64,000 nt of DNA from positions 558,001 through 622,000 of the forward strand of contig NZ_AP024714.1 in assembly GCF_033126985.1 (NCBI RefSeq), in the 5' to 3' direction. Below, one piece after another: positions 1-64,000 of this stretch. Every line of letters starts with the position of its first letter. Position 1 is the stretch's first letter. The translations under genes were made by a program, and so were the position numbers. This DNA comes from Methylomarinovum caldicuralii (GTDB taxonomy: Bacteria > Pseudomonadota > Gammaproteobacteria > Methylococcales > Methylothermaceae). Below the pieces are notes generated by a model. The model worked only from the letters and a program-made list of their open reading frames with translations. It was not told where the DNA came from and did not search any database.

Positions 1-848
1 TCGAAACGGGCGCCGATGGCGATGAGCACGTCGCACTCGTGCATGGCCATGTTGGCCTCGTAGGTGCCGTGCATCCCCAGCATCCCGAGGAACTGGCGGT
101 CGGTGCCCGGATAGGCGCCCAGCCCCATCAGCGTCAGAGTGATGGGGAAACCCAGCAGGCGGGTGAATTCGGTCAGCTCCGCCGATGCCTCGCCCAGAAC
201 CACGCCCCCGCCGGCATAGATCATGGGGCGTTTGGCCTCGAGGATCAGCTCCGCCGCCTTCTTGATCTGGCGCGGATTACCGTGCAGTTTCGGCTTGTAG
301 GAGCGCAGCGAGACGGACTCCGGATAATGATACGGAATCTTGATGTTCGGGTCGGTGATGTCCTTGGGAATGTCCACCAGCACCGGGCCGGGACGGCCGG
401 TGGTGGCGATGTGGAACGCCTTTTTGATGGTCTCGGCCAGCTTGCGGCGGTCCTTCACCAGGAAGTTGTGCTTGACGCAGGGACGGGTGATGCCGACGGT
501 GTCGCATTCCTGGAAGGCGTCGCTGCCGATCACCGGCGTCGGCACCTGGCCGGTGAGCACCACCATCGGGATCGAGTCCATGTAGGCGGTGGCGATCCCG
601 GTCACCAGGTTGGTGGCCCCGGGACCGGAAGTGGCCAGCACCACGCCGGGCTTGCCGGTGGCGCGGGCGTAACCGTCGGCCATGTGGGTGGCGCCCTGCT
701 CGTGGCGCACCAGCACGTGCCTGACGTCTTCCTGGCCGAAAAGGGCGTCGTAGATGTGCAATACCGCCCCGCCGGGATAGCCGAAGATGTATTCGACCCC
801 CTCGTCCTTCAAGGCCTGGACCACGATTTGCGCGCCGCTCAGTTCCAC
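1..848 (-). CDS. ilvB: Acetolactate synthase large subunit (partial, C-terminus outside window)
   Basis: Makes acetolactate or acetohydroxybutyrate from pyruvate, the first common step of valine, leucine and isoleucine synthesis; needs thiamine diphosphate. About 283 N-terminal residues are visible. They include the TPP-binding N-domain with [15 protein letters not shown], the conserved RHEQGA glutamate region near residue 50, [16 protein letters not shown] and the [13 protein letters not shown] stretch. I place the start at a GTG (846-848), because family members begin ELSGA; an AGG lies about 9 bases upstream. It follows yihY on the same strand with a 63-base gap, so cotranscription is possible. 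The gene symbol could also be ilvI; the small subunit is not visible. Confidence 0.93.
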
Positions 849-911
849 CGCTGATACCTGGTTTCCTATGGAGAAATAGCCCAGTAATCTACTGTATTGA
901 TTGGCTTGCCG

Positions 912-2141
912 TCAAGGCGGCGCCTCGAACAGGCGCGCCAGGGGGACGTCGAAGCTGCGCTCGAGCGTATCGCCCACCGGCGTCAGCAACGGCCGCAGTT
1001 CGGCCTGCGCCCGGATCGGTGATGGCAGGATGTAAGGATGGCTGTGGTAGAGGTCCGCCAGGGAATGGAGATGGGGATCGCGCCGCAGCAGCCAGGCGCC
1101 ACCTTCGTCGCGGGCGAGCCAGCCATTAGCCTGGAGAATCTGCAGGATCCGGTCCAGCGCCGCCGGATTCAGGGCCGGCCAGTGGCGGGCCAGATCCGCC
1201 TCGGTCGGCAAGCGGTCGTCGCGCTGGCCCCGCCAGATCCGCTTGAGCAGGCCGTAGGCCAGATCGAGATCGTGCTCAGGCACGGGAACGGCGTTCTCCT
1301 CCGCGCCGTCCCGGAAGGTGTGCAGGCAGAAGGTGAACTGGGCCCCTGCCAGGGTCACCATCCACGACAGGTACAGCCACACCAGAAAGATCGGCACCGC
1401 CGCCAGCGCCCCGTAAATGGCCTCGTAGGTGGGGAAGCGGGTGATGTAGGCGGTGAATCCGGCCTTGGCCAGCTCGAACAGGGCGGCGCTCAGGGCGCCG
1501 CCGGCGACGGCCAGCCTGACCTTGACCCGGGCATTGGGCACCACCAGATACAACAGGGTGAAGGCGACGGCCTCAAACAGGAAGGGCAGCAGTTTCAGCA
1601 GCCCGAAGGCCGGCCCAACCATCCCCCAATGGGCCTGGGCCATCAGCCTGGAAGTGACCGCCACCGCCGCCCCCAGCAGTAGCGGCCCCAGGGTCAGCAC
1701 CGACCAGTACACCAGCAGCCGGCGGTGAATCGCCCGGTAAGGCGGCGCCCGCCAGATTTCGTTGAGCGACTTTTCGATGGTGATCATCAGCATCAGGGCG
1801 GTGACGATCAGGAACAGGATACCGGGGCCGGTGAGCTTCTTGGCCTTGTCGGCAAAGGTGTAAACATACTGCTGGATCGTCTCCCGCGCCGCCGGCACCA
1901 GCTGCTCGAACAGGGCGTCCATCAGCCGGTCGCTGATCTCGTGGAAGGCGGGGAAGGCGGTGAAGATCGCCAGGGACAGCGCCAGCAGCGGCACCAGCGC
2001 CAGCAGGGTGGTGTAGGAGAGGGCGGCGGCGCTGTGGGTGCAGTGGCTCTCGCCGAAGCGGTGCCAGAAATAGCGCCAGAAGGCGGCGGCGCGGCGGAGG
2101 GCGTTGGCCGCCCGTCGGTAACCGTGGTAAGATTCGGGCAC
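912..2141 (-). CDS. yihY: YihY/UPF0761 family inner-membrane protein
   Basis: Integral membrane protein of the YihY family, often mislabelled ribonuclease BN; its molecular function is not settled. The 409-residue product starts with a short basic cytoplasmic segment, then has about six hydrophobic helices (roughly residues 40-290) with the family pattern [19 protein letters not shown] soluble C-terminal region of about 120 residues resembles a winged-helix-like tail. The start is a GTG with an AAGG motif upstream. It is divergent from infA with only 35 bases between the two start codons, so both promoters must overlap coding DNA. Confidence 0.85.
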
Positions 2142-2176
2142 TTTACCTTAACCGGAACGAGCAGCAGACAAGGTTT

Positions 2177-2395
2177 ATGGCCAAAGAAGACGTCATCGAA
2201 ATGGAAGGCACCGTGATCGAGACCCTACCGAACACCATGTTCCGGGTCAAGCTCGACAACGGTCACGTGATCACCGCCCACATCTCCGGCAAGATGCGCA
2301 AGCATTACATCCGCATCCTAACCGGCGACCGGGTCAAGGTGGAAATGACGCCTTACGATCTCACCAAGGGCCGGATCACCTTCCGCCTCAAATGA
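2177..2395 (+). CDS. infA: Translation initiation factor IF-1
   Basis: IF-1 binds the ribosomal A site during initiation with IF-2 and IF-3. The 72-residue product matches the family length and is a single S1/OB-fold domain. Hallmarks are [30 protein letters not shown] and the end KGRITFRLK. An AAGG lies just upstream of the ATG. Its position beside convergent clpA and then clpS is the common gammaproteobacterial clpS-clpA-infA arrangement. A small CCGCC/GGCGG hairpin sits in the 15-base gap before clpA but has no T-run. Confidence 0.98.
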
Positions 2396-2410
2396 GCTGT
2401 CCCGCCCGCC

Positions 2411-4687
2411 TCAGGCGGGGGTGACCGGCTTGCCGCTCTCCACCGAGAACTTCAATTCGCCGCCCTGCACGAAGAACTTGACGTGCCCGCCTTCGGTCAG
2501 GCGACCGAACAGCAGATCCTCCGCCAACGGCTTTTTGACGTATTCCTGGATCACCCGTGCCATCGGCCGCGCCCCCATCTTGGGGTCATAACCGCGCTCG
2601 GCCAGCCATTCGCGCGCCTGCGGGGTCAGCTGCAGGGTGACACCGCGCTCGGCCAGCTGTGACTCCAGCTCGAAGATGAACTTGTCCACCACCTGGCCGA
2701 TGACCTTGCGTCCCAGAGGCCGGAACTGGACGATGGCGTCGAGGCGGTTGCGAAATTCCGGGGTGAAGGTCTTTTCGATCACCTGCATGCTGTCGCTGGC
2801 GTGGTCCTGCGGGGTGAAGCCGATGGACGCCCGGCTGCTTTCCGCCGCCCCGGCGTTGGTGGTCATCACCAGGATGATGTTGCGAAAATCCGCCTTGCGG
2901 CCGTTGTTGTCGGTCAAGGTGCCATGGTCCATCACCTGCAGCAACAGGTTGAAGACGTCCGGGTGCGCCTTTTCGATCTCGTCCAGCAGCAGCACCGCGT
3001 GGGGATGCTTGTTGACCTCCTCGGTCAGCAGCCCGCCCTGGTCGTAACCGACGTAACCCGGCGGCGCGCCGATCAGGCGCGATACCGTGTGCCGCTCCAT
3101 GTACTCGGACATGTCGAAGCGAATCAGCTCCAGACCGAGCAGCCTGGCCAGCTGGCGGGTGACCTCGGTCTTGCCGACGCCGGTGGGCCCGGCAAGGAGG
3201 AAGGCGCCGATGGGCTTGCTCTCGGTGCGCAACCCGGCGCGGGCCAGTTTGATCGCCGTCGCCAGCGCCTCGATGGCCTCGTCCTGGCCGTACACCAGCA
3301 TCTTGAGGTTCTTTTCCAGGTCGCGCAGCTTTTCCTTGTCGTTGGCCGACACCGTGCGCGGCGGAATGCGGGCGATCTTGGCGACGATGTGCTCGATTTC
3401 CCCAGTGTCGATCACCGCCTTGCGCGCGTCCTCGTCGAGCAGGCGCTGGCGGGCGCCGGCCTCGTCGATGACGTCGATGGCCTTGTCCGGCAGATGGCGG
3501 TCGGTGATATAACGGGCCGACAACTCCGCCGCCGCTTTCAGGGCCTCCTCGGTGTACTTGACCTGATGGTGCTCCTCGAAGCGGGTCTTGAGCCCCTTGA
3601 GGATCTCGAAGGTTTCCTCCACGCTGGGTTCGTGGACGTCGATCTTCTGGAAGCGCCGCGCCAAGGCCCGGTCCTTCTCGAAGATGCCGCGGTATTCCTG
3701 ATAGGTGGTCGAGCCGATGCAGCGCAGTTCACCGGAGGCCAGCATCGGCTTGATGAGGTTGGAGGCGTCCATCACCCCGCCGGAGGCGGAACCGGCGCCG
3801 ATGATGGTGTGGATTTCGTCGATGAACAGGATCGCCTCCGGCTGCTTCTTGAGCTGGGCCAGCAGGGCCTTGAGGCGCTTCTCGAAGTCGCCGCGGTACT
3901 TGGTGCCGGCTACCAGGGCGCCGAGGTCGAGGGAATAGATGACCGCGCCCCTGAGAACCTCGGGCACCTCCTCCTCGACGATCTTCTTCGCCAGCCCTTC
4001 GGCGATGGCGGTCTTGCCGACCCCGGCCTCCCCCACCAGCAGGGGGTTGTTCTTGCGCCGGCGGCACAGCACCTGGATGGTGCGCTCGATTTCCGCCTCG
4101 CGGCCGATGAGCGGGTCGATGCGCCCCTCCCGGGCGGCCTCGTTGAGGTTGGTGGCGTACTTGGTCAGGGGATTGCTGGCGTTGGCCGGCTGGGCCTCGT
4201 CGCTGTTCTCGTCCATATCAGAGGCGGAAGGCTCGCTGTCTTCGCTTTCGTCCTTCACCTTGGAGATGCCGTGGGCCATGTAGTTCACCACGTCGAGGCG
4301 GGTGATGTCCTGCTTGTGGAGCAGATAGACGGCGTGGGAGTCCTGTTCGCTGAAGATCGCCACCAGAATGTTGGCGCCGGTGACCTCCTTCTTGCCGGAG
4401 GACTGGACGTGGAACACCGCCCGCTGCAACACCCGCTGGAAACCCAGGGTCGGCTGGGTTTCCCGGTTGACGCCGGGCGGGATCAGCGGGGTGGTCTCAT
4501 CGAGAAACTGGACCAGCTCCTCGCGCAACTGCTCGACGTTACCGCCGCAGGCCCGCAGCACCTCGACCGCGCTGGCGTTGTCGAGCATCGCCAGCAGCAG
4601 GTGCTCCACGGTGATGTATTCGTGGCGCTTGTTGTGAGCATATTTGAAAGCGGCGTTGAGGGACTGTTCCAGCTCTTTGCTTAACAT
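2411..4687 (-). CDS. clpA: ATP-dependent Clp protease ATP-binding subunit ClpA
   Basis: AAA+ unfoldase that feeds substrates, including N-end-rule proteins brought by ClpS, into the ClpP peptidase. With the start at ATG 4685-4687 ([11 protein letters not shown], like known ClpA N-termini) it is 758 residues, the size of Escherichia coli ClpA. Seen in order: an N-terminal Clp repeat domain (about 1-145), an acidic linker, AAA1 with Walker [11 protein letters not shown] and Walker B LFIDEIHT, and AAA2 with GPTGVGKTE. An IGF loop ([11 protein letters not shown]) suits ClpP docking. clpS lies directly upstream on the same strand, 28 bases away. An open frame continues upstream of 4687 but overlaps clpS, so it is rejected as the start. 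Confidence 0.97.
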
Positions 4688-4715
4688 GACGGGACCCGTT
4701 CGGTCTGTTGATCTC

Positions 4716-5045
4716 TTAGGCTTCTTCCATCGTACACAACAACGGATGCTGGTGACGACGGGAATATTCGTTGACCTGTTGCACTTTGGTTTCAGCCACG
4801 TCGCGGGTGAACACGCCGCACACCCCGACACCGCGGGTGTGGACGTGGAGCATGATCTGGGTGGCCTTTTCCTCGCTCATGGCGAAAAACCGCATAAGCA
4901 CCTCGACGACGAAATCCATCGGCGTGAAATCGTCGTTGAGGAGGATCACCTTGTACAGCGGCGGCCGTTTGAGTTTCGGGCGCGCAGTCTGGACTGCGGT
5001 GCCGGTGCCGCCGTCCTCGGGCTGATCGTCATTATATTGCGACAT
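4716..5045 (-). CDS. clpS: ATP-dependent Clp protease adaptor ClpS
   Basis: Adaptor that recognises N-degrons and delivers them to ClpA. 109 residues with the core [16 protein letters not shown], then [14 protein letters not shown] and the [16 protein letters not shown] stretch that forms the ClpA and substrate contacts. The N-terminal 25 residues are a flexible acidic extension, as expected. The start at 5043-5045 (MSQYNDDQ) is preferred over an in-frame upstream ATG because it fits the family. It is the first gene of a clpS-clpA pair. Confidence 0.96.
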
Positions 5046-5132
5046 TGCTCGCTCTGGATATCTCCCTGTTGTCGGTTGCAGGATAGCGCGCATCGTCAAC
5101 CTCCGCATTCGACAGGACAAGCGCCGCAGGGT

Positions 5133-5900
5133 TCAATGCCGCGGCCGCAGATAACGGCTGTAGGACTCGGTCCGGATGGTCCCACTGCGGTCGCGCAGCG
5201 GCACAATCCACATCTCGTACATGGACACGATCCACATGAACACGAACGACATCGCCATCCCGGCCCCGCCGGCCACCACCAGCCAGGCGAAATGGGGCGA
5301 CAGCTTGGTAAGCCACCAGGAAGCGATGTCGGTCATCTGAAAAATGAACGGCATCGCCACCGCGATCGCCTTGAGATATTCCGGCACGCCGGAGGCGAAG
5401 CAGAAGATGATCCCCACGAACATGAAGATGAAGGAAATGCCGAACAAATGGATGTGGGACACCCGCACCAAAGACTGGATGGTGGCGCCGGTGTCGGTTT
5501 CGGCCTGCGCCTTCAGTTCCTCGTAGCGATGAAAATCGGGCAGGGAGGAGTTGGCGTTGTGGCACATCACGCAGCGCTTTTCCACGATCGGCTTGATGAT
5601 CTTCTCGTACACGTTCTTCGGGGCGCCGTCCCGCGCCCACTGGATGAGTTGGAAGCGCTCCTGGGGCGGGGCGTAGGGCTTCATCGGACCGTTGAGCATG
5701 ATCTCCAGCTTGGAACCGGAACGGTTGCCGTAATAACTGTAGACGATGTCCTCGATGGAGAGGCCGAACTTGCCGTCCGCCAGGCCGTGGGTGAACAGAA
5801 TCTGCAGCATCGCCACGAAATAGCCGATGGCGATGATGATGAGATAGGAGGAGAACAGCACCTTGGCGGAAAACGGCAGGTTGCGCAGTTCGTAGGTCAT
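5133..5900 (-). CDS. Membrane protein with a c-type haem motif, function unknown
   Basis: 255 residues starting at ATG 5898-5900. A hydrophobic helix at about 12-34 is followed by a soluble segment holding one CxxCH motif (CVMCH, residues 110-114). Two to four more helices follow (about 150-230), the first beginning RVSHIHLFGISFIFMF, whose histidines could ligate haem. This suggests a membrane-anchored c-type cytochrome, with the haem domain probably in the periplasm. I recognise the general type, conserved in proteobacteria with rich electron transport, but no proven function. It ends 87 bases before clpS on the same strand. The upstream in-frame extension overlaps the divergent Nudix gene and is rejected. 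Confidence 0.75.
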   Translation of the reverse strand: MTYELRNLPFSAKVLFSSYLIIIAIGYFVAMLQILFTHGLADGKFGLSIEDIVYSYYGNRSGSKLEIMLNGPMKPYAPPQERFQLIQWARDGAPKNVYEKIIKPIVEKRCVMCHNANSSLPDFHRYEELKAQAETDTGATIQSLVRVSHIHLFGISFIFMFVGIIFCFASGVPEYLKAIAVAMPFIFQMTDIASWWLTKLSPHFAWLVVAGGAGMAMSFVFMWIVSMYEMWIVPLRDRSGTIRTESYSRYLRPRH

Positions 5901-6014
5901 GACAGATCCTTGGGTAATGGGCAGATGGAATTCGAATCTCATTATTTGCCGCCCATCCGGGTTTGGCAAGACAAAATCCAGTAAAATGATCGGGTTTGAA
6001 TAAACGGAGCTTTT

Positions 6015-6454
6015 ATGGTCTGGAAGCCCAACGTCACCGTCGCCGCCGTCGTCGAGCACGACGGCCGCTACCTGCTGGTCGAGGAGGTCATCGAAGGCCG
6101 CCGCGTCTTCAACCAGCCCGCCGGCCATCTGGAGCCGGGCGAATCGCTGCCGGATGCCGCCCGCCGCGAGGTGCGCGAGGAAACCGGCTGGGCCTTCGAA
6201 CCCGAGGCGCTGGTGGCGGTGCAGCTGCTGCCGGTGTCAGACGCGCTGACCTTCCTGCGCTTCACCTTCTGCGGTAACGTCCACGACCACCGTCCCGGGC
6301 AGCCCTTGGACGAGGGCATCGTCGCCACCCACTGGCTCACCCGGGCCGAAATCGAGGACCGAAGGAAACGTCTGCGCAGCCCATTGGTCCTCGATTCCGT
6401 CCATGCTTATGAATCGGGGCAACGCTGCCCCCTGAGTCTGCTGCGACACTATCC

Positions 6455-6458
<4 letters not shown>
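6015..6458 (+). CDS. nudJ: Nudix hydrolase, NudJ-like
   Basis: Hydrolyses a nucleoside or thiamine pyrophosphate; NudJ of E. coli acts on HMP-PP and nucleoside di/triphosphates. The 147 residues contain a full Nudix box, [20 protein letters not shown] (residues about 38-57), with the expected glycine, REVREE glutamates and following TGW. The N-terminus [18 protein letters not shown] fits NudJ. The stop overlaps the start of mnmA by four bases (ATGA), and nudJ-mnmA-purB is a known gammaproteobacterial order, which supports the NudJ assignment. Start ATG at 6015 has a GGAGC motif 5 bases upstream. Confidence 0.88.
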
Positions 6459-8915
<2,457 letters not shown>

Positions 8916-8968
8916 AATCTGTGAACCGGGTCACAACCCGATCCCGTTTCTCTGCCACACTTAAGACC

Positions 8969-9094
8969 ATGGTTGTCGTGCGGATGGCGGTGAATCTGCC
9001 CTCTATCCCCTCCTCCCTCCACCGCCGCCGGCGGCAACCTAACCCCGGGAGCCGACAGGACGGCAGTTCCCGGGGTTTTTTCATTCCCTGTTAG
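8969..9094 (+). other. Possible leader peptide or small RNA region
   Basis: A 41-codon frame begins MVVVRMAVNLPSIPSS and runs on through arginine codons into the terminator below. Valine codons cluster at the start (GTT GTC GTG, then GTG after four codons), reminiscent of ilvB-type attenuator leaders. Between it and the terminator is a perfect palindrome (GCCGCCGGCGGC, 9024-9035). No clear ribosome site precedes the ATG, and the next gene is mtaB, not a branched-chain biosynthetic gene. It could instead be a small RNA or just the purB 3' untranslated region. Confidence 0.25.
9041..9081 (+). terminator. Rho-independent terminator after purB
   Basis: Stem AACCCCGGGA paired with TCCCGGGGTT, extended inside by GCCG/CGGC across a small bulge, followed by a run of six T (9076-9081). 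It lies 48 bases before mtaB and would isolate mtaB from the purB operon, or act as an attenuator for it. Confidence 0.88.
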
Positions 9095-9128
9095 AATACC
9101 AGTTACCGACCAACCTGTGGATGAGGGG

Positions 9129-10397
9129 ATGCAAGTCGCTTTTCAAACCCTGGGATGCCGTCTCAACGAAGCCGAGACCGAAGCCTGGTCGCGCCAGTTC
9201 CGCGCCGCCGGCGCCCGGGTGGTGCCACCGGATCGGGCCGACGTGGTGGTGCTCAACACCTGCGCGGTAACCGGAGAGGCGGCCCGCAAATCCCGGCAGT
9301 GGATCCGCCGCCTCAGGCGGGCCAATCCCGACGCCCGCCTGGTGGTCAGCGGCTGCTATGCCAGCCTGCGGCCGGAACAGGTGGCCCGGGAGCTGGGGGT
9401 GGACCTGGTCGTCCCCAATCGCGACAAGAACCGGCTGGTGGAACTGGCCCGGCGGCTGCTCCCCGCCCCTGCAACCACCGGGCATGAAACCCCGGGCTTC
9501 ACCCGCAGCCGCCAGCGGGCCTTCGTCAAGGTTCAAGACGGCTGCCGCCACCGCTGCACCTTCTGCATCGTCACCGTGGCCCGGGGCGAGGAACGCAGCC
9601 GCCCGGTGGCCGAGGTGGTTGCGGAAATCCAGGCGCTGCGCCGGGAGGGCGTGCAGGAGGCGGTCCTCAGCGGCGTACACCTGGGCGGCTACGGCAGCGA
9701 TCTGGGAAGCTCGCTCACCGAACTGCTCCGCGCCGTCCTGGAGCGGACCGATCTGCCGCGTCTGCGCCTGGGTTCGCTGGAACCCTGGGAGCTGGGCGAG
9801 GACTTCTTTACCCTGTTCCGCGACCCGCGGCTGATGCCCCATCTGCACCTGCCGCTGCAGAGCGGCTCCGACGCCGTGCTCAAGCGCATGGCGCGGCGCT
9901 GCCGGGTGGCGGACTTCCGCACGCTGGTTTCGACGGCGCGCCGCCACTGTCCCGATCTGGTGCTGACCACCGACATCATCGTCGGCTTTCCCGGCGAGAC
10001 CGAGGCCGACTTTCAAAAGACGCTGGCGCTGGTGGAGGAAATCGGCTTCGCCCACGTGCACATCTTCCCCTACTCCCCCCGCGAGGGGACGGCGGCGGCG
10101 GCCTTTCCCCATGAGGTGGACGAGAAAACCAAGAAGGACCGCAGCAGCCGCCTCCACCGCCTGGCAGCCGCGCTGCGCCGCCGGGTTCTGGATGCCTGGG
10201 TCGGGAAGACCGCGGCGGTGCTGTGGGAAAAGGGGGAATGGCGTGACGGGCGGCGCTGGTTCAGCGGCTACACCCCCCACTACCTGCGGGTGCAGATACC
10301 GGCGCCGGAGGGAACCGATCTCAGCAACCGGATTCAGACCGTCAGGCTTACCGCGGTGGCCCCGGAAGGCGACCGGCTCGTGGCCGAGCCGGTTTAA
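9129..10397 (+). CDS. mtaB: tRNA t6A37 methylthiotransferase MtaB-like radical SAM enzyme
   Basis: Predicted to convert t6A37 to ms2t6A37 in ANN-decoding tRNAs. The 422 residues show the N-terminal MTTase domain (FQTLGCRLNEAETE, LNTCAVTGEA, VSGCYA, with its three cluster cysteines). The radical-SAM triad is CRHRCTFC (about residue 141-148), with GGYGSDL and HLPLQSGSD downstream. A C-terminal TRAM-like segment completes it. ATG 9129 gives the family-like start MQVAFQTLGC; an in-frame GTG at 9117 is also possible, since the GAGGGG before 9129 is very close to the start codon. The family also includes MiaB and RimO, but the sequence fits MtaB better. Confidence 0.88.
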   Translation: MQVAFQTLGCRLNEAETEAWSRQFRAAGARVVPPDRADVVVLNTCAVTGEAARKSRQWIRRLRRANPDARLVVSGCYASLRPEQVARELGVDLVVPNRDKNRLVELARRLLPAPATTGHETPGFTRSRQRAFVKVQDGCRHRCTFCIVTVARGEERSRPVAEVVAEIQALRREGVQEAVLSGVHLGGYGSDLGSSLTELLRAVLERTDLPRLRLGSLEPWELGEDFFTLFRDPRLMPHLHLPLQSGSDAVLKRMARRCRVADFRTLVSTARRHCPDLVLTTDIIVGFPGETEADFQKTLALVEEIGFAHVHIFPYSPREGTAAAAFPHEVDEKTKKDRSSRLHRLAAALRRRVLDAWVGKTAAVLWEKGEWRDGRRWFSGYTPHYLRVQIPAPEGTDLSNRIQTVRLTAVAPEGDRLVAEPV

Positions 10398-10400
10398 ACC

Positions 10401-11144
10401 CTATTCCTTGCGGGCGCCGACGAAATAGACCGTGGCCGCAATCACCGCCGCCGGCGGCACGAGGATATTGAGCAGCGGCACGCCGATCCCGAACATCACC
10501 ACGCCGCCCAGGGTCAGATTGCCCAGCCTGGCCCGGGCCAGCAGGCGGCGCTGTTCGGGGAACAGGATGCCGTGATTGGCCAACGGATAGGCGGTGTATT
10601 CCAACCCCATGAACCAGGCGTTGAACAGCAGCCACAGGAACGGGGCAGCCAGATTGAGCCCCGGGATGACCGAAAGGACGGCCAGCGGAATCGCCCGGGT
10701 GACGAAATACCACAGCCGCCTCAATTCCGCCCCCATTTCCCGCATCACCGCCTGGGTCAGGCTGGTTTCCGGCGGCTGGGGCGCGACCCCGGTGAGCAGC
10801 TCCTCAGTGCGCTCGGCCAACTTGTCGTAGAAGGGGGAGGCCAGCAGGTTGGCCACCAGGGTGAAGCTAAAGAAGGTGATGAGGATGAAGGCCAGTCCGA
10901 ACAGGGGCCAGAGCAGCCATTCCAGCCAGTCGAGCCAGGATGGAATCAGCCAGGCGAGAAAATCGGCGAAGTAGTAGCTCGCCAGGGCGAAAGCGCCGGC
11001 GTAGAGCAGGAAGTTGATCGCCAGCGGGATGAGGACGAAGCGGCGCAAGGTTGGCCGGGGCAACAGCACGAGCCCTTGCCACAGACACCGCAGGGCGTAG
11101 AGGGGATTGTTGAGTTTGCGGGTATCGTAACGGTCGATGGCCAT
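10401..11144 (-). CDS. cysZ: CysZ-like sulfate transporter / EI24 domain protein
   Basis: CysZ mediates sulfate entry for cysteine synthesis. 247 residues, close to E. coli CysZ (253), with hydrophobic segments at about 30-65, 70-95, 140-170 and 200-235. Conserved features include the early RRFVLIPLAINFLLY, LLASPFYDKLAE, and PGLNLAAPFLWLLFNAW. The start at ATG 11142-11144 is chosen because upstream codons run into the acyltransferase gene. It is convergent with mtaB, with only three bases between the stops. Confidence 0.85.
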   Translation of the reverse strand: MAIDRYDTRKLNNPLYALRCLWQGLVLLPRPTLRRFVLIPLAINFLLYAGAFALASYYFADFLAWLIPSWLDWLEWLLWPLFGLAFILITFFSFTLVANLLASPFYDKLAERTEELLTGVAPQPPETSLTQAVMREMGAELRRLWYFVTRAIPLAVLSVIPGLNLAAPFLWLLFNAWFMGLEYTAYPLANHGILFPEQRRLLARARLGNLTLGGVVMFGIGVPLLNILVPPAAVIAATVYFVGARKE

Positions 11145-11200
11145 GGCGGTTTGAGGTTCCGGTTTGCAAAGGGCACCATTGTACCGCCTTCCCCGCCCAA

Positions 11201-11878
11201 TCAGGCGGCCATCATCGGGCGATCGGCCGGATACAACTGCGAATAACGCAACAGGGTATTTTTGCGGCTGAACATGGCGTGGACCGCCTGGGAACACTCG
11301 GGGATGCCGTCGAACGCCGTCGCAAGCTTTGCCAGATAAGGGTAACGGATTCCCCGGTGCTCACAGGGATCGCCGATGATGTCCATACGCATCCCCAGGT
11401 TGCCAACGATACGCATGATCGAGCGCCGGCATAAAAACAGCCAATAATCCAGACCGACCTGGGCACTGTAATCGCGGGCGGCACGGATCAGACCCAGCAG
11501 CACCTCCGGCTCGCTGACCTGCTGGCGCTCACCGTGACGACGGTAAGATTTCAGAATGGAAAGACGGGACAGTTCCGCAAAATATCTGCCTCCCGTCTCG
11601 ACCCCATCGAGGGAAAAGCGGGTGATCCGGGCCATCGGCAGGCTTTCCGGCTTACCGAATACCAGCCGGGCGGTCCCGACCCACTCGCCGCTGGCCAGGT
11701 GCTGGATCAACAAATGCGCGGAACGGCTATCATAGACGTCGATTTCCTGCTGGTCGCAGAAACGCTCGACCGGCTCGAAACGCTTTTCCAAGCAATAGAC
11801 CTGATACCGCAAACGATAGTGGATGGATTTGCTCTCCTTGGTATCGGCAATGACCGCCCGGTAGCGTCCGTCAAACAT
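11201..11878 (-). CDS. PEP-CTERM/exosortase-associated acyltransferase (LuxI/GNAT-like)
   Basis: 225 residues matching the exosortase-system-associated acyltransferase family: YRLRYQVYCLEKRFEP near residue 22, YDSRSAHLLIQH, VGTARLVFG, and FAELSRLSILKSYRR around residue 105. These proteins resemble N-acyl amino acid or homoserine-lactone synthases of the GNAT fold, and their exact product is unproven. No exosortase or PEP-CTERM protein is seen in this window. A GGAGG lies 8 bases before the ATG. The complete IS element inserted 41 bases upstream of the start codon, between this gene and its likely native promoter. Base composition is more AT-rich than the neighbours, which suggests an accessory gene. 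Confidence 0.8.
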   Translation of the reverse strand: MFDGRYRAVIADTKESKSIHYRLRYQVYCLEKRFEPVERFCDQQEIDVYDSRSAHLLIQHLASGEWVGTARLVFGKPESLPMARITRFSLDGVETGGRYFAELSRLSILKSYRRHGERQQVSEPEVLLGLIRAARDYSAQVGLDYWLFLCRRSIMRIVGNLGMRMDIIGDPCEHRGIRYPYLAKLATAFDGIPECSQAVHAMFSRKNTLLRYSQLYPADRPMMAA

Positions 11879-11910
11879 ATTGGATTCCTCCCCTTTAATT
11901 TCTTAGCGGA

Positions 11911-11919
11911 ATTTATGCC
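11911..11919. repeat. Target-site duplication, left copy
   Basis: ATTTATGCC directly abuts the left terminal inverted repeat of the IS element and recurs exactly at 13376-13384. Nine-base duplications are typical of the Tn5/IS50 branch of the IS4 family. Confidence 0.95.
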
Positions 11920-13375
11920 CACCCTATTACCCGTATCTTCCCCCTTCTCATAGGAATCAATGTCTTATCCGTTTTCTCTGAGGGAACTTGATCTCGGCCG
12001 CCCGGATGGCGGTCACGGCCTCCACGTAGGCGCTCAGTTTGGTCATGCCCTGCCACAGGGCTTTGGGACCGGGCGGGGGATCGTTCTTGCGCCCCAGCCA
12101 GCCGCCAAAGCCGGCCACGATGCGGACGATGGTGCCCAAATCCGGCGGCGTCGCGGGCGGCGGGGTGCGATGGTGGATGGCCCAGGCGGTCTGCCATTCT
12201 TCGACAGAGAACACCACTTCACAGCACCACTCGGGATGTTCCCGCCCGAGCGTCATCAGCATCAGGATGCGCCAGGCGACGATCAGATACAGCACCAGGG
12301 CCCGTTCCAGGCGTTCCCGGGTGCGAAGTTGCAGGGCTTCGATGCGGCAGCCGCTTTTGAGGATGCGGAAGTAGACCTCGATCCACCACCGTTTGCGGTA
12401 CCATTCGATGCGCGCTCTGGCCTGTTCCAGGGTGGTGATTTCTTCGTTGGTGATCAGGCACCATTCGACCGCTTCCTGGCCTTCGGGGGGCGCCTCTTCC
12501 CGGGCCAGGATGACGGTGACTTGGGGGCCCGGGCCGCTTCGGGTCTTCAGTTCGACCCGGGCGAGCCGGATTGTTTGTGTGACCTGCCGGGCCGGGCGGT
12601 TGCCGCCGGCCGGCAGGTCAAAGGCGATCGTCCCCAACACCGGCTGGGCTTCGACCGCGGCCCGCAGTTTGCCATCGAGGGGGTCATTGAGCTTACGGTC
12701 GTGCTGCACCCGGATCAGGTAATCGGCGGCAAAGCCCAGCTGTTCGGCCCGGTCGATCAGGGCCCGAAGGTCACCTTCGCGGTCGGCGACATACACCAGC
12801 CGGGTCTCGGGCGCCAGGGCGGCCATCTCGGCCACCCGCTCATAACCTTCCACCCAACGCAGGCTTTCGGCCAGGTCCGGTTCCCCCTTGGGCAAACGCG
12901 CCCAGTGCCAGCAGTCGGTCACCCCCAGGGCCACGCCCGCCTCACTGATCACCAGCGTCGGATGCAGGTACAACCCCTGACGCTGCTCGTAATTCAGCCG
13001 TCCCAACCCCGCCATCGACGGCCGCCCGGAATAATCCAGCTCGGTGGTGTCCTGCAGGCACAGCACCCGCGACTGCTGCCGGATCCGTTCCAGGGTCGGC
13101 ACACTGTGGGCCCGCAACACCTCCCGAAAATCCAGCCTGGCATTGTCCAGCAGCCGGTAGGCCGCCTTGGTCTCCGCCCAGCCACCCCCGCAAACGTTGG
13201 GAACGCTCGCCATCGGATCGTTTGCCATCGCTTCTATCACCCGGCACAGCCGCCGGTTCAGGCGGGCATCGCCCAGCGCCAGGGAAAAAATTCTTGTTCA
13301 GCCCAGCTCATGTCAACGCCTATCCAAAGAAATCAATATCTTACTACAGGGGCGAGAGATGTGGGTAATAGGGTG
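11920..13375 (-). mobile_element. Complete IS4-family insertion sequence (1456 bp)
   Basis: Bounded by terminal inverted repeats. Both ends, read inward, begin CACCCTATTACCC and then share ATCT and a C-rich tail over roughly 26-30 bases. Perfect 9-base target duplications (ATTTATGCC) flank it. It carries one transposase gene on the minus strand. It inserted between the acyltransferase gene and its upstream region and points toward that gene, so transcription leaving the element could drive the acyltransferase. A 1001-bp internal piece of the same element lies in pilY1 at 52898-53898. Confidence 0.95.
11957..13311 (-). CDS. IS4-family (Tn5-like) transposase, needs a -1 frameshift
   Basis: DDE transposase of about 451 residues. 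Seen: first catalytic Asp in LCLQDTTELDYSG, second in VADREGDLRALI, and the YREK signature (Y-R-K-R-W-W-I-E, then K seven residues later) holding the catalytic Glu. The main frame opens at GTG 13240. The true N-terminus appears to start at ATG 13309-13311 (MSWAEQEFF), which hits a TGA after 17 codons. Re-reading one base at the T6 run (13285-13290 on the given strand as A6) gives MSWAEQEFFSLALGDARLNRR, joining the main frame at the expected family sequence. The truncated copy has the same T6 run. Confidence 0.88.
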
Positions 13376-13384
13376 ATTTATGCC
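13376..13384. repeat. Target-site duplication, right copy
   Basis: ATTTATGCC immediately outside the right inverted repeat, identical to 11911-11919. The 240 bases from here to the quinone oxidoreductase gene are the displaced upstream region of the acyltransferase plus the oxidoreductase leader. Confidence 0.95.
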
Positions 13385-13551
13385 CCCTGTGATTTAGGGC
13401 AAAAAATATACCATGACAATGGAAACAACTGCGTAACAGAACATCAAGGATTCTGTGAAACCGTCGATGACGCCGGAATGCGACACCCTATACGATTCGA
13501 TGCCAAACATTTTGGCCGGCGTGAAACATAAGCCTTTGATTCCCAATAGAA

Positions 13552-13581
13552 CCGATATGTCGCTGATTGGCGACATATCGG
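13552..13581. promoter_or_regulatory. Perfect 12-bp-arm palindrome upstream of the oxidoreductase gene
   Basis: CCGATATGTCGC, a six-base spacer (TGATTG), then GCGACATATCGG. It lies 45 bases before the predicted start of the quinone oxidoreductase gene. There is no T-run after it, so it looks more like an operator for a dimeric repressor than a terminator. It could also regulate the minus-strand acyltransferase promoter that the IS displaced. Confidence 0.5.
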
Positions 13582-13625
13582 CCTTGAGATGAACAATCGT
13601 GCAACACGAACAACTTGAATCCAGC

Positions 13626-14606
13626 ATGAAGGTGATAGAAATCATCCATCCCGGCGGCCCGGAGGTCCTGCAGCTGACGGAAAGACCGGTCCCCCGGCCG
13701 GGACCGGGAGAAGTCCTCATCCAGATCAAGGCGGCCGGGGTCAACCGGCCCGACGTGGTCCAGCGTCAGGGGCTTTACCCGCCGCCCCCCGGAGCCCCCG
13801 ACATCCCTGGCCTGGAGGTCGCCGGCACCATCACGGCCGTTGGCCCCGGAGTGTCACAGTGGCAGCGCGGGGATGCGGTCTGCGCCCTGGTGACGGGCGG
13901 CGGTTACGCCGAATACTGTGTCGCCGTGACGGACCTGTGTCTGCCGATCCCGAAAGGGCTCGATTTCGTCCAGGCCGCCGCCATCCCGGAAACCTTTTTC
14001 ACCGTCTGGCACAACGTGTTCGAGCGCGGGCAGCTGCATCGGGGGGAACGCTTCCTGGTTCACGGCGGCGCCGGCGGGATCGGCACCACCGCAATCCAGC
14101 TCGCCCGCGCGCTGCGTCAGGCGGAAATCTACACCACCTGCGGCACCTCGGAAAAATGCCGCTTCTGCGAAACCCTCGGCGCCCGGGCCGCGATCTGTTA
14201 CCGCCGCGAAGATTTCGCCGCCCGCATCGCCGAACTGACCGCCGGCCGGGGCGTCGATCTGATTCTCGACATCATCGGCACCCCCTACCTGCCCCGCAAC
14301 CTTCGATCCCTGGCGGAGGACGGCCGCCTCGTCATCATCGCCGTGCAGGGCGGCCCCAAAGGGGAGATCAATCTGCTGCCCGTTTTCCTCAAGCGGCTGA
14401 CCATCACCGGCTCCACCCTGCGCCCGCGGCCGCCTGAGGTGAAGGCCGCCATCGCCCGGCAATTACACCGGCACGTCTGGCCCCTGCTGGAAAGCGGCCA
14501 GGTGCGGCCGATCATCCACAAGGTGCTGCCCCTGGCTCAGGCCGCCGAGGCCCACCGCCTGCTGGAAGAAGGTGAAGTCATCGGAAAAATCGTGCTCATT
14601 CCCTGA
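13626..14606 (+). CDS. NAD(P)H quinone oxidoreductase, PIG3-type zinc-less MDR family
   Basis: 326-residue medium-chain dehydrogenase/reductase. It has the GroES-like N-domain (PGPGEVLIQIKAAGVNRPDVVQRQG and PGLEVAGTI) and a Rossmann domain with VHGGAGGIGTTAIQLARA (about residue 140). The early GLYPPPPGAPDIPGLE motif is typical of PIG3-like quinone oxidoreductases; zinc-binding cysteines are absent. It probably reduces quinones or enones with NADPH. ATG 13626 gives the family-like start MKVIEIIHPGGPE; an in-frame GTG at 13599 is an alternative. It stands between the IS flank and an unknown gene on the same strand. Confidence 0.87.
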   Translation: MKVIEIIHPGGPEVLQLTERPVPRPGPGEVLIQIKAAGVNRPDVVQRQGLYPPPPGAPDIPGLEVAGTITAVGPGVSQWQRGDAVCALVTGGGYAEYCVAVTDLCLPIPKGLDFVQAAAIPETFFTVWHNVFERGQLHRGERFLVHGGAGGIGTTAIQLARALRQAEIYTTCGTSEKCRFCETLGARAAICYRREDFAARIAELTAGRGVDLILDIIGTPYLPRNLRSLAEDGRLVIIAVQGGPKGEINLLPVFLKRLTITGSTLRPRPPEVKAAIARQLHRHVWPLLESGQVRPIIHKVLPLAQAAEAHRLLEEGEVIGKIVLIP

Positions 14607-14651
14607 AGACGCCGCCGAGGTGATCTATCTTTAGAAAGGGACTTTCTGCGC

Positions 14652-16037
14652 ATGGCAAGCGACGAACAGCTGCAAATGACAACAGCGGTTTCAACTTTCG
14701 ATCCGGCGACCCACCCGACCTGGCTCATCGAGCTGGAGGACAGCACGCCCAAGAAGCGCGCCAGCGCACTCTATCAGCGCCTCCAGCAACTCAATGGCGT
14801 ACACCTCGAGGCCGATTCCCGCCTCCAGCAGCTGGAACGCCTGCGGGGACCAGTGTTCGCCGCCGCACAGGCATTGGCCGGGGTGCTCCTTCAGGAGATG
14901 AAGGATTCATACCTGTCGGCCCGCAAGACGGCCAAGCTCTGCATTTTCCTGCAGCACCAACTGGCCAGCGGCTACGAACACCTGTCCGGTCCTTTGGCGC
15001 ACCAGCGCATCCTGGCCTCGCTCGGACAAATGCTGCTGCATTTCCATCAATTGGGCGAACCTCCCGGCACCGCCTTCTGGCGCCGCCTCTACCGTGGGCT
15101 TGGGGACGCCCAGGCGAACGGCGGGCTCGATCATCACATCGACGACCCGGTCCAGGGAACCCGCTTGAGCCCGCGGGAACAACTGTATCGCATCCTCGCC
15201 TTCGCTGCCCTGCCCGCGAGCCGCTTCGAAGCGGCCGATCTCCATACGCTGTACCAGCACCTGCAAAGGAGCGACGGCCTGGAGATCCGGGGTGACCCGA
15301 CTGAACCGCGATGGGTCTTCGATCCCCACCAGCCGGCCCCGCCCCGCCATCCCGACACCCGCCCTCCTTCCGGACCGTGGCACGGCTTCAGCGTCCGTCT
15401 CCGACAGGTGGAAGGGCTGCCCGACCGTATCGCGGTCCGGCTGCAGCATCACCTGGGACAATCGCCTGCCGCAACCTTGTCCGCCGAACGCCGGGTGGAA
15501 GAGATTTGGATGGGACATGCCCGGATCAGTGAAGAACTGCAGCACCGCTACCAGAGTACTGAAACCCTGAACTGGCTCGAAGTCCCCTCCCTGGAACTGG
15601 TGACCGCCGAAGACCCGGCCCCGATGGAACAAAAGGGCATCCACCGCTATCTCCAGGCCAAACTGTCCCACCACCCCCAGGACTCGTTGGCGGTGCTGGA
15701 GGTGGACAGGACGCTCCCTTGCGGCCGGCTGCTGGCCCTGAAAGGCTTCGACGGGCGGCTGACCCTGGGCGTTGTCCGCTGGTGTATCGCCGGCAAGTTC
15801 GGCAAACCCCACCGTTACGGTCTGGACCTTTACCAAGGACAACCGTGCTGCGGCCAGGCGCTGGTTCCGGAGCTGGGGCCACAGCCGGTGATCCGCTTGC
15901 CGGACCGGAACCTCGTATTCCTGCCTCCGGTCAGATTGAAGCTTGGAACCGAGATTCTCATCGACGCGGCCCCTGCGAAAAGCGGCCGCCTGCTCGAATG
16001 GAGCGGGGATTTCTGCGCCTATGCGCTCCAGCCATGA
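14652..16037 (+). CDS. Conserved protein of unknown function with PilZ-like C-terminal region
   Basis: 461 residues, not recognised with certainty. The N-terminal 230 residues are mostly helical and charged (KKRASALYQRLQQLNGVH, LLQEMKDSYLSARKTAKLC). The last 120 residues look beta-rich, with DGRLTLGVVRWCIAGKFG and HRYGLDLYQG, a pattern seen in PilZ-like or regulator proteins of gammaproteobacteria. No signal peptide or membrane segment is seen. AAAGGGA lies about 10 bases before the ATG. It precedes recF by 27 bases on the same strand and may be cotranscribed with recF-gyrB. Confidence 0.7.
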   Translation: MASDEQLQMTTAVSTFDPATHPTWLIELEDSTPKKRASALYQRLQQLNGVHLEADSRLQQLERLRGPVFAAAQALAGVLLQEMKDSYLSARKTAKLCIFLQHQLASGYEHLSGPLAHQRILASLGQMLLHFHQLGEPPGTAFWRRLYRGLGDAQANGGLDHHIDDPVQGTRLSPREQLYRILAFAALPASRFEAADLHTLYQHLQRSDGLEIRGDPTEPRWVFDPHQPAPPRHPDTRPPSGPWHGFSVRLRQVEGLPDRIAVRLQHHLGQSPAATLSAERRVEEIWMGHARISEELQHRYQSTETLNWLEVPSLELVTAEDPAPMEQKGIHRYLQAKLSHHPQDSLAVLEVDRTLPCGRLLALKGFDGRLTLGVVRWCIAGKFGKPHRYGLDLYQGQPCCGQALVPELGPQPVIRLPDRNLVFLPPVRLKLGTEILIDAAPAKSGRLLEWSGDFCAYALQP

Positions 16038-16064
16038 ACGGCGCCGATCCGTTATCATGAATGG

Positions 16065-19572
<3,508 letters not shown>

Positions 19573-19576
19573 GCCA

Positions 19577-20371
19577 ATGCTGCCCTACCCCCGCATCGAT
19601 CCGGTCGCCGTCCAGCTGGGACCGCTCAAGGTCCACTGGTACGGTTTGATGTACGTCTTCGGCCTGCTGGGCGCCTGGTGGCTGGCTCGGTGGCGGGGGC
19701 CGCGGTTCGGCTGGCGCAAGGAGGAGATCGACGATCTGGTCTATTACGCCGCCTTCGGGGTGGTGCTGGGCGGGCGCACCGGCTACATGCTGTTCTACAA
19801 CCTGCCGACCCTGCTCCACGATCCGCTGAGTTTCTTCCGGGTCTGGGAAGGCGGGATGTCCTTCCACGGCGGCCTGCTTGGGGTGCTTGCGGCCGTGGCG
19901 CTGTTCGCCCGCAAGTACGGCCGCGCCTTCTGGGAGGTGACCGACTTCATCGCCCCCTTCGTTCCCATCGGGTTGTTCTTCGGCCGCATCGGCAATTTCA
20001 TCAACGGCGAACTGTGGGGCAAGGTCAGCGATGTCCCCTGGTCCATGGTATTCCCTACCGGCGGCCCGCTGCCACGCCATCCTTCCCAGCTCTACGAAGC
20101 CTCGCTCGAAGGGATCGCCCTGTTCGCGATCCTGTGGTGGTACTCCGCCAAACCCCGGCCGAGGATGGCGGTTTCCGGCCTGTTTCTGCTGGGCTACGGC
20201 GTTTTCCGTTTTCTGGTGGAGTTCATCCGCGAGCCCGACGCCCACATCGGCTATCTGGCCTTCGGCTGGGTGACCATGGGCCAGGTGCTGTCGCTGCCGA
20301 TGATCGTGGCCGGAACCTTGCTGCTGTGGTGGGCCCATCGCCGGGAGAACGCCCATGCGCCCTTATCTTGA
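19577..20371 (+). CDS. lgt: Prolipoprotein diacylglyceryl transferase
   Basis: Transfers diacylglycerol from phosphatidylglycerol to the lipobox cysteine of prelipoproteins in the inner membrane. 264 residues with about seven membrane helices. Conserved motifs: the HWYGLMY start, [21 protein letters not shown] (with the essential His) and the Lgt signature [13 protein letters not shown]. The 3' end overlaps thyA by 17 bases, forming the common lgt-thyA-folA cluster, with gyrB just upstream. Confidence 0.97.
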
Positions 20372-21149
20372 TCTTCTCCGGGACATCCTCGAGCACGGGA
20401 CTCCCAAGGACGACCGCACCGGCACCGGCACTCTCAGCGTGTTCGGCCGCCAGCTGCGCTTCGACCTGACAACGGGCTTCCCTCTCCTGACCACCAAGAA
20501 ACTGCACTGGCCTTCCATCGTCCACGAGCTGCTGTGGTTCCTGTCCGGCAGCACCAACATCCGCTATCTGCACGACCACAAGGTCACCATCTGGGACGAA
20601 TGGGCAGACGACGACGGCGAGCTGGGACCGGTCTACGGCAAGCAGTGGCGCGCCTGGGAGACGCCGGACGGCCGCACCATCGACCAGCTCGCCGAGGTGG
20701 TAGCGACGATCCGCCGCGATCCCGACTCCCGCCGCCTGCTGGTGAGCGCCTGGAACGTGGCTGACATAGGACGCATGGCGCTGCCGCCGTGCCACTACAG
20801 CTTCCAGTTCTACGTCGCCGCAGGGAAGCTCTCGTGCCTGTTCAACATGCGTTCGGTGGACGTGTTTCTGGGCCTGCCCTTCAACATCGCCAGCTACGCC
20901 CTGCTGACCCACATGGTGGCCCAGCAATGCGACCTGGCGCCGGGGGAGCTGATCTGGAGCGGCGGCGACGTCCACCTCTACCGCAACCACCTCGAGCAAG
21001 CCCGGCTGCAGCTGGGCCGCCAGCCTTACCCGCCGCCCCGGCTGGAGATCCTGCGCCGGCCGCCAAGCCTGTTCGCTTACCGCTTCGAGGACTTCCGCCT
21101 CCACGACTATCGGGCCCATCCCCACATCAAGGCGCCGGTGGCGGTATGA
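20355..21149 (+). CDS. thyA: Thymidylate synthase
   Basis: Methylates dUMP to dTMP with methylene-tetrahydrofolate. 264 residues, the size of E. coli ThyA. It begins [15 protein letters not shown]. The phosphate-binding Arg is in [10 protein letters not shown], and the active-site cysteine is in [12 protein letters not shown] (about residue 146). [19 protein letters not shown] and the C-terminal IKAPVAV complete the fold. It overlaps lgt upstream and folA downstream (ATGA), implying translational coupling. Confidence 0.98.
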
Positions 21150-21673
21150 GGGGGCCGAGCCGTATCAGCCTCATCGTCGCCATGGCCCGGGGGCGGGTCA
21201 TCGGCCACCGGGGGCAGATGCCCTGGCACCTGTCCGAGGATCTCAGGCGCTTCCGCCGCATCACCTGGGGCAAGCCTATCCTGATGGGGCGGCGCACCTT
21301 CGAGGCCATCGGCCGCCCCCTGCCGGGACGGCTCAACATCGTGCTGTCGCACTCGCCGGACTTCCGTCCCAACGGCTGCCGGGTGGCGAGCTCTCTGGAA
21401 GCAGCGCTGGCACTGGCTGAAGACCAGGAACTGATGGTCATCGGCGGCAGCCACGTCTACCGCCATCTGCTGCCGCAGGCGGATCTGCTCTATCTCACCC
21501 TGATCGACGCCGATTTCCCCGGCGATACCTTCTTCCCTCCGTGGGATGCGGAACAGTGGCAGGAAATCGAACGGGAGGAACGGGCGGCAGGGGCCGCTTT
21601 CCCACACCCTTACCGCTTCGTAACCCTGCGGCGGATCAGCCCGGCTTGCGGTAGCAGGGACAGTCGATACTGA
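21146..21673 (+). CDS. folA: Dihydrofolate reductase
   Basis: Regenerates tetrahydrofolate from the dihydrofolate made by ThyA. 175 residues. Seen: [27 protein letters not shown] with the catalytic acidic residue region, [16 protein letters not shown] for NADPH binding, and [13 protein letters not shown]. The ATG overlaps the thyA stop. The 3' end runs 38 bases into convergent apaH, so its last residues (GSRDSRY) may be an unusual extension. Confidence 0.95.
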
Positions 21674-22454
21674 TCCGGTACATCTCCCCGTCCAGACGCA
21701 GCGCGGTCAGCTGCCCGCCCCAGAGGCAGCCGGTGTCGATACCGTAGCATCCCCGCTCGGCCACGAAGCCCAGGGTGGACCAGTGGCCGAAGATGATCTC
21801 CTGCCCCTCGCTGCGCCGCCCCGGCACCTGGAACCAGGGCAGCAGCCCCTGCGGCTGGCTTCCCGGCGGCCCGGAGAATCTGAGCGCCAGGCGCCCTTCG
21901 CGGTCGCAATAACGCAGCCGGGTGAAGCAGTTGACGATGAAACGCAGCCGCTCCCAGCCCTGCAAATCCTCGGACCACCTATCCGGTTGGTCGCCGTACA
22001 TGTGCTTGAGAAATTCCCCCAGCCGGTCGCTCTGGAGCACCGACTCCGCCTCCCGGGCGCAGCGCCTGGCGGTGTCGATGTCCCACTGGGGCGGCAGGCC
22101 GGCGTGGATCAGACAGAAACGTTGGTCGCAGTGGAACAGCGGCCGGTGGCGGAGCCAGTCGAGCAGCGCGTCCCGGTCGTCCGCTTCGAGCACGTCGGCC
22201 AGATCCTGGCGGTGCTTGTAATCCTGGCCGTGGGCCACCGCCAAGAGATGCAGGTCGTGATTGCCGAGGACGGTCACCGCCCGGTCCCCCAGGGCCTTGA
22301 TGAAACGCAGAGTCTCCAGCGAATGGGGTCCGCGGTTGACCAGATCGCCGGTGAACCAGAGCAAGTCCGCCGCCGGATCGAAATTGATCTTGTCCAGCAG
22401 CTGCTGCAACTCGAAGAAGCAACCCTGAATGTCCCCGATCGCGTAATGCGCCAT
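21636..22454 (-). CDS. apaH: Symmetrical bis(5'-nucleosyl)-tetraphosphatase
   Basis: Splits Ap4A to two ADP; also implicated in removing Np4 caps from RNA. 272 residues, typical. The metallophosphoesterase motifs are clear: AIGDIQGCFFEL at the N-terminus, FTGDLVNRGPHSLET, and VLGNHDLHLLAV. The start at 22452-22454 (MAHYAIGDIQG) is chosen because the family begins there. folA next door is also a frequent apaH neighbour in gammaproteobacteria, though here it is convergent and overlapping. Confidence 0.96.
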   Translation of the reverse strand: MAHYAIGDIQGCFFELQQLLDKINFDPAADLLWFTGDLVNRGPHSLETLRFIKALGDRAVTVLGNHDLHLLAVAHGQDYKHRQDLADVLEADDRDALLDWLRHRPLFHCDQRFCLIHAGLPPQWDIDTARRCAREAESVLQSDRLGEFLKHMYGDQPDRWSEDLQGWERLRFIVNCFTRLRYCDREGRLALRFSGPPGSQPQGLLPWFQVPGRRSEGQEIIFGHWSTLGFVAERGCYGIDTGCLWGGQLTALRLDGEMYRISIDCPCYRKPG

Positions 22455-22726
22455 GGGTAATGAGACTCCGAAAGGGTTCGATGGAAAGGGCGCCACTTTG
22501 TACCCCAGCGGGAGGGAGATTGCAAGTTGGGCGTTGAATCCACTTGGCACCCGTCCATTGGCGCTGCCGGGTACTGGAAAAGGTCTACCGGGCCATTGAC
22601 AGACCCTTCGGCAGAAGCGGCAGATCAATCCGCGGAGAATTTGCGAAACTGCCAACGGCTTCAAAGTTTTCCCACCGACGGCGGCCTATGCTTGTTCCCG
22701 AAAGCAAGCGATCAGGAGAAAAAACC

Positions 22727-22882
22727 ATGACCACCTTCATCAAGGAAAAACTGGAACTGAGCCTCATCGGCTTTGCCACCCTGGTGTACAGCGCCGGCTT
22801 CATGGCCATCGCCTCCATCGGCTATCTGCTCGACGAGATCCGGCATCTGCTGACCGCGCCGCCGGAACCGCAAAGGCACTGA
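22727..22882 (+). CDS. Small single-pass membrane protein, unknown
   Basis: 51 residues beginning MTTFIKEKLELSLIGF. One hydrophobic segment (about residues 12-33) is followed by DEIRHLLTAPPEPQRH. A strong AGGAGA motif stands 7-8 bases before the ATG, which supports real translation. The 272 bases between it and apaH hold its leader and a short GCTTG/CAAGC stem, with no other gene seen. Function unknown. Confidence 0.6.
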   Translation: MTTFIKEKLELSLIGFATLVYSAGFMAIASIGYLLDEIRHLLTAPPEPQRH

Positions 22883-22981
22883 GCTTCCATCCAACATCCT
22901 CTCCTTGAAGCCGGCGTCTGCCGGATTTCTTTTATGCAGCTATACTGATTCCCAGGCACCATCCATCGGGAATCGACCGCC

Positions 22982-23566
22982 ATGCGTCTGCTGTACCTCG
23001 TACTGCTATTGTCTTTCAGCCTTGCCTGCCGGGCCGAACCGGCGGCGGAACTGTTCTCCGCCGCCGCCCGGGGGCGGATCAGCCAGGTGGAATCATTGCT
23101 GCGTCAGGGGGTCGCGGTGGACAGCCGGACCGCAACCGGACGCACACCGTTGATGATCGCCGCGTATTTCGGCAACGAGCGCGTCGTCCGCCTGCTGCTG
23201 GGTTACGGCGCCGACGTCAATGCCGCCGACAACCGCGGGGTGACGCCGCTGATGGAGGCGGTGGCCGGCGGCTGGCCCAGGGTGGTCCGGTGGCTGCTGG
23301 CCGCCGGCGCCGATGTCGGGGCCAAGGACCAAGGCGGCCTGACCGCCCTCGACCGCGCCCGCCAGAAAGGCCGCGCCGATCTCGTCCAACTGCTACAGGG
23401 CGACGAGAACAAAGACAAAAAAGCGGCCGACGGCGGGACGGCTGACAAAGCCGCCCAACAAGCCCAACAGAAAGACGGCGGCGGCAAAAAGGAGGGCGAC
23501 AAGAAACAGGAAGCCGCCCCAAAAGCCGACGCCGCGAAACAGAAGGCGGAGGAAAAATCCGGTTGA
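22982..23566 (+). CDS. Secreted ankyrin-repeat protein with charged low-complexity tail
   Basis: 194 residues. An N-terminal signal peptide (MRLLYLVLLLSFSLACRA; the AC pair could also be a lipobox-like site) is followed by about four ankyrin repeats (residues 22-138), for example GRTPLMIAAYFGNERVVRLLLGYGADVN split over two repeats. The last 55 residues are nearly all K, A, E, Q, D and G. Probably a periplasmic scaffold or inhibitor-type protein; the partner is unknown. It lies 20 bases upstream of mpl. Confidence 0.82.
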   Translation: MRLLYLVLLLSFSLACRAEPAAELFSAAARGRISQVESLLRQGVAVDSRTATGRTPLMIAAYFGNERVVRLLLGYGADVNAADNRGVTPLMEAVAGGWPRVVRWLLAAGADVGAKDQGGLTALDRARQKGRADLVQLLQGDENKDKKAADGGTADKAAQQAQQKDGGGKKEGDKKQEAAPKADAAKQKAEEKSG

Positions 23567-23586
23567 ATCCGGTACCATAGCCGCCC

Positions 23587-24957
23587 ATGCACATCCACAT
23601 CCTCGGCATCTGCGGTACCTTCATGGGCGGGCTGGCCCTGCTGGCCCGTGAACTGGGGCTGAGCGTCAGCGGTTCGGACCAGAACGTCTACCCCCCCATG
23701 AGCACCCAACTGGAGGAGGCGGGCATCCGCCTTTCGCCCTACGATCCCGCCAACTTGCACCCTCGTCCCGATCAGGTGATCGTCGGCAACGCCCTGTCGC
23801 GGGGCAATCCGGAGGTGGAAGCGGTGCTGAACCAGTGCCTGCCCTACACTTCCGGCCCTCAGTGGCTGGCCGAGACGATATTGCAATCGCGGCGGGTGAT
23901 CGGCATCGCCGGCACTCACGGCAAGACCACCACGACCGCCATGGTGGCCTGGATTCTGGAAGCCGCAGGTTTAGCGCCCGGTTTCCTGATCGGCGGCGTC
24001 CCCAAGAATTTCGGCCGCTCGGCCCGTCTGGGCAGCGGCGAATGGTTCGTCATCGAGGCCGACGAATACGACACCGCCTTTTTCGACAAGCGCTCCAAGT
24101 TCGTCCATTACCGGCCCTGGATCGCCGTGCTCAACAATCTGGAATACGATCACGCCGACATCTTCCCCGACCTGGCGGCGATCCAGACCCAGTTCCACCA
24201 CTTGGTCCGCACCGTACCCGGCCAGGGACGGCTACTGGTCGCTTCCGGTGACAAGAATCTGGAGGCGGTACTGGCCCGGGGTTGCTGGAGCCCGGTGGAA
24301 CGCTTCGGGATTCAGGCCGGAGACTGGCAGGCGCAGCTGCAGCGCGAAGACGGCAGCCGTTTCCGGGTGAGCCGCCGGGGAGAGGCGCTGGGCGAGGTCG
24401 CTTGGGAACTGAGCGGCCGCCACAACGTCGCCAACGCTCTGGGGGCCATCGCCGCCGCCGCCCACGCCGGCGTTCCGGCATCCGACGCCATTGAGGCCCT
24501 GGGAAGTTTTGCCGGTGTCAAACGCCGTCTCGAGCTGCGCGGCGAGGCCGCCGGCGTGCGGATCTACGACGACTTCGCCCACCACCCGACGGCAATCGCC
24601 GCCACCCTGGAGGGACTGCGGGCCCGCATCGGCAATGACCGGCTGGTGGCGATCCTGGAGCCGCGCTCCAACACCATGCGCATGGGCGTCCACAACGAAC
24701 AACTGGGACCGTCTCTGGCCGCGGCCGACGTGGTCTATCTCCATACGCCACCCGACCTGGGCTGGGATCCCCGCCCCCTGACCCGAACGCATCCCAATCT
24801 GCAGTGCTTCGAGAACCTGGAGGCATTGCTGAATCACCTGCTTGCCGAAAGACGCCCCGGCGACCACTGGATTTTCATGAGCAACAGCGGCTTCGGCAAT
24901 ATCCATCAGCGCGCCCTGGAAAGGCTGCAGGAAATGTTTCACGTGGAACATCCCTAG
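23587..24957 (+). CDS. mpl: UDP-N-acetylmuramate:L-alanyl-gamma-D-glutamyl-meso-diaminopimelate ligase
   Basis: Recycles the murein tripeptide by ligating it to UDP-MurNAc. 456 residues, normal for Mpl. It starts MHIHILGICGTFMGGLALLA, has the Mur-ligase P-loop GIAGTHGKTTTTAMV (about residue 107), and FIEADEYDTAFFDKRSKF-type substrate residues. YDDFAHHPTAI is the C-terminal-domain signature. The final codons (MFHVEHP) are dictated by an embedded parS site. Confidence 0.96.
   Translation: MHIHILGICGTFMGGLALLARELGLSVSGSDQNVYPPMSTQLEEAGIRLSPYDPANLHPRPDQVIVGNALSRGNPEVEAVLNQCLPYTSGPQWLAETILQSRRVIGIAGTHGKTTTTAMVAWILEAAGLAPGFLIGGVPKNFGRSARLGSGEWFVIEADEYDTAFFDKRSKFVHYRPWIAVLNNLEYDHADIFPDLAAIQTQFHHLVRTVPGQGRLLVASGDKNLEAVLARGCWSPVERFGIQAGDWQAQLQREDGSRFRVSRRGEALGEVAWELSGRHNVANALGAIAAAAHAGVPASDAIEALGSFAGVKRRLELRGEAAGVRIYDDFAHHPTAIAATLEGLRARIGNDRLVAILEPRSNTMRMGVHNEQLGPSLAAADVVYLHTPPDLGWDPRPLTRTHPNLQCFENLEALLNHLLAERRPGDHWIFMSNSGFGNIHQRALERLQEMFHVEHP
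24935..24950. promoter_or_regulatory. parS-like site 2 (3' end of mpl)
   Basis: TGTTTCACGTGGAACA, the same 16 bases as site 1. It is placed so that the last mpl codons read MFHVEH, as in recF. Confidence 0.9.
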
Positions 24958-24973
24958 ACCGAAACCTAAGCGA

Positions 24974-24989
24974 TGTTCCACGTGGAACA
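24974..24989. promoter_or_regulatory. parS-like site 3
   Basis: TGTTCCACGTGGAACA, a perfect 16-base palindrome 39 bases after site 2, in the mpl-yfdX intergenic region. Confidence 0.9.
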
Positions 24990-25018
24990 TCGCCGCGGCA
25001 AGCTGCCACGGAGAGAAA

Positions 25019-25034
25019 TGTTCCACGTGAAACA
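25019..25034. promoter_or_regulatory. parS-like site 4
   Basis: TGTTCCACGTGAAACA, 45 bases after site 3. The clustering of sites 2-4 within 100 bases suggests a main ParB-loading centre. Confidence 0.9.
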
Positions 25035-25060
25035 AAAGGGGGCGCTCGGCGCCCCCTTTT
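25034..25060. terminator. Bidirectional rho-independent terminator between mpl and yfdX
   Basis: AAAAGGGGGCGC, loop TCG, GCGCCCCCTTTT: a perfect 12-bp stem with A and T flanks that serves both convergent genes. It abuts parS site 4. Confidence 0.92.
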
Positions 25061-25081
25061 GTTCCGCACTGAGGGGCAGAC

Positions 25082-25996
25082 TTATTCTGCCCGCTGCGGC
25101 TTGGACACTTCGGTGCGGAAGCCGCCCACCGCCTTGCGCAGCTTGGCCATCATCTGGTTCAGACGTTCACCCCACTTCTGACGCTTGACCTGTTTTTCCA
25201 GATCTTCGATCTGCTTGTACAGGGGCTTGTAGTCCTTGTCGATGTCACCGTAACCCAGCGCCTGGGCGACGCGCAGCTGGTATTTGGCGTTTTCCAGATA
25301 GCGCAGGATTTCGTCCCCCTTCGGCTGCTTGGCGTGGGCCAGTTCGTCCGCCTTGCGCAGCATCGCCTCGGCCCGCAGGACCGGAATCGGGATCACCGAC
25401 TCGGTGATCACCAGGGTGTTGAGCGCTTCGATCAGGGTTTCCTTGGCCTCCTTGATCTTGCCCTGGTCGATCAGCGGGGCCACCTTTTTGATGATGTCCG
25501 GATACAGCGCCAACGGCAGATTGGTGGTGGTGATGCGGATTTCGCTGGCCAGCGGCGTGAGCAAAGCGCGGGCGTCCTGCACCTTGCCGTCGTCCAGCAG
25601 ATCCTTGGCCTCGTCGACGACTTTCCTGATCGCCTTCAGGTCTCCCTCGAAATCGATGATGATCGCCTCGCTGTCGACGGGAATCAGCCCCAGTTCCGGA
25701 CGGCGGGCGATGAGCAACGACAGTTTGCCGTTGGCGATTTCCAGATGGGCCAGGGCTTCCTTGCTTTTGCCGGCTTCCAAGGCGGCCAGAGCGGCATTTG
25801 TGGCCAGCACCGCCTCGGCGGCTTCCTTGACCACCGCCTCCTCGCCGCGGCTGATCGCCTTCTGTTGTTCCGCACGCACCTGCGGCTGGACCTCCTGGCG
25901 GGTGGCCTGATGGTCCTTGCCCGCCGCCTGTGCCGGCGCGGTTGCGATCAGAAACAGGGACAGTCCTGCCAGATGCCAAAACGTTTTCATACGCAT
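25082..25996 (-). CDS. YfdX family protein (stress-associated, exported)
   Basis: 304 residues with a signal peptide (ending about APAQAAG, residue 25). The YfdX domain pattern is AALAALEAGKSKEALAHLE, then GLIPVDSEAIIIDFEGD, followed by helical repeats; the C-terminal 60 residues are coiled-coil-like and basic. YfdX proteins in enterobacteria are linked to acid and antibiotic stress and may act as periplasmic chaperones; the exact role is unproven. It is the last gene of an hdeD - unknown - yfdX run on the minus strand, 37 bases after the preceding gene. Confidence 0.82.
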   Translation of the reverse strand: MRMKTFWHLAGLSLFLIATAPAQAAGKDHQATRQEVQPQVRAEQQKAISRGEEAVVKEAAEAVLATNAALAALEAGKSKEALAHLEIANGKLSLLIARRPELGLIPVDSEAIIIDFEGDLKAIRKVVDEAKDLLDDGKVQDARALLTPLASEIRITTTNLPLALYPDIIKKVAPLIDQGKIKEAKETLIEALNTLVITESVIPIPVLRAEAMLRKADELAHAKQPKGDEILRYLENAKYQLRVAQALGYGDIDKDYKPLYKQIEDLEKQVKRQKWGERLNQMMAKLRKAVGGFRTEVSKPQRAE

Positions 25997-26033
25997 TACA
26001 ATCCTCCTATTGATGGTTTCAGGTCAGTGAAAG

Positions 26034-26726
26034 TCATTTGAACGCGGCCAACAGTTTGTCGACCTTTTCCGCGATGTCGATTTCGAACAGCGCGATCGTC
26101 GGGACCAGCCAGGACAGCCGGAAGCGGGCGTCCCTGTCCTTGTTTTCGCCGAAGTACGCGAGCGCCACCCGGCCGAAGCCCATTTCCTTCTCCACTTTCT
26201 TGGCCTCGCGCAGGAAACGCCGCGGGACGTTCGGCAGCTGTTCGAAGGAAACCGGCTTGCCTTCCTGCCCCCGCTGCTTGGCCAGTTCCGTCGCCGCCCC
26301 TACGCTGCGGATGGCCTCGGCCACCTGAGACAGGCGCTGCTTCTTGCAGTAGGCCATCAGCAGGGAAGCGGCCGGCAGCCGTAGAATCTCGATGTTCTCG
26401 TCTCCCTCGCGCAACTGCCCGATCAGCATGGCAGTTCCCTCCGCCATAGCGATATGGGCATACAACTTCTTGTTCTTGGGAAGCTCCGTCAGAATCTCCT
26501 CCACCTCGAAGCGGCTGCCGCCTTCCTCGTACACGTCCTGAGCGCGATGCCGATCGACGGCGCCGGTGAAGAAAGTCGTTTCACCATTGCGGCGGCCGGC
26601 GATCAGATCCAGCCCCCAACGTTTGAGCGACTTGAACCGGAATTCCCGCTCCTTCTCCGGCTGTCCCAGGGTTTCGAAGACCAGGGTGTTGAGCGCAATC
26701 AGTTCGCGCAGTTCTTGTGGCGTCAT
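26034..26726 (-). CDS. Conserved protein of unknown function in the hdeD-yfdX cluster
   Basis: 230 residues from ATG 26724-26726 ([13 protein letters not shown]). No signal peptide or clear membrane helix. Predominantly helical and charged, with segments such as [20 protein letters not shown] and [18 protein letters not shown] do not recognise a family. Four bases separate it from hdeD upstream, so it is almost certainly cotranscribed with hdeD and yfdX and may be a cytosolic partner of the same stress response. Confidence 0.7.
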
Positions 26727-26730
26727 GATC

Positions 26731-27297
26731 TCAGGCTCCCAGCTTGCGCTTTTCCAGCGCGATCGCAACCAGCATGGCGCCGTTCATTACCAGCTCGATG
26801 GCGATCAGCAGCCCCAGCACCCAAAGCGCCGTCCACGGCATTCCCATCATGATGATGGTCGCCATCAGGATGTCGGCGATACCGACGGCCGCCAGAGTCC
26901 CCCAGGGCTGGCCCTGCTTGCGCCGTTCCACGGCGACATAGACACGATAGACACCCATCGCCAGGAAGACGCCGGCGAGCATCGCCGTCAGCACGAAGGA
27001 ACCGGCGATCGGGTTGAACACCGTCAGCAGACCGCCGATGATGTAGAAAACGGCGCTCAAGGTGTGCATCGCCTTGCCCTTCCAGTCCTGGATTTCCTTG
27101 CCAAAAAGGGCGTGAGCCAGCTGCATACAGCCGCTGACCAGCATGAAGGCCCCGAAGAACACCACCGTGGTGATGGTCAGGGTGAAACTCATCCCCATAC
27201 CGATCACCCCGAGGACCATCATCACGATCCCCAGTGCCAGCATGGTCTTCCAGGATTTGGGCAGGTCCTCCAGATTCGTGGACGTTTCAGCATTCAT
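26731..27297 (-). CDS. hdeD: HdeD family acid-resistance membrane protein
   Basis: 188 residues with about six membrane helices (from residue 17 on) and the DUF308 repeat pattern: [37 protein letters not shown]. HdeD supports acid resistance at high cell density in E. coli; the mechanism is unknown. It heads a minus-strand operon with an unknown gene and yfdX. The 129 bases before it face the divergent DUF1269-like gene and should hold both promoters; I see no clear operator. Confidence 0.85.
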
Positions 27298-27426
27298 CGC
27301 ATTTGCCTCTTTTGTTGATTGTTAACGACGTTTTCTGCCGTGCCTGGGATATATGGGGGAAAATGCTTGGAAATCAACGGGACGAGGCTTTATGATGATG
27401 AAAAACAACCAAACGGAGGGTGAGCC

Positions 27427-27951
27427 GTGATCAGACTGGTTTTGCTGGTTCCCGAGGTCGAGACGGCTAAAAAGATTGTCGCCGACCTGCTGCTGGCGGG
27501 CCTGGACAAAGACGAAATCCACATCATCGCCAAAGAGGGGGTCCCGCTCGACGGCCTGCCCGAGGCGGGCCTGACGGAAAAGACGGACCTGATCCCCGCC
27601 ATGAAAAGGGGGCTTGCGGCCGGTTCCGCCACCGGCCTGCTGGCGGGCCTGGCGGCGGTACTGCTGCCGACGGGCCTGGTCGCCGCCGGCGGTGCCGTGA
27701 TTCTTGCCGCCACCCTGGCGGGGGCGGCCATCGGCGCCTGGTCGGCAGCGCTGGTGGGCGTTTCGATCCCCAGCGAGGAAGTGCGCAAGTACGAGCAGGC
27801 CATCGAGCAGGGGCAGCTGCTCATTCTCATCGACATTCCCAAGTCCCGCGCTCAGGAGATCTGCGAGATCATCCGCAGGCATCATCCCGAGGCGGACATC
27901 AGGGAGGCCGAATACATCCCACCGCCACTGCCGGAATTTCCCGACGAATGA
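27427..27951 (+). CDS. DUF1269-like membrane protein with glycine-rich hydrophobic core
   Basis: 174 residues from a GTG with GGAGG 8 bases upstream. An N-terminal alpha/beta part (MIRLVLLVPEVETAKKIVADLL) precedes a Gly/Ala-rich hairpin (about 60-115, GSATGLLAGLAAVLLPTGL). A second alpha/beta part contains LLILIDIPKSRAQEICEII and an acidic tail. The layout resembles DUF1269 or general-stress-17M-like proteins. Divergent from hdeD, it likely belongs to the same stress regulon. Confidence 0.65.
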   Translation: MIRLVLLVPEVETAKKIVADLLLAGLDKDEIHIIAKEGVPLDGLPEAGLTEKTDLIPAMKRGLAAGSATGLLAGLAAVLLPTGLVAAGGAVILAATLAGAAIGAWSAALVGVSIPSEEVRKYEQAIEQGQLLILIDIPKSRAQEICEIIRRHHPEADIREAEYIPPPLPEFPDE

Positions 27952-27960
27952 GCCGCTCAT

Positions 27961-27989
27961 GAGAACGCCCCCGGTCCGGGGGCGTTCTC
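27961..27989. terminator. Long GC hairpin between convergent genes
   Basis: GAGAACGCCCCCG, loop GTC, CGGGGGCGTTCTC. A strong 13-bp stem between the DUF1269-like gene and nqrF. It lacks a T-run, so termination by the hairpin alone is uncertain. Confidence 0.6.
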
Positions 27990-27992
27990 GTA

Positions 27993-29267
27993 TCAGCCGC
28001 CGAAATCGTCGAAGAAGATATTGTCGCGCTCGACTCCCAGCTCATCCAGCATCTTTAAGACCGCCTTGAGCATCGGAGGCGGGCCGCAAAGGTAGTAATC
28101 GCATTCCTCCGGCGCCGGATGATCCTTGAGATACTGGTCGTAGAGCACCTGGTGGATGAAGCCGGTCGGCCCCTGCCAGTCATCCTCCGGGCCCGGTTCC
28201 GACAGGGCCACCTGCCAGCGGAAATTGTCGTGCTCGCGCGCCAGGCGCTCGAATTCCTCGGCGTAGAACAGCTCCCGCAAGCTGCAGGCGCCGTACCAGA
28301 TCGAGATTTTTCGTGACGTCCGGACCCGCTCGAGCTGATCGACGATCATCGAGCGCAACGGCGCCATGCCGGCCCCACCGCCTACGAAGATCATTTCGGT
28401 ATCGCGCTCGCGCACGTAGAACTCTCCGAACGGGCCGGTCAGCTTCACTTTGTCGCCCGGCTTGAGAGAAAACACGTAAGAGGAGACCCGCCCCGGCGGC
28501 GCATCCGGTTTGTCCCGCGGCGGCAGCTGCAGGCGGACGTTGAGACGGACCCGGTTGCCCTCGGCCGGGGCGTTGGCCATGGAATAGGCCCGGCTGGTGG
28601 GCTTGTCGATCGTCACCTGATAACGCCACCAGTCGAAGCGGTCCCAGTCCTCACGAAAGCGGGGATCAATATCGAAATCCGCGAAACGGATCCTCGCCCT
28701 CGGCGCTTCCAGGAGAATGAACTGGCCGGCGCGGAAACGCAGAGGCGGCTGGGGCAGCTCGATGACCGGCTCTTTGAGCAGCGGCGTCAGGTTGCGGTTG
28801 GAAACCACCGTGCCGATCCAGGTGTGGGAGCCCAGCACCTCCGGCGGCACCTTAACTTTCAAGGGGCGTTTGACCGGAATCTGACAGCTCAGCCGCCACC
28901 CTTCCTTGAGGAGGCGTGCGGGCAGCCTGGCGCGCTCGGTCGGCAACACCGGCCCCGCCCCCTCGACGATCAGACGGCACTGGCCACAGGTCCCCTGCCC
29001 GCCGCAGGCCGAAGGGATGTGGATGCCGTGCTCCACCAAGGCCCACATCAGCTTGGTCCCGGCAGGCACCTTGAGGGTCAGTTCGTCGTTGACCACCACC
29101 GGAACCTCCCCCTCTGGGGCCAACCAGAGCTTCGCCAGCAATACCAGCAGGCTCAGCACCAGCACCAGGCCCACGAAAACGCCGACACCCAGCAGGATAA
29201 GATCCCCCTTCTGCGCCCATACCTCGGCGGACTGGGCCAACCACGCCTGCAACCATTCGCGCGTCAT
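27993..29267 (-). CDS. nqrF: Na+-translocating NADH:quinone reductase subunit F
   Basis: NADH-oxidising subunit of Na+-NQR. 424 residues, close to the usual 407-410. One N-terminal membrane helix (about 22-48) is followed by a 2Fe-2S ferredoxin domain with cysteines in SACGGQGTCGQC and a fourth in RLSCQIPV. An FAD-binding RAYSMANAP motif, NADH-binding FVGGGAGMAPLRSMI and YLCGPPPML complete it. It overlaps nqrC by four bases (ATGA). Subunits A, B, D and E are not in the window; nqrD and nqrE, which normally lie between C and F, are absent here. Confidence 0.95.
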   Translation of the reverse strand: MTREWLQAWLAQSAEVWAQKGDLILLGVGVFVGLVLVLSLLVLLAKLWLAPEGEVPVVVNDELTLKVPAGTKLMWALVEHGIHIPSACGGQGTCGQCRLIVEGAGPVLPTERARLPARLLKEGWRLSCQIPVKRPLKVKVPPEVLGSHTWIGTVVSNRNLTPLLKEPVIELPQPPLRFRAGQFILLEAPRARIRFADFDIDPRFREDWDRFDWWRYQVTIDKPTSRAYSMANAPAEGNRVRLNVRLQLPPRDKPDAPPGRVSSYVFSLKPGDKVKLTGPFGEFYVRERDTEMIFVGGGAGMAPLRSMIVDQLERVRTSRKISIWYGACSLRELFYAEEFERLAREHDNFRWQVALSEPGPEDDWQGPTGFIHQVLYDQYLKDHPAPEECDYYLCGPPPMLKAVLKMLDELGVERDNIFFDDFGG

Positions 29268-30043
29268 CGCTCACCCTCCCGACGCAGACGGGCCAGATAG
29301 GGACCATACCCCTCCGGCCCCAGCCAATACCGCACCAGACGGTCCACCGCCCGGGTCGTCAGCGTCGCCCCGCTCAAGCCGTTAACCTGATACGCTGCAG
29401 TCGACGATCCCGGCGGGATCGAGCCCTTGGCCACGCGGATTAGCACATTCCCGCGTTCATCGTAGGCCAGTTTGCCGCGCCACAGCGCCTGCCAGCGGGG
29501 ATTGGCGATTTCGCCGCCCAGTCCCGGCGTTTCCTTCTGTTCGAAAAACGTGATGCCGGCGATGTGACGCAGGTCATTCTCCAGCGCCAGATAGCCGTAC
29601 AGGGTGGACCACAGCCCCTTGCCGACGAGCAGCAGCGCCACCCGCCCCGCGGCCGGGCCATGACCTTTGACGACGTAGAGCGGCATCAGCCTGGGTCTGC
29701 GCCGGAGGCCGATGCGTTCCGGCGGAATCGGCCCGCCATAACGGGGATCGCGGGCGGCCTTGTCGAAATCGAACGCATCGGGCTGCAGATGGCGCGGCAA
29801 CCCCTGAAGCGGCACCGGCTCGGCACGGTGCAGGTCGATCAGGCGCGCATCGATCGCTTCACGGTAGGCGCTGAGCGGTTCGGCCGCCTCGATGCCGACG
29901 ACCGCCAGGATATGACGAATCCGCTCCAGACGCAGATTCCTCTCCTGCCGCTCCGCCAGCAGCACCGCCGCCGCGGTGACCATGAACGAACACACCAGCG
30001 CGACGCTCAGCACCACCGTTAAGGCACCCAGAACCTTACGCAT
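29264..30043 (-). CDS. nqrC: Na+-translocating NADH:quinone reductase subunit C
   Basis: FMN-bearing subunit of Na+-NQR. 259 residues; one N-terminal membrane helix (about 7-28). FMN-binding domain with the covalent attachment motif SGAT (in NGLSGATLTT, residue about 225), and GLWSTLYGYLALENDL and ETPGLGGEI typical of NqrC. The start at 30041-30043 (MRKVLGAL) follows the family. It is directly coupled to nqrF. The gene upstream is a tRNA, so this looks like a two-gene nqrCF unit. Confidence 0.92.
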   Translation of the reverse strand: MRKVLGALTVVLSVALVCSFMVTAAAVLLAERQERNLRLERIRHILAVVGIEAAEPLSAYREAIDARLIDLHRAEPVPLQGLPRHLQPDAFDFDKAARDPRYGGPIPPERIGLRRRPRLMPLYVVKGHGPAAGRVALLLVGKGLWSTLYGYLALENDLRHIAGITFFEQKETPGLGGEIANPRWQALWRGKLAYDERGNVLIRVAKGSIPPGSSTAAYQVNGLSGATLTTRAVDRLVRYWLGPEGYGPYLARLRREGER

Positions 30044-30118
30044 GACGTCCCACCCCTGTGTTGGTGTCGCCACAATATGCGGGCCGGGAGGGTGGATTGC
30101 AAGGGCAGGCAAGAAAGC

Positions 30119-30142
30119 AAAAAGGCCGGCATACGGCCGACC
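30119..30142 (-). terminator. Terminator of tRNA-Thr
   Basis: On the minus strand GGTCGGC, loop CGTAT, GCCGGCC followed by five T. It starts 20 bases after the tRNA 3' end and separates the tRNA from nqrC. Confidence 0.8.
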
Positions 30143-30161
30143 TTAGATTTTCGGGGAGGAT

Positions 30162-30237
<76 letters not shown>

Positions 30238-30251
30238 TGCTAAGAGGGGAG

Positions 30252-30280
30252 ATTATACGACCAATCTGGAAAAATTTGAA
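30252..30280 (-). promoter_or_regulatory. Promoter of tRNA-Thr
   Basis: A perfect -10 (TATAAT, minus strand, 30252-30257) 17 bases after a -35-like TTCAAA (30275-30280), about 14 bases upstream of the tRNA 5' end. It abuts the stop codon of the gene upstream. Confidence 0.75.
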
Positions 30281-30577
30281 TCAGTCGGCAGGGTTCTTCT
30301 CCAGCCAGGATTGCAGGGCCTTGACGATGTTTCTGGCCTGGTCGCGGCTGGAGATGTTGAACTTGGAACGCTGCTGGTACTGGCCGTCGCGTTTCTGATA
30401 GCGGCGGATGGTGTATTTTTCCGGACCGTATTCGCCTTTGCGGGCGTCCCATTCCTGATAGCGGAACAGGATGGTGGTCCAGGCGCCCTTGGAGAGGATG
30501 ACCTTGTCCAGTTCCTTGACGGTCTGGAGGTCGCCTTCGTAGTAGTTGACGGTCAGTTCTTCGGGTTTTTCGGCCAT
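30281..30577 (-). CDS. Small conserved protein of unknown function
   Basis: 98 residues from ATG 30575-30577 (MAEKPEELTVNYYEGD). Predicted as mixed beta and alpha with no signal peptide. It is rich in aromatic and basic residues (TIRRYQKRDGQYQQRSKFN) and ends with a helix DQARNIVKALQSWLEK. The shape recalls small nucleic-acid-binding PC4-like domains, but that is only a guess. Last gene of a four-gene minus-strand operon, two bases after yqcC. Confidence 0.72.
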   Translation of the reverse strand: MAEKPEELTVNYYEGDLQTVKELDKVILSKGAWTTILFRYQEWDARKGEYGPEKYTIRRYQKRDGQYQQRSKFNISSRDQARNIVKALQSWLEKNPAD

Positions 30578-30579
30578 GC

Positions 30580-30912
30580 TCAGTCCCGGGTCAGTAATTT
30601 GTCGAAGTCGCGCAGCAGGCGGAGGAGACGCCCGGTTTCGATCCCTGAACCGGCGAACCATTCCTCGGCCATGGGGGCGATGCCGCATTGGCCGGGCAGC
30701 GGGCCGCCGGCTTCGATCAGGGGTTTCATGCGCTCCAGAAACACGAACTGCAGCCACTGGGGAAAGGATAGCGTATCGCAGCAAAAGGGCAACGCACTGG
30801 CGAGCGCCTCGTCGCTGGGACGGGCATCCTCCCACAATCCCAAGCGGCGCAGCTCCGCCTCCAGTTCCAGCAGCAGATCGGCGGCACGATTAAGACGCTC
30901 GGGATCGCTCAT
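30580..30912 (-). CDS. yqcC: YqcC family (DUF446) protein
   Basis: 110 residues, a single helical DUF446 domain: LLLELEAELRRLGLWED, then PFCCDTLSFPQWLQFVFLERMKPLIE and LPGQCGIAPMAEEWF, which match the family. Function unknown; in E. coli it lies beside truC. The start overlaps the stop of the YVTN gene (ATGA), so it is coupled to that gene. Confidence 0.88.
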   Translation of the reverse strand: MSDPERLNRAADLLLELEAELRRLGLWEDARPSDEALASALPFCCDTLSFPQWLQFVFLERMKPLIEAGGPLPGQCGIAPMAEEWFAGSGIETGRLLRLLRDFDKLLTRD

Positions 30913-31871
30913 GGGCCGATGAAATTGCCGAAGCCGCGGCTGCCTTCGCCCGTGGGGATGGTCTTCAGAGGTTTCAGATCGTGCATGTCGAGGACCGACA
31001 CCGAATTGCTGAACCAGTTGACCACATACACCCGCCGGTCGTCCGGATGGGTATCGATGCCTTCCGGGTATTCCCCCACCGCCAGGGTGTCGATGACCTT
31101 GAGGGTGTCGGCATCGATGACCGACACGGTGTCATCGTACTGATTGGTCACCACCACCCGGCTGCCGCCCTGGGCCAGGGTGATGGCGTAGGGGCGGTCC
31201 CCTACCTTGATGGTGGCGAGGGGCTTGAGGGTTTCGGCATCGAGCACGCTGACATCGTTGCTGATCACGTTGGCGGTATAGAGACGGCCGCGTTTCTCGT
31301 CGAGGGCGATGCCGAAGGGATGAACGCCAACCTTGCCGCTGGCGAGGGTTTTGAAGGTCCGGGTATCGACCAGCGCGACCGCATCGTCGTCACGGTTGGC
31401 GACATAGAGGCGTTTGCCGTCGCGGCTCACCGCCATGCCGGCCGGGGACTTGCCCACCGCCACCTTGGCGATGACCTTGCGCCGCTCGAGATCGATGACG
31501 CTGACGCGGTGCTCGTACCAGTCGGCCACGTAACCGCGCCGGCCTGCCGCATCCACGGCCAAGCCGACCGGCCCTTCCCCCACCGGGATCGCACCCAGCA
31601 CCTCCAGGCGCTCGCCGTCGATCACGGTCACGTCCCGGCTCTCCGGATTGGTGACCAGCACCCGGCGGCCGTCGCGGCTGACCGCCACGCCGGCCGGTTT
31701 CTTCCCCACCTTGAGGGTCTTGACGACCCGATCGGTGGCGGTGTCGATCACCGAGACGCTGTCGGCGCCCTGGTTGGTGATGAAGGCATAGGGCCCGGCG
31801 CTGACGGCATCAAAAAAGAAGGCGGCTGACGCCGCCAAAATCAGGGTGGATAGCAATGGAGAACGGAGCAT
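30909..31871 (-). CDS. Exported YVTN-family beta-propeller protein
   Basis: 320 residues with a signal peptide (cleavage near DAVSAG, residue 25). About seven blades follow of about 42 residues each, built on repeats like VSVIDTATDRVVKTLKVG, GVAVSRDGRRVLVTN and similar. Such propellers accompany PQQ-dependent alcohol oxidation in methylotrophs. Here the gene lies six bases downstream of an MxaD-like gene, so a periplasmic role in methanol oxidation or cofactor handling is plausible but inferred. Confidence 0.88.
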   Translation of the reverse strand: MLRSPLLSTLILAASAAFFFDAVSAGPYAFITNQGADSVSVIDTATDRVVKTLKVGKKPAGVAVSRDGRRVLVTNPESRDVTVIDGERLEVLGAIPVGEGPVGLAVDAAGRRGYVADWYEHRVSVIDLERRKVIAKVAVGKSPAGMAVSRDGKRLYVANRDDDAVALVDTRTFKTLASGKVGVHPFGIALDEKRGRLYTANVISNDVSVLDAETLKPLATIKVGDRPYAITLAQGGSRVVVTNQYDDTVSVIDADTLKVIDTLAVGEYPEGIDTHPDDRRVYVVNWFSNSVSVLDMHDLKPLKTIPTGEGSRGFGNFIGP

Positions 31872-31877
31872 GTCGCG

Positions 31878-32465
31878 TTACTGGCTTTCGGCGATCTGTT
31901 TCAGATGATCGAGTCCCTGACGGTAGAATTCGGTCACGGCCTTGATGGCGGCCTCCTCATTCATTTCCGGCGGCGGGTTGTTGTTCATGTAGGCCCGGTA
32001 GAAGGCGCCGCGCCAGACCACTTTGGTCTTGCCGTCGGCCTCTTTGACCTCGAAGATGCTGGAATAGTTCGCCACCGGAATGACCGGCACCTTCACCTCG
32101 GCGCCGGACCAGGTGATGGTCTTGGCGGTGCTGATTTCCTCGTCCGGGGTGCAGCCGCAGAAGGTCTTGTACATCCGCTTCTTGGGATCGTACTTCTTCA
32201 GTTCCTCGACCATCCAGCCGCCGCCCGCCAAAGTCACTTTGCGCTTGGCGCCCTTCTTGGTGCCGTCGCCTTCCAGGGTGCAGGCCTTGACCTGCGGGTG
32301 CCATTTCTCGAGGCTGCAGAAATCCTTGACGATCTCCCAGACCTTGGCCGCCGGGGCGTCGATCACGACTTCTTCGGCCACTTTCTGCCGGCTCGGACCG
32401 TGGGCCTCGGTGCTGACGGCCCACACCAGGGCCAGCAGGGAAAACAGGGGGATGAGTTTACGCAT
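31878..32465 (-). CDS. MxaD-like exported SRPBCC protein
   Basis: 195 residues. Signal peptide ends near VSTEAHG (residue 22). Then HGPSRQKVAEEVVIDAPAAK, KVWEIVKDFCSLEKWHP, AYMNNNPPPEMN and other SRPBCC-fold segments. The mature start HGPxRQKVxExxxIxAP is characteristic of MxaD, a periplasmic protein that aids electron transfer from methanol dehydrogenase to its cytochrome. The start at 32463-32465 (MRKLIPLF) is chosen because it gives a clean signal peptide. It leads an operon with the YVTN propeller, yqcC and a small gene. Confidence 0.82.
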   Translation of the reverse strand: MRKLIPLFSLLALVWAVSTEAHGPSRQKVAEEVVIDAPAAKVWEIVKDFCSLEKWHPQVKACTLEGDGTKKGAKRKVTLAGGGWMVEELKKYDPKKRMYKTFCGCTPDEEISTAKTITWSGAEVKVPVIPVANYSSIFEVKEADGKTKVVWRGAFYRAYMNNNPPPEMNEEAAIKAVTEFYRQGLDHLKQIAESQ

Positions 32466-32511
32466 CAGATCCTCCAACGATAGGGTTGCAAGATTCGACC
32501 AAAACCGTAAA

Positions 32512-33981
32512 TCATGACAGCGTTTTCTCCAGAAGGCAACGGCCGGCAGCCGGGAGAATCTCCCGGGCGTACTCCTCAAGCGCCTCCAGTATCGCCGCAT
32601 CGCCCTGAACCGCCTCTGAACGCAGGCGCGCCAGTTCCCGCCAGAAATCCTCCCACACGATCGAGGCCCCCCGTTCCGGGCGCGTCAGGCGCTCGAGACG
32701 GAAGCGCTCCCAACGCGCCTGCTCCTCGGCCGACAGGGTTTCGGGCCAGTTGCGGGCCCGGAAGCGGAACAGCAGCTCCGGCAGGCGGGGGTCGTCGAAA
32801 TCCGCTTCGAAATGACGCAACTGTTCAGGGTCGAGGCGATGCACCCGGGCCATCAGCGCCCGGTCCCTGTCGCTGAAGAAGCCGCCACGGTAGAGCGCCA
32901 GATCCGGGTCCAAGGGCGCCGCCTCCGCCTCGGGCCATTGCAGCAGTTCCGGCAGCAACTCCTCGACCGCCCGCCGGTGGCGACGCAACCAGGCCAGATG
33001 GCGCTCGCAGACGGCCAGATCGATCCCCAGCCGCTCGGCGTCTTGCGGCCGCAGCGCCTTGGGCGGTACCAGTACCGGACAGCGGTTCAGGCGCACGGTC
33101 TTGAGCGCCGGCCGGGTCTCGTCCGCCGCCAGTTCCCCCGAGGGCGTGTAAAGCAGCCGCCGCAGCTGCGCTGTCTCCAATTCCAGCAGCATGGCCGGAT
33201 CAAGGCTCAGATCCCAGACCGCCACCCCGTTGGGATTGCCCGGGTCCCACCCCAGGGGGGCGACCAGCGCCAGGCAGCCGCGGCGGGCGGGGTACTTCTC
33301 CGACACGTGCAGCAGCGGCTTCAGCGTCTCCAGATCGATCAACTGCCGCACCGCGTCCTTGCGGCGATGGTCGAAGCAATAGGCGTAGAGCCTGGGCTGG
33401 CGCGCGCGGACCAGCCGGGCCAGGGCGATGGTGGCACGCACGTCGGCCAGGGCGTCGTGGGCCTCGGCATGGGCGATGCCGTTGGCGGCGGTCAGCTGAT
33501 CGAGGCGGAAGCTGGGTGCCCCGTCCTCCCGCTCGGGCCAGACGATCCCTTCCGGACGCAGGGCGTAGGCGAGGCGGACCACGTCGATCAGATCCCAGCG
33601 GGAATTGCCGCCCCGCCATTCCCGGGCATAGGGATCGTAGAGGTTGCGGTAGAGGGTGTGACGGGTGACCTCGTCGTCGAAGCGGATGTTGTTGTAACCG
33701 GCCACGCAGGTTTCCGGCCGGGAGAACTCGGCGTTGATGCGGGCGATGAATTCGTCCTCGCACACACCCTTCTCCCGCGCCAGCTGCGGGGTGATGCCGG
33801 TCACCAGACAGGCGGCCGGCTGGGGCAGGAAATCGGGTGCCGGGCGGCAGTACAGCACCAGCGGCTCACCGACGGGCTCGAGGTCCTCGTCGGTGCGGAT
33901 GCCGGCGAACTGGGCCGGGCGGTCGCGCACCGGATCGGCGCCGAAGGTTTCGTAGTCGTACCAGTACAGACTCGGGGGCAT
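32512..33981 (-). CDS. sbcB: Exodeoxyribonuclease I
   Basis: 3'-5' single-strand DNA exonuclease used in recombination and mismatch repair. 489 residues, near the E. coli 475. The DEDDh motifs are visible: YWYDYETFGADP (Asp and Glu), AGYNNIRFDDEVTRH, and AHAEAHDALADVRAT. The SH3-like and helical C-terminal regions follow. Divergent from guaB, with 63 bases between. Confidence 0.95.
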   Translation of the reverse strand: MPPSLYWYDYETFGADPVRDRPAQFAGIRTDEDLEPVGEPLVLYCRPAPDFLPQPAACLVTGITPQLAREKGVCEDEFIARINAEFSRPETCVAGYNNIRFDDEVTRHTLYRNLYDPYAREWRGGNSRWDLIDVVRLAYALRPEGIVWPEREDGAPSFRLDQLTAANGIAHAEAHDALADVRATIALARLVRARQPRLYAYCFDHRRKDAVRQLIDLETLKPLLHVSEKYPARRGCLALVAPLGWDPGNPNGVAVWDLSLDPAMLLELETAQLRRLLYTPSGELAADETRPALKTVRLNRCPVLVPPKALRPQDAERLGIDLAVCERHLAWLRRHRRAVEELLPELLQWPEAEAAPLDPDLALYRGGFFSDRDRALMARVHRLDPEQLRHFEADFDDPRLPELLFRFRARNWPETLSAEEQARWERFRLERLTRPERGASIVWEDFWRELARLRSEAVQGDAAILEALEEYAREILPAAGRCLLEKTLS

Positions 33982-34006
33982 GACGCGGGATACAGGTAAA
34001 TTAAGG

Positions 34007-35514
<1,508 letters not shown>

Positions 35515-35516
35515 GC

Positions 35517-39060
<3,544 letters not shown>

Positions 39061-39064
<4 letters not shown>

Positions 39065-39882
39065 CGGCGCAGGCAGGCGATGACCGGCGCTGTTTGCGGC
39101 CTGACCCCGCGCCAGATGCGGAAGGCTTCCGCCGCCTGCTCCACCAGCATCCCCAGGCCGTCGACGCTGAGACCGGCACCGTGATCGAGGCCCCAGCGCA
39201 CGAACGCCGTCGGGACATCGGCGTACATCAAATCGTAGCAGACCGCCCCGGGCGCCAGCAGGTCATCCGGCAACGGCGGCAATTCCCCCTGCAGGCTGGT
39301 GGAAGTGGCGTTGATCACCACATCGAAGCGGCATCCTTCCAACGCGGCAAAGCCGCACGCCGCCACCTGCCCCAGGGCGGCAAAGCGCCGCGCCAGTTCC
39401 TCGGCCCGGGAGACGGTGCGGTTGGCGATGACGATCGCCTCCGGCCGCTCGGCCAGCAGCGGTCCCAGAACGCCCCGGGCCGATCCCCCCGCACCCAGCA
39501 GCAACACCCGTTTCCCGGTCAGCGCCACTTCCAGGTTCACGGTCAGATCCCGCACCAGGCCGACGCCGTCGGTATTGTCGCCGTGCAGGACATCGTCCCG
39601 GTCCCACCACAGAGTGTTCACCGCCCCGCTCAGGCGGGCCCGGTCGCTGAGTACCTGTGCCGCCTCGAAGGCTTGCTCCTTCAAGGGAACGGTGCAGTTG
39701 AGCCCGGCACCGCCGCCGGCGCGGAAGACCCTAAGCGCGGTGGCGAAGCATTCCGGCGGCACGTCCTGGGCGGTGTAGACGAGCGCCTCGCCGGTCTGTT
39801 CGGCGAAGAGACGGTGGATCTGGGGCGATCTGCTGTGGCCGATGGGATGGCCGAAGACAGCGTAACGGTCCGGTTCAGGCAT
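39061..39882 (-). CDS. aroE: Shikimate dehydrogenase
   Basis: NADPH-dependent reduction of 3-dehydroshikimate in the aromatic amino acid pathway. 273 residues. Substrate-binding GHSRSPQIH and the catalytic Lys in [11 protein letters not shown], with the Asp in DNTDGVG. NADP-binding [12 protein letters not shown], and the NRT motif in [12 protein letters not shown]. It overlaps mltF by four bases and the upstream membrane-protein gene by eight. Confidence 0.96.
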
Positions 39883-40447
39883 GTTCGCTCAGACGGCGCG
39901 CCTCACGGCGGCCGCGCACGATGGTGTAGACGATGAGCAGTACCGCCAAACCGACCACGAGCGGCAGAAATTGTTCCACCAGCGCGATCAGCATCGCGGA
40001 AACGCCCAGGAAAACCCCGGTGAGGCTGAAGCGCCAGCCGATGCGGATGCCATCAAGGAAGGTGGCCAGTCCCAGAATCAGCAGCATCACCAGGGCGGCG
40101 GCCTCTTCGTCCAGCACCCGGGCAAAATGCAGCACGAAGACGCCGATCACGGTACACAGCACCCCGCCCCAGTGCAGCGCCTGAATCTTGAGCAGCGCAC
40201 CGATGGGATAACCGTGCACTTCGCCTTTGACCCGTGCCTGGGCCCAGCCGGCGACGATCGCTGCCAGCCCGAACAGCGGGAGCATCGTCAGCCAGTAGAG
40301 ATAGGCGTCCTGCGGGGAGAAGTCGGTGATCACCGCCCCGCCGACCGACAACAGCAGCATGACGACCAGCACCGCCTCGTCGAGCCAGACCACCACCTTG
40401 CGCGGTGCTTCGGTTTCCGGCGGTTGTTCTTGTTCTTCTTCGCGCAT
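39875..40447 (-). CDS. Hypothetical multi-pass membrane protein
   Basis: 190 residues: an acidic cytoplasmic N-terminus ([13 protein letters not shown]) and about five membrane helices between residues 25 and 178. A basic end ([13 protein letters not shown]) suggests an inside C-terminus. No motif that I recognise. It lies between hemB (3 bases upstream) and aroE (8-base overlap) in a tight run, so it is expressed with them. Confidence 0.7.
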
Positions 40448-40450
40448 CGG

Positions 40451-41507
<1,057 letters not shown>

Positions 41508-41594
41508 CGATTGCGTCGTTGGTGCTAGTTTATTCCGGTCGCCGCGGTTATGATAAGCAAAATCTCTCACGATATGGACCTTTGGGAGCGTTCG

Positions 41595-44021
<2,427 letters not shown>

Positions 44022-44032
44022 GGTCCCTCCTT

Positions 44033-44626
44033 TTGAGCACGCCCCTCGATCAACTGTACCACCGCCTCGACGCCCTGCAGCAGGAGATCCGCCGCGAGCT
44101 GCAGCAGGCCCAGCACCGTTTCGCCTACCGCCTGGAGCGGGGCAAGGTGATCTTCGACCGGGAACGGCGCGCCGCCCTCAAACCGGGGCTGGGGGAATTC
44201 GTCGCCTACCTGTTCGGGGCCGAACCCAAGCACGTGCTCACCGCTCCGGTGATCTATTCATGCATCGTGCCGGCGGTGATCCTGGACGCCTGGGTCAGCA
44301 CCTATCAGGCCATCTGCTTCCCGGTCTGGGGCATTCCCCGGGTAAAGCGGGCGGACTACATCGTCATCGACCGTCATTATCTTCCCTACCTCAACCCGCT
44401 GGAGAAGCTCAATTGCGTCTACTGCGGCTATTTCAACGGCCTGATCGCCTACGTTCAGGAAATCGCCGGTCGCACCGAGCAGTACTGGTGCCCCATCCGT
44501 CATGCCCGCCACCCCCGCACCGTCCACAGCCGCTATCCCCTGTTCGTCGACTACGGCAATGCCGAGGGCTTCCGCGACAAACTCCAATACTTGCGCCGCC
44601 ACTTCGACCCGGCGCCCTGGCGCTGA
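44033..44626 (+). CDS. Conserved protein of unknown function in the cmo cluster
   Basis: 197 residues from a TTG start (44033) with GAGG about 10 bases upstream; the frame also continues upstream but overlaps cmoA. N-terminal helix (LYHRLDALQQEIRRELQQAQHRFAYR in parts), a hydrophobic mid-section (APVIYSCIVPAVILDAW), and a Cys-containing end (LNCVYCGYFNG and YWCPIRHARHPR). The aromatic- and cysteine-rich C-terminus could bind metal. I do not recognise its function; proteins of this look occur widely in gammaproteobacteria. Confidence 0.72.
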   Translation: MSTPLDQLYHRLDALQQEIRRELQQAQHRFAYRLERGKVIFDRERRAALKPGLGEFVAYLFGAEPKHVLTAPVIYSCIVPAVILDAWVSTYQAICFPVWGIPRVKRADYIVIDRHYLPYLNPLEKLNCVYCGYFNGLIAYVQEIAGRTEQYWCPIRHARHPRTVHSRYPLFVDYGNAEGFRDKLQYLRRHFDPAPWR

Positions 44627-44679
44627 TCCCGTGATGACTGTGTTACCCTTGACACCAAGGTCATCATGAAGCCGCCGTC

Positions 44680-46062
44680 ATGTCACCGAACCGTATCCTC
44701 CGCTTGAGCATCCAGGCACTCGGCATCGCGATACTGGTCGGCCTCAGCGCCCTGCTGCTGATCCACGTCCTGGACGACTACCGCCTGATTCTGACCCAGG
44801 CCCGGGAGCGCAGCCGCCTGACCGCCCATTACGTCGCCCACGATCTGGAGCGGCGCTTTTACGGCATCGAGCAGATGTTCCTGGGTATCGGGGACCTCCT
44901 GACTGTGCTCGGTGATTCCCCGCAGGCTCACACGCTCATCGAGGCCGTGCTGAAGGACCGGCAGCGGCGCGAGGCCGATTTCATGGACCTGCTGGTCGTG
45001 GATACCCAAGGCCGCATCCGCCACTGGACCGGCACCGGCACACCGCCGTCGGTCACCGACCGCAGCTACGTCACCGCCCACCTGCAGAATCCCGACAGTC
45101 AGTGGTTCGTGGGGCCGCCGCAATGGTCCAAAGTCCACCAGGGGCAACGTTTCTTCGCCGTCAGCCGCGCCTTCCGGGAGCCGGACGGCCACCTGCGCCA
45201 CATTCTCGTCGCCATCCTGGACCTGCAGACCCTGCCCCGTGCCTATGTCGAACCCGGCCTCGACAATCTGCGAATCCAGCTGAAGAGCAACACCGGGAAC
45301 GTCTATTTCACCGTGGACGGGATTTCCCGGCCCCGCTGGGAACGCCCCAGCGCCTGGTTCGGCCTCGACGACACGCTCGGAACCGCCACCGCCGTCCCCG
45401 GCACGCCCCTCGGCGTCCAGGCCCGCCTGGGTACCGACGCGGTCCTGGGACCGTGGCTGGCGAACACCGCCGTCAGCTTCTCTCTCGGGGCTCTCCTCAG
45501 CCTCGCCATGTTCACCGCCTTCCGCCATATCATCCGCCAACAGGACCGGCTCGACTTCCTCGCCACCACCGACGCCCTCAGCCGCCTGACCAACCGGGGC
45601 CATTTCATGGCCCTGGCCCGGAAACTGTTCACCCAGAGCCGCCGCTACGACCAGCCGCTCTCGACCCTGGTGCTCGACATCGACGACTTCAAGCAGGTCA
45701 ACGACCGTTACGGCCACAGCCAGGGTGACCGGGCGATCCAGGCTGTGGCCCGTCTGCTGCGCGAACACTGCCGCGACAGCGATCTGGTCGGGCGCATGGG
45801 CGGCGAGGAATTCGTCATGCTGCTGCCCAATACCACGGTGGCCGGCGCCCTGGCCACCGCCGACAAGTTGCTGAAGGCCGTGGAGGATGCGCCACTGGGT
45901 GAGAAAGAGCCGTTCTCCATCACCGTCAGCATCGGCGTCAGCGGCCGGACGGCGGCAGATAGCGATCTGGAGTCCCTCATCAATCGCGCCGACCAGGCCC
46001 TCTACCGGGCCAAACGGGCCGGCAAGAACCGCGTCGAACAACTGGCCGTCCCGCATTCGTGA
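44680..46062 (+). CDS. Membrane diguanylate cyclase with sensory extracellular domain
   Basis: 460 residues. One helix at about 10-32, a periplasmic Cache-like sensor domain (about 35-265), a second helix at about 268-292, then a GGDEF domain. The active-site motif is GGEEF (residue about 374), preceded five residues earlier by an RxxD inhibitory site (RDSD). So an active, product-inhibited cyclase is likely. It overlaps cmoB by four bases (GTGA), coupling c-di-GMP synthesis to a tRNA-modification gene. Confidence 0.92.
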
Positions 46063-47039
46063 GCCCCCTGGAAAGCTATCAGCCGCTCCTGGATGCCCTG
46101 CCCGCCGCCCTGCGTCCCTGGGGGCGAACGCTGCCCCGGCAGCTGGCCGCCGCCCTGGCTCCGCAGCGCCACGGTGATCTGCGCCACTGGCGGCAGCTGC
46201 TGGCGGAACTGCCCCGCCCTGTGCCATCGTCGCTGGCGCTCGCCGCCCCGACCGTGCGCATCGGCGCCCCGGCGGACTGCGACGCCGCAACCCGCACGGC
46301 GCTGGAGGCCGCCCTGCGCCAGCTGCATCCTTGGCGCAAGGGTCCGTTCGAGGTGTTCGGCATCCACATCGACGCCGAATGGCGTTCCGACCGCAAATGG
46401 GCCCGGCTGGAACACGCCGTTTCCCCGCTGGCAGGCCGCCTGGTCCTCGACGTCGGCGCCGGCAACGGCTACTACGCCCTGCGGATGCTGGGGGCAGGGG
46501 CGGCCCGGGTGATCGGCATCGACCCGACCCTGCGCTACGTGTTCCAGTTCCTGGCCCTCAAGCGCCTGGCCGGCGATCTGGCGGCGGACATCCTCCCCCT
46601 GGCCCTGGAGGACCTGCCACCGAAGCTGCAGGCCTTCGACACCGTGTTCTCCATGGGGGTCCTCTACCACCGCCGCTCGCCCTTCGACCACCTGTTCGCC
46701 CTCAAGGACTGCCTGCGCCGCGGCGGCGAGCTGGTGCTGGAGACCCTGGTGACCGAAGGCAGAGAAGGCGAGGTGCTGGTGCCCCGGGACCGTTACGCCC
46801 GGATGCGCAACGTCTGGTTCATACCCAGCGTGGTGACCCTGGAAGGCTGGCTGGTACGGGCCGGCTTCGAGCGTATCCGCTGCATCGACGTCAGCCGCAC
46901 CACCCCGGAAGAACAACGCGCCACCGACTGGATGCGGTTCCAGTCCCTGGCCGATTTCCTCGATCCGAGCGATCCCGACCGCACCGTGGAAGGCTATCCG
47001 GCCCCGCGCCGGGCCATCCTGCTGGCGGAGAAACCATGA
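46059..47039 (+). CDS. cmoB: tRNA U34 carboxymethyltransferase
   Basis: Transfers the carboxymethyl group of carboxy-SAM to 5-hydroxyuridine-34. 326 residues, GTG start overlapping the cyclase stop. Motifs: [56 protein letters not shown] and [15 protein letters not shown]. The stop overlaps the next gene's ATG. Confidence 0.96.
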
Positions 47040-47752
47040 ACCGGTTCGAACGCAAAATCCAGGTCACCGCCGACAAGGCCGTCACCAGCGTATGGGCGGT
47101 CCCGGACGGCTACGACCGCCGCCGCGGCCTGATCCTGGCCCACGGCGCCGGGGCCGGCATGGACCATCCGTTCATCACCTTCGTCCACGAGCAGATGGCG
47201 GCGCGGGGGTTGCTTTCGGTCAAGTTCAACTTTTCCTACATGGAGGCGGGCCGCAAGGCGCCGGACCGGGCGCCACTGCTGCAGGCGACCTGGAAAGCGG
47301 TCATCGACGCGGTGCGCCGGGACCGGGAACTGGCCCCGCGCCAATGGTATCTGGCCGGCAAGAGCATGGGCGGGCGCATCGCCTCCCTGCTGACGGCCGA
47401 GGGCGAGTCCTGCGACAGCCTGATTTTCCTCGGCTATCCCCTGCACCCGCCCGGCAAGCCGGAGAAGCTGCGCGCCGACCACCTGCCCCGCATCCCCTGC
47501 CCGATGCTGTTCATCCAGGGCGACCGCGACCGCCTCTGCGATCTCGACCGCCTGCGCGACGTCCTGAAAACCCTGACGGCGCCGCTCACTCTCCACGTCA
47601 TCGAAGGCGGCGATCACTCCTTCAAGGTGCCAAAGCGCGCCGGCCGCACGGAGGAAGCGGTTTGGCGGGAGATCGTCGAGGTCATGTCCACCTGGATCAG
47701 CCGGGCCCACCAGTCGGCCACCACCATGCACTCCAATCCGAACGGCAAATAA
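47036..47752 (+). CDS. Alpha/beta hydrolase (KANL3/Tex30-like)
   Basis: 238 residues. The alpha/beta-hydrolase nucleophile elbow is [12 protein letters not shown] (Ser about residue 107). An oxyanion region is [15 protein letters not shown], an acid in [11 protein letters not shown], and the catalytic His in [12 protein letters not shown]. Substrate unknown. The ATG overlaps the cmoB stop. The 3' end overlaps a convergent membrane-protein gene by 139 bases. Confidence 0.85.
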
Positions 47753-48792
47753 CCGGCATAGCCCAAAACCGGCATCTCGAACAGCTTGAACCGGCCCACC
47801 CAGGGTACGTGATAGACCCATTTGGGCCAGCTCCAGTAATTCCACATCTCCCAGAAGAAACCGCAGACCAGCGCCGCCAGCATCGGCACGGCGACGATTT
47901 CCCAGCGCCCTTCGCGCAGGGGATGGAAATAGCTCCGCTCACCCAGCAATACCTGAAGGGAGACGAACAGCACCAGCGGCGCCACCCACAGCATCGGAAA
48001 CAGCCACTGCGGCCACACTCCGATGCCGATCAGGCTCAGACCGGCAAGACCGAGCCCCGCCAAGGCCCAGCGGCGGGGATGGGACAGCTGCAAGGGCGGC
48101 AGGCCACGGGCAGGACCGAAGAAAACTCCCAGCAGCGCCGTGGTGCTGACCACCGCCGGCAGCACGGTGGAGAACGGCAGGGTGGCGCGCCAGAAATACG
48201 CCCAGGCCCCCAGATCCTCCACCCCCAGGTACTGCCAGTTGCCGACGAAGCGGTTGAGATACTCGAAGTACCACCAGAACAGGGCGCTCAGCGGAAACAA
48301 ACCCAGCAAGAACCGGGGGCGATGGGTCAACAGGCACCAGCCGCGCCAGCGCAGGCACAGGGCGTTGACCACGGCGACGTAACCCAGCCACAGCGGCGTG
48401 AAGGTCCAGTCCTGCAGCTGCCCCAGCCAGTCCGGCCGGGTCCAGGCCAGCCACCAGGCTGCCGCCAGCCAGGCCAGCGCCGCCCAGCCCCAGCCCGGGA
48501 ACGGTCGAATCCTTCGCGACGGGGGCGGGCAGTGGCGCAGCAGCCCCGCCAGCATCCCGTAAAGGCCGACCGCCAGCACTGCCAGGAGCAGAAACAGCGG
48601 CCAGGAAAACGGCGTTTCGGGCGGGGCCGGCGGTCGCGGCGGGAAGCGGAGATAGTCCACCGGAGTCCCGCTGCCCCAGCACACCCCGGCCAGAGGCAGC
48701 CCCACCAACAGCAGCGTCAGGAGCACCCAGTGAATCAACGGATTCGTGAGACGACTCACATTCAACTTCCGCGCAGATGGACTATGCTTCAT
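47614..48792 (-). CDS. Predicted multi-pass membrane protein of unknown function
   Basis: 392 residues with about ten hydrophobic segments, many tryptophans (WWLAWTRPDWLGQL, FFWEMWNYWSWPKWVYHVP). Start taken at ATG 48790-48792, giving MKHSPSARKLNVSRL; codons further upstream lie antisense to fimT. The last 45 or so residues are antisense to the hydrolase gene. Function not recognised. Divergent from the type IV pilus operon. Confidence 0.68.
   Translation of the reverse strand: MKHSPSARKLNVSRLTNPLIHWVLLTLLLVGLPLAGVCWGSGTPVDYLRFPPRPPAPPETPFSWPLFLLLAVLAVGLYGMLAGLLRHCPPPSRRIRPFPGWGWAALAWLAAAWWLAWTRPDWLGQLQDWTFTPLWLGYVAVVNALCLRWRGWCLLTHRPRFLLGLFPLSALFWWYFEYLNRFVGNWQYLGVEDLGAWAYFWRATLPFSTVLPAVVSTTALLGVFFGPARGLPPLQLSHPRRWALAGLGLAGLSLIGIGVWPQWLFPMLWVAPLVLFVSLQVLLGERSYFHPLREGRWEIVAVPMLAALVCGFFWEMWNYWSWPKWVYHVPWVGRFKLFEMPVLGYAGYLPFGLECMVVADWWARLIQVDMTSTISRQTASSVRPARFGTLKE
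48761..48788 (+). promoter_or_regulatory. Possible sigma-70 promoter of the pilus operon
   Basis: TTCAAC, a 16-base spacer and TATGCT, ending 34 bases before the preferred fimT start. It lies inside the start of the divergent membrane-protein gene. No sigma-54 element was seen. Confidence 0.35.
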
Positions 48793-48822
48793 ATTACCCT
48801 GAACCGGATCAGCGGATGTTTC

Positions 48823-49389
48823 ATGTTTTCCAGAGCCACAGGCTTCACCCTCATCGAACTGATGGTCACCGTAGCCATGGCCGCCATCGTGCTGACGGTG
48901 GGGGTGCCGGGCTTTCAGGCGCTGGTCAAGAACAACCGCCTGACCGCCGCCGCCAACGAACTGGTCGGCACCCTCAGTCTGGCCCGCAGCGAGGCGGTCA
49001 AGCGGGGGATACGGGTGACCGTCTGCAAAAGCGCCGACGGAGAGAGCTGTGCCACTTCCGGTTACTGGGAACAGGGGTGGATCGTGTTCACTGATCTTAA
49101 CAGTGACGGTGCCTTCGCCGACAATGGCGACTCGACGCCCTGCGAGAGCGGTGAAGAGTGCATTCTTCGGGTCCACGGCGCCCTGCCTGATACACTCACA
49201 CTTCGGACAGGCAGCAACTTCAGCAACTGGATCAGCTACCTGCCTTCCGGCATCAGTCGGGGCAACGGGGGGCTGGCGAACGGTACTTTCCGCCTGTGTC
49301 ACGGCACAGACACCGCCGATGCCCGCAGCATCGCTATCAACACAACAGGAAGGGTTTCCGTCACCAAGGGGGCTTCGACATGCCCGTGA
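48823..49389 (+). CDS. fimT: Type IV minor pilin, FimT/GspH family
   Basis: 188 residues. Prepilin peptidase site after MFSRATG, then FTLIELMVTVAMAAIVLTVGVPGFQ with Glu at +5. The GspH/FimT body contains LSLARSEAVKRGIRVTVC and paired cysteines (CATSGYWEQGWIVFTD). ATG 48823 gives a short leader; an in-frame ATG at 48784 overlaps the promoter. First gene of the fimT-pilV-pilW-pilX-pilY1-pilE operon. Confidence 0.9.
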   Translation: MFSRATGFTLIELMVTVAMAAIVLTVGVPGFQALVKNNRLTAAANELVGTLSLARSEAVKRGIRVTVCKSADGESCATSGYWEQGWIVFTDLNSDGAFADNGDSTPCESGEECILRVHGALPDTLTLRTGSNFSNWISYLPSGISRGNGGLANGTFRLCHGTDTADARSIAINTTGRVSVTKGASTCP

Positions 49390-49913
49390 AATGCCGGGGG
49401 TTCACGCTGATTGAAATTCTGGTCGCCGTCCTGGTCCTGGCCATCGGCCTGCTCGGCCTGGCCAAGCTGCAGACCTTCGGTCTCCACAGCAGCCATGGCG
49501 CCAACCTGCGCACCCAGGCCACCCTGCTGGCCTACGACATGACCGACCGGATGCGGGCCAACCGGGCGGGTTTCCAGGGTGGTTTTTACAACAATCCAAC
49601 CCCCGCCGACCATAACTGCGTCTGGGACGGCCACGCGCCTTCCGTCTGCACTCCCCAGCAGATGGCTGAGCACGATGTCTGGGAATGGAATACCGCCGTG
49701 GGCCAAGGGCTGCCCCAGGGCGTGGGGGTGGTCTGCCTCGACGCCACCCCCGATGACGGCGACGATACGAATGGTGACGGCACGGTGGATACGCGCGAAT
49801 ACGCCTGCGACAACAACGGCAGCCTCTACGTGGTCAAGCTGTGGTGGGTGGATGAATTCGACAGCGCCGGCAATCCGGTCATCAAACGCTTCGTGACGGT
49901 GTTCCAGCCATGA
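49380..49913 (+). CDS. pilV: Type IV pilus modification/minor pilin PilV
   Basis: 177 residues. Leader MPVKCRG, then FTLIEILVAVLVLAIGLLGLAKLQ. The following MTDRMRANRAGF motif is typical of PilV. It overlaps fimT by 10 bases and pilW by four. It acts in the minor-pilin priming complex. Confidence 0.92.
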   Translation: MPVKCRGFTLIEILVAVLVLAIGLLGLAKLQTFGLHSSHGANLRTQATLLAYDMTDRMRANRAGFQGGFYNNPTPADHNCVWDGHAPSVCTPQQMAEHDVWEWNTAVGQGLPQGVGVVCLDATPDDGDDTNGDGTVDTREYACDNNGSLYVVKLWWVDEFDSAGNPVIKRFVTVFQP

Positions 49914-50932
49914 AGATGTCGAGGCAGCAAGGCGTTTCCCTGGTTGAGATCCTAGTGGCCCTGGTGACCGGCCTGATCCTCACCGCCGGGGTGATCCAGA
50001 TCTACGCCGCCAACAAGCAGACTTACCGGGTCGCCGAGGCTTCGGCAAGAATTCAGGAGAACGCCCGCTTCGCCATGGAATTGCTGGCCAGAGACATCCG
50101 CATGGCCGGTTACCAGGGCTGCGCCGGACAGGCCCGAACTCTGGTCAACACCCTCAACGACACGTCTTCTTTTCTGTACAACTTCGGCAATGCTATATAC
50201 GGGTTTGAGGCCACCAGCGCCAGCGCCTGGACGCCCACAAAAGATTCCAGCATCACCAGTCCTCTTGGGGGACGCGACATCGTCGCCATCCGGGGCATGT
50301 TCGACGAAGGGGTGGCCGTCACGGGGCAGCCGAGCAACTCAGGGGACTGCGGCAATTCCAGTTCCTTTACCGCCGATTTGAAGGTGAGCGATGCCTCGGT
50401 CTTCAGCAACGGCGACATCGTCATCGCCGGCAACTGCTCCCGCGCCTCCATTTTCCAGATCACCAACGTCAATGCCGGAATGAACGTGGTCCACAACACC
50501 GGCGGCTCGGTCACCCCCGGCAACGCCACCAAGGATCTGGGCGCCTGCTACGCCGGCAACGGTGAACTGGCCAAGATCACCACCCGCACCTTCTACATCC
50601 GCACCAATCCGGCCGGTTTCCCGGCCCTGTACCGCAAGGATGGCAGCAATGCCGCCGAGGAACTGGTGGAGGGAATCGAGAACATGCAGATCCTCTTCGG
50701 CCAGGATTCCGACGGCGACGGTGTCACCGACCAGTTCGTGCGCGCCAACGACGTGACCGACTGGAGCCGGGTCGCCAGTGTCCGCATCAGCCTGCTGCTG
50801 CAGTCAACCGAGGACAACATCACCACCGCTCCCCAGACCTACACCTTCAACGGCGCCACCGTGACGCCGGCGGACCGCCGCCTGCGGCGGGTGTTCATCA
50901 CCACCATCGGCCTGCGCAACCGCCTGCCATGA
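49910..50932 (+). CDS. pilW: Type IV pilus minor pilin PilW
   Basis: 340 residues. Leader MKMSRQQG, then VSLVEILVALVTGLILTAG; IQENARFAMELLARDIRMAGYQGC is the PilW hallmark. Overlaps pilV and pilX by four bases each. Confidence 0.93.
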   Translation: MKMSRQQGVSLVEILVALVTGLILTAGVIQIYAANKQTYRVAEASARIQENARFAMELLARDIRMAGYQGCAGQARTLVNTLNDTSSFLYNFGNAIYGFEATSASAWTPTKDSSITSPLGGRDIVAIRGMFDEGVAVTGQPSNSGDCGNSSSFTADLKVSDASVFSNGDIVIAGNCSRASIFQITNVNAGMNVVHNTGGSVTPGNATKDLGACYAGNGELAKITTRTFYIRTNPAGFPALYRKDGSNAAEELVEGIENMQILFGQDSDGDGVTDQFVRANDVTDWSRVASVRISLLLQSTEDNITTAPQTYTFNGATVTPADRRLRRVFITTIGLRNRLP

Positions 50933-51453
50933 GGAACGGAATGACAAACTGTAAAAGCTTTCAGACCGGCGCCGCCCTGATCGTAGGGCTGGTGATGCTG
51001 CTGGTGATGACCGTGCTCGGGGTCGCCGCCATGCAGACCAATCTGCTGGAAGAAAAGATGGCCGGCAACTACCGCGATCAGAACCTGGCCTTCCAGGCCG
51101 CAGAAGCCGCGCTGCGGGACGCCGAAGCCGACATTACCCCTACTTCGGGAAGGATCATTTCCGGCCTGACCGGTTTCGCTGCTGACTGCACCAATGGCCT
51201 GTGCGATGCCACCGCCGGGTTTTCCGACGTCTGGAAGGATGCTACCAAGGGACCCAACGGCGTCACCCTGGGGACCTATACCGGCGCAGGTTCTTTGGCG
51301 CTGGTGGCCTGCCAGCCCAGATACTGGATCGAGGGATACCAGGCTTGGCCGGCGGGGGCCGCCTCGTGGAAAACCCAGTACCGCATCACGGCGGTCGGGT
51401 GCGGGGGGAACGCCAACACCCAGGTGGTGTTGCAGGAAGTGTTTGCGCCTTGA
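50929..51453 (+). CDS. pilX: Type IV pilus assembly protein PilX
   Basis: 174 residues. N-terminal hydrophobic segment QTGAALIVGLVMLLVMTVLG, then AGNYRDQNLAFQAAEAALRDAE, the PilX signature. The cleavage region differs from pilins (GAAL in place of GFTL), as is usual for PilX. A gap of 14 bases separates it from pilY1. Confidence 0.92.
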   Translation: MRNGMTNCKSFQTGAALIVGLVMLLVMTVLGVAAMQTNLLEEKMAGNYRDQNLAFQAAEAALRDAEADITPTSGRIISGLTGFAADCTNGLCDATAGFSDVWKDATKGPNGVTLGTYTGAGSLALVACQPRYWIEGYQAWPAGAASWKTQYRITAVGCGGNANTQVVLQEVFAP

Positions 51454-51467
51454 TTCGGAGATACGCA

Positions 51468-52897
51468 ATGAAATTATCGATCTGGAATCGCACACTGGCA
51501 ATTGCAGGCATTCTGCTCATTAGCCCTTCCACCCATGCCACATTGCTGACACTTTCCCAGTCTCCTTTGTTTTTAACCTCTCCAGCCTCGGCCAATGTGC
51601 TCATCGACATGTCGGTAGAAACCCCCATGGGAGGGGCGGCCTATGCTGACCAGCAGGGAAACCCCCCCGGCTGTTCAGGGCGGATAACTAAGGGCGGTGG
51701 TGAGGTGGGCGCCTGTTATTTTCCAGATTATACTTATTTAGGCATCTTTGATCCTGACAAATGCTACGTTTATAGTAGCGGTCAGTTTAACCCGGACAGC
51801 GCCGCATCAAGCCATACCTGCAGTGGCGGCAAATGGAGCGGCAATTTCCTCAACTGGGCCACGATGACAGCCATCGACATGTTCATCTGGACCATGACCG
51901 GCGGTAACCGGATCGTGGACAGCCCGACGGAGACTGTTCTGGAGCGTGCACGAGCGCAGAATAACATTTCCTGGTATCCGATCAAATATGTGGCCGATGG
52001 ATCAGGCGCCACCCCCTGGACCGGTGAACTTTACATTACCAACCACAGTGTTGGTGGATACCGGTTCAAGGTCGGCACAAGGCGCGGAGAAAGCCAAAAA
52101 GGCAGATTTAATGTCAAGGTGAAAGTCTGCGATCCAAGCAAGGGGCTTGAGGCCAATTGTAATAAATATACCGATTCCGCAACCGGCAATACTGTTTACA
52201 AGCCTGAAGGGTTCATCCAAAAATATGCCGAGACAATGCGCTTTGGGGTTTTCTCCTATACCAACGACAACTCCAAAGCACGCGACGGAGGTGTATTGCG
52301 CGCACCCATGCGTTATGTTGGCGAAAAGAAAATCGATAATTCCGGAAACGTCGTTGCCAACACTACCAGGGAAATCAATCCTGCAACCGGGCAGATTTAC
52401 CAGAACCCATTGGGTGAAGCCGGCGGTTGGAGTGGGGTGATCAACTACATCAACCGCTTCCACTATGATGGCTATAAGTCTTACGATCCAATAGGTGAAA
52501 TGTTCTACGAGGCAATTCGGTATTTCAAAAACCTTGCCCCAACGCCGGAATATGCATCAGGAGCACCGGGCGGTAGTTTTCCCATCTACACCACTTGGAA
52601 TGATCCTATCCAGTTTTCCTGCCAGAAGAACTTCATCGTCGCCATCAATGATGCCAATCCCTGGCTCGATAAGAAGCTTCCGGGTACTTTCTTTACTTGT
52701 GACAAGGCGGGCAAGACAGGATTGCCAGGTAGTTTTCAAGCCGGTGACTGCGGCGAGCCCAGTAATCCGGACACTTCCATTGACGTTGCCGCATTGACCC
52801 AGCAGGTCGGTGAAATGGAAGGGTTGCATACCACCTGGACTCAAGATAATGCAAGCGGAAGTGACACCGTTGGATATGTGTACGGCACCGCTAGAGA
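51468..52897 (+). pseudogene. pilY1: pilY1, 5' part (interrupted by an IS fragment)
   Basis: Encodes the first 476 residues of PilY1, the tip adhesin and regulator of type IV pili. GGAG lies 8 bases before the ATG. Signal peptide (MKLSIWNRTLAIAGILLISP, cleavage near residue 24), then the VWA-like N-terminal part with VLIDMSVETPMGGAAYADQ in parts, NWATMTAIDMFIWTMTGGNR and FNPYDGYKSYDP-like stretches. Reading enters the IS piece at 52898 and stops at 52958. This part is clearly more AT-rich than pilV-pilX and the C-terminal half. Confidence 0.92.
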
Positions 52898-53898
52898 TTC
52901 CCGGGTGCGAAGTTGCAGGGCTTCGATGCGGCAGCCGCTTTTGAGGATGCGGAAGTAGACCTCGATCCACCACCGTTTGCGGTACCATTCGATGCGCGCT
53001 CTGGCCTGTTCCAGGGTGGTGATTTCTTCGTTGGTGATCAGGCACCATTCGACCGCTTCCTGGCCTTCGGGGGGCGCCTCTTCCCGGGCCAGGATGACGG
53101 TGACTTGGGGACCCGGGCCGCTTCGGGTCTTCAGTTCGACCCGGGCGAGCCGGATTGTTTGTGTGACCTGCCGGGCCGGGCGGTTGCCGCCGGCCGGCAG
53201 GTCAAAGGCGATCGTCCCCAACACCGGCTGGGCTTCGACCGCGGCCCGCAGTTTGCCATCGAGGGGGTCATTGAGCTTACGGTCGTGCTGCACCCGGATC
53301 AGGTAATCGGCGGCAAAGCCCAGCTGTTCGGCCCGGTCGATCAGGGCCCGAAGGTCACCTTCGCGGTCGGCGACATACACCAGCCGGGTCTCGGGCGCCA
53401 GGGCGGCCATCTCGGCCACCCGCTCATAACCTTCCACCCAACGCAGGCTTTCGGCCAGGTCCGGTTCCCCCTTGGGCAAACGCGCCCAGTGCCAGCAGTC
53501 GGTCACCCCCAGGGCCACGCCCGCCTCACTGATCACCAGCGTCGGATGCAGGTACAACCCCTGACGCTGCTCGTAATTCAGCCGTCCCAACCCCGCCATC
53601 GACGGCCGCCCGGAATAATCCAGCTCGGTGGTGTCCTGCAGGCACAGCACCCGCGACTGCTGCCGGATCCGTTCCAGGGTCGGCACACTGTGGGCCCGCA
53701 ACACCTCCCGAAAATCCAGCCTGGCATTGTCCAGCAGCCGGTAGGCCGCCTTGGTCTCCGCCCAGCCACCCCCGCAAACGTTGGGAACGCTCGCCATCGG
53801 ATCGTTTGCCATCGCTTCTATCACCCGGCACAGCCGCCGGTTCAGGCGGGCATCGCCCAGCGCCAGGGAAAAAATTCTTGTTCAGCCCAGCTCATGTC
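52898..53898 (-). mobile_element. Internal IS4-family fragment (1001 bp) lacking both ends
   Basis: Matches 12314-13314 of the complete element in the same orientation, with one difference (G at 12527, A at 53111). It begins inside the transposase gene and ends three bases before its ATG, so both inverted repeats and the transposase C-terminus are missing. It keeps all catalytic motifs and the T6 frameshift site. No 9-base target duplication is present; a 2-base GA occurs on both sides, and the right junction shows ACGCC in both the IS and the pilY1 sequence. Confidence 0.93.
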
Positions 53899-56316
53899 GA
53901 CGCCGGAAGGTGCAAAAATGGGAAAAGCGTGGTTGTAAGCAATCTAGCCGAGATCATGGGAACTTGCCCCTATGCGCCCAAGGAAAATTCCTATTACATT
54001 GCTGGACTGGCCTATTACGCCAATATAACCGATTTGCGTTCAGACCTCGATGGTACCCAGAATGTCAGCAGCTTTTTCATCGATACCCAAGAATACAACA
54101 GTAACCCTTTAGATGGCAATCGCAACATGCTATATCTTGCGGGAAAATACGGTGGATTCAACGATTCTAACGGAAACAACAAGCCTGATCTTGCAGAAGA
54201 ATGGGATGCTGACGCTGATGGTCAACCGGACAACTATGTGATGGCGACGACCCCGGACAAGCTGGTGGGAGGACTTGGAAAGGCGTTCAACAATATCTTG
54301 GCCAAAACCGGCTCCGCAGCTTCCGCCGCCACCAATTCCACCTCACTGGTATCCGGCAGCGTGGTTTACCAGGCCCGCTTCAACAGCGGTGACTGGAGCG
54401 GCCAGTTGCTGTCTCTCGACATCGATCTTGCCGGCACCGTCAGCTCCACTCCCAACTGGGATGCCGGGGACGTGATCGACACCCAGACGCCGGCCAGCCG
54501 CACCATCCTCACCATCAGCCGTGACAGTCACGATGGCATTCCTTTCACCTGGTCGGCCATCGCCGGGCTCAGCGACACCACCCAGAAGGATTATCTGAAC
54601 AAAAACGCCTCCGGCGCCCCCGACGGCCAAGGCAGCGATCGGGTGGACTTCCTGCGCGGCAGTGACGTCTCCGGCTTCCGCGTGCGCAGCAGCAAACTGG
54701 GCGACATCGTCCATTCGCGCCCCTTCTATGTCGGCCCGCCCAAGGCTGGATTCCTGGACAGCAGCTATGCCAGCTTTGCGTCCACTTACGCTTCTCGCAC
54801 CCCCATTGTTTACGTCGGCGCCAACGACGGCATGCTGCACGGCTTCGATGCCGCCACCGGAGAGGAGAAGATCGCCTACGTGCCGGGGCCGGTGTACAAG
54901 AATTTGAGCCGCCTGACCGATTCCAACTACGGCCAGTCCAGCGTGCCCCACCGTTATTTTGTGGATGGATCCCCCATGGTGGCCGACGCCAAATTCTCCA
55001 GCGGCTGGAAGACGGTGCTGGCCGGGGGGCTCAACGGCGGCGGCCAGGGCTACTACGCCCTCGACGTCACCGACCCGGCCAATTTTTCCGAGGCCAATGC
55101 CGCCAGTCTGGTGCTGTGGGAGTTCACTGACGAGGATGATGCCGATCTGGGCTATACCTACAACCAGCCGCCACTGAATTTTCTCACCCGCCAGTCGGCC
55201 CAGATCGCCAAGATGAACAACGGCAAGTGGGCGCTCATCGTCGGCAACGGCTACAACAACAGCGAGGCCGACGGCCATGCCTCGACCACGGGGCATGCCG
55301 TGCTGTTCGTGCTGTTCCTGGAAGGCGGGACGGACGGCGACTGGACCGACAGCGGCGATTACGTCAAGATCGACACCGGCGTCGGCTCGACCGCCACGCC
55401 CAACGGCCTGGCGACGCCGATGCCGGTGGACACCGACGGCGACGGCGACATCGACATCGCCTATGCCGGCGATCTGGAAGGCAACCTGTGGAAATTCGAT
55501 CTGACCGACACCGATCCGGCCAACTGGACCACGCGCAAGCTGTTCACCGCCAAGGACGCCAGCAACAATCCCCAGCCCATCACCACCGCGCCGATGGTGG
55601 TGCCCCATCCCAACGGGGGCTACATGGTCGGCTTCGGCACCGGCAAATACCTGGAACACGCCGACCTTACCGACACATCCCCCCAGACCCTGTACGGCAT
55701 CTGGGATGACCAGCCGGGTGGCGGGGTGACCGCCGTCTCCGGCCGCAGCAAGCTGGTGGAACAGACCGTTCTGACGGTAAAAACCATTTCGGGCCAGGAC
55801 CTGCGCCTGACTTCCAACAACAGCGCGGCTTATTCCCGCAATTCGAGCGGTGCGGTCAGTTCAAGCAGCGACCGCGGCTGGTTCATGGACCTGCCGGACA
55901 GCGGCGAGCGGGTGGCCTACAATCCCATCGCCCGCGACCAGCGCTTCGTGTTCGTGACCCTGGTGCCGGATTCCTCCGATCCCTGTGCTGCGGGCGGATA
56001 TGGCTGGCTGATGGAGCTGGACTATTTAGATGGCTCCGAACTCCCGATCCCGCCTTTCGATTTCACCGGCGATGACAAAATCGATGACAGCGACAAGGTC
56101 GCCTACGACCGGGACGGCGATGGGGCCAACGAGCTGATCCCGCCCACCGGCAAAAAAATGGCAGCCATCCCAACCACGCCGGCGCCGATCGACAAGGATG
56201 CGGGAACCGAGGTCAAGCTGATCAGCCAGAGCAGCGGCAACGTGGCATCGGTTCTGGAAAGCAAGGCACCGGGAACCAGCGGCCGGCTTTCCTGGCGTCA
56301 GGTCATCGGAGACTGA
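53899..56316 (+). pseudogene. pilY1: pilY1, 3' part (C-terminal beta-propeller)
   Basis: Codes 805 residues in frame from GAC at 53899. Joined to the 5' part after removing 52896-53898 it gives a 1281-residue PilY1, a normal size. Early cysteines fit the usual C-K-V-L-CP pattern (RCKNGKSVVV, MGTCPY), followed by SYYIAGLAYYAN. The propeller contains VGANDGMLHGFDAATGEE and the calcium-binding loop DTDGDGDID (55429-55455), which controls PilY1 action in retraction. The end has FDFTGDDKIDDSDKV. Without its own promoter or signal peptide it is unlikely to work. Confidence 0.9.
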
Positions 56317-56328
56317 TGGAGCTTGGAC

Positions 56329-56760
56329 ATGACAAACCGGGGCTTCACCCTCATCGAGCTGATGCTCGCCGTTGCGATTGCCGCCATCCTGGCGGCAATC
56401 GCCTACCCCAGCTATCTGGAGCAGGTGCGCAAGAGCCGAAGATCCGACGCGATCGCGGCGCTGCTGAAAACCGCCCAGGTATTGGAGCGCTGTTACACCG
56501 AGTACAGCGCCTACAACGACACCGGCTGCGCGGCGGTGGATGACAGTGACAACACCAAGCTCGCTACTGCCTACACCAGCACCGACGAAGGCTATTACAC
56601 GATCAGCGCTTTGGGGTTGACGAGCACTGCCTTCAATCTTCAGGCTGCCCCCCAGAACGACCAGGCCAACGACAAATGCGGCAAACTCACTTTCAACCAC
56701 ATCGGTCAGAAAGGCATCAAGGATGCCGCCAGTGGTGTCACGGTCGCTGACTGTTGGTAA
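56329..56760 (+). CDS. pilE: Type IV pilin PilE-like
   Basis: 143 residues. Leader MTNRG, then FTLIELMLAVAIAAILAAIAYPSY with Glu at +5. The body has paired cysteines (ERCYTEYSAY, and a final VADCW). GGAG lies 8 bases before ATG 56329, so this start is preferred to TTG at 56323. Last gene of the minor-pilin operon, 12 bases after pilY1; polar effects of the IS piece are possible. Confidence 0.92.
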   Translation: MTNRGFTLIELMLAVAIAAILAAIAYPSYLEQVRKSRRSDAIAALLKTAQVLERCYTEYSAYNDTGCAAVDDSDNTKLATAYTSTDEGYYTISALGLTSTAFNLQAAPQNDQANDKCGKLTFNHIGQKGIKDAASGVTVADCW

Positions 56761-56788
56761 TCCGGAAAGGCCCGATGGATTCAGGGCC

Positions 56789-57373
56789 TCAATCGCCTGA
56801 AAACTCCGCAAACGATTCCCAGTCGATTTCTACCCCCTCGACTGCCGCGACCTGCTGCCGCCCCCGCAGCTCGCGCACCTCGGGGACGCCATAGCGGCCG
56901 TCTTCCAGGCGGTAGATGGTCACGATCCGGTCCACCGGGTGCACCAGCCAGTACTCGCGCACCCCTGCGCGCTCGTAGACGGCGCGTTTGCGGATGTGGT
57001 CGTGGCCGGCGGTGGCCGGCGACAGCACCTCCGCGATCCAGTCCGGCGCCCCGCGGCAGCCGCGCGCGTCCAGTTTGTCGGGATCGCAGACCACCGACAG
57101 ATCCGGCTGCACCACGGTGTCGATCTCGTCGTCGGCCTCGTTCCCCTTCGGCAAACGCACGTCGAAGGGGGCGATGAACGGTCGGCAGGGATGGCCCACC
57201 AGTGCGTTGGCCACCTGACGGAACAGCTCGCCGAGCACTTCCTGATGAATCCGGGAAGGCGCCGGGGCCATGGCGTAGGCCACCCCCTCGATCAGTTCGT
57301 AGCGGGCATCCTCCGTCCACTGGCGGTATTCCCCGTAGGTATGGCGGGCATCGTCGCGTTTGGGCAAGCTCAT
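56789..57373 (-). CDS. Uma2 family (DUF820) restriction-like endonuclease
   Basis: 194 residues. PD-(D/E)xK-type core: YELIEGVAYAM, QPDLSVVCDPDKLD, PDWIAEVLSPAT and KRAVYERAGVREYWLVHP. Such proteins are abundant in cyanobacteria and scattered elsewhere, and their roles are unknown. Start at 57371-57373 (MSLPKRDD). It is AT-poor like its neighbours and follows the MgtC-like gene on the same strand. Confidence 0.85.
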   Translation of the reverse strand: MSLPKRDDARHTYGEYRQWTEDARYELIEGVAYAMAPAPSRIHQEVLGELFRQVANALVGHPCRPFIAPFDVRLPKGNEADDEIDTVVQPDLSVVCDPDKLDARGCRGAPDWIAEVLSPATAGHDHIRKRAVYERAGVREYWLVHPVDRIVTIYRLEDGRYGVPEVRELRGRQQVAAVEGVEIDWESFAEFSGD

Positions 57374-57402
57374 GGCGGACCTCCTCAAACAATGGCCTGC
57401 CG

Positions 57403-58680
57403 TCAATTGTAAGCCCATTCCTGCCACAGCAATATCGCGATGCCGACGGCGATCTGCCCCAGGAACACGCCGCCGACGGCCGTTCCCAGCCGCCAGCCGC
57501 CAATGACCGCCGCCATGCCGCCTTTCACCAAGGTGTTGACCACTGCCGCCAGCAGGATCCCCCGCACCGCTACCGCCAGCAGCGCCGGATCCTCCGCCAG
57601 CCGTGTCAGCGACAGGGTGATGGCGTCCACGTCGGTCAGCCCCGACAGCACCGCCGTCAGATAGACCCCGGCCTCGCCGATCCATTGGCGCAGCACCTGG
57701 GTCAGCCACAGGATGAAGGCGAGAAAGAGACCGAATCCCAAGGCGGTGTCCAGCTCGAAGGGATTGCGCAGCCCGCTCTGGGCCCCGGAGACCGCTGCCT
57801 GCCCGTCCCGGCGGCGCACCAGCTGCCAGGTCCCCAGATAGCCGGCAGCGGTCATGGCCAGCAACGGCGCGGCCAGATACTCCGTCAACAAAGGCCGCAG
57901 CAGCAAGGTGACGATCAGGATGCGCACGAACATGGTGGTGGAGGCGATGACGATCCCGCCCGCCAGCAAACGCTCGCTTCCCGGCTGCAGGCGGGCCAGC
58001 CGCGAAAGGTTCAAGGTCACGGCGGTGGAGGAAACCAGCCCGCCCAGCAGGCCAGTCAGCAGGACGCCCCGGCCGGGACCGGCGATCTTGATGGCGAAAT
58101 AGCCCAGAAAGGAGATCGCCGAGATCAGCACCACCATCCACCAGATCTCGTAAGGGTTGAGAGCGTTCCAGGGATCGAAGGTCCGGTTCGGCAGAATCGG
58201 CAGCAGCACCACCGAGATCAGCAGCAGTTTGAAGACCGCCTGCAGTTCCTCCGGCGACAGCCGCCGGATCCAGGCATGCAGCACCGGCTTGGTGCCGAGG
58301 ACGATGGTGGTGATGACCGCGGCGGCGGCAGCCAGTTTGACATGCGGCGTCATCGTCAGCGCCCCCAGGACGAAGGCGATGAAGGCCGCCACCTCGGTGG
58401 TGATGCCGTATTCCCCGGTCTTCTGGGCCTCCACGTAAGTGACCGCAGCGATCAGCACCCCCAGGCCGGCAAAGGCCAGGGTGATCACCCACAGGCTGGA
58501 CTCGCGCGCCAGCAGCATGGTCAGGGCGCCGAGCAGGGCGATGAGGCCGAAGGTGCGGATGCCGGCGATGCGCCGCCCCGGTTCCAGCTCGCGCTTGGAC
58601 CACCCCCGCTCCAGACCGATGAGGAACCCCAGCGCCAGAGCGATCAGCAGATTGCGGAACAGGATCAGATAGTCTTCCAT
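57403..58680 (-). CDS. MgtC/SapB and DUF4010 domain membrane protein
   Basis: 425 residues with about 12-13 hydrophobic segments. The MgtC-like N-terminus shows IALALGFLIGLERGW and GIRTFGLIALLGALT. The DUF4010 part follows, with GLLGGLVSSTAVTLNLSRLA and AVLSGLTDVDAITLS. A transporter-like role is likely, substrate unknown. It is divergent from the Lon-like protease, 97 bases away. Confidence 0.85.
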   Translation of the reverse strand: MEDYLILFRNLLIALALGFLIGLERGWSKRELEPGRRIAGIRTFGLIALLGALTMLLARESSLWVITLAFAGLGVLIAAVTYVEAQKTGEYGITTEVAAFIAFVLGALTMTPHVKLAAAAAVITTIVLGTKPVLHAWIRRLSPEELQAVFKLLLISVVLLPILPNRTFDPWNALNPYEIWWMVVLISAISFLGYFAIKIAGPGRGVLLTGLLGGLVSSTAVTLNLSRLARLQPGSERLLAGGIVIASTTMFVRILIVTLLLRPLLTEYLAAPLLAMTAAGYLGTWQLVRRRDGQAAVSGAQSGLRNPFELDTALGFGLFLAFILWLTQVLRQWIGEAGVYLTAVLSGLTDVDAITLSLTRLAEDPALLAVAVRGILLAAVVNTLVKGGMAAVIGGWRLGTAVGGVFLGQIAVGIAILLWQEWAYN

Positions 58681-58777
58681 GTCGTTTCCCTGGAAAATCT
58701 CCGAATCTCAGCATAGCGTTTGCCCCGCCGGCGGCGCAAACCTACAATGCCAGGGAAAACATCACGGAGGAGCGCCC

Positions 58778-61204
58778 ATGGACCCGCACGAACCGCTTTC
58801 CCCCGATCAGCTTTACCGTGCCTGCGACCCGGCCGACTTCCCTTTCTCCACCACCGAGGAACTGCCCGACGTTCCCCTGGTGTTCGACCAGCGCCGCGCC
58901 ATGGAGGCCCTGCATTTCGGCGTGGACATGGCCGATCCCGGCTTCAACGTCTTCGTGCCTGGCCCCACCGGTGTCGGCAAGCAGACCGCGGTCACGGACG
59001 TGGTGAGCCAGCGGGCCGCCCAGCGACCGGCGCCTCCGGACTGGTGCTACCTGCACAACTTCAAGGACCCGTTCAAACCCAAGCGGCTGCAATTGCCGGC
59101 CGGGCACGGCCGCCGGTTGCAGCAGGACATCCAGGAACTGATCGACGAGCTGCGCACCGCCATTCCGGCCGCTTTCGAAGGCGAGGAATACCGCGCCCGG
59201 GTGGAGGAACTGGAGCAGTCCGCCCGCGAGCGCGAAGCCAGGGCCATCGAGGAACTGCGCCAGAAGGCCCGGGAGAAGGGCATCGCCCTGCTGGAAACCC
59301 CCACCGGCTTCGCCTTCGCCCCCCTGACCCACGAAGGTCAGGTAATGCCGCCCCAGGTCTTCAACCAGCTGCCGCCGGAGGTGCAGAAGCAGATCGAGGC
59401 CACGGTCGCCGAACTGCAGCAGGAACTGCAAAAGGTGGTGCGCCAGTTCCCCGCCTGGCGTAAGGAAATGCGCGAGAAGCTGCGCCAGCTCAACCGCCAG
59501 GTCACCCAGAACGCCGTCGGCCATCTGATCGAGGACCTGCGGGAGAAGTACCGGGAATTCGAGGGCGTGCTGGCCCACCTGGAGGCGATCCAGCAGGACA
59601 TCGTCGACCACCTGGAGGATTTCCTGCCCCAGCCGGCCCCGCCCATCCCGCTGCCCTTCCTCATCAACCGGGCCGAGGAACGCCTCAAGCACTACCGGGT
59701 CCACCTGCTGGTGGATCACAGCGAAACCCGCGGCGCCCCGGTGGTCCACGAAGCGCTCCCCAACCACACCAACCTGATCGGCCGCATCGATTACCGCGCC
59801 TTCATGGGCACCCTGGTGACCGACTTCTCCATGATCAAACCCGGCGCCCTGCACCGGGCCAACGGCGGTTTCCTGATCCTCGACGCCCGCAAGGTGCTGC
59901 TTCAGCCCCACGCCTGGGACACCCTCAAGCGCACCCTTCAGGCCGGCGAGATCCGGATCGAATCGCTGGAACGCACCCTGAGCCTGATCAGCACCGTGCC
60001 GTTGGAACCGGAGCCAATCCCCTTGAACGTGCGGGTGATCCTGCTCGGTGACCGCCTGCTCTACTACCTGCTCGACGCCCTCGATCCCGAATTCCGCGAT
60101 CTGTTCAAAGTCGCCGCCGATTTCGAGGAGGACCTGCCCCGCAGCCCGGAAACCCACCAGCTCTACGCCCGCGTGCTCGCCACCCTGGCGCGCAAGGAGA
60201 AACTGCTGCCGCTGGCGCGCGATGCGGTCATCCGCATGGTGGAGCAGGGAGCCCGCGAGGTGGAGGACGCCCACAAGGTCAGCGCCCATCTGCGCGGCGT
60301 TACCGATCTGCTCAAGGAAGCCGACTTCCGCGCCCGCCAGGCCGGGCGCGGACACATCACCCGGGCCGACGTGGAGGCGGCCATCGACGCCCGTATCGAT
60401 CGCAACAGCCGCCTGCGCGAGCGTATCCAGGAACTGATCGAGCGCGACGTTCTGCTGATCGACACTGAAGGCAGCCAGGTGGGCCAGATCAACGGACTGT
60501 CGGTGATCTCCCTGGGGGATTTCAGCTTCGGCCGCCCGTCGCGGATCACCGCCACCGCCCGTCTCGGCGACGGCAAGGTCATCGACATCGAACGCGAAAC
60601 CGAGCTGGGGGGCGCGATCCATTCCAAAGGGGTGATGATTCTGGCCAACTTCATGGCCGCCCGCTATGCCCGGGTCCAGCCCCTGTCCGTGGCCGCCAGC
60701 CTGGTGTTCGAACAATCCTACGGGCCGGTGGAGGGCGACAGCGCCTCGCTGGCCGAACTGTGCGCACTGCTGTCGGCGCTGGCGGACCTACCGCTGCGCC
60801 AGGATCTGGCGGTGACCGGCTCGGTCAGCCAGCACGGCAAGGTCCAGCCCATCGGCGGAGTCAACGAGAAGATCGAAGGCTTTTTCGACATCTGCCGCCG
60901 CAAGGGGCTGACCGGCACCCAAGGGGTCGTCATCCCCCAAGCCAACGTCCAGAACCTGATGCTGCGCCAGGACGTGGTGGCAGCGGCCCGCGACGGCAAA
61001 TTCCGCATCCACGCCGTCGCCACCGTGGATCAGGCCCTGGAGCTGCTGCTCGGCGTGCCCGCCGGGGAACGCGGTCCCGACGGGCGCTTCCCGCCCGAGA
61101 CGGTCAACGGCCGAGTGGAGCGGCAGCTGCAGGAATTCGCCGAACTGCGGCGCCGCTTCGCCAAGAGTAAGGATCAGGACAATCGCGGGGGCGAAGAGGC
61201 ATGA
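58778..61204 (+). CDS. Lon-like ATP-dependent protease (LonB/YcbZ type)
   Basis: 808 residues. N-terminal AAA region with Walker [12 protein letters not shown] at about 67, a long coiled-coil insertion (about 120-290), then ANGGFLILDARKVL. The Lon S16 protease domain has Ser in GDSASLAELCALL and Lys in GGVNEKIEGFFD. GGAGG precedes the ATG by 8 bases. It belongs to the proteobacterial Lon-related family whose substrates are poorly known. The stop overlaps the next gene (ATGA). Confidence 0.9.
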   Translation: MDPHEPLSPDQLYRACDPADFPFSTTEELPDVPLVFDQRRAMEALHFGVDMADPGFNVFVPGPTGVGKQTAVTDVVSQRAAQRPAPPDWCYLHNFKDPFKPKRLQLPAGHGRRLQQDIQELIDELRTAIPAAFEGEEYRARVEELEQSAREREARAIEELRQKAREKGIALLETPTGFAFAPLTHEGQVMPPQVFNQLPPEVQKQIEATVAELQQELQKVVRQFPAWRKEMREKLRQLNRQVTQNAVGHLIEDLREKYREFEGVLAHLEAIQQDIVDHLEDFLPQPAPPIPLPFLINRAEERLKHYRVHLLVDHSETRGAPVVHEALPNHTNLIGRIDYRAFMGTLVTDFSMIKPGALHRANGGFLILDARKVLLQPHAWDTLKRTLQAGEIRIESLERTLSLISTVPLEPEPIPLNVRVILLGDRLLYYLLDALDPEFRDLFKVAADFEEDLPRSPETHQLYARVLATLARKEKLLPLARDAVIRMVEQGAREVEDAHKVSAHLRGVTDLLKEADFRARQAGRGHITRADVEAAIDARIDRNSRLRERIQELIERDVLLIDTEGSQVGQINGLSVISLGDFSFGRPSRITATARLGDGKVIDIERETELGGAIHSKGVMILANFMAARYARVQPLSVAASLVFEQSYGPVEGDSASLAELCALLSALADLPLRQDLAVTGSVSQHGKVQPIGGVNEKIEGFFDICRRKGLTGTQGVVIPQANVQNLMLRQDVVAAARDGKFRIHAVATVDQALELLLGVPAGERGPDGRFPPETVNGRVERQLQEFAELRRRFAKSKDQDNRGGEEA

Positions 61205-61854
61205 ACCGGATCATCGTCGCCATCGATCTGCACTGCCGGCAGTACCGGGCCCTGGAGATCGGCGCCCGCCTGGCGCTGATCCAGCGCCGCGAGCTGACGG
61301 TGCTCCTCATCGAAAGCGTGGACCTGCAGCGGGCCGCCGAACTGCCCTGGGTGCGGGAGATCGACCGCCTGTCGGCCAGCCTGCAACCTTTCGATCCCCA
61401 AAGGCTGCGGCGCTGGTGGCAACAGCGCCGTCAGGAAATCGAACGCTGGCTGTCCCGCCACGCCCTGCCGGGCCAAATGCGGATCGAAACCGGCCGCTAT
61501 CCGGAAACCGCCCTGGCCTGGAGCCGGGACAGCGACCTGCTGGTGCTCGCCACCCCGGCGTCATACGCCGCCCGCACCCAGCCGCCGGTCTGGGTCTGGT
61601 ACGACGGCAGCGAGGCGGGGGAACGGGCCTTGCGGCTGGCCCGGGAACTGGCCGCCGCCGAAGGCTGTCCGCTGAGGGTCGTCGCCCCGCCCCAGCAGCA
61701 TCCCGAGCTGCCGGAACCGGTGACGCCGGTTCCTCCCGAACAGCTGGCCGACTTCCTCGCCGGCCGGGAATGCAGCGCCGTCGTCTGCCCCCGCAGTCAG
61801 CCCCGGGCCGCGCGGTTACCGCAGGTGGCGCGCTGCCCGGTGCTGCTGGTGTAG
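61201..61854 (+). CDS. Universal-stress-protein-like
   Basis: 217 residues. Starts MNRIIVAIDLHCRQYRALE, like the first strand of UspA; then RIETGRYPETALAWSRDSDLLVLATP and a second partial repeat WVWYDGSEAGERALRLARELA that ends CPVLLV. So it appears to hold one and a half UspA units. The nucleotide-binding GxxGxxS loop is not obvious. It is coupled to the Lon-like gene. Confidence 0.7.
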   Translation: MNRIIVAIDLHCRQYRALEIGARLALIQRRELTVLLIESVDLQRAAELPWVREIDRLSASLQPFDPQRLRRWWQQRRQEIERWLSRHALPGQMRIETGRYPETALAWSRDSDLLVLATPASYAARTQPPVWVWYDGSEAGERALRLARELAAAEGCPLRVVAPPQQHPELPEPVTPVPPEQLADFLAGRECSAVVCPRSQPRAARLPQVARCPVLLV

Positions 61855-61859
61855 CGGGC

Positions 61860-62771
61860 TCACACCCACTTGCGGGCGCGGTTGAAGGCCTCGTGGAAGT
61901 CGAAGTAAACCGGTTTCTCGGTCTGCAGCAGATCGCGCAGCATGGCGTTCTGGATTTTGTACTTGAGGTTGCCGACCGCCAGCGGACCGACCGCCACCGC
62001 GCCGGGGCTGTTGGGGGCGGTGCTCAGCGGCGTCCCCATGTCGCGGGGTTTGACGCCGGCGATCCCCGCCGGCGGCACCGCGTTGACGTCGCCGACTACC
62101 TTGAGGCGGCGGGCGTCTTCGAGGATTTCCTCGTCGAGGACCTGGATTCCGGCCTTGGTGGTGTTGAAGATGATGTCCGCCCGTCTCACCAGCCAGGCCT
62201 TGCTGGCCCCGGAGCTGGCGAAGGTTCCCTTGATGTTGCAGCCGCAGCGGCGGCTGTATTCCGAGGCGATCTGCATCGCCGTGTCCAGGCTCAGGTGATC
62301 GACGATGGTGACGTCGGCCCCCGCCAGGGCGGCGATGACGCCGGTGGAAATCCCCACCGGCCCGGTGCCGCCGAAGACGATGGCACGGCAGCCTTGCATC
62401 TCCAGCCCGTGTTTTTCCTTGAGCTGCTTCTCCACCGCCGCCACCAGCGCCGTGGCGGTGGTGAAAGCCCCGGACGGGTCGGCCAGAACAGAAACCTCAA
62501 AGGGCGGCACCATCGCCTTCTGGACGGTTTCCATCATGTCGAGGGCGAGGCCGATGTCGCGGCCGCCGATGAAGATGGCGGTCCGTTTCACCCCGGAGGG
62601 TCCGCGGGAGAAGATGATGTCCTGGGTCAGCCCGTAAACCTGATCCGGTTCGACATTGGCGTGGGGGAAGATCATGTCGAAACCGGCATCGACCGCCATG
62701 TTGATGTCGAACGGGCTGACCTGAGGCCGGGGGCTGAGCATGTGGAGTACGGTGCGCGTGGTCATCGGCAT
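61860..62771 (-). CDS. mtdB: Methylene-tetrahydromethanopterin dehydrogenase, MtdB-type (copy 2)
   Basis: Oxidises methylene-H4MPT with NAD(P)+ in formaldehyde oxidation. 303 residues. It begins with TVLHMLSPRPQVSPFDINMA, has IIFSRGPSGVKRTAIFIGGRD, DPSGAFTTATALVAAVE, the Rossmann GGTGPVGISTG and VVGDVNAVPPAGIAGVKP. It overlaps the stop of the upstream paralogue by one base (TAATG). It differs from that copy mainly in the cofactor domain (VDHLSLD versus LGRQQEK after the Rossmann strand), so cofactor preference may differ. An ATG two codons later is an alternative start. Confidence 0.88.
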   Translation of the reverse strand: MPMTTRTVLHMLSPRPQVSPFDINMAVDAGFDMIFPHANVEPDQVYGLTQDIIFSRGPSGVKRTAIFIGGRDIGLALDMMETVQKAMVPPFEVSVLADPSGAFTTATALVAAVEKQLKEKHGLEMQGCRAIVFGGTGPVGISTGVIAALAGADVTIVDHLSLDTAMQIASEYSRRCGCNIKGTFASSGASKAWLVRRADIIFNTTKAGIQVLDEEILEDARRLKVVGDVNAVPPAGIAGVKPRDMGTPLSTAPNSPGAVAVGPLAVGNLKYKIQNAMLRDLLQTEKPVYFDFHEAFNRARKWV

Positions 62772-63682
62772 TATCCTCGTTTGGCTTGAACGATTTCCCG
62801 GGCCGTTGCGAAGGCTTCGTCGAAGGCTAGATAGACCGGCTTTTCGGTTTCACGCATCTGTCTGAGCAGGCGGGCGTGGGTCTGGTATTTGATATTGCCG
62901 ATGGCCAGGGCACCGATGCCCACCGCCCCCGAGGGGGAATCCTCGATCGGCGCGCCGTCGGCCTGCGGGTCGATGCCGGCTATCCCTGGCGGCGGCACCG
63001 CGTTGACGTCGGCGGCTACCATCAGCTTGGTGGCGGCGGTGACCTGTTCGGCGGTCAGCAACTGAATGCCGGCCGCCCCGGTGGCGAAGATGACCTCGGC
63101 CTCCGGCAACAGCTCCGGCAGTTTGTCGTTGCCCAGCCCCTTGATGCGGGTCTGGCCCTGGCCGAAGAACTCATTGCACAGTTTGGCAATACGCTCGGAC
63201 TTTTCCTGCTGGCGGCCAAGGATGCTCACGTCGCAGCCGGCCTTGGCGCACAGGACCGCGGCGATCTGGCCCACGGGACCGGTGCCGGCGAGAATCAGCA
63301 CCTTGCAACCGCTCAGGGTGGTGTCGAACTTGTCCGCAAGTTCGCGCTCGGCGGCGGCGACCATGGCGGCGGCGGTGGTGAAAGCACCGGAGGGATCGGC
63401 CAGGACCGAAATCTCGAAGGGCGGCACCATCGAGGTGCGGGCGGTCTCGAGCATCTTCATCGCCGCCTCGGGATCGCGCCCGCCGATGAAGGCGGCGGTG
63501 CGCTTGACGCCCTTGGGTCCACGGGAGAAGATCGCATCCTGGATCAGGCCCTGAACCTCGCCTTCTTCCACCTGCAGGTACGGCATGGTTACCTGCCAGC
63601 CGGCGTCCTGGGCCATGTTGACATCGAAGGGGCTGAGATTCTTCTCCGTGGTGAGCATGTGAAGGATGTAGGGTTTTTCCAT
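62771..63682 (-). CDS. mtdB: Methylene-tetrahydromethanopterin dehydrogenase MtdB (copy 1)
   Basis: 303 residues, paralogue of the downstream gene. YILHMLTTEKNLSPFDVNMA, AIFSRGPKGVKRTAAFIGGRD, VLADPSGAFTTAAAMVAAAE, LAGTGPVGQIAAVL and AADVNAVPPPGIAGIDPQ match MtdB of methylotrophs. The Arg after the Rossmann strand (ILGRQQEK) fits NADP binding. Divergent from the RibD-type gene, 83 bases away. Which copy serves H4MPT and which might serve another pterin cannot be told here. Confidence 0.9.
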   Translation of the reverse strand: MEKPYILHMLTTEKNLSPFDVNMAQDAGWQVTMPYLQVEEGEVQGLIQDAIFSRGPKGVKRTAAFIGGRDPEAAMKMLETARTSMVPPFEISVLADPSGAFTTAAAMVAAAERELADKFDTTLSGCKVLILAGTGPVGQIAAVLCAKAGCDVSILGRQQEKSERIAKLCNEFFGQGQTRIKGLGNDKLPELLPEAEVIFATGAAGIQLLTAEQVTAATKLMVAADVNAVPPPGIAGIDPQADGAPIEDSPSGAVGIGALAIGNIKYQTHARLLRQMRETEKPVYLAFDEAFATAREIVQAKRG

Positions 63683-63765
63683 CGGACGGACTCTTGTTCT
63701 TGTTGACCGGAAACCGTTGCAGCGCGCCGCAGACGGCAGATTTCACCAATTATTACGTGGCCGAT

Positions 63766-64000
63766 ATGCAAAAACAAATTTTTCGTCTCTATCCCGCGCC
63801 CTTTGCGGAAGTCCCGCTGTCCGGGCTGTATCTGCAGCACCGGGTCTTCACGTTGGGATCGCCGCAAAAGCCTTTCGTCTATGCCAATTTCCTCGCCAGC
63901 CTCGACGGCCGCATCGCCCTGGAGGATCTGCACACGGGCCAGCCCTATCTGCCCAAGAGCCTGACCACCCCGGCCGACTTCCGCCTGTTTCTGGAGCTGG
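63766..64000 (+). CDS. RibD C-terminal-type (pyrimidine/dihydropterin) reductase, partial
   Basis: The first 78 residues are visible: MQKQIFRLYPAPF, then FVYANFLASLDGRIALED, the RibD_C/dihydrofolate-reductase-like NADPH-binding start. Next to mtdB, a role in tetrahydromethanopterin synthesis (a dihydromethanopterin-reductase-like step) is a reasonable guess. A riboflavin-type reductase is the alternative. The rest lies outside the window. Confidence 0.7.
   Translation, partial: MQKQIFRLYPAPFAEVPLSGLYLQHRVFTLGSPQKPFVYANFLASLDGRIALEDLHTGQPYLPKSLTTPADFRLFLEL

Follow-up and report, generated by a model that had tools for sequence, protein, structure and literature searches.

Putative NADP- and NAD-linked MtdB isozymes beside a candidate third class of dihydromethanopterin reductase in Methylomarinovum caldicuralii

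In methanotrophs the carbon of formaldehyde is carried by tetrahydromethanopterin (H4MPT). Two reductases are known for dihydromethanopterin, namely the flavoprotein DmrB (AfpA) and DmrA of Methylobacterium, which is described in PMC6193120 as an NADPH-dependent relative of dihydrofolate reductase (DHFR) and was studied there with dihydrosarcinapterin as a substrate analogue. Chistoserdova 2016 (PMC5020050) reports that Afp was not recognised in some Proteobacteria and treats DmrA as a non-homologous substitute in Methylobacterium. A pterin-reducing enzyme of the RibD_C fold also has a precedent, since RibD of Mycobacterium tuberculosis (Rv2671) is presented in PMC10812664 as a low-activity alternative dihydrofolate reductase. 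Searches of open-access text turned up no paper that assigns a RibD-like protein to H4MPT synthesis.

The genome of M. caldicuralii contains two tandem genes of the MtdB type, here called copies A and B, next to a divergent gene, R, encoding a RibD-like reductase. The best explanation of this arrangement, to which we assign a probability of roughly 0.6, is that the locus encodes NADP- and NAD-linked MtdB isozymes and, next to them, a dihydromethanopterin reductase of a third, unrelated class. The three enzymes would then have (dephospho-)tetrahydromethanopterin as their common cofactor. Methylene-H4MPT formed from formaldehyde would be oxidised to methenyl-H4MPT by B and A, with NADP+ and NAD+, respectively, as the hydride acceptor, so that the electrons of formaldehyde would be split between NADPH and NADH. 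R would reduce dihydromethanopterin to tetrahydromethanopterin, the last step of cofactor synthesis, in place of the flavoprotein DmrB or the DHFR relative DmrA. We infer the coenzyme actually used by each copy, the substrate and electron donor of R, and the co-expression of the genes.

Organisation of the locus

The window, that is, the whole stretch of 64,000 nucleotides that was analysed, corresponds to positions 558001-622000 of the single-contig genome of 2,694,844 bases. Near its end the minus strand carries copy B (62771..63682) and copy A (61860..62771), each an exact, intact open reading frame for an MtdB-type dehydrogenase of 303 amino acids, while the plus strand carries the first part (63766..64000) of R, a stand-alone RibD_C protein and candidate dihydromethanopterin reductase. 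R has 276 amino acids in all, and its gene ends beyond the window at genome position 622596. Copy B is upstream and is transcribed before copy A; the stop codon of B and the start codon of A overlap by one base in the sequence TAATG (62769..62773, minus strand), and an intergenic stretch of 83 bp (63683..63765) separates the divergent genes B and R. A start of R at an earlier TTG (63694) is less likely, because the alignments of its orthologues begin at 63766.

An earlier note on this DNA had described tandem mtdB paralogues divergent from a RibD-type reductase, and this description was borne out, as the reading frames are exact and the models PF09176 (Mpt_N) and PF01872 (RibD_C) were passed. 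The same note had spoken of a compact H4MPT locus, which proved too strong, since a search with further H4MPT marker proteins gave no match in the 64 kb window or in the next 16 kb, and with these markers a wider H4MPT island at this place was rejected. The MtdA of the genome is encoded elsewhere, at about 1272496-1273368, adjoining fchA.

Convergent with copy A are the genes of a LonB-like protease and then of a protein with a universal-stress-protein match (window 58679-61854), and the same two neighbours occur in a sibling genome (G005, locus L060). About 12 kb beyond R lies a gene for an AmoC/PmoC-domain protein (398 bits; genome 634869-635690), a solitary pmoC-like copy with no obvious pmoA or pmoB adjoining it in the list of open reading frames; its presence is in line with a methanotrophic organism.

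Cofactor and pterin sites of the MtdB pair

Both copies match Mpt_N (127.3 bits for A and 116.8 bits for B; cut-off 27 bits). The identity is 48% between the two copies and about 33% between either of them and the MtdA of the genome, from which they are distinct in the tree, where the MtdA clade is separated from the rest with support of 100/100. Residues of the MtdB type are present on the pterin side of both copies, and A and B are predicted to be methylene-H4MPT dehydrogenases of the MtdB type.

The earlier note had pointed to a difference between the copies around the dinucleotide site, LGRQQEK in B versus VDHLSLD in A. Both motifs were recovered, and in the alignment they fall on the NADP site of MtdA, which follows the second strand of the dinucleotide fold. 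Residues were counted in 124 rows (123 plus the MtdA of 1lu9), sequences covering fewer than 240 query residues being left out of the counts and of the tree. At the place corresponding to Gly151-Arg152 of MtdA, all 47 A-type sequences have Asp (Asp158 in copy A), whereas the B-type sequences have Gly (45/45), followed by Arg (45/45) and Gln (44/45), with Lys (43/45) or Arg (2/45) four places after the first Arg; the corresponding residues of copy B are Gly156-Arg157 and Lys161. In the NADP enzyme MtdA the same places are occupied by Arg (9/9) and by Lys or Arg (9/9). An acidic residue at this site generally favours NAD in such folds and a basic one NADP, by which rule A would be of the NAD type and B of the NADP type. 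The proposal of different cofactors made in the earlier note thus gains support at the level of sequence; the rule is no proof of the coenzyme, because the single MtdBs of other bacteria have mixed residues at this site.

Pro17 (47/47 A-type and 45/45 B-type), Phe or Tyr100 (all sequences of both types) and Tyr257 (46/47 and 45/45) are common to the two types and unlike those of MtdA. At position 260, Gln occurs in 47/47 A-type sequences, Gln (37) or His (8) in the B-type ones and His in 9/9 MtdAs. In the structure of MtdA these positions face the pterin. Lys256 and the TT motif, Thr101-Thr102, are invariant. Since the residues on the pterin side agree in A and B and are unlike those of MtdA, the difference between the copies lies on the coenzyme side. 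The earlier note had also considered different pterins, which would mean that one copy acts with H4MPT and the other with H4F. The identity of only 48% between A and B would suit this reading, but the catalytic residues and the pterin-side ones by which MtdB differs from MtdA are common to both copies, and MtdA beside fchA would cover H4F; a division of the two pterins between A and B is therefore highly improbable.

The pair was followed through a sample of 201 Methylococcales genomes, among which Mpt_N was found in 178, mostly with three matches each. The domain also marks MtdA and alone is no proof of H4MPT use; in G002, G076, G175 and G199, four genomes with a single Mpt_N match that were checked, this match is MtdA (68-72% identical to the MtdA of M. 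caldicuralii). Each of the first 30 loci fetched, the best-scoring ones from 30 genomes, has one A-type and one B-type copy (30/30), and in 58/58 loci with both the two genes share a strand, with B upstream, some genomes being represented repeatedly. Two loci, L086 (genome G011) and L080 (at a contig end), are exceptions with an A-type copy and no B in the DNA examined. The complete genome G011 contains five Mpt_N genes (C1:450452, 1961867, 2503382, 2504438 and 3046037).

In a tree of 102 proteins, obtained after removal of 21 near-duplicate rows of 123, the B-type copies are united in one clade (100/99), which is nested in a larger group (98/93) together with five single MtdBs of beta- and gammaproteobacteria, and the A-type copies form a separate group with less support (67/97). 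A recent local duplication of mtdB was ruled out, as the two types are separate groups across the order. A single clade of A and B was not rejected (AU p 0.329), so that the split may have occurred within the order or earlier.

The joint retention of A and B in each of the 58 loci where both were seen, and the translational linkage of their genes, would also fit subunits of one enzyme or near-redundant isozymes without a coenzyme difference, in which the residues of the cofactor site have drifted, as they vary in the MtdBs of other bacteria. However, both copies keep the invariant Lys256 and the TT motif, and the full fixation of the cofactor-site residues in each clade (47/47 and 45/45) argues against drift. 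We consider this alternative unlikely, and prefer isozymes linked to NADP and NAD.

Relationship and distribution of the RibD-like reductase

R matches RibD_C (PF01872) with 34.2 bits against a cut-off of 24.1, and the same model is matched at E 0.001 by 28/28 of its relatives. Its scores with the models of riboflavin synthesis are far below the cut-offs (ribD_Cterm, 47.6 bits against 150.15; RibD, 18.6 against 156.35). R consists of the RibD_C domain only, lacking the combination of deaminase and reductase that defines RibD, and a protein with both domains is encoded in a 413-codon frame at genome position 1401232. The model scores and this separate gene rule out R as the riboflavin RibD. A firm grouping with RibD, named in the earlier note as the result that would speak against its proposal, was thus not obtained, as judged from domain models and gene content rather than from a tree.

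R is also not a DmrA-type enzyme, being no member of the DHFR_1 family (PF00186); the single DHFR matched by that model in the genome is FolA. Its gene, folA (inside window 21119-21673, plus strand), follows thyA (window 20355-21149, plus strand), both being ordinary folate genes, so R is not needed as the folate reductase of the genome and was rejected as the only one. No homology of R to DmrB was found, the RibD_C and riboflavin-reductase models being the only ones that match it. The genome contains one R, no DmrB and one DHFR. As DmrB and a second DHFR match are both missing, R alone of the three types of reductase is a candidate in this genome.

The AlphaFold model of an orthologue of R from the Methylothermaceae (locus L164) has a mean pLDDT of 86.8 and a pTM of 0.86, with residues 44-48 below 50. 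It aligned best with the dihydropteridine-bound Rv2671 (Z 20.2 over 230 residues, rmsd 3.1), with which archaeal Rib7 was tied (Z 19.5); Z values to the RibD/Rib7 entries were 15-20, and the best DHFR reached 12.3. In Foldseek the top rank went to Rib7, and Rv2671 came fourth. Asp71 of R is invariant among the sequences compared (28/28) and corresponds to Asp33 in the Rib7 of M. mazei, the residue mutated in 5xv0 and 5xv2. The predicted fold common to R and Rv2671/Rib7 does not in itself show a function.

The neighbourhood of R differs between groups of bacteria. Two peptide patterns retrieved 122 relatives of R from the named genome collection, and among the best 80 of these 122, which were kept, the labels are Azospirillum, other Rhodospirillales and Methylococcales, with some relatives in drafts labelled Chromatiales, Thiotrichales, Methyloversatilis, Methylophaga or Gammaproteobacteria. 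H4MPT markers were sought at all 80 loci. At least one H4MPT gene occurs in 16 of the 22 Azospirillum-like loci (L138-L159) in the DNA examined; in the 58 others, which are gammaproteobacterial, the mtdB pair adjoins R in four and another marker is present in two, one of them weak. Within the Methylococcales, R adjoins B in 9/9 fetched loci of families f1, f2 and f5 (L060-L064, L067, L081, L083 and L084), and is not beside B in the f3 locus L085 or in any of the 14 loci of f4 and f8. Several Methylococcaceae loci have a dihydroneopterin aldolase match near R; in L194 the gene sizes fit folB among housekeeping genes.

Among 72,556 plasmids, R was found on nine, all of Azospirillum, and on the two that were opened it lies among fae, mch, mtdB, fhc and H4MPT synthesis genes. 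The MtdB query matched 36 plasmids, of which that of Methylobacterium bullatum (29.9%) was set aside because its protein appears to be MtdA. The remaining 35 comprise 26 with DmrB and no R, eight with R and no DmrB, one with both and none with neither, the R side of this comparison being the one genus Azospirillum. On the plasmid with both, from A. lipoferum 4B, mtdB is present twice; one copy lies about 9 kb from DmrB and the second about 10 kb from R. Close linkage of DmrB to mtdB is not obligatory, the distance in Thiodictyon being some 270 kb.

For 28 of the 80 kept loci, the genome was further searched for Mpt_N and DmrB. All 28 contain Mpt_N, although in G617 and G624 the positions of the matches are identical to those in G175 and G076, which yielded MtdA only. 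Strong DmrB matches were obtained in six of these genomes, namely four of Azospirillum, that of Methylotuvimicrobium buryatense and one draft, and three more have DmrB matches of E 8e-5 or weaker. In each of the four Azospirillum genomes Mpt_N is encoded twice, and about 9 kb separate DmrB from the second gene.

Across the order, the 178 Mpt_N-positive genomes include 94 with DmrB only, 57 with R only, 20 with both, two of these having weaker DmrB matches, and seven with neither (Fisher p 1.6e-21, ignoring kinship); after removal of the four MtdA-only genomes the numbers are 93, 55, 20 and six of 174. Kinship explains part of this pattern, as R and DmrB follow family lines: in families f1-f5, R occurs in 47/51 genomes and DmrB in 0/51, while family f8 (n=127) comprises 94 genomes with DmrB only, ten with R only, 20 with both and three with neither. 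A phylogeny-corrected test on 58 labelled rows contained five independent pairs, in which DmrB changed the opposite way to R in 2.5 on average and the same way in 0.0; it was underpowered and not significant (p 0.25-1). Draft G016 has an R fragment and no Mpt_N match, and drafts G175 and G076 have R and only MtdA. In a DmrB-bearing genome (G053, L252, C14:66900-68200), the R sequence is split over two frames that overlap.

A further set comprised 48 genomes, of which 46 have Mpt_N. Among these 46, R alone occurs in 18, DmrB alone in 16, both in three (one weak) and neither in nine; without the MtdA-only genomes the counts are 16, 15, three and eight of 42. Six of the nine with neither (G228, G343, G351, G367, G471 and G592) have an extra, very divergent DHFR-family match of 22-30 bits, which is probably DmrA. 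That of G592 (28.9 bits, C8:62397-62759), a DmrA candidate in a genome without R and DmrB, resembles the match in the Methylobacterium-like genomes, which belong to a different family. G002 has only MtdA. In G101 and G295 Mpt_N is present and no R, DmrB or second DHFR match was found, so these are either incomplete assemblies or carriers of a further type of reductase.

The same data might be read in another way, with R acting elsewhere in pterin or pyrimidine metabolism, as a back-up dihydrofolate reductase or in another step of H4MPT or methanofuran synthesis, and with its alternation with DmrB reflecting two inherited types of cluster. The adherence of R and DmrB to family lines, the separation of most gammaproteobacterial R loci from H4MPT genes, and the two R-bearing drafts (G001 and G175) in which no DHFR_1 match was found are in line with it, as is the closest structural match, Rv2671, characterised in PMC10812664 as a weak dihydrofolate reductase. 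Against it, FolA (DHFR_1) is present in 19/21 R-bearing genomes of the 48-genome set, M. caldicuralii included, and the R-only genomes are otherwise without DmrB, M. caldicuralii lacking a second DHFR match as well. Furthermore, A. lipoferum 4B and four more Azospirillum genomes have one R, one DmrB and two mtdB genes, the second of which lies about 9 kb from DmrB. A role of R elsewhere appears possible, if rather doubtful, and a role as dihydromethanopterin reductase is favoured. The earlier suggestion that the reductase takes part in making the same cofactor is probably right, being supported by the gene clusters and by the replacement of DmrB.

Comparison with described enzymes

The strongest new claim, which rests on gene content and linkage, is that R probably represents a third class of dihydromethanopterin reductase. 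The fuller proposal has a somewhat better than even chance of being correct: a third, non-homologous reductase recruited from the RibD_C superfamily would serve both Methylococcales methanotrophs and Azospirillum, with individual clusters having exchanged it for DmrB or the reverse, and the MtdBs next to it would form an NADP/NAD pair that is kept throughout the order and divides the electrons of formaldehyde between the two nicotinamide pools. If so, R would fill the Afp gap for Methylococcus, Methylocaldum and their relatives, and the MtdB pair would tell metabolic models of methanotrophs where the electrons of formaldehyde go.

The copies A and B are like MtdB in their Mpt_N domain, length, invariant Lys256 and pterin-side residues, and B groups with the single MtdBs of beta- and gammaproteobacteria (98/93). 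They differ from these in being two fixed tandem types with opposite residues at the cofactor site, where the single MtdBs are mixed. MtdA (1lu9 and 6tge) belongs to the same fold family, and B has the Arg and the Lys/Arg of its NADP site; however, both copies are only about 33% identical to MtdA, have other pterin-side residues and lie outside its clade (100/100). R resembles Rv2671 and archaeal Rib7 in having the RibD_C fold without a deaminase domain, but in the structure alignments it is only 16-20% identical to these proteins, which belong to other pathways. DmrA of Methylobacterium presumably catalyses the same reaction as R, but is a member of the DHFR_1 family, whereas R is a RibD_C protein. 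Finally, DmrB/AfpA occupies the same genomic niche as R, but belongs to a flavoprotein family without a sequence match to R in the searches made.
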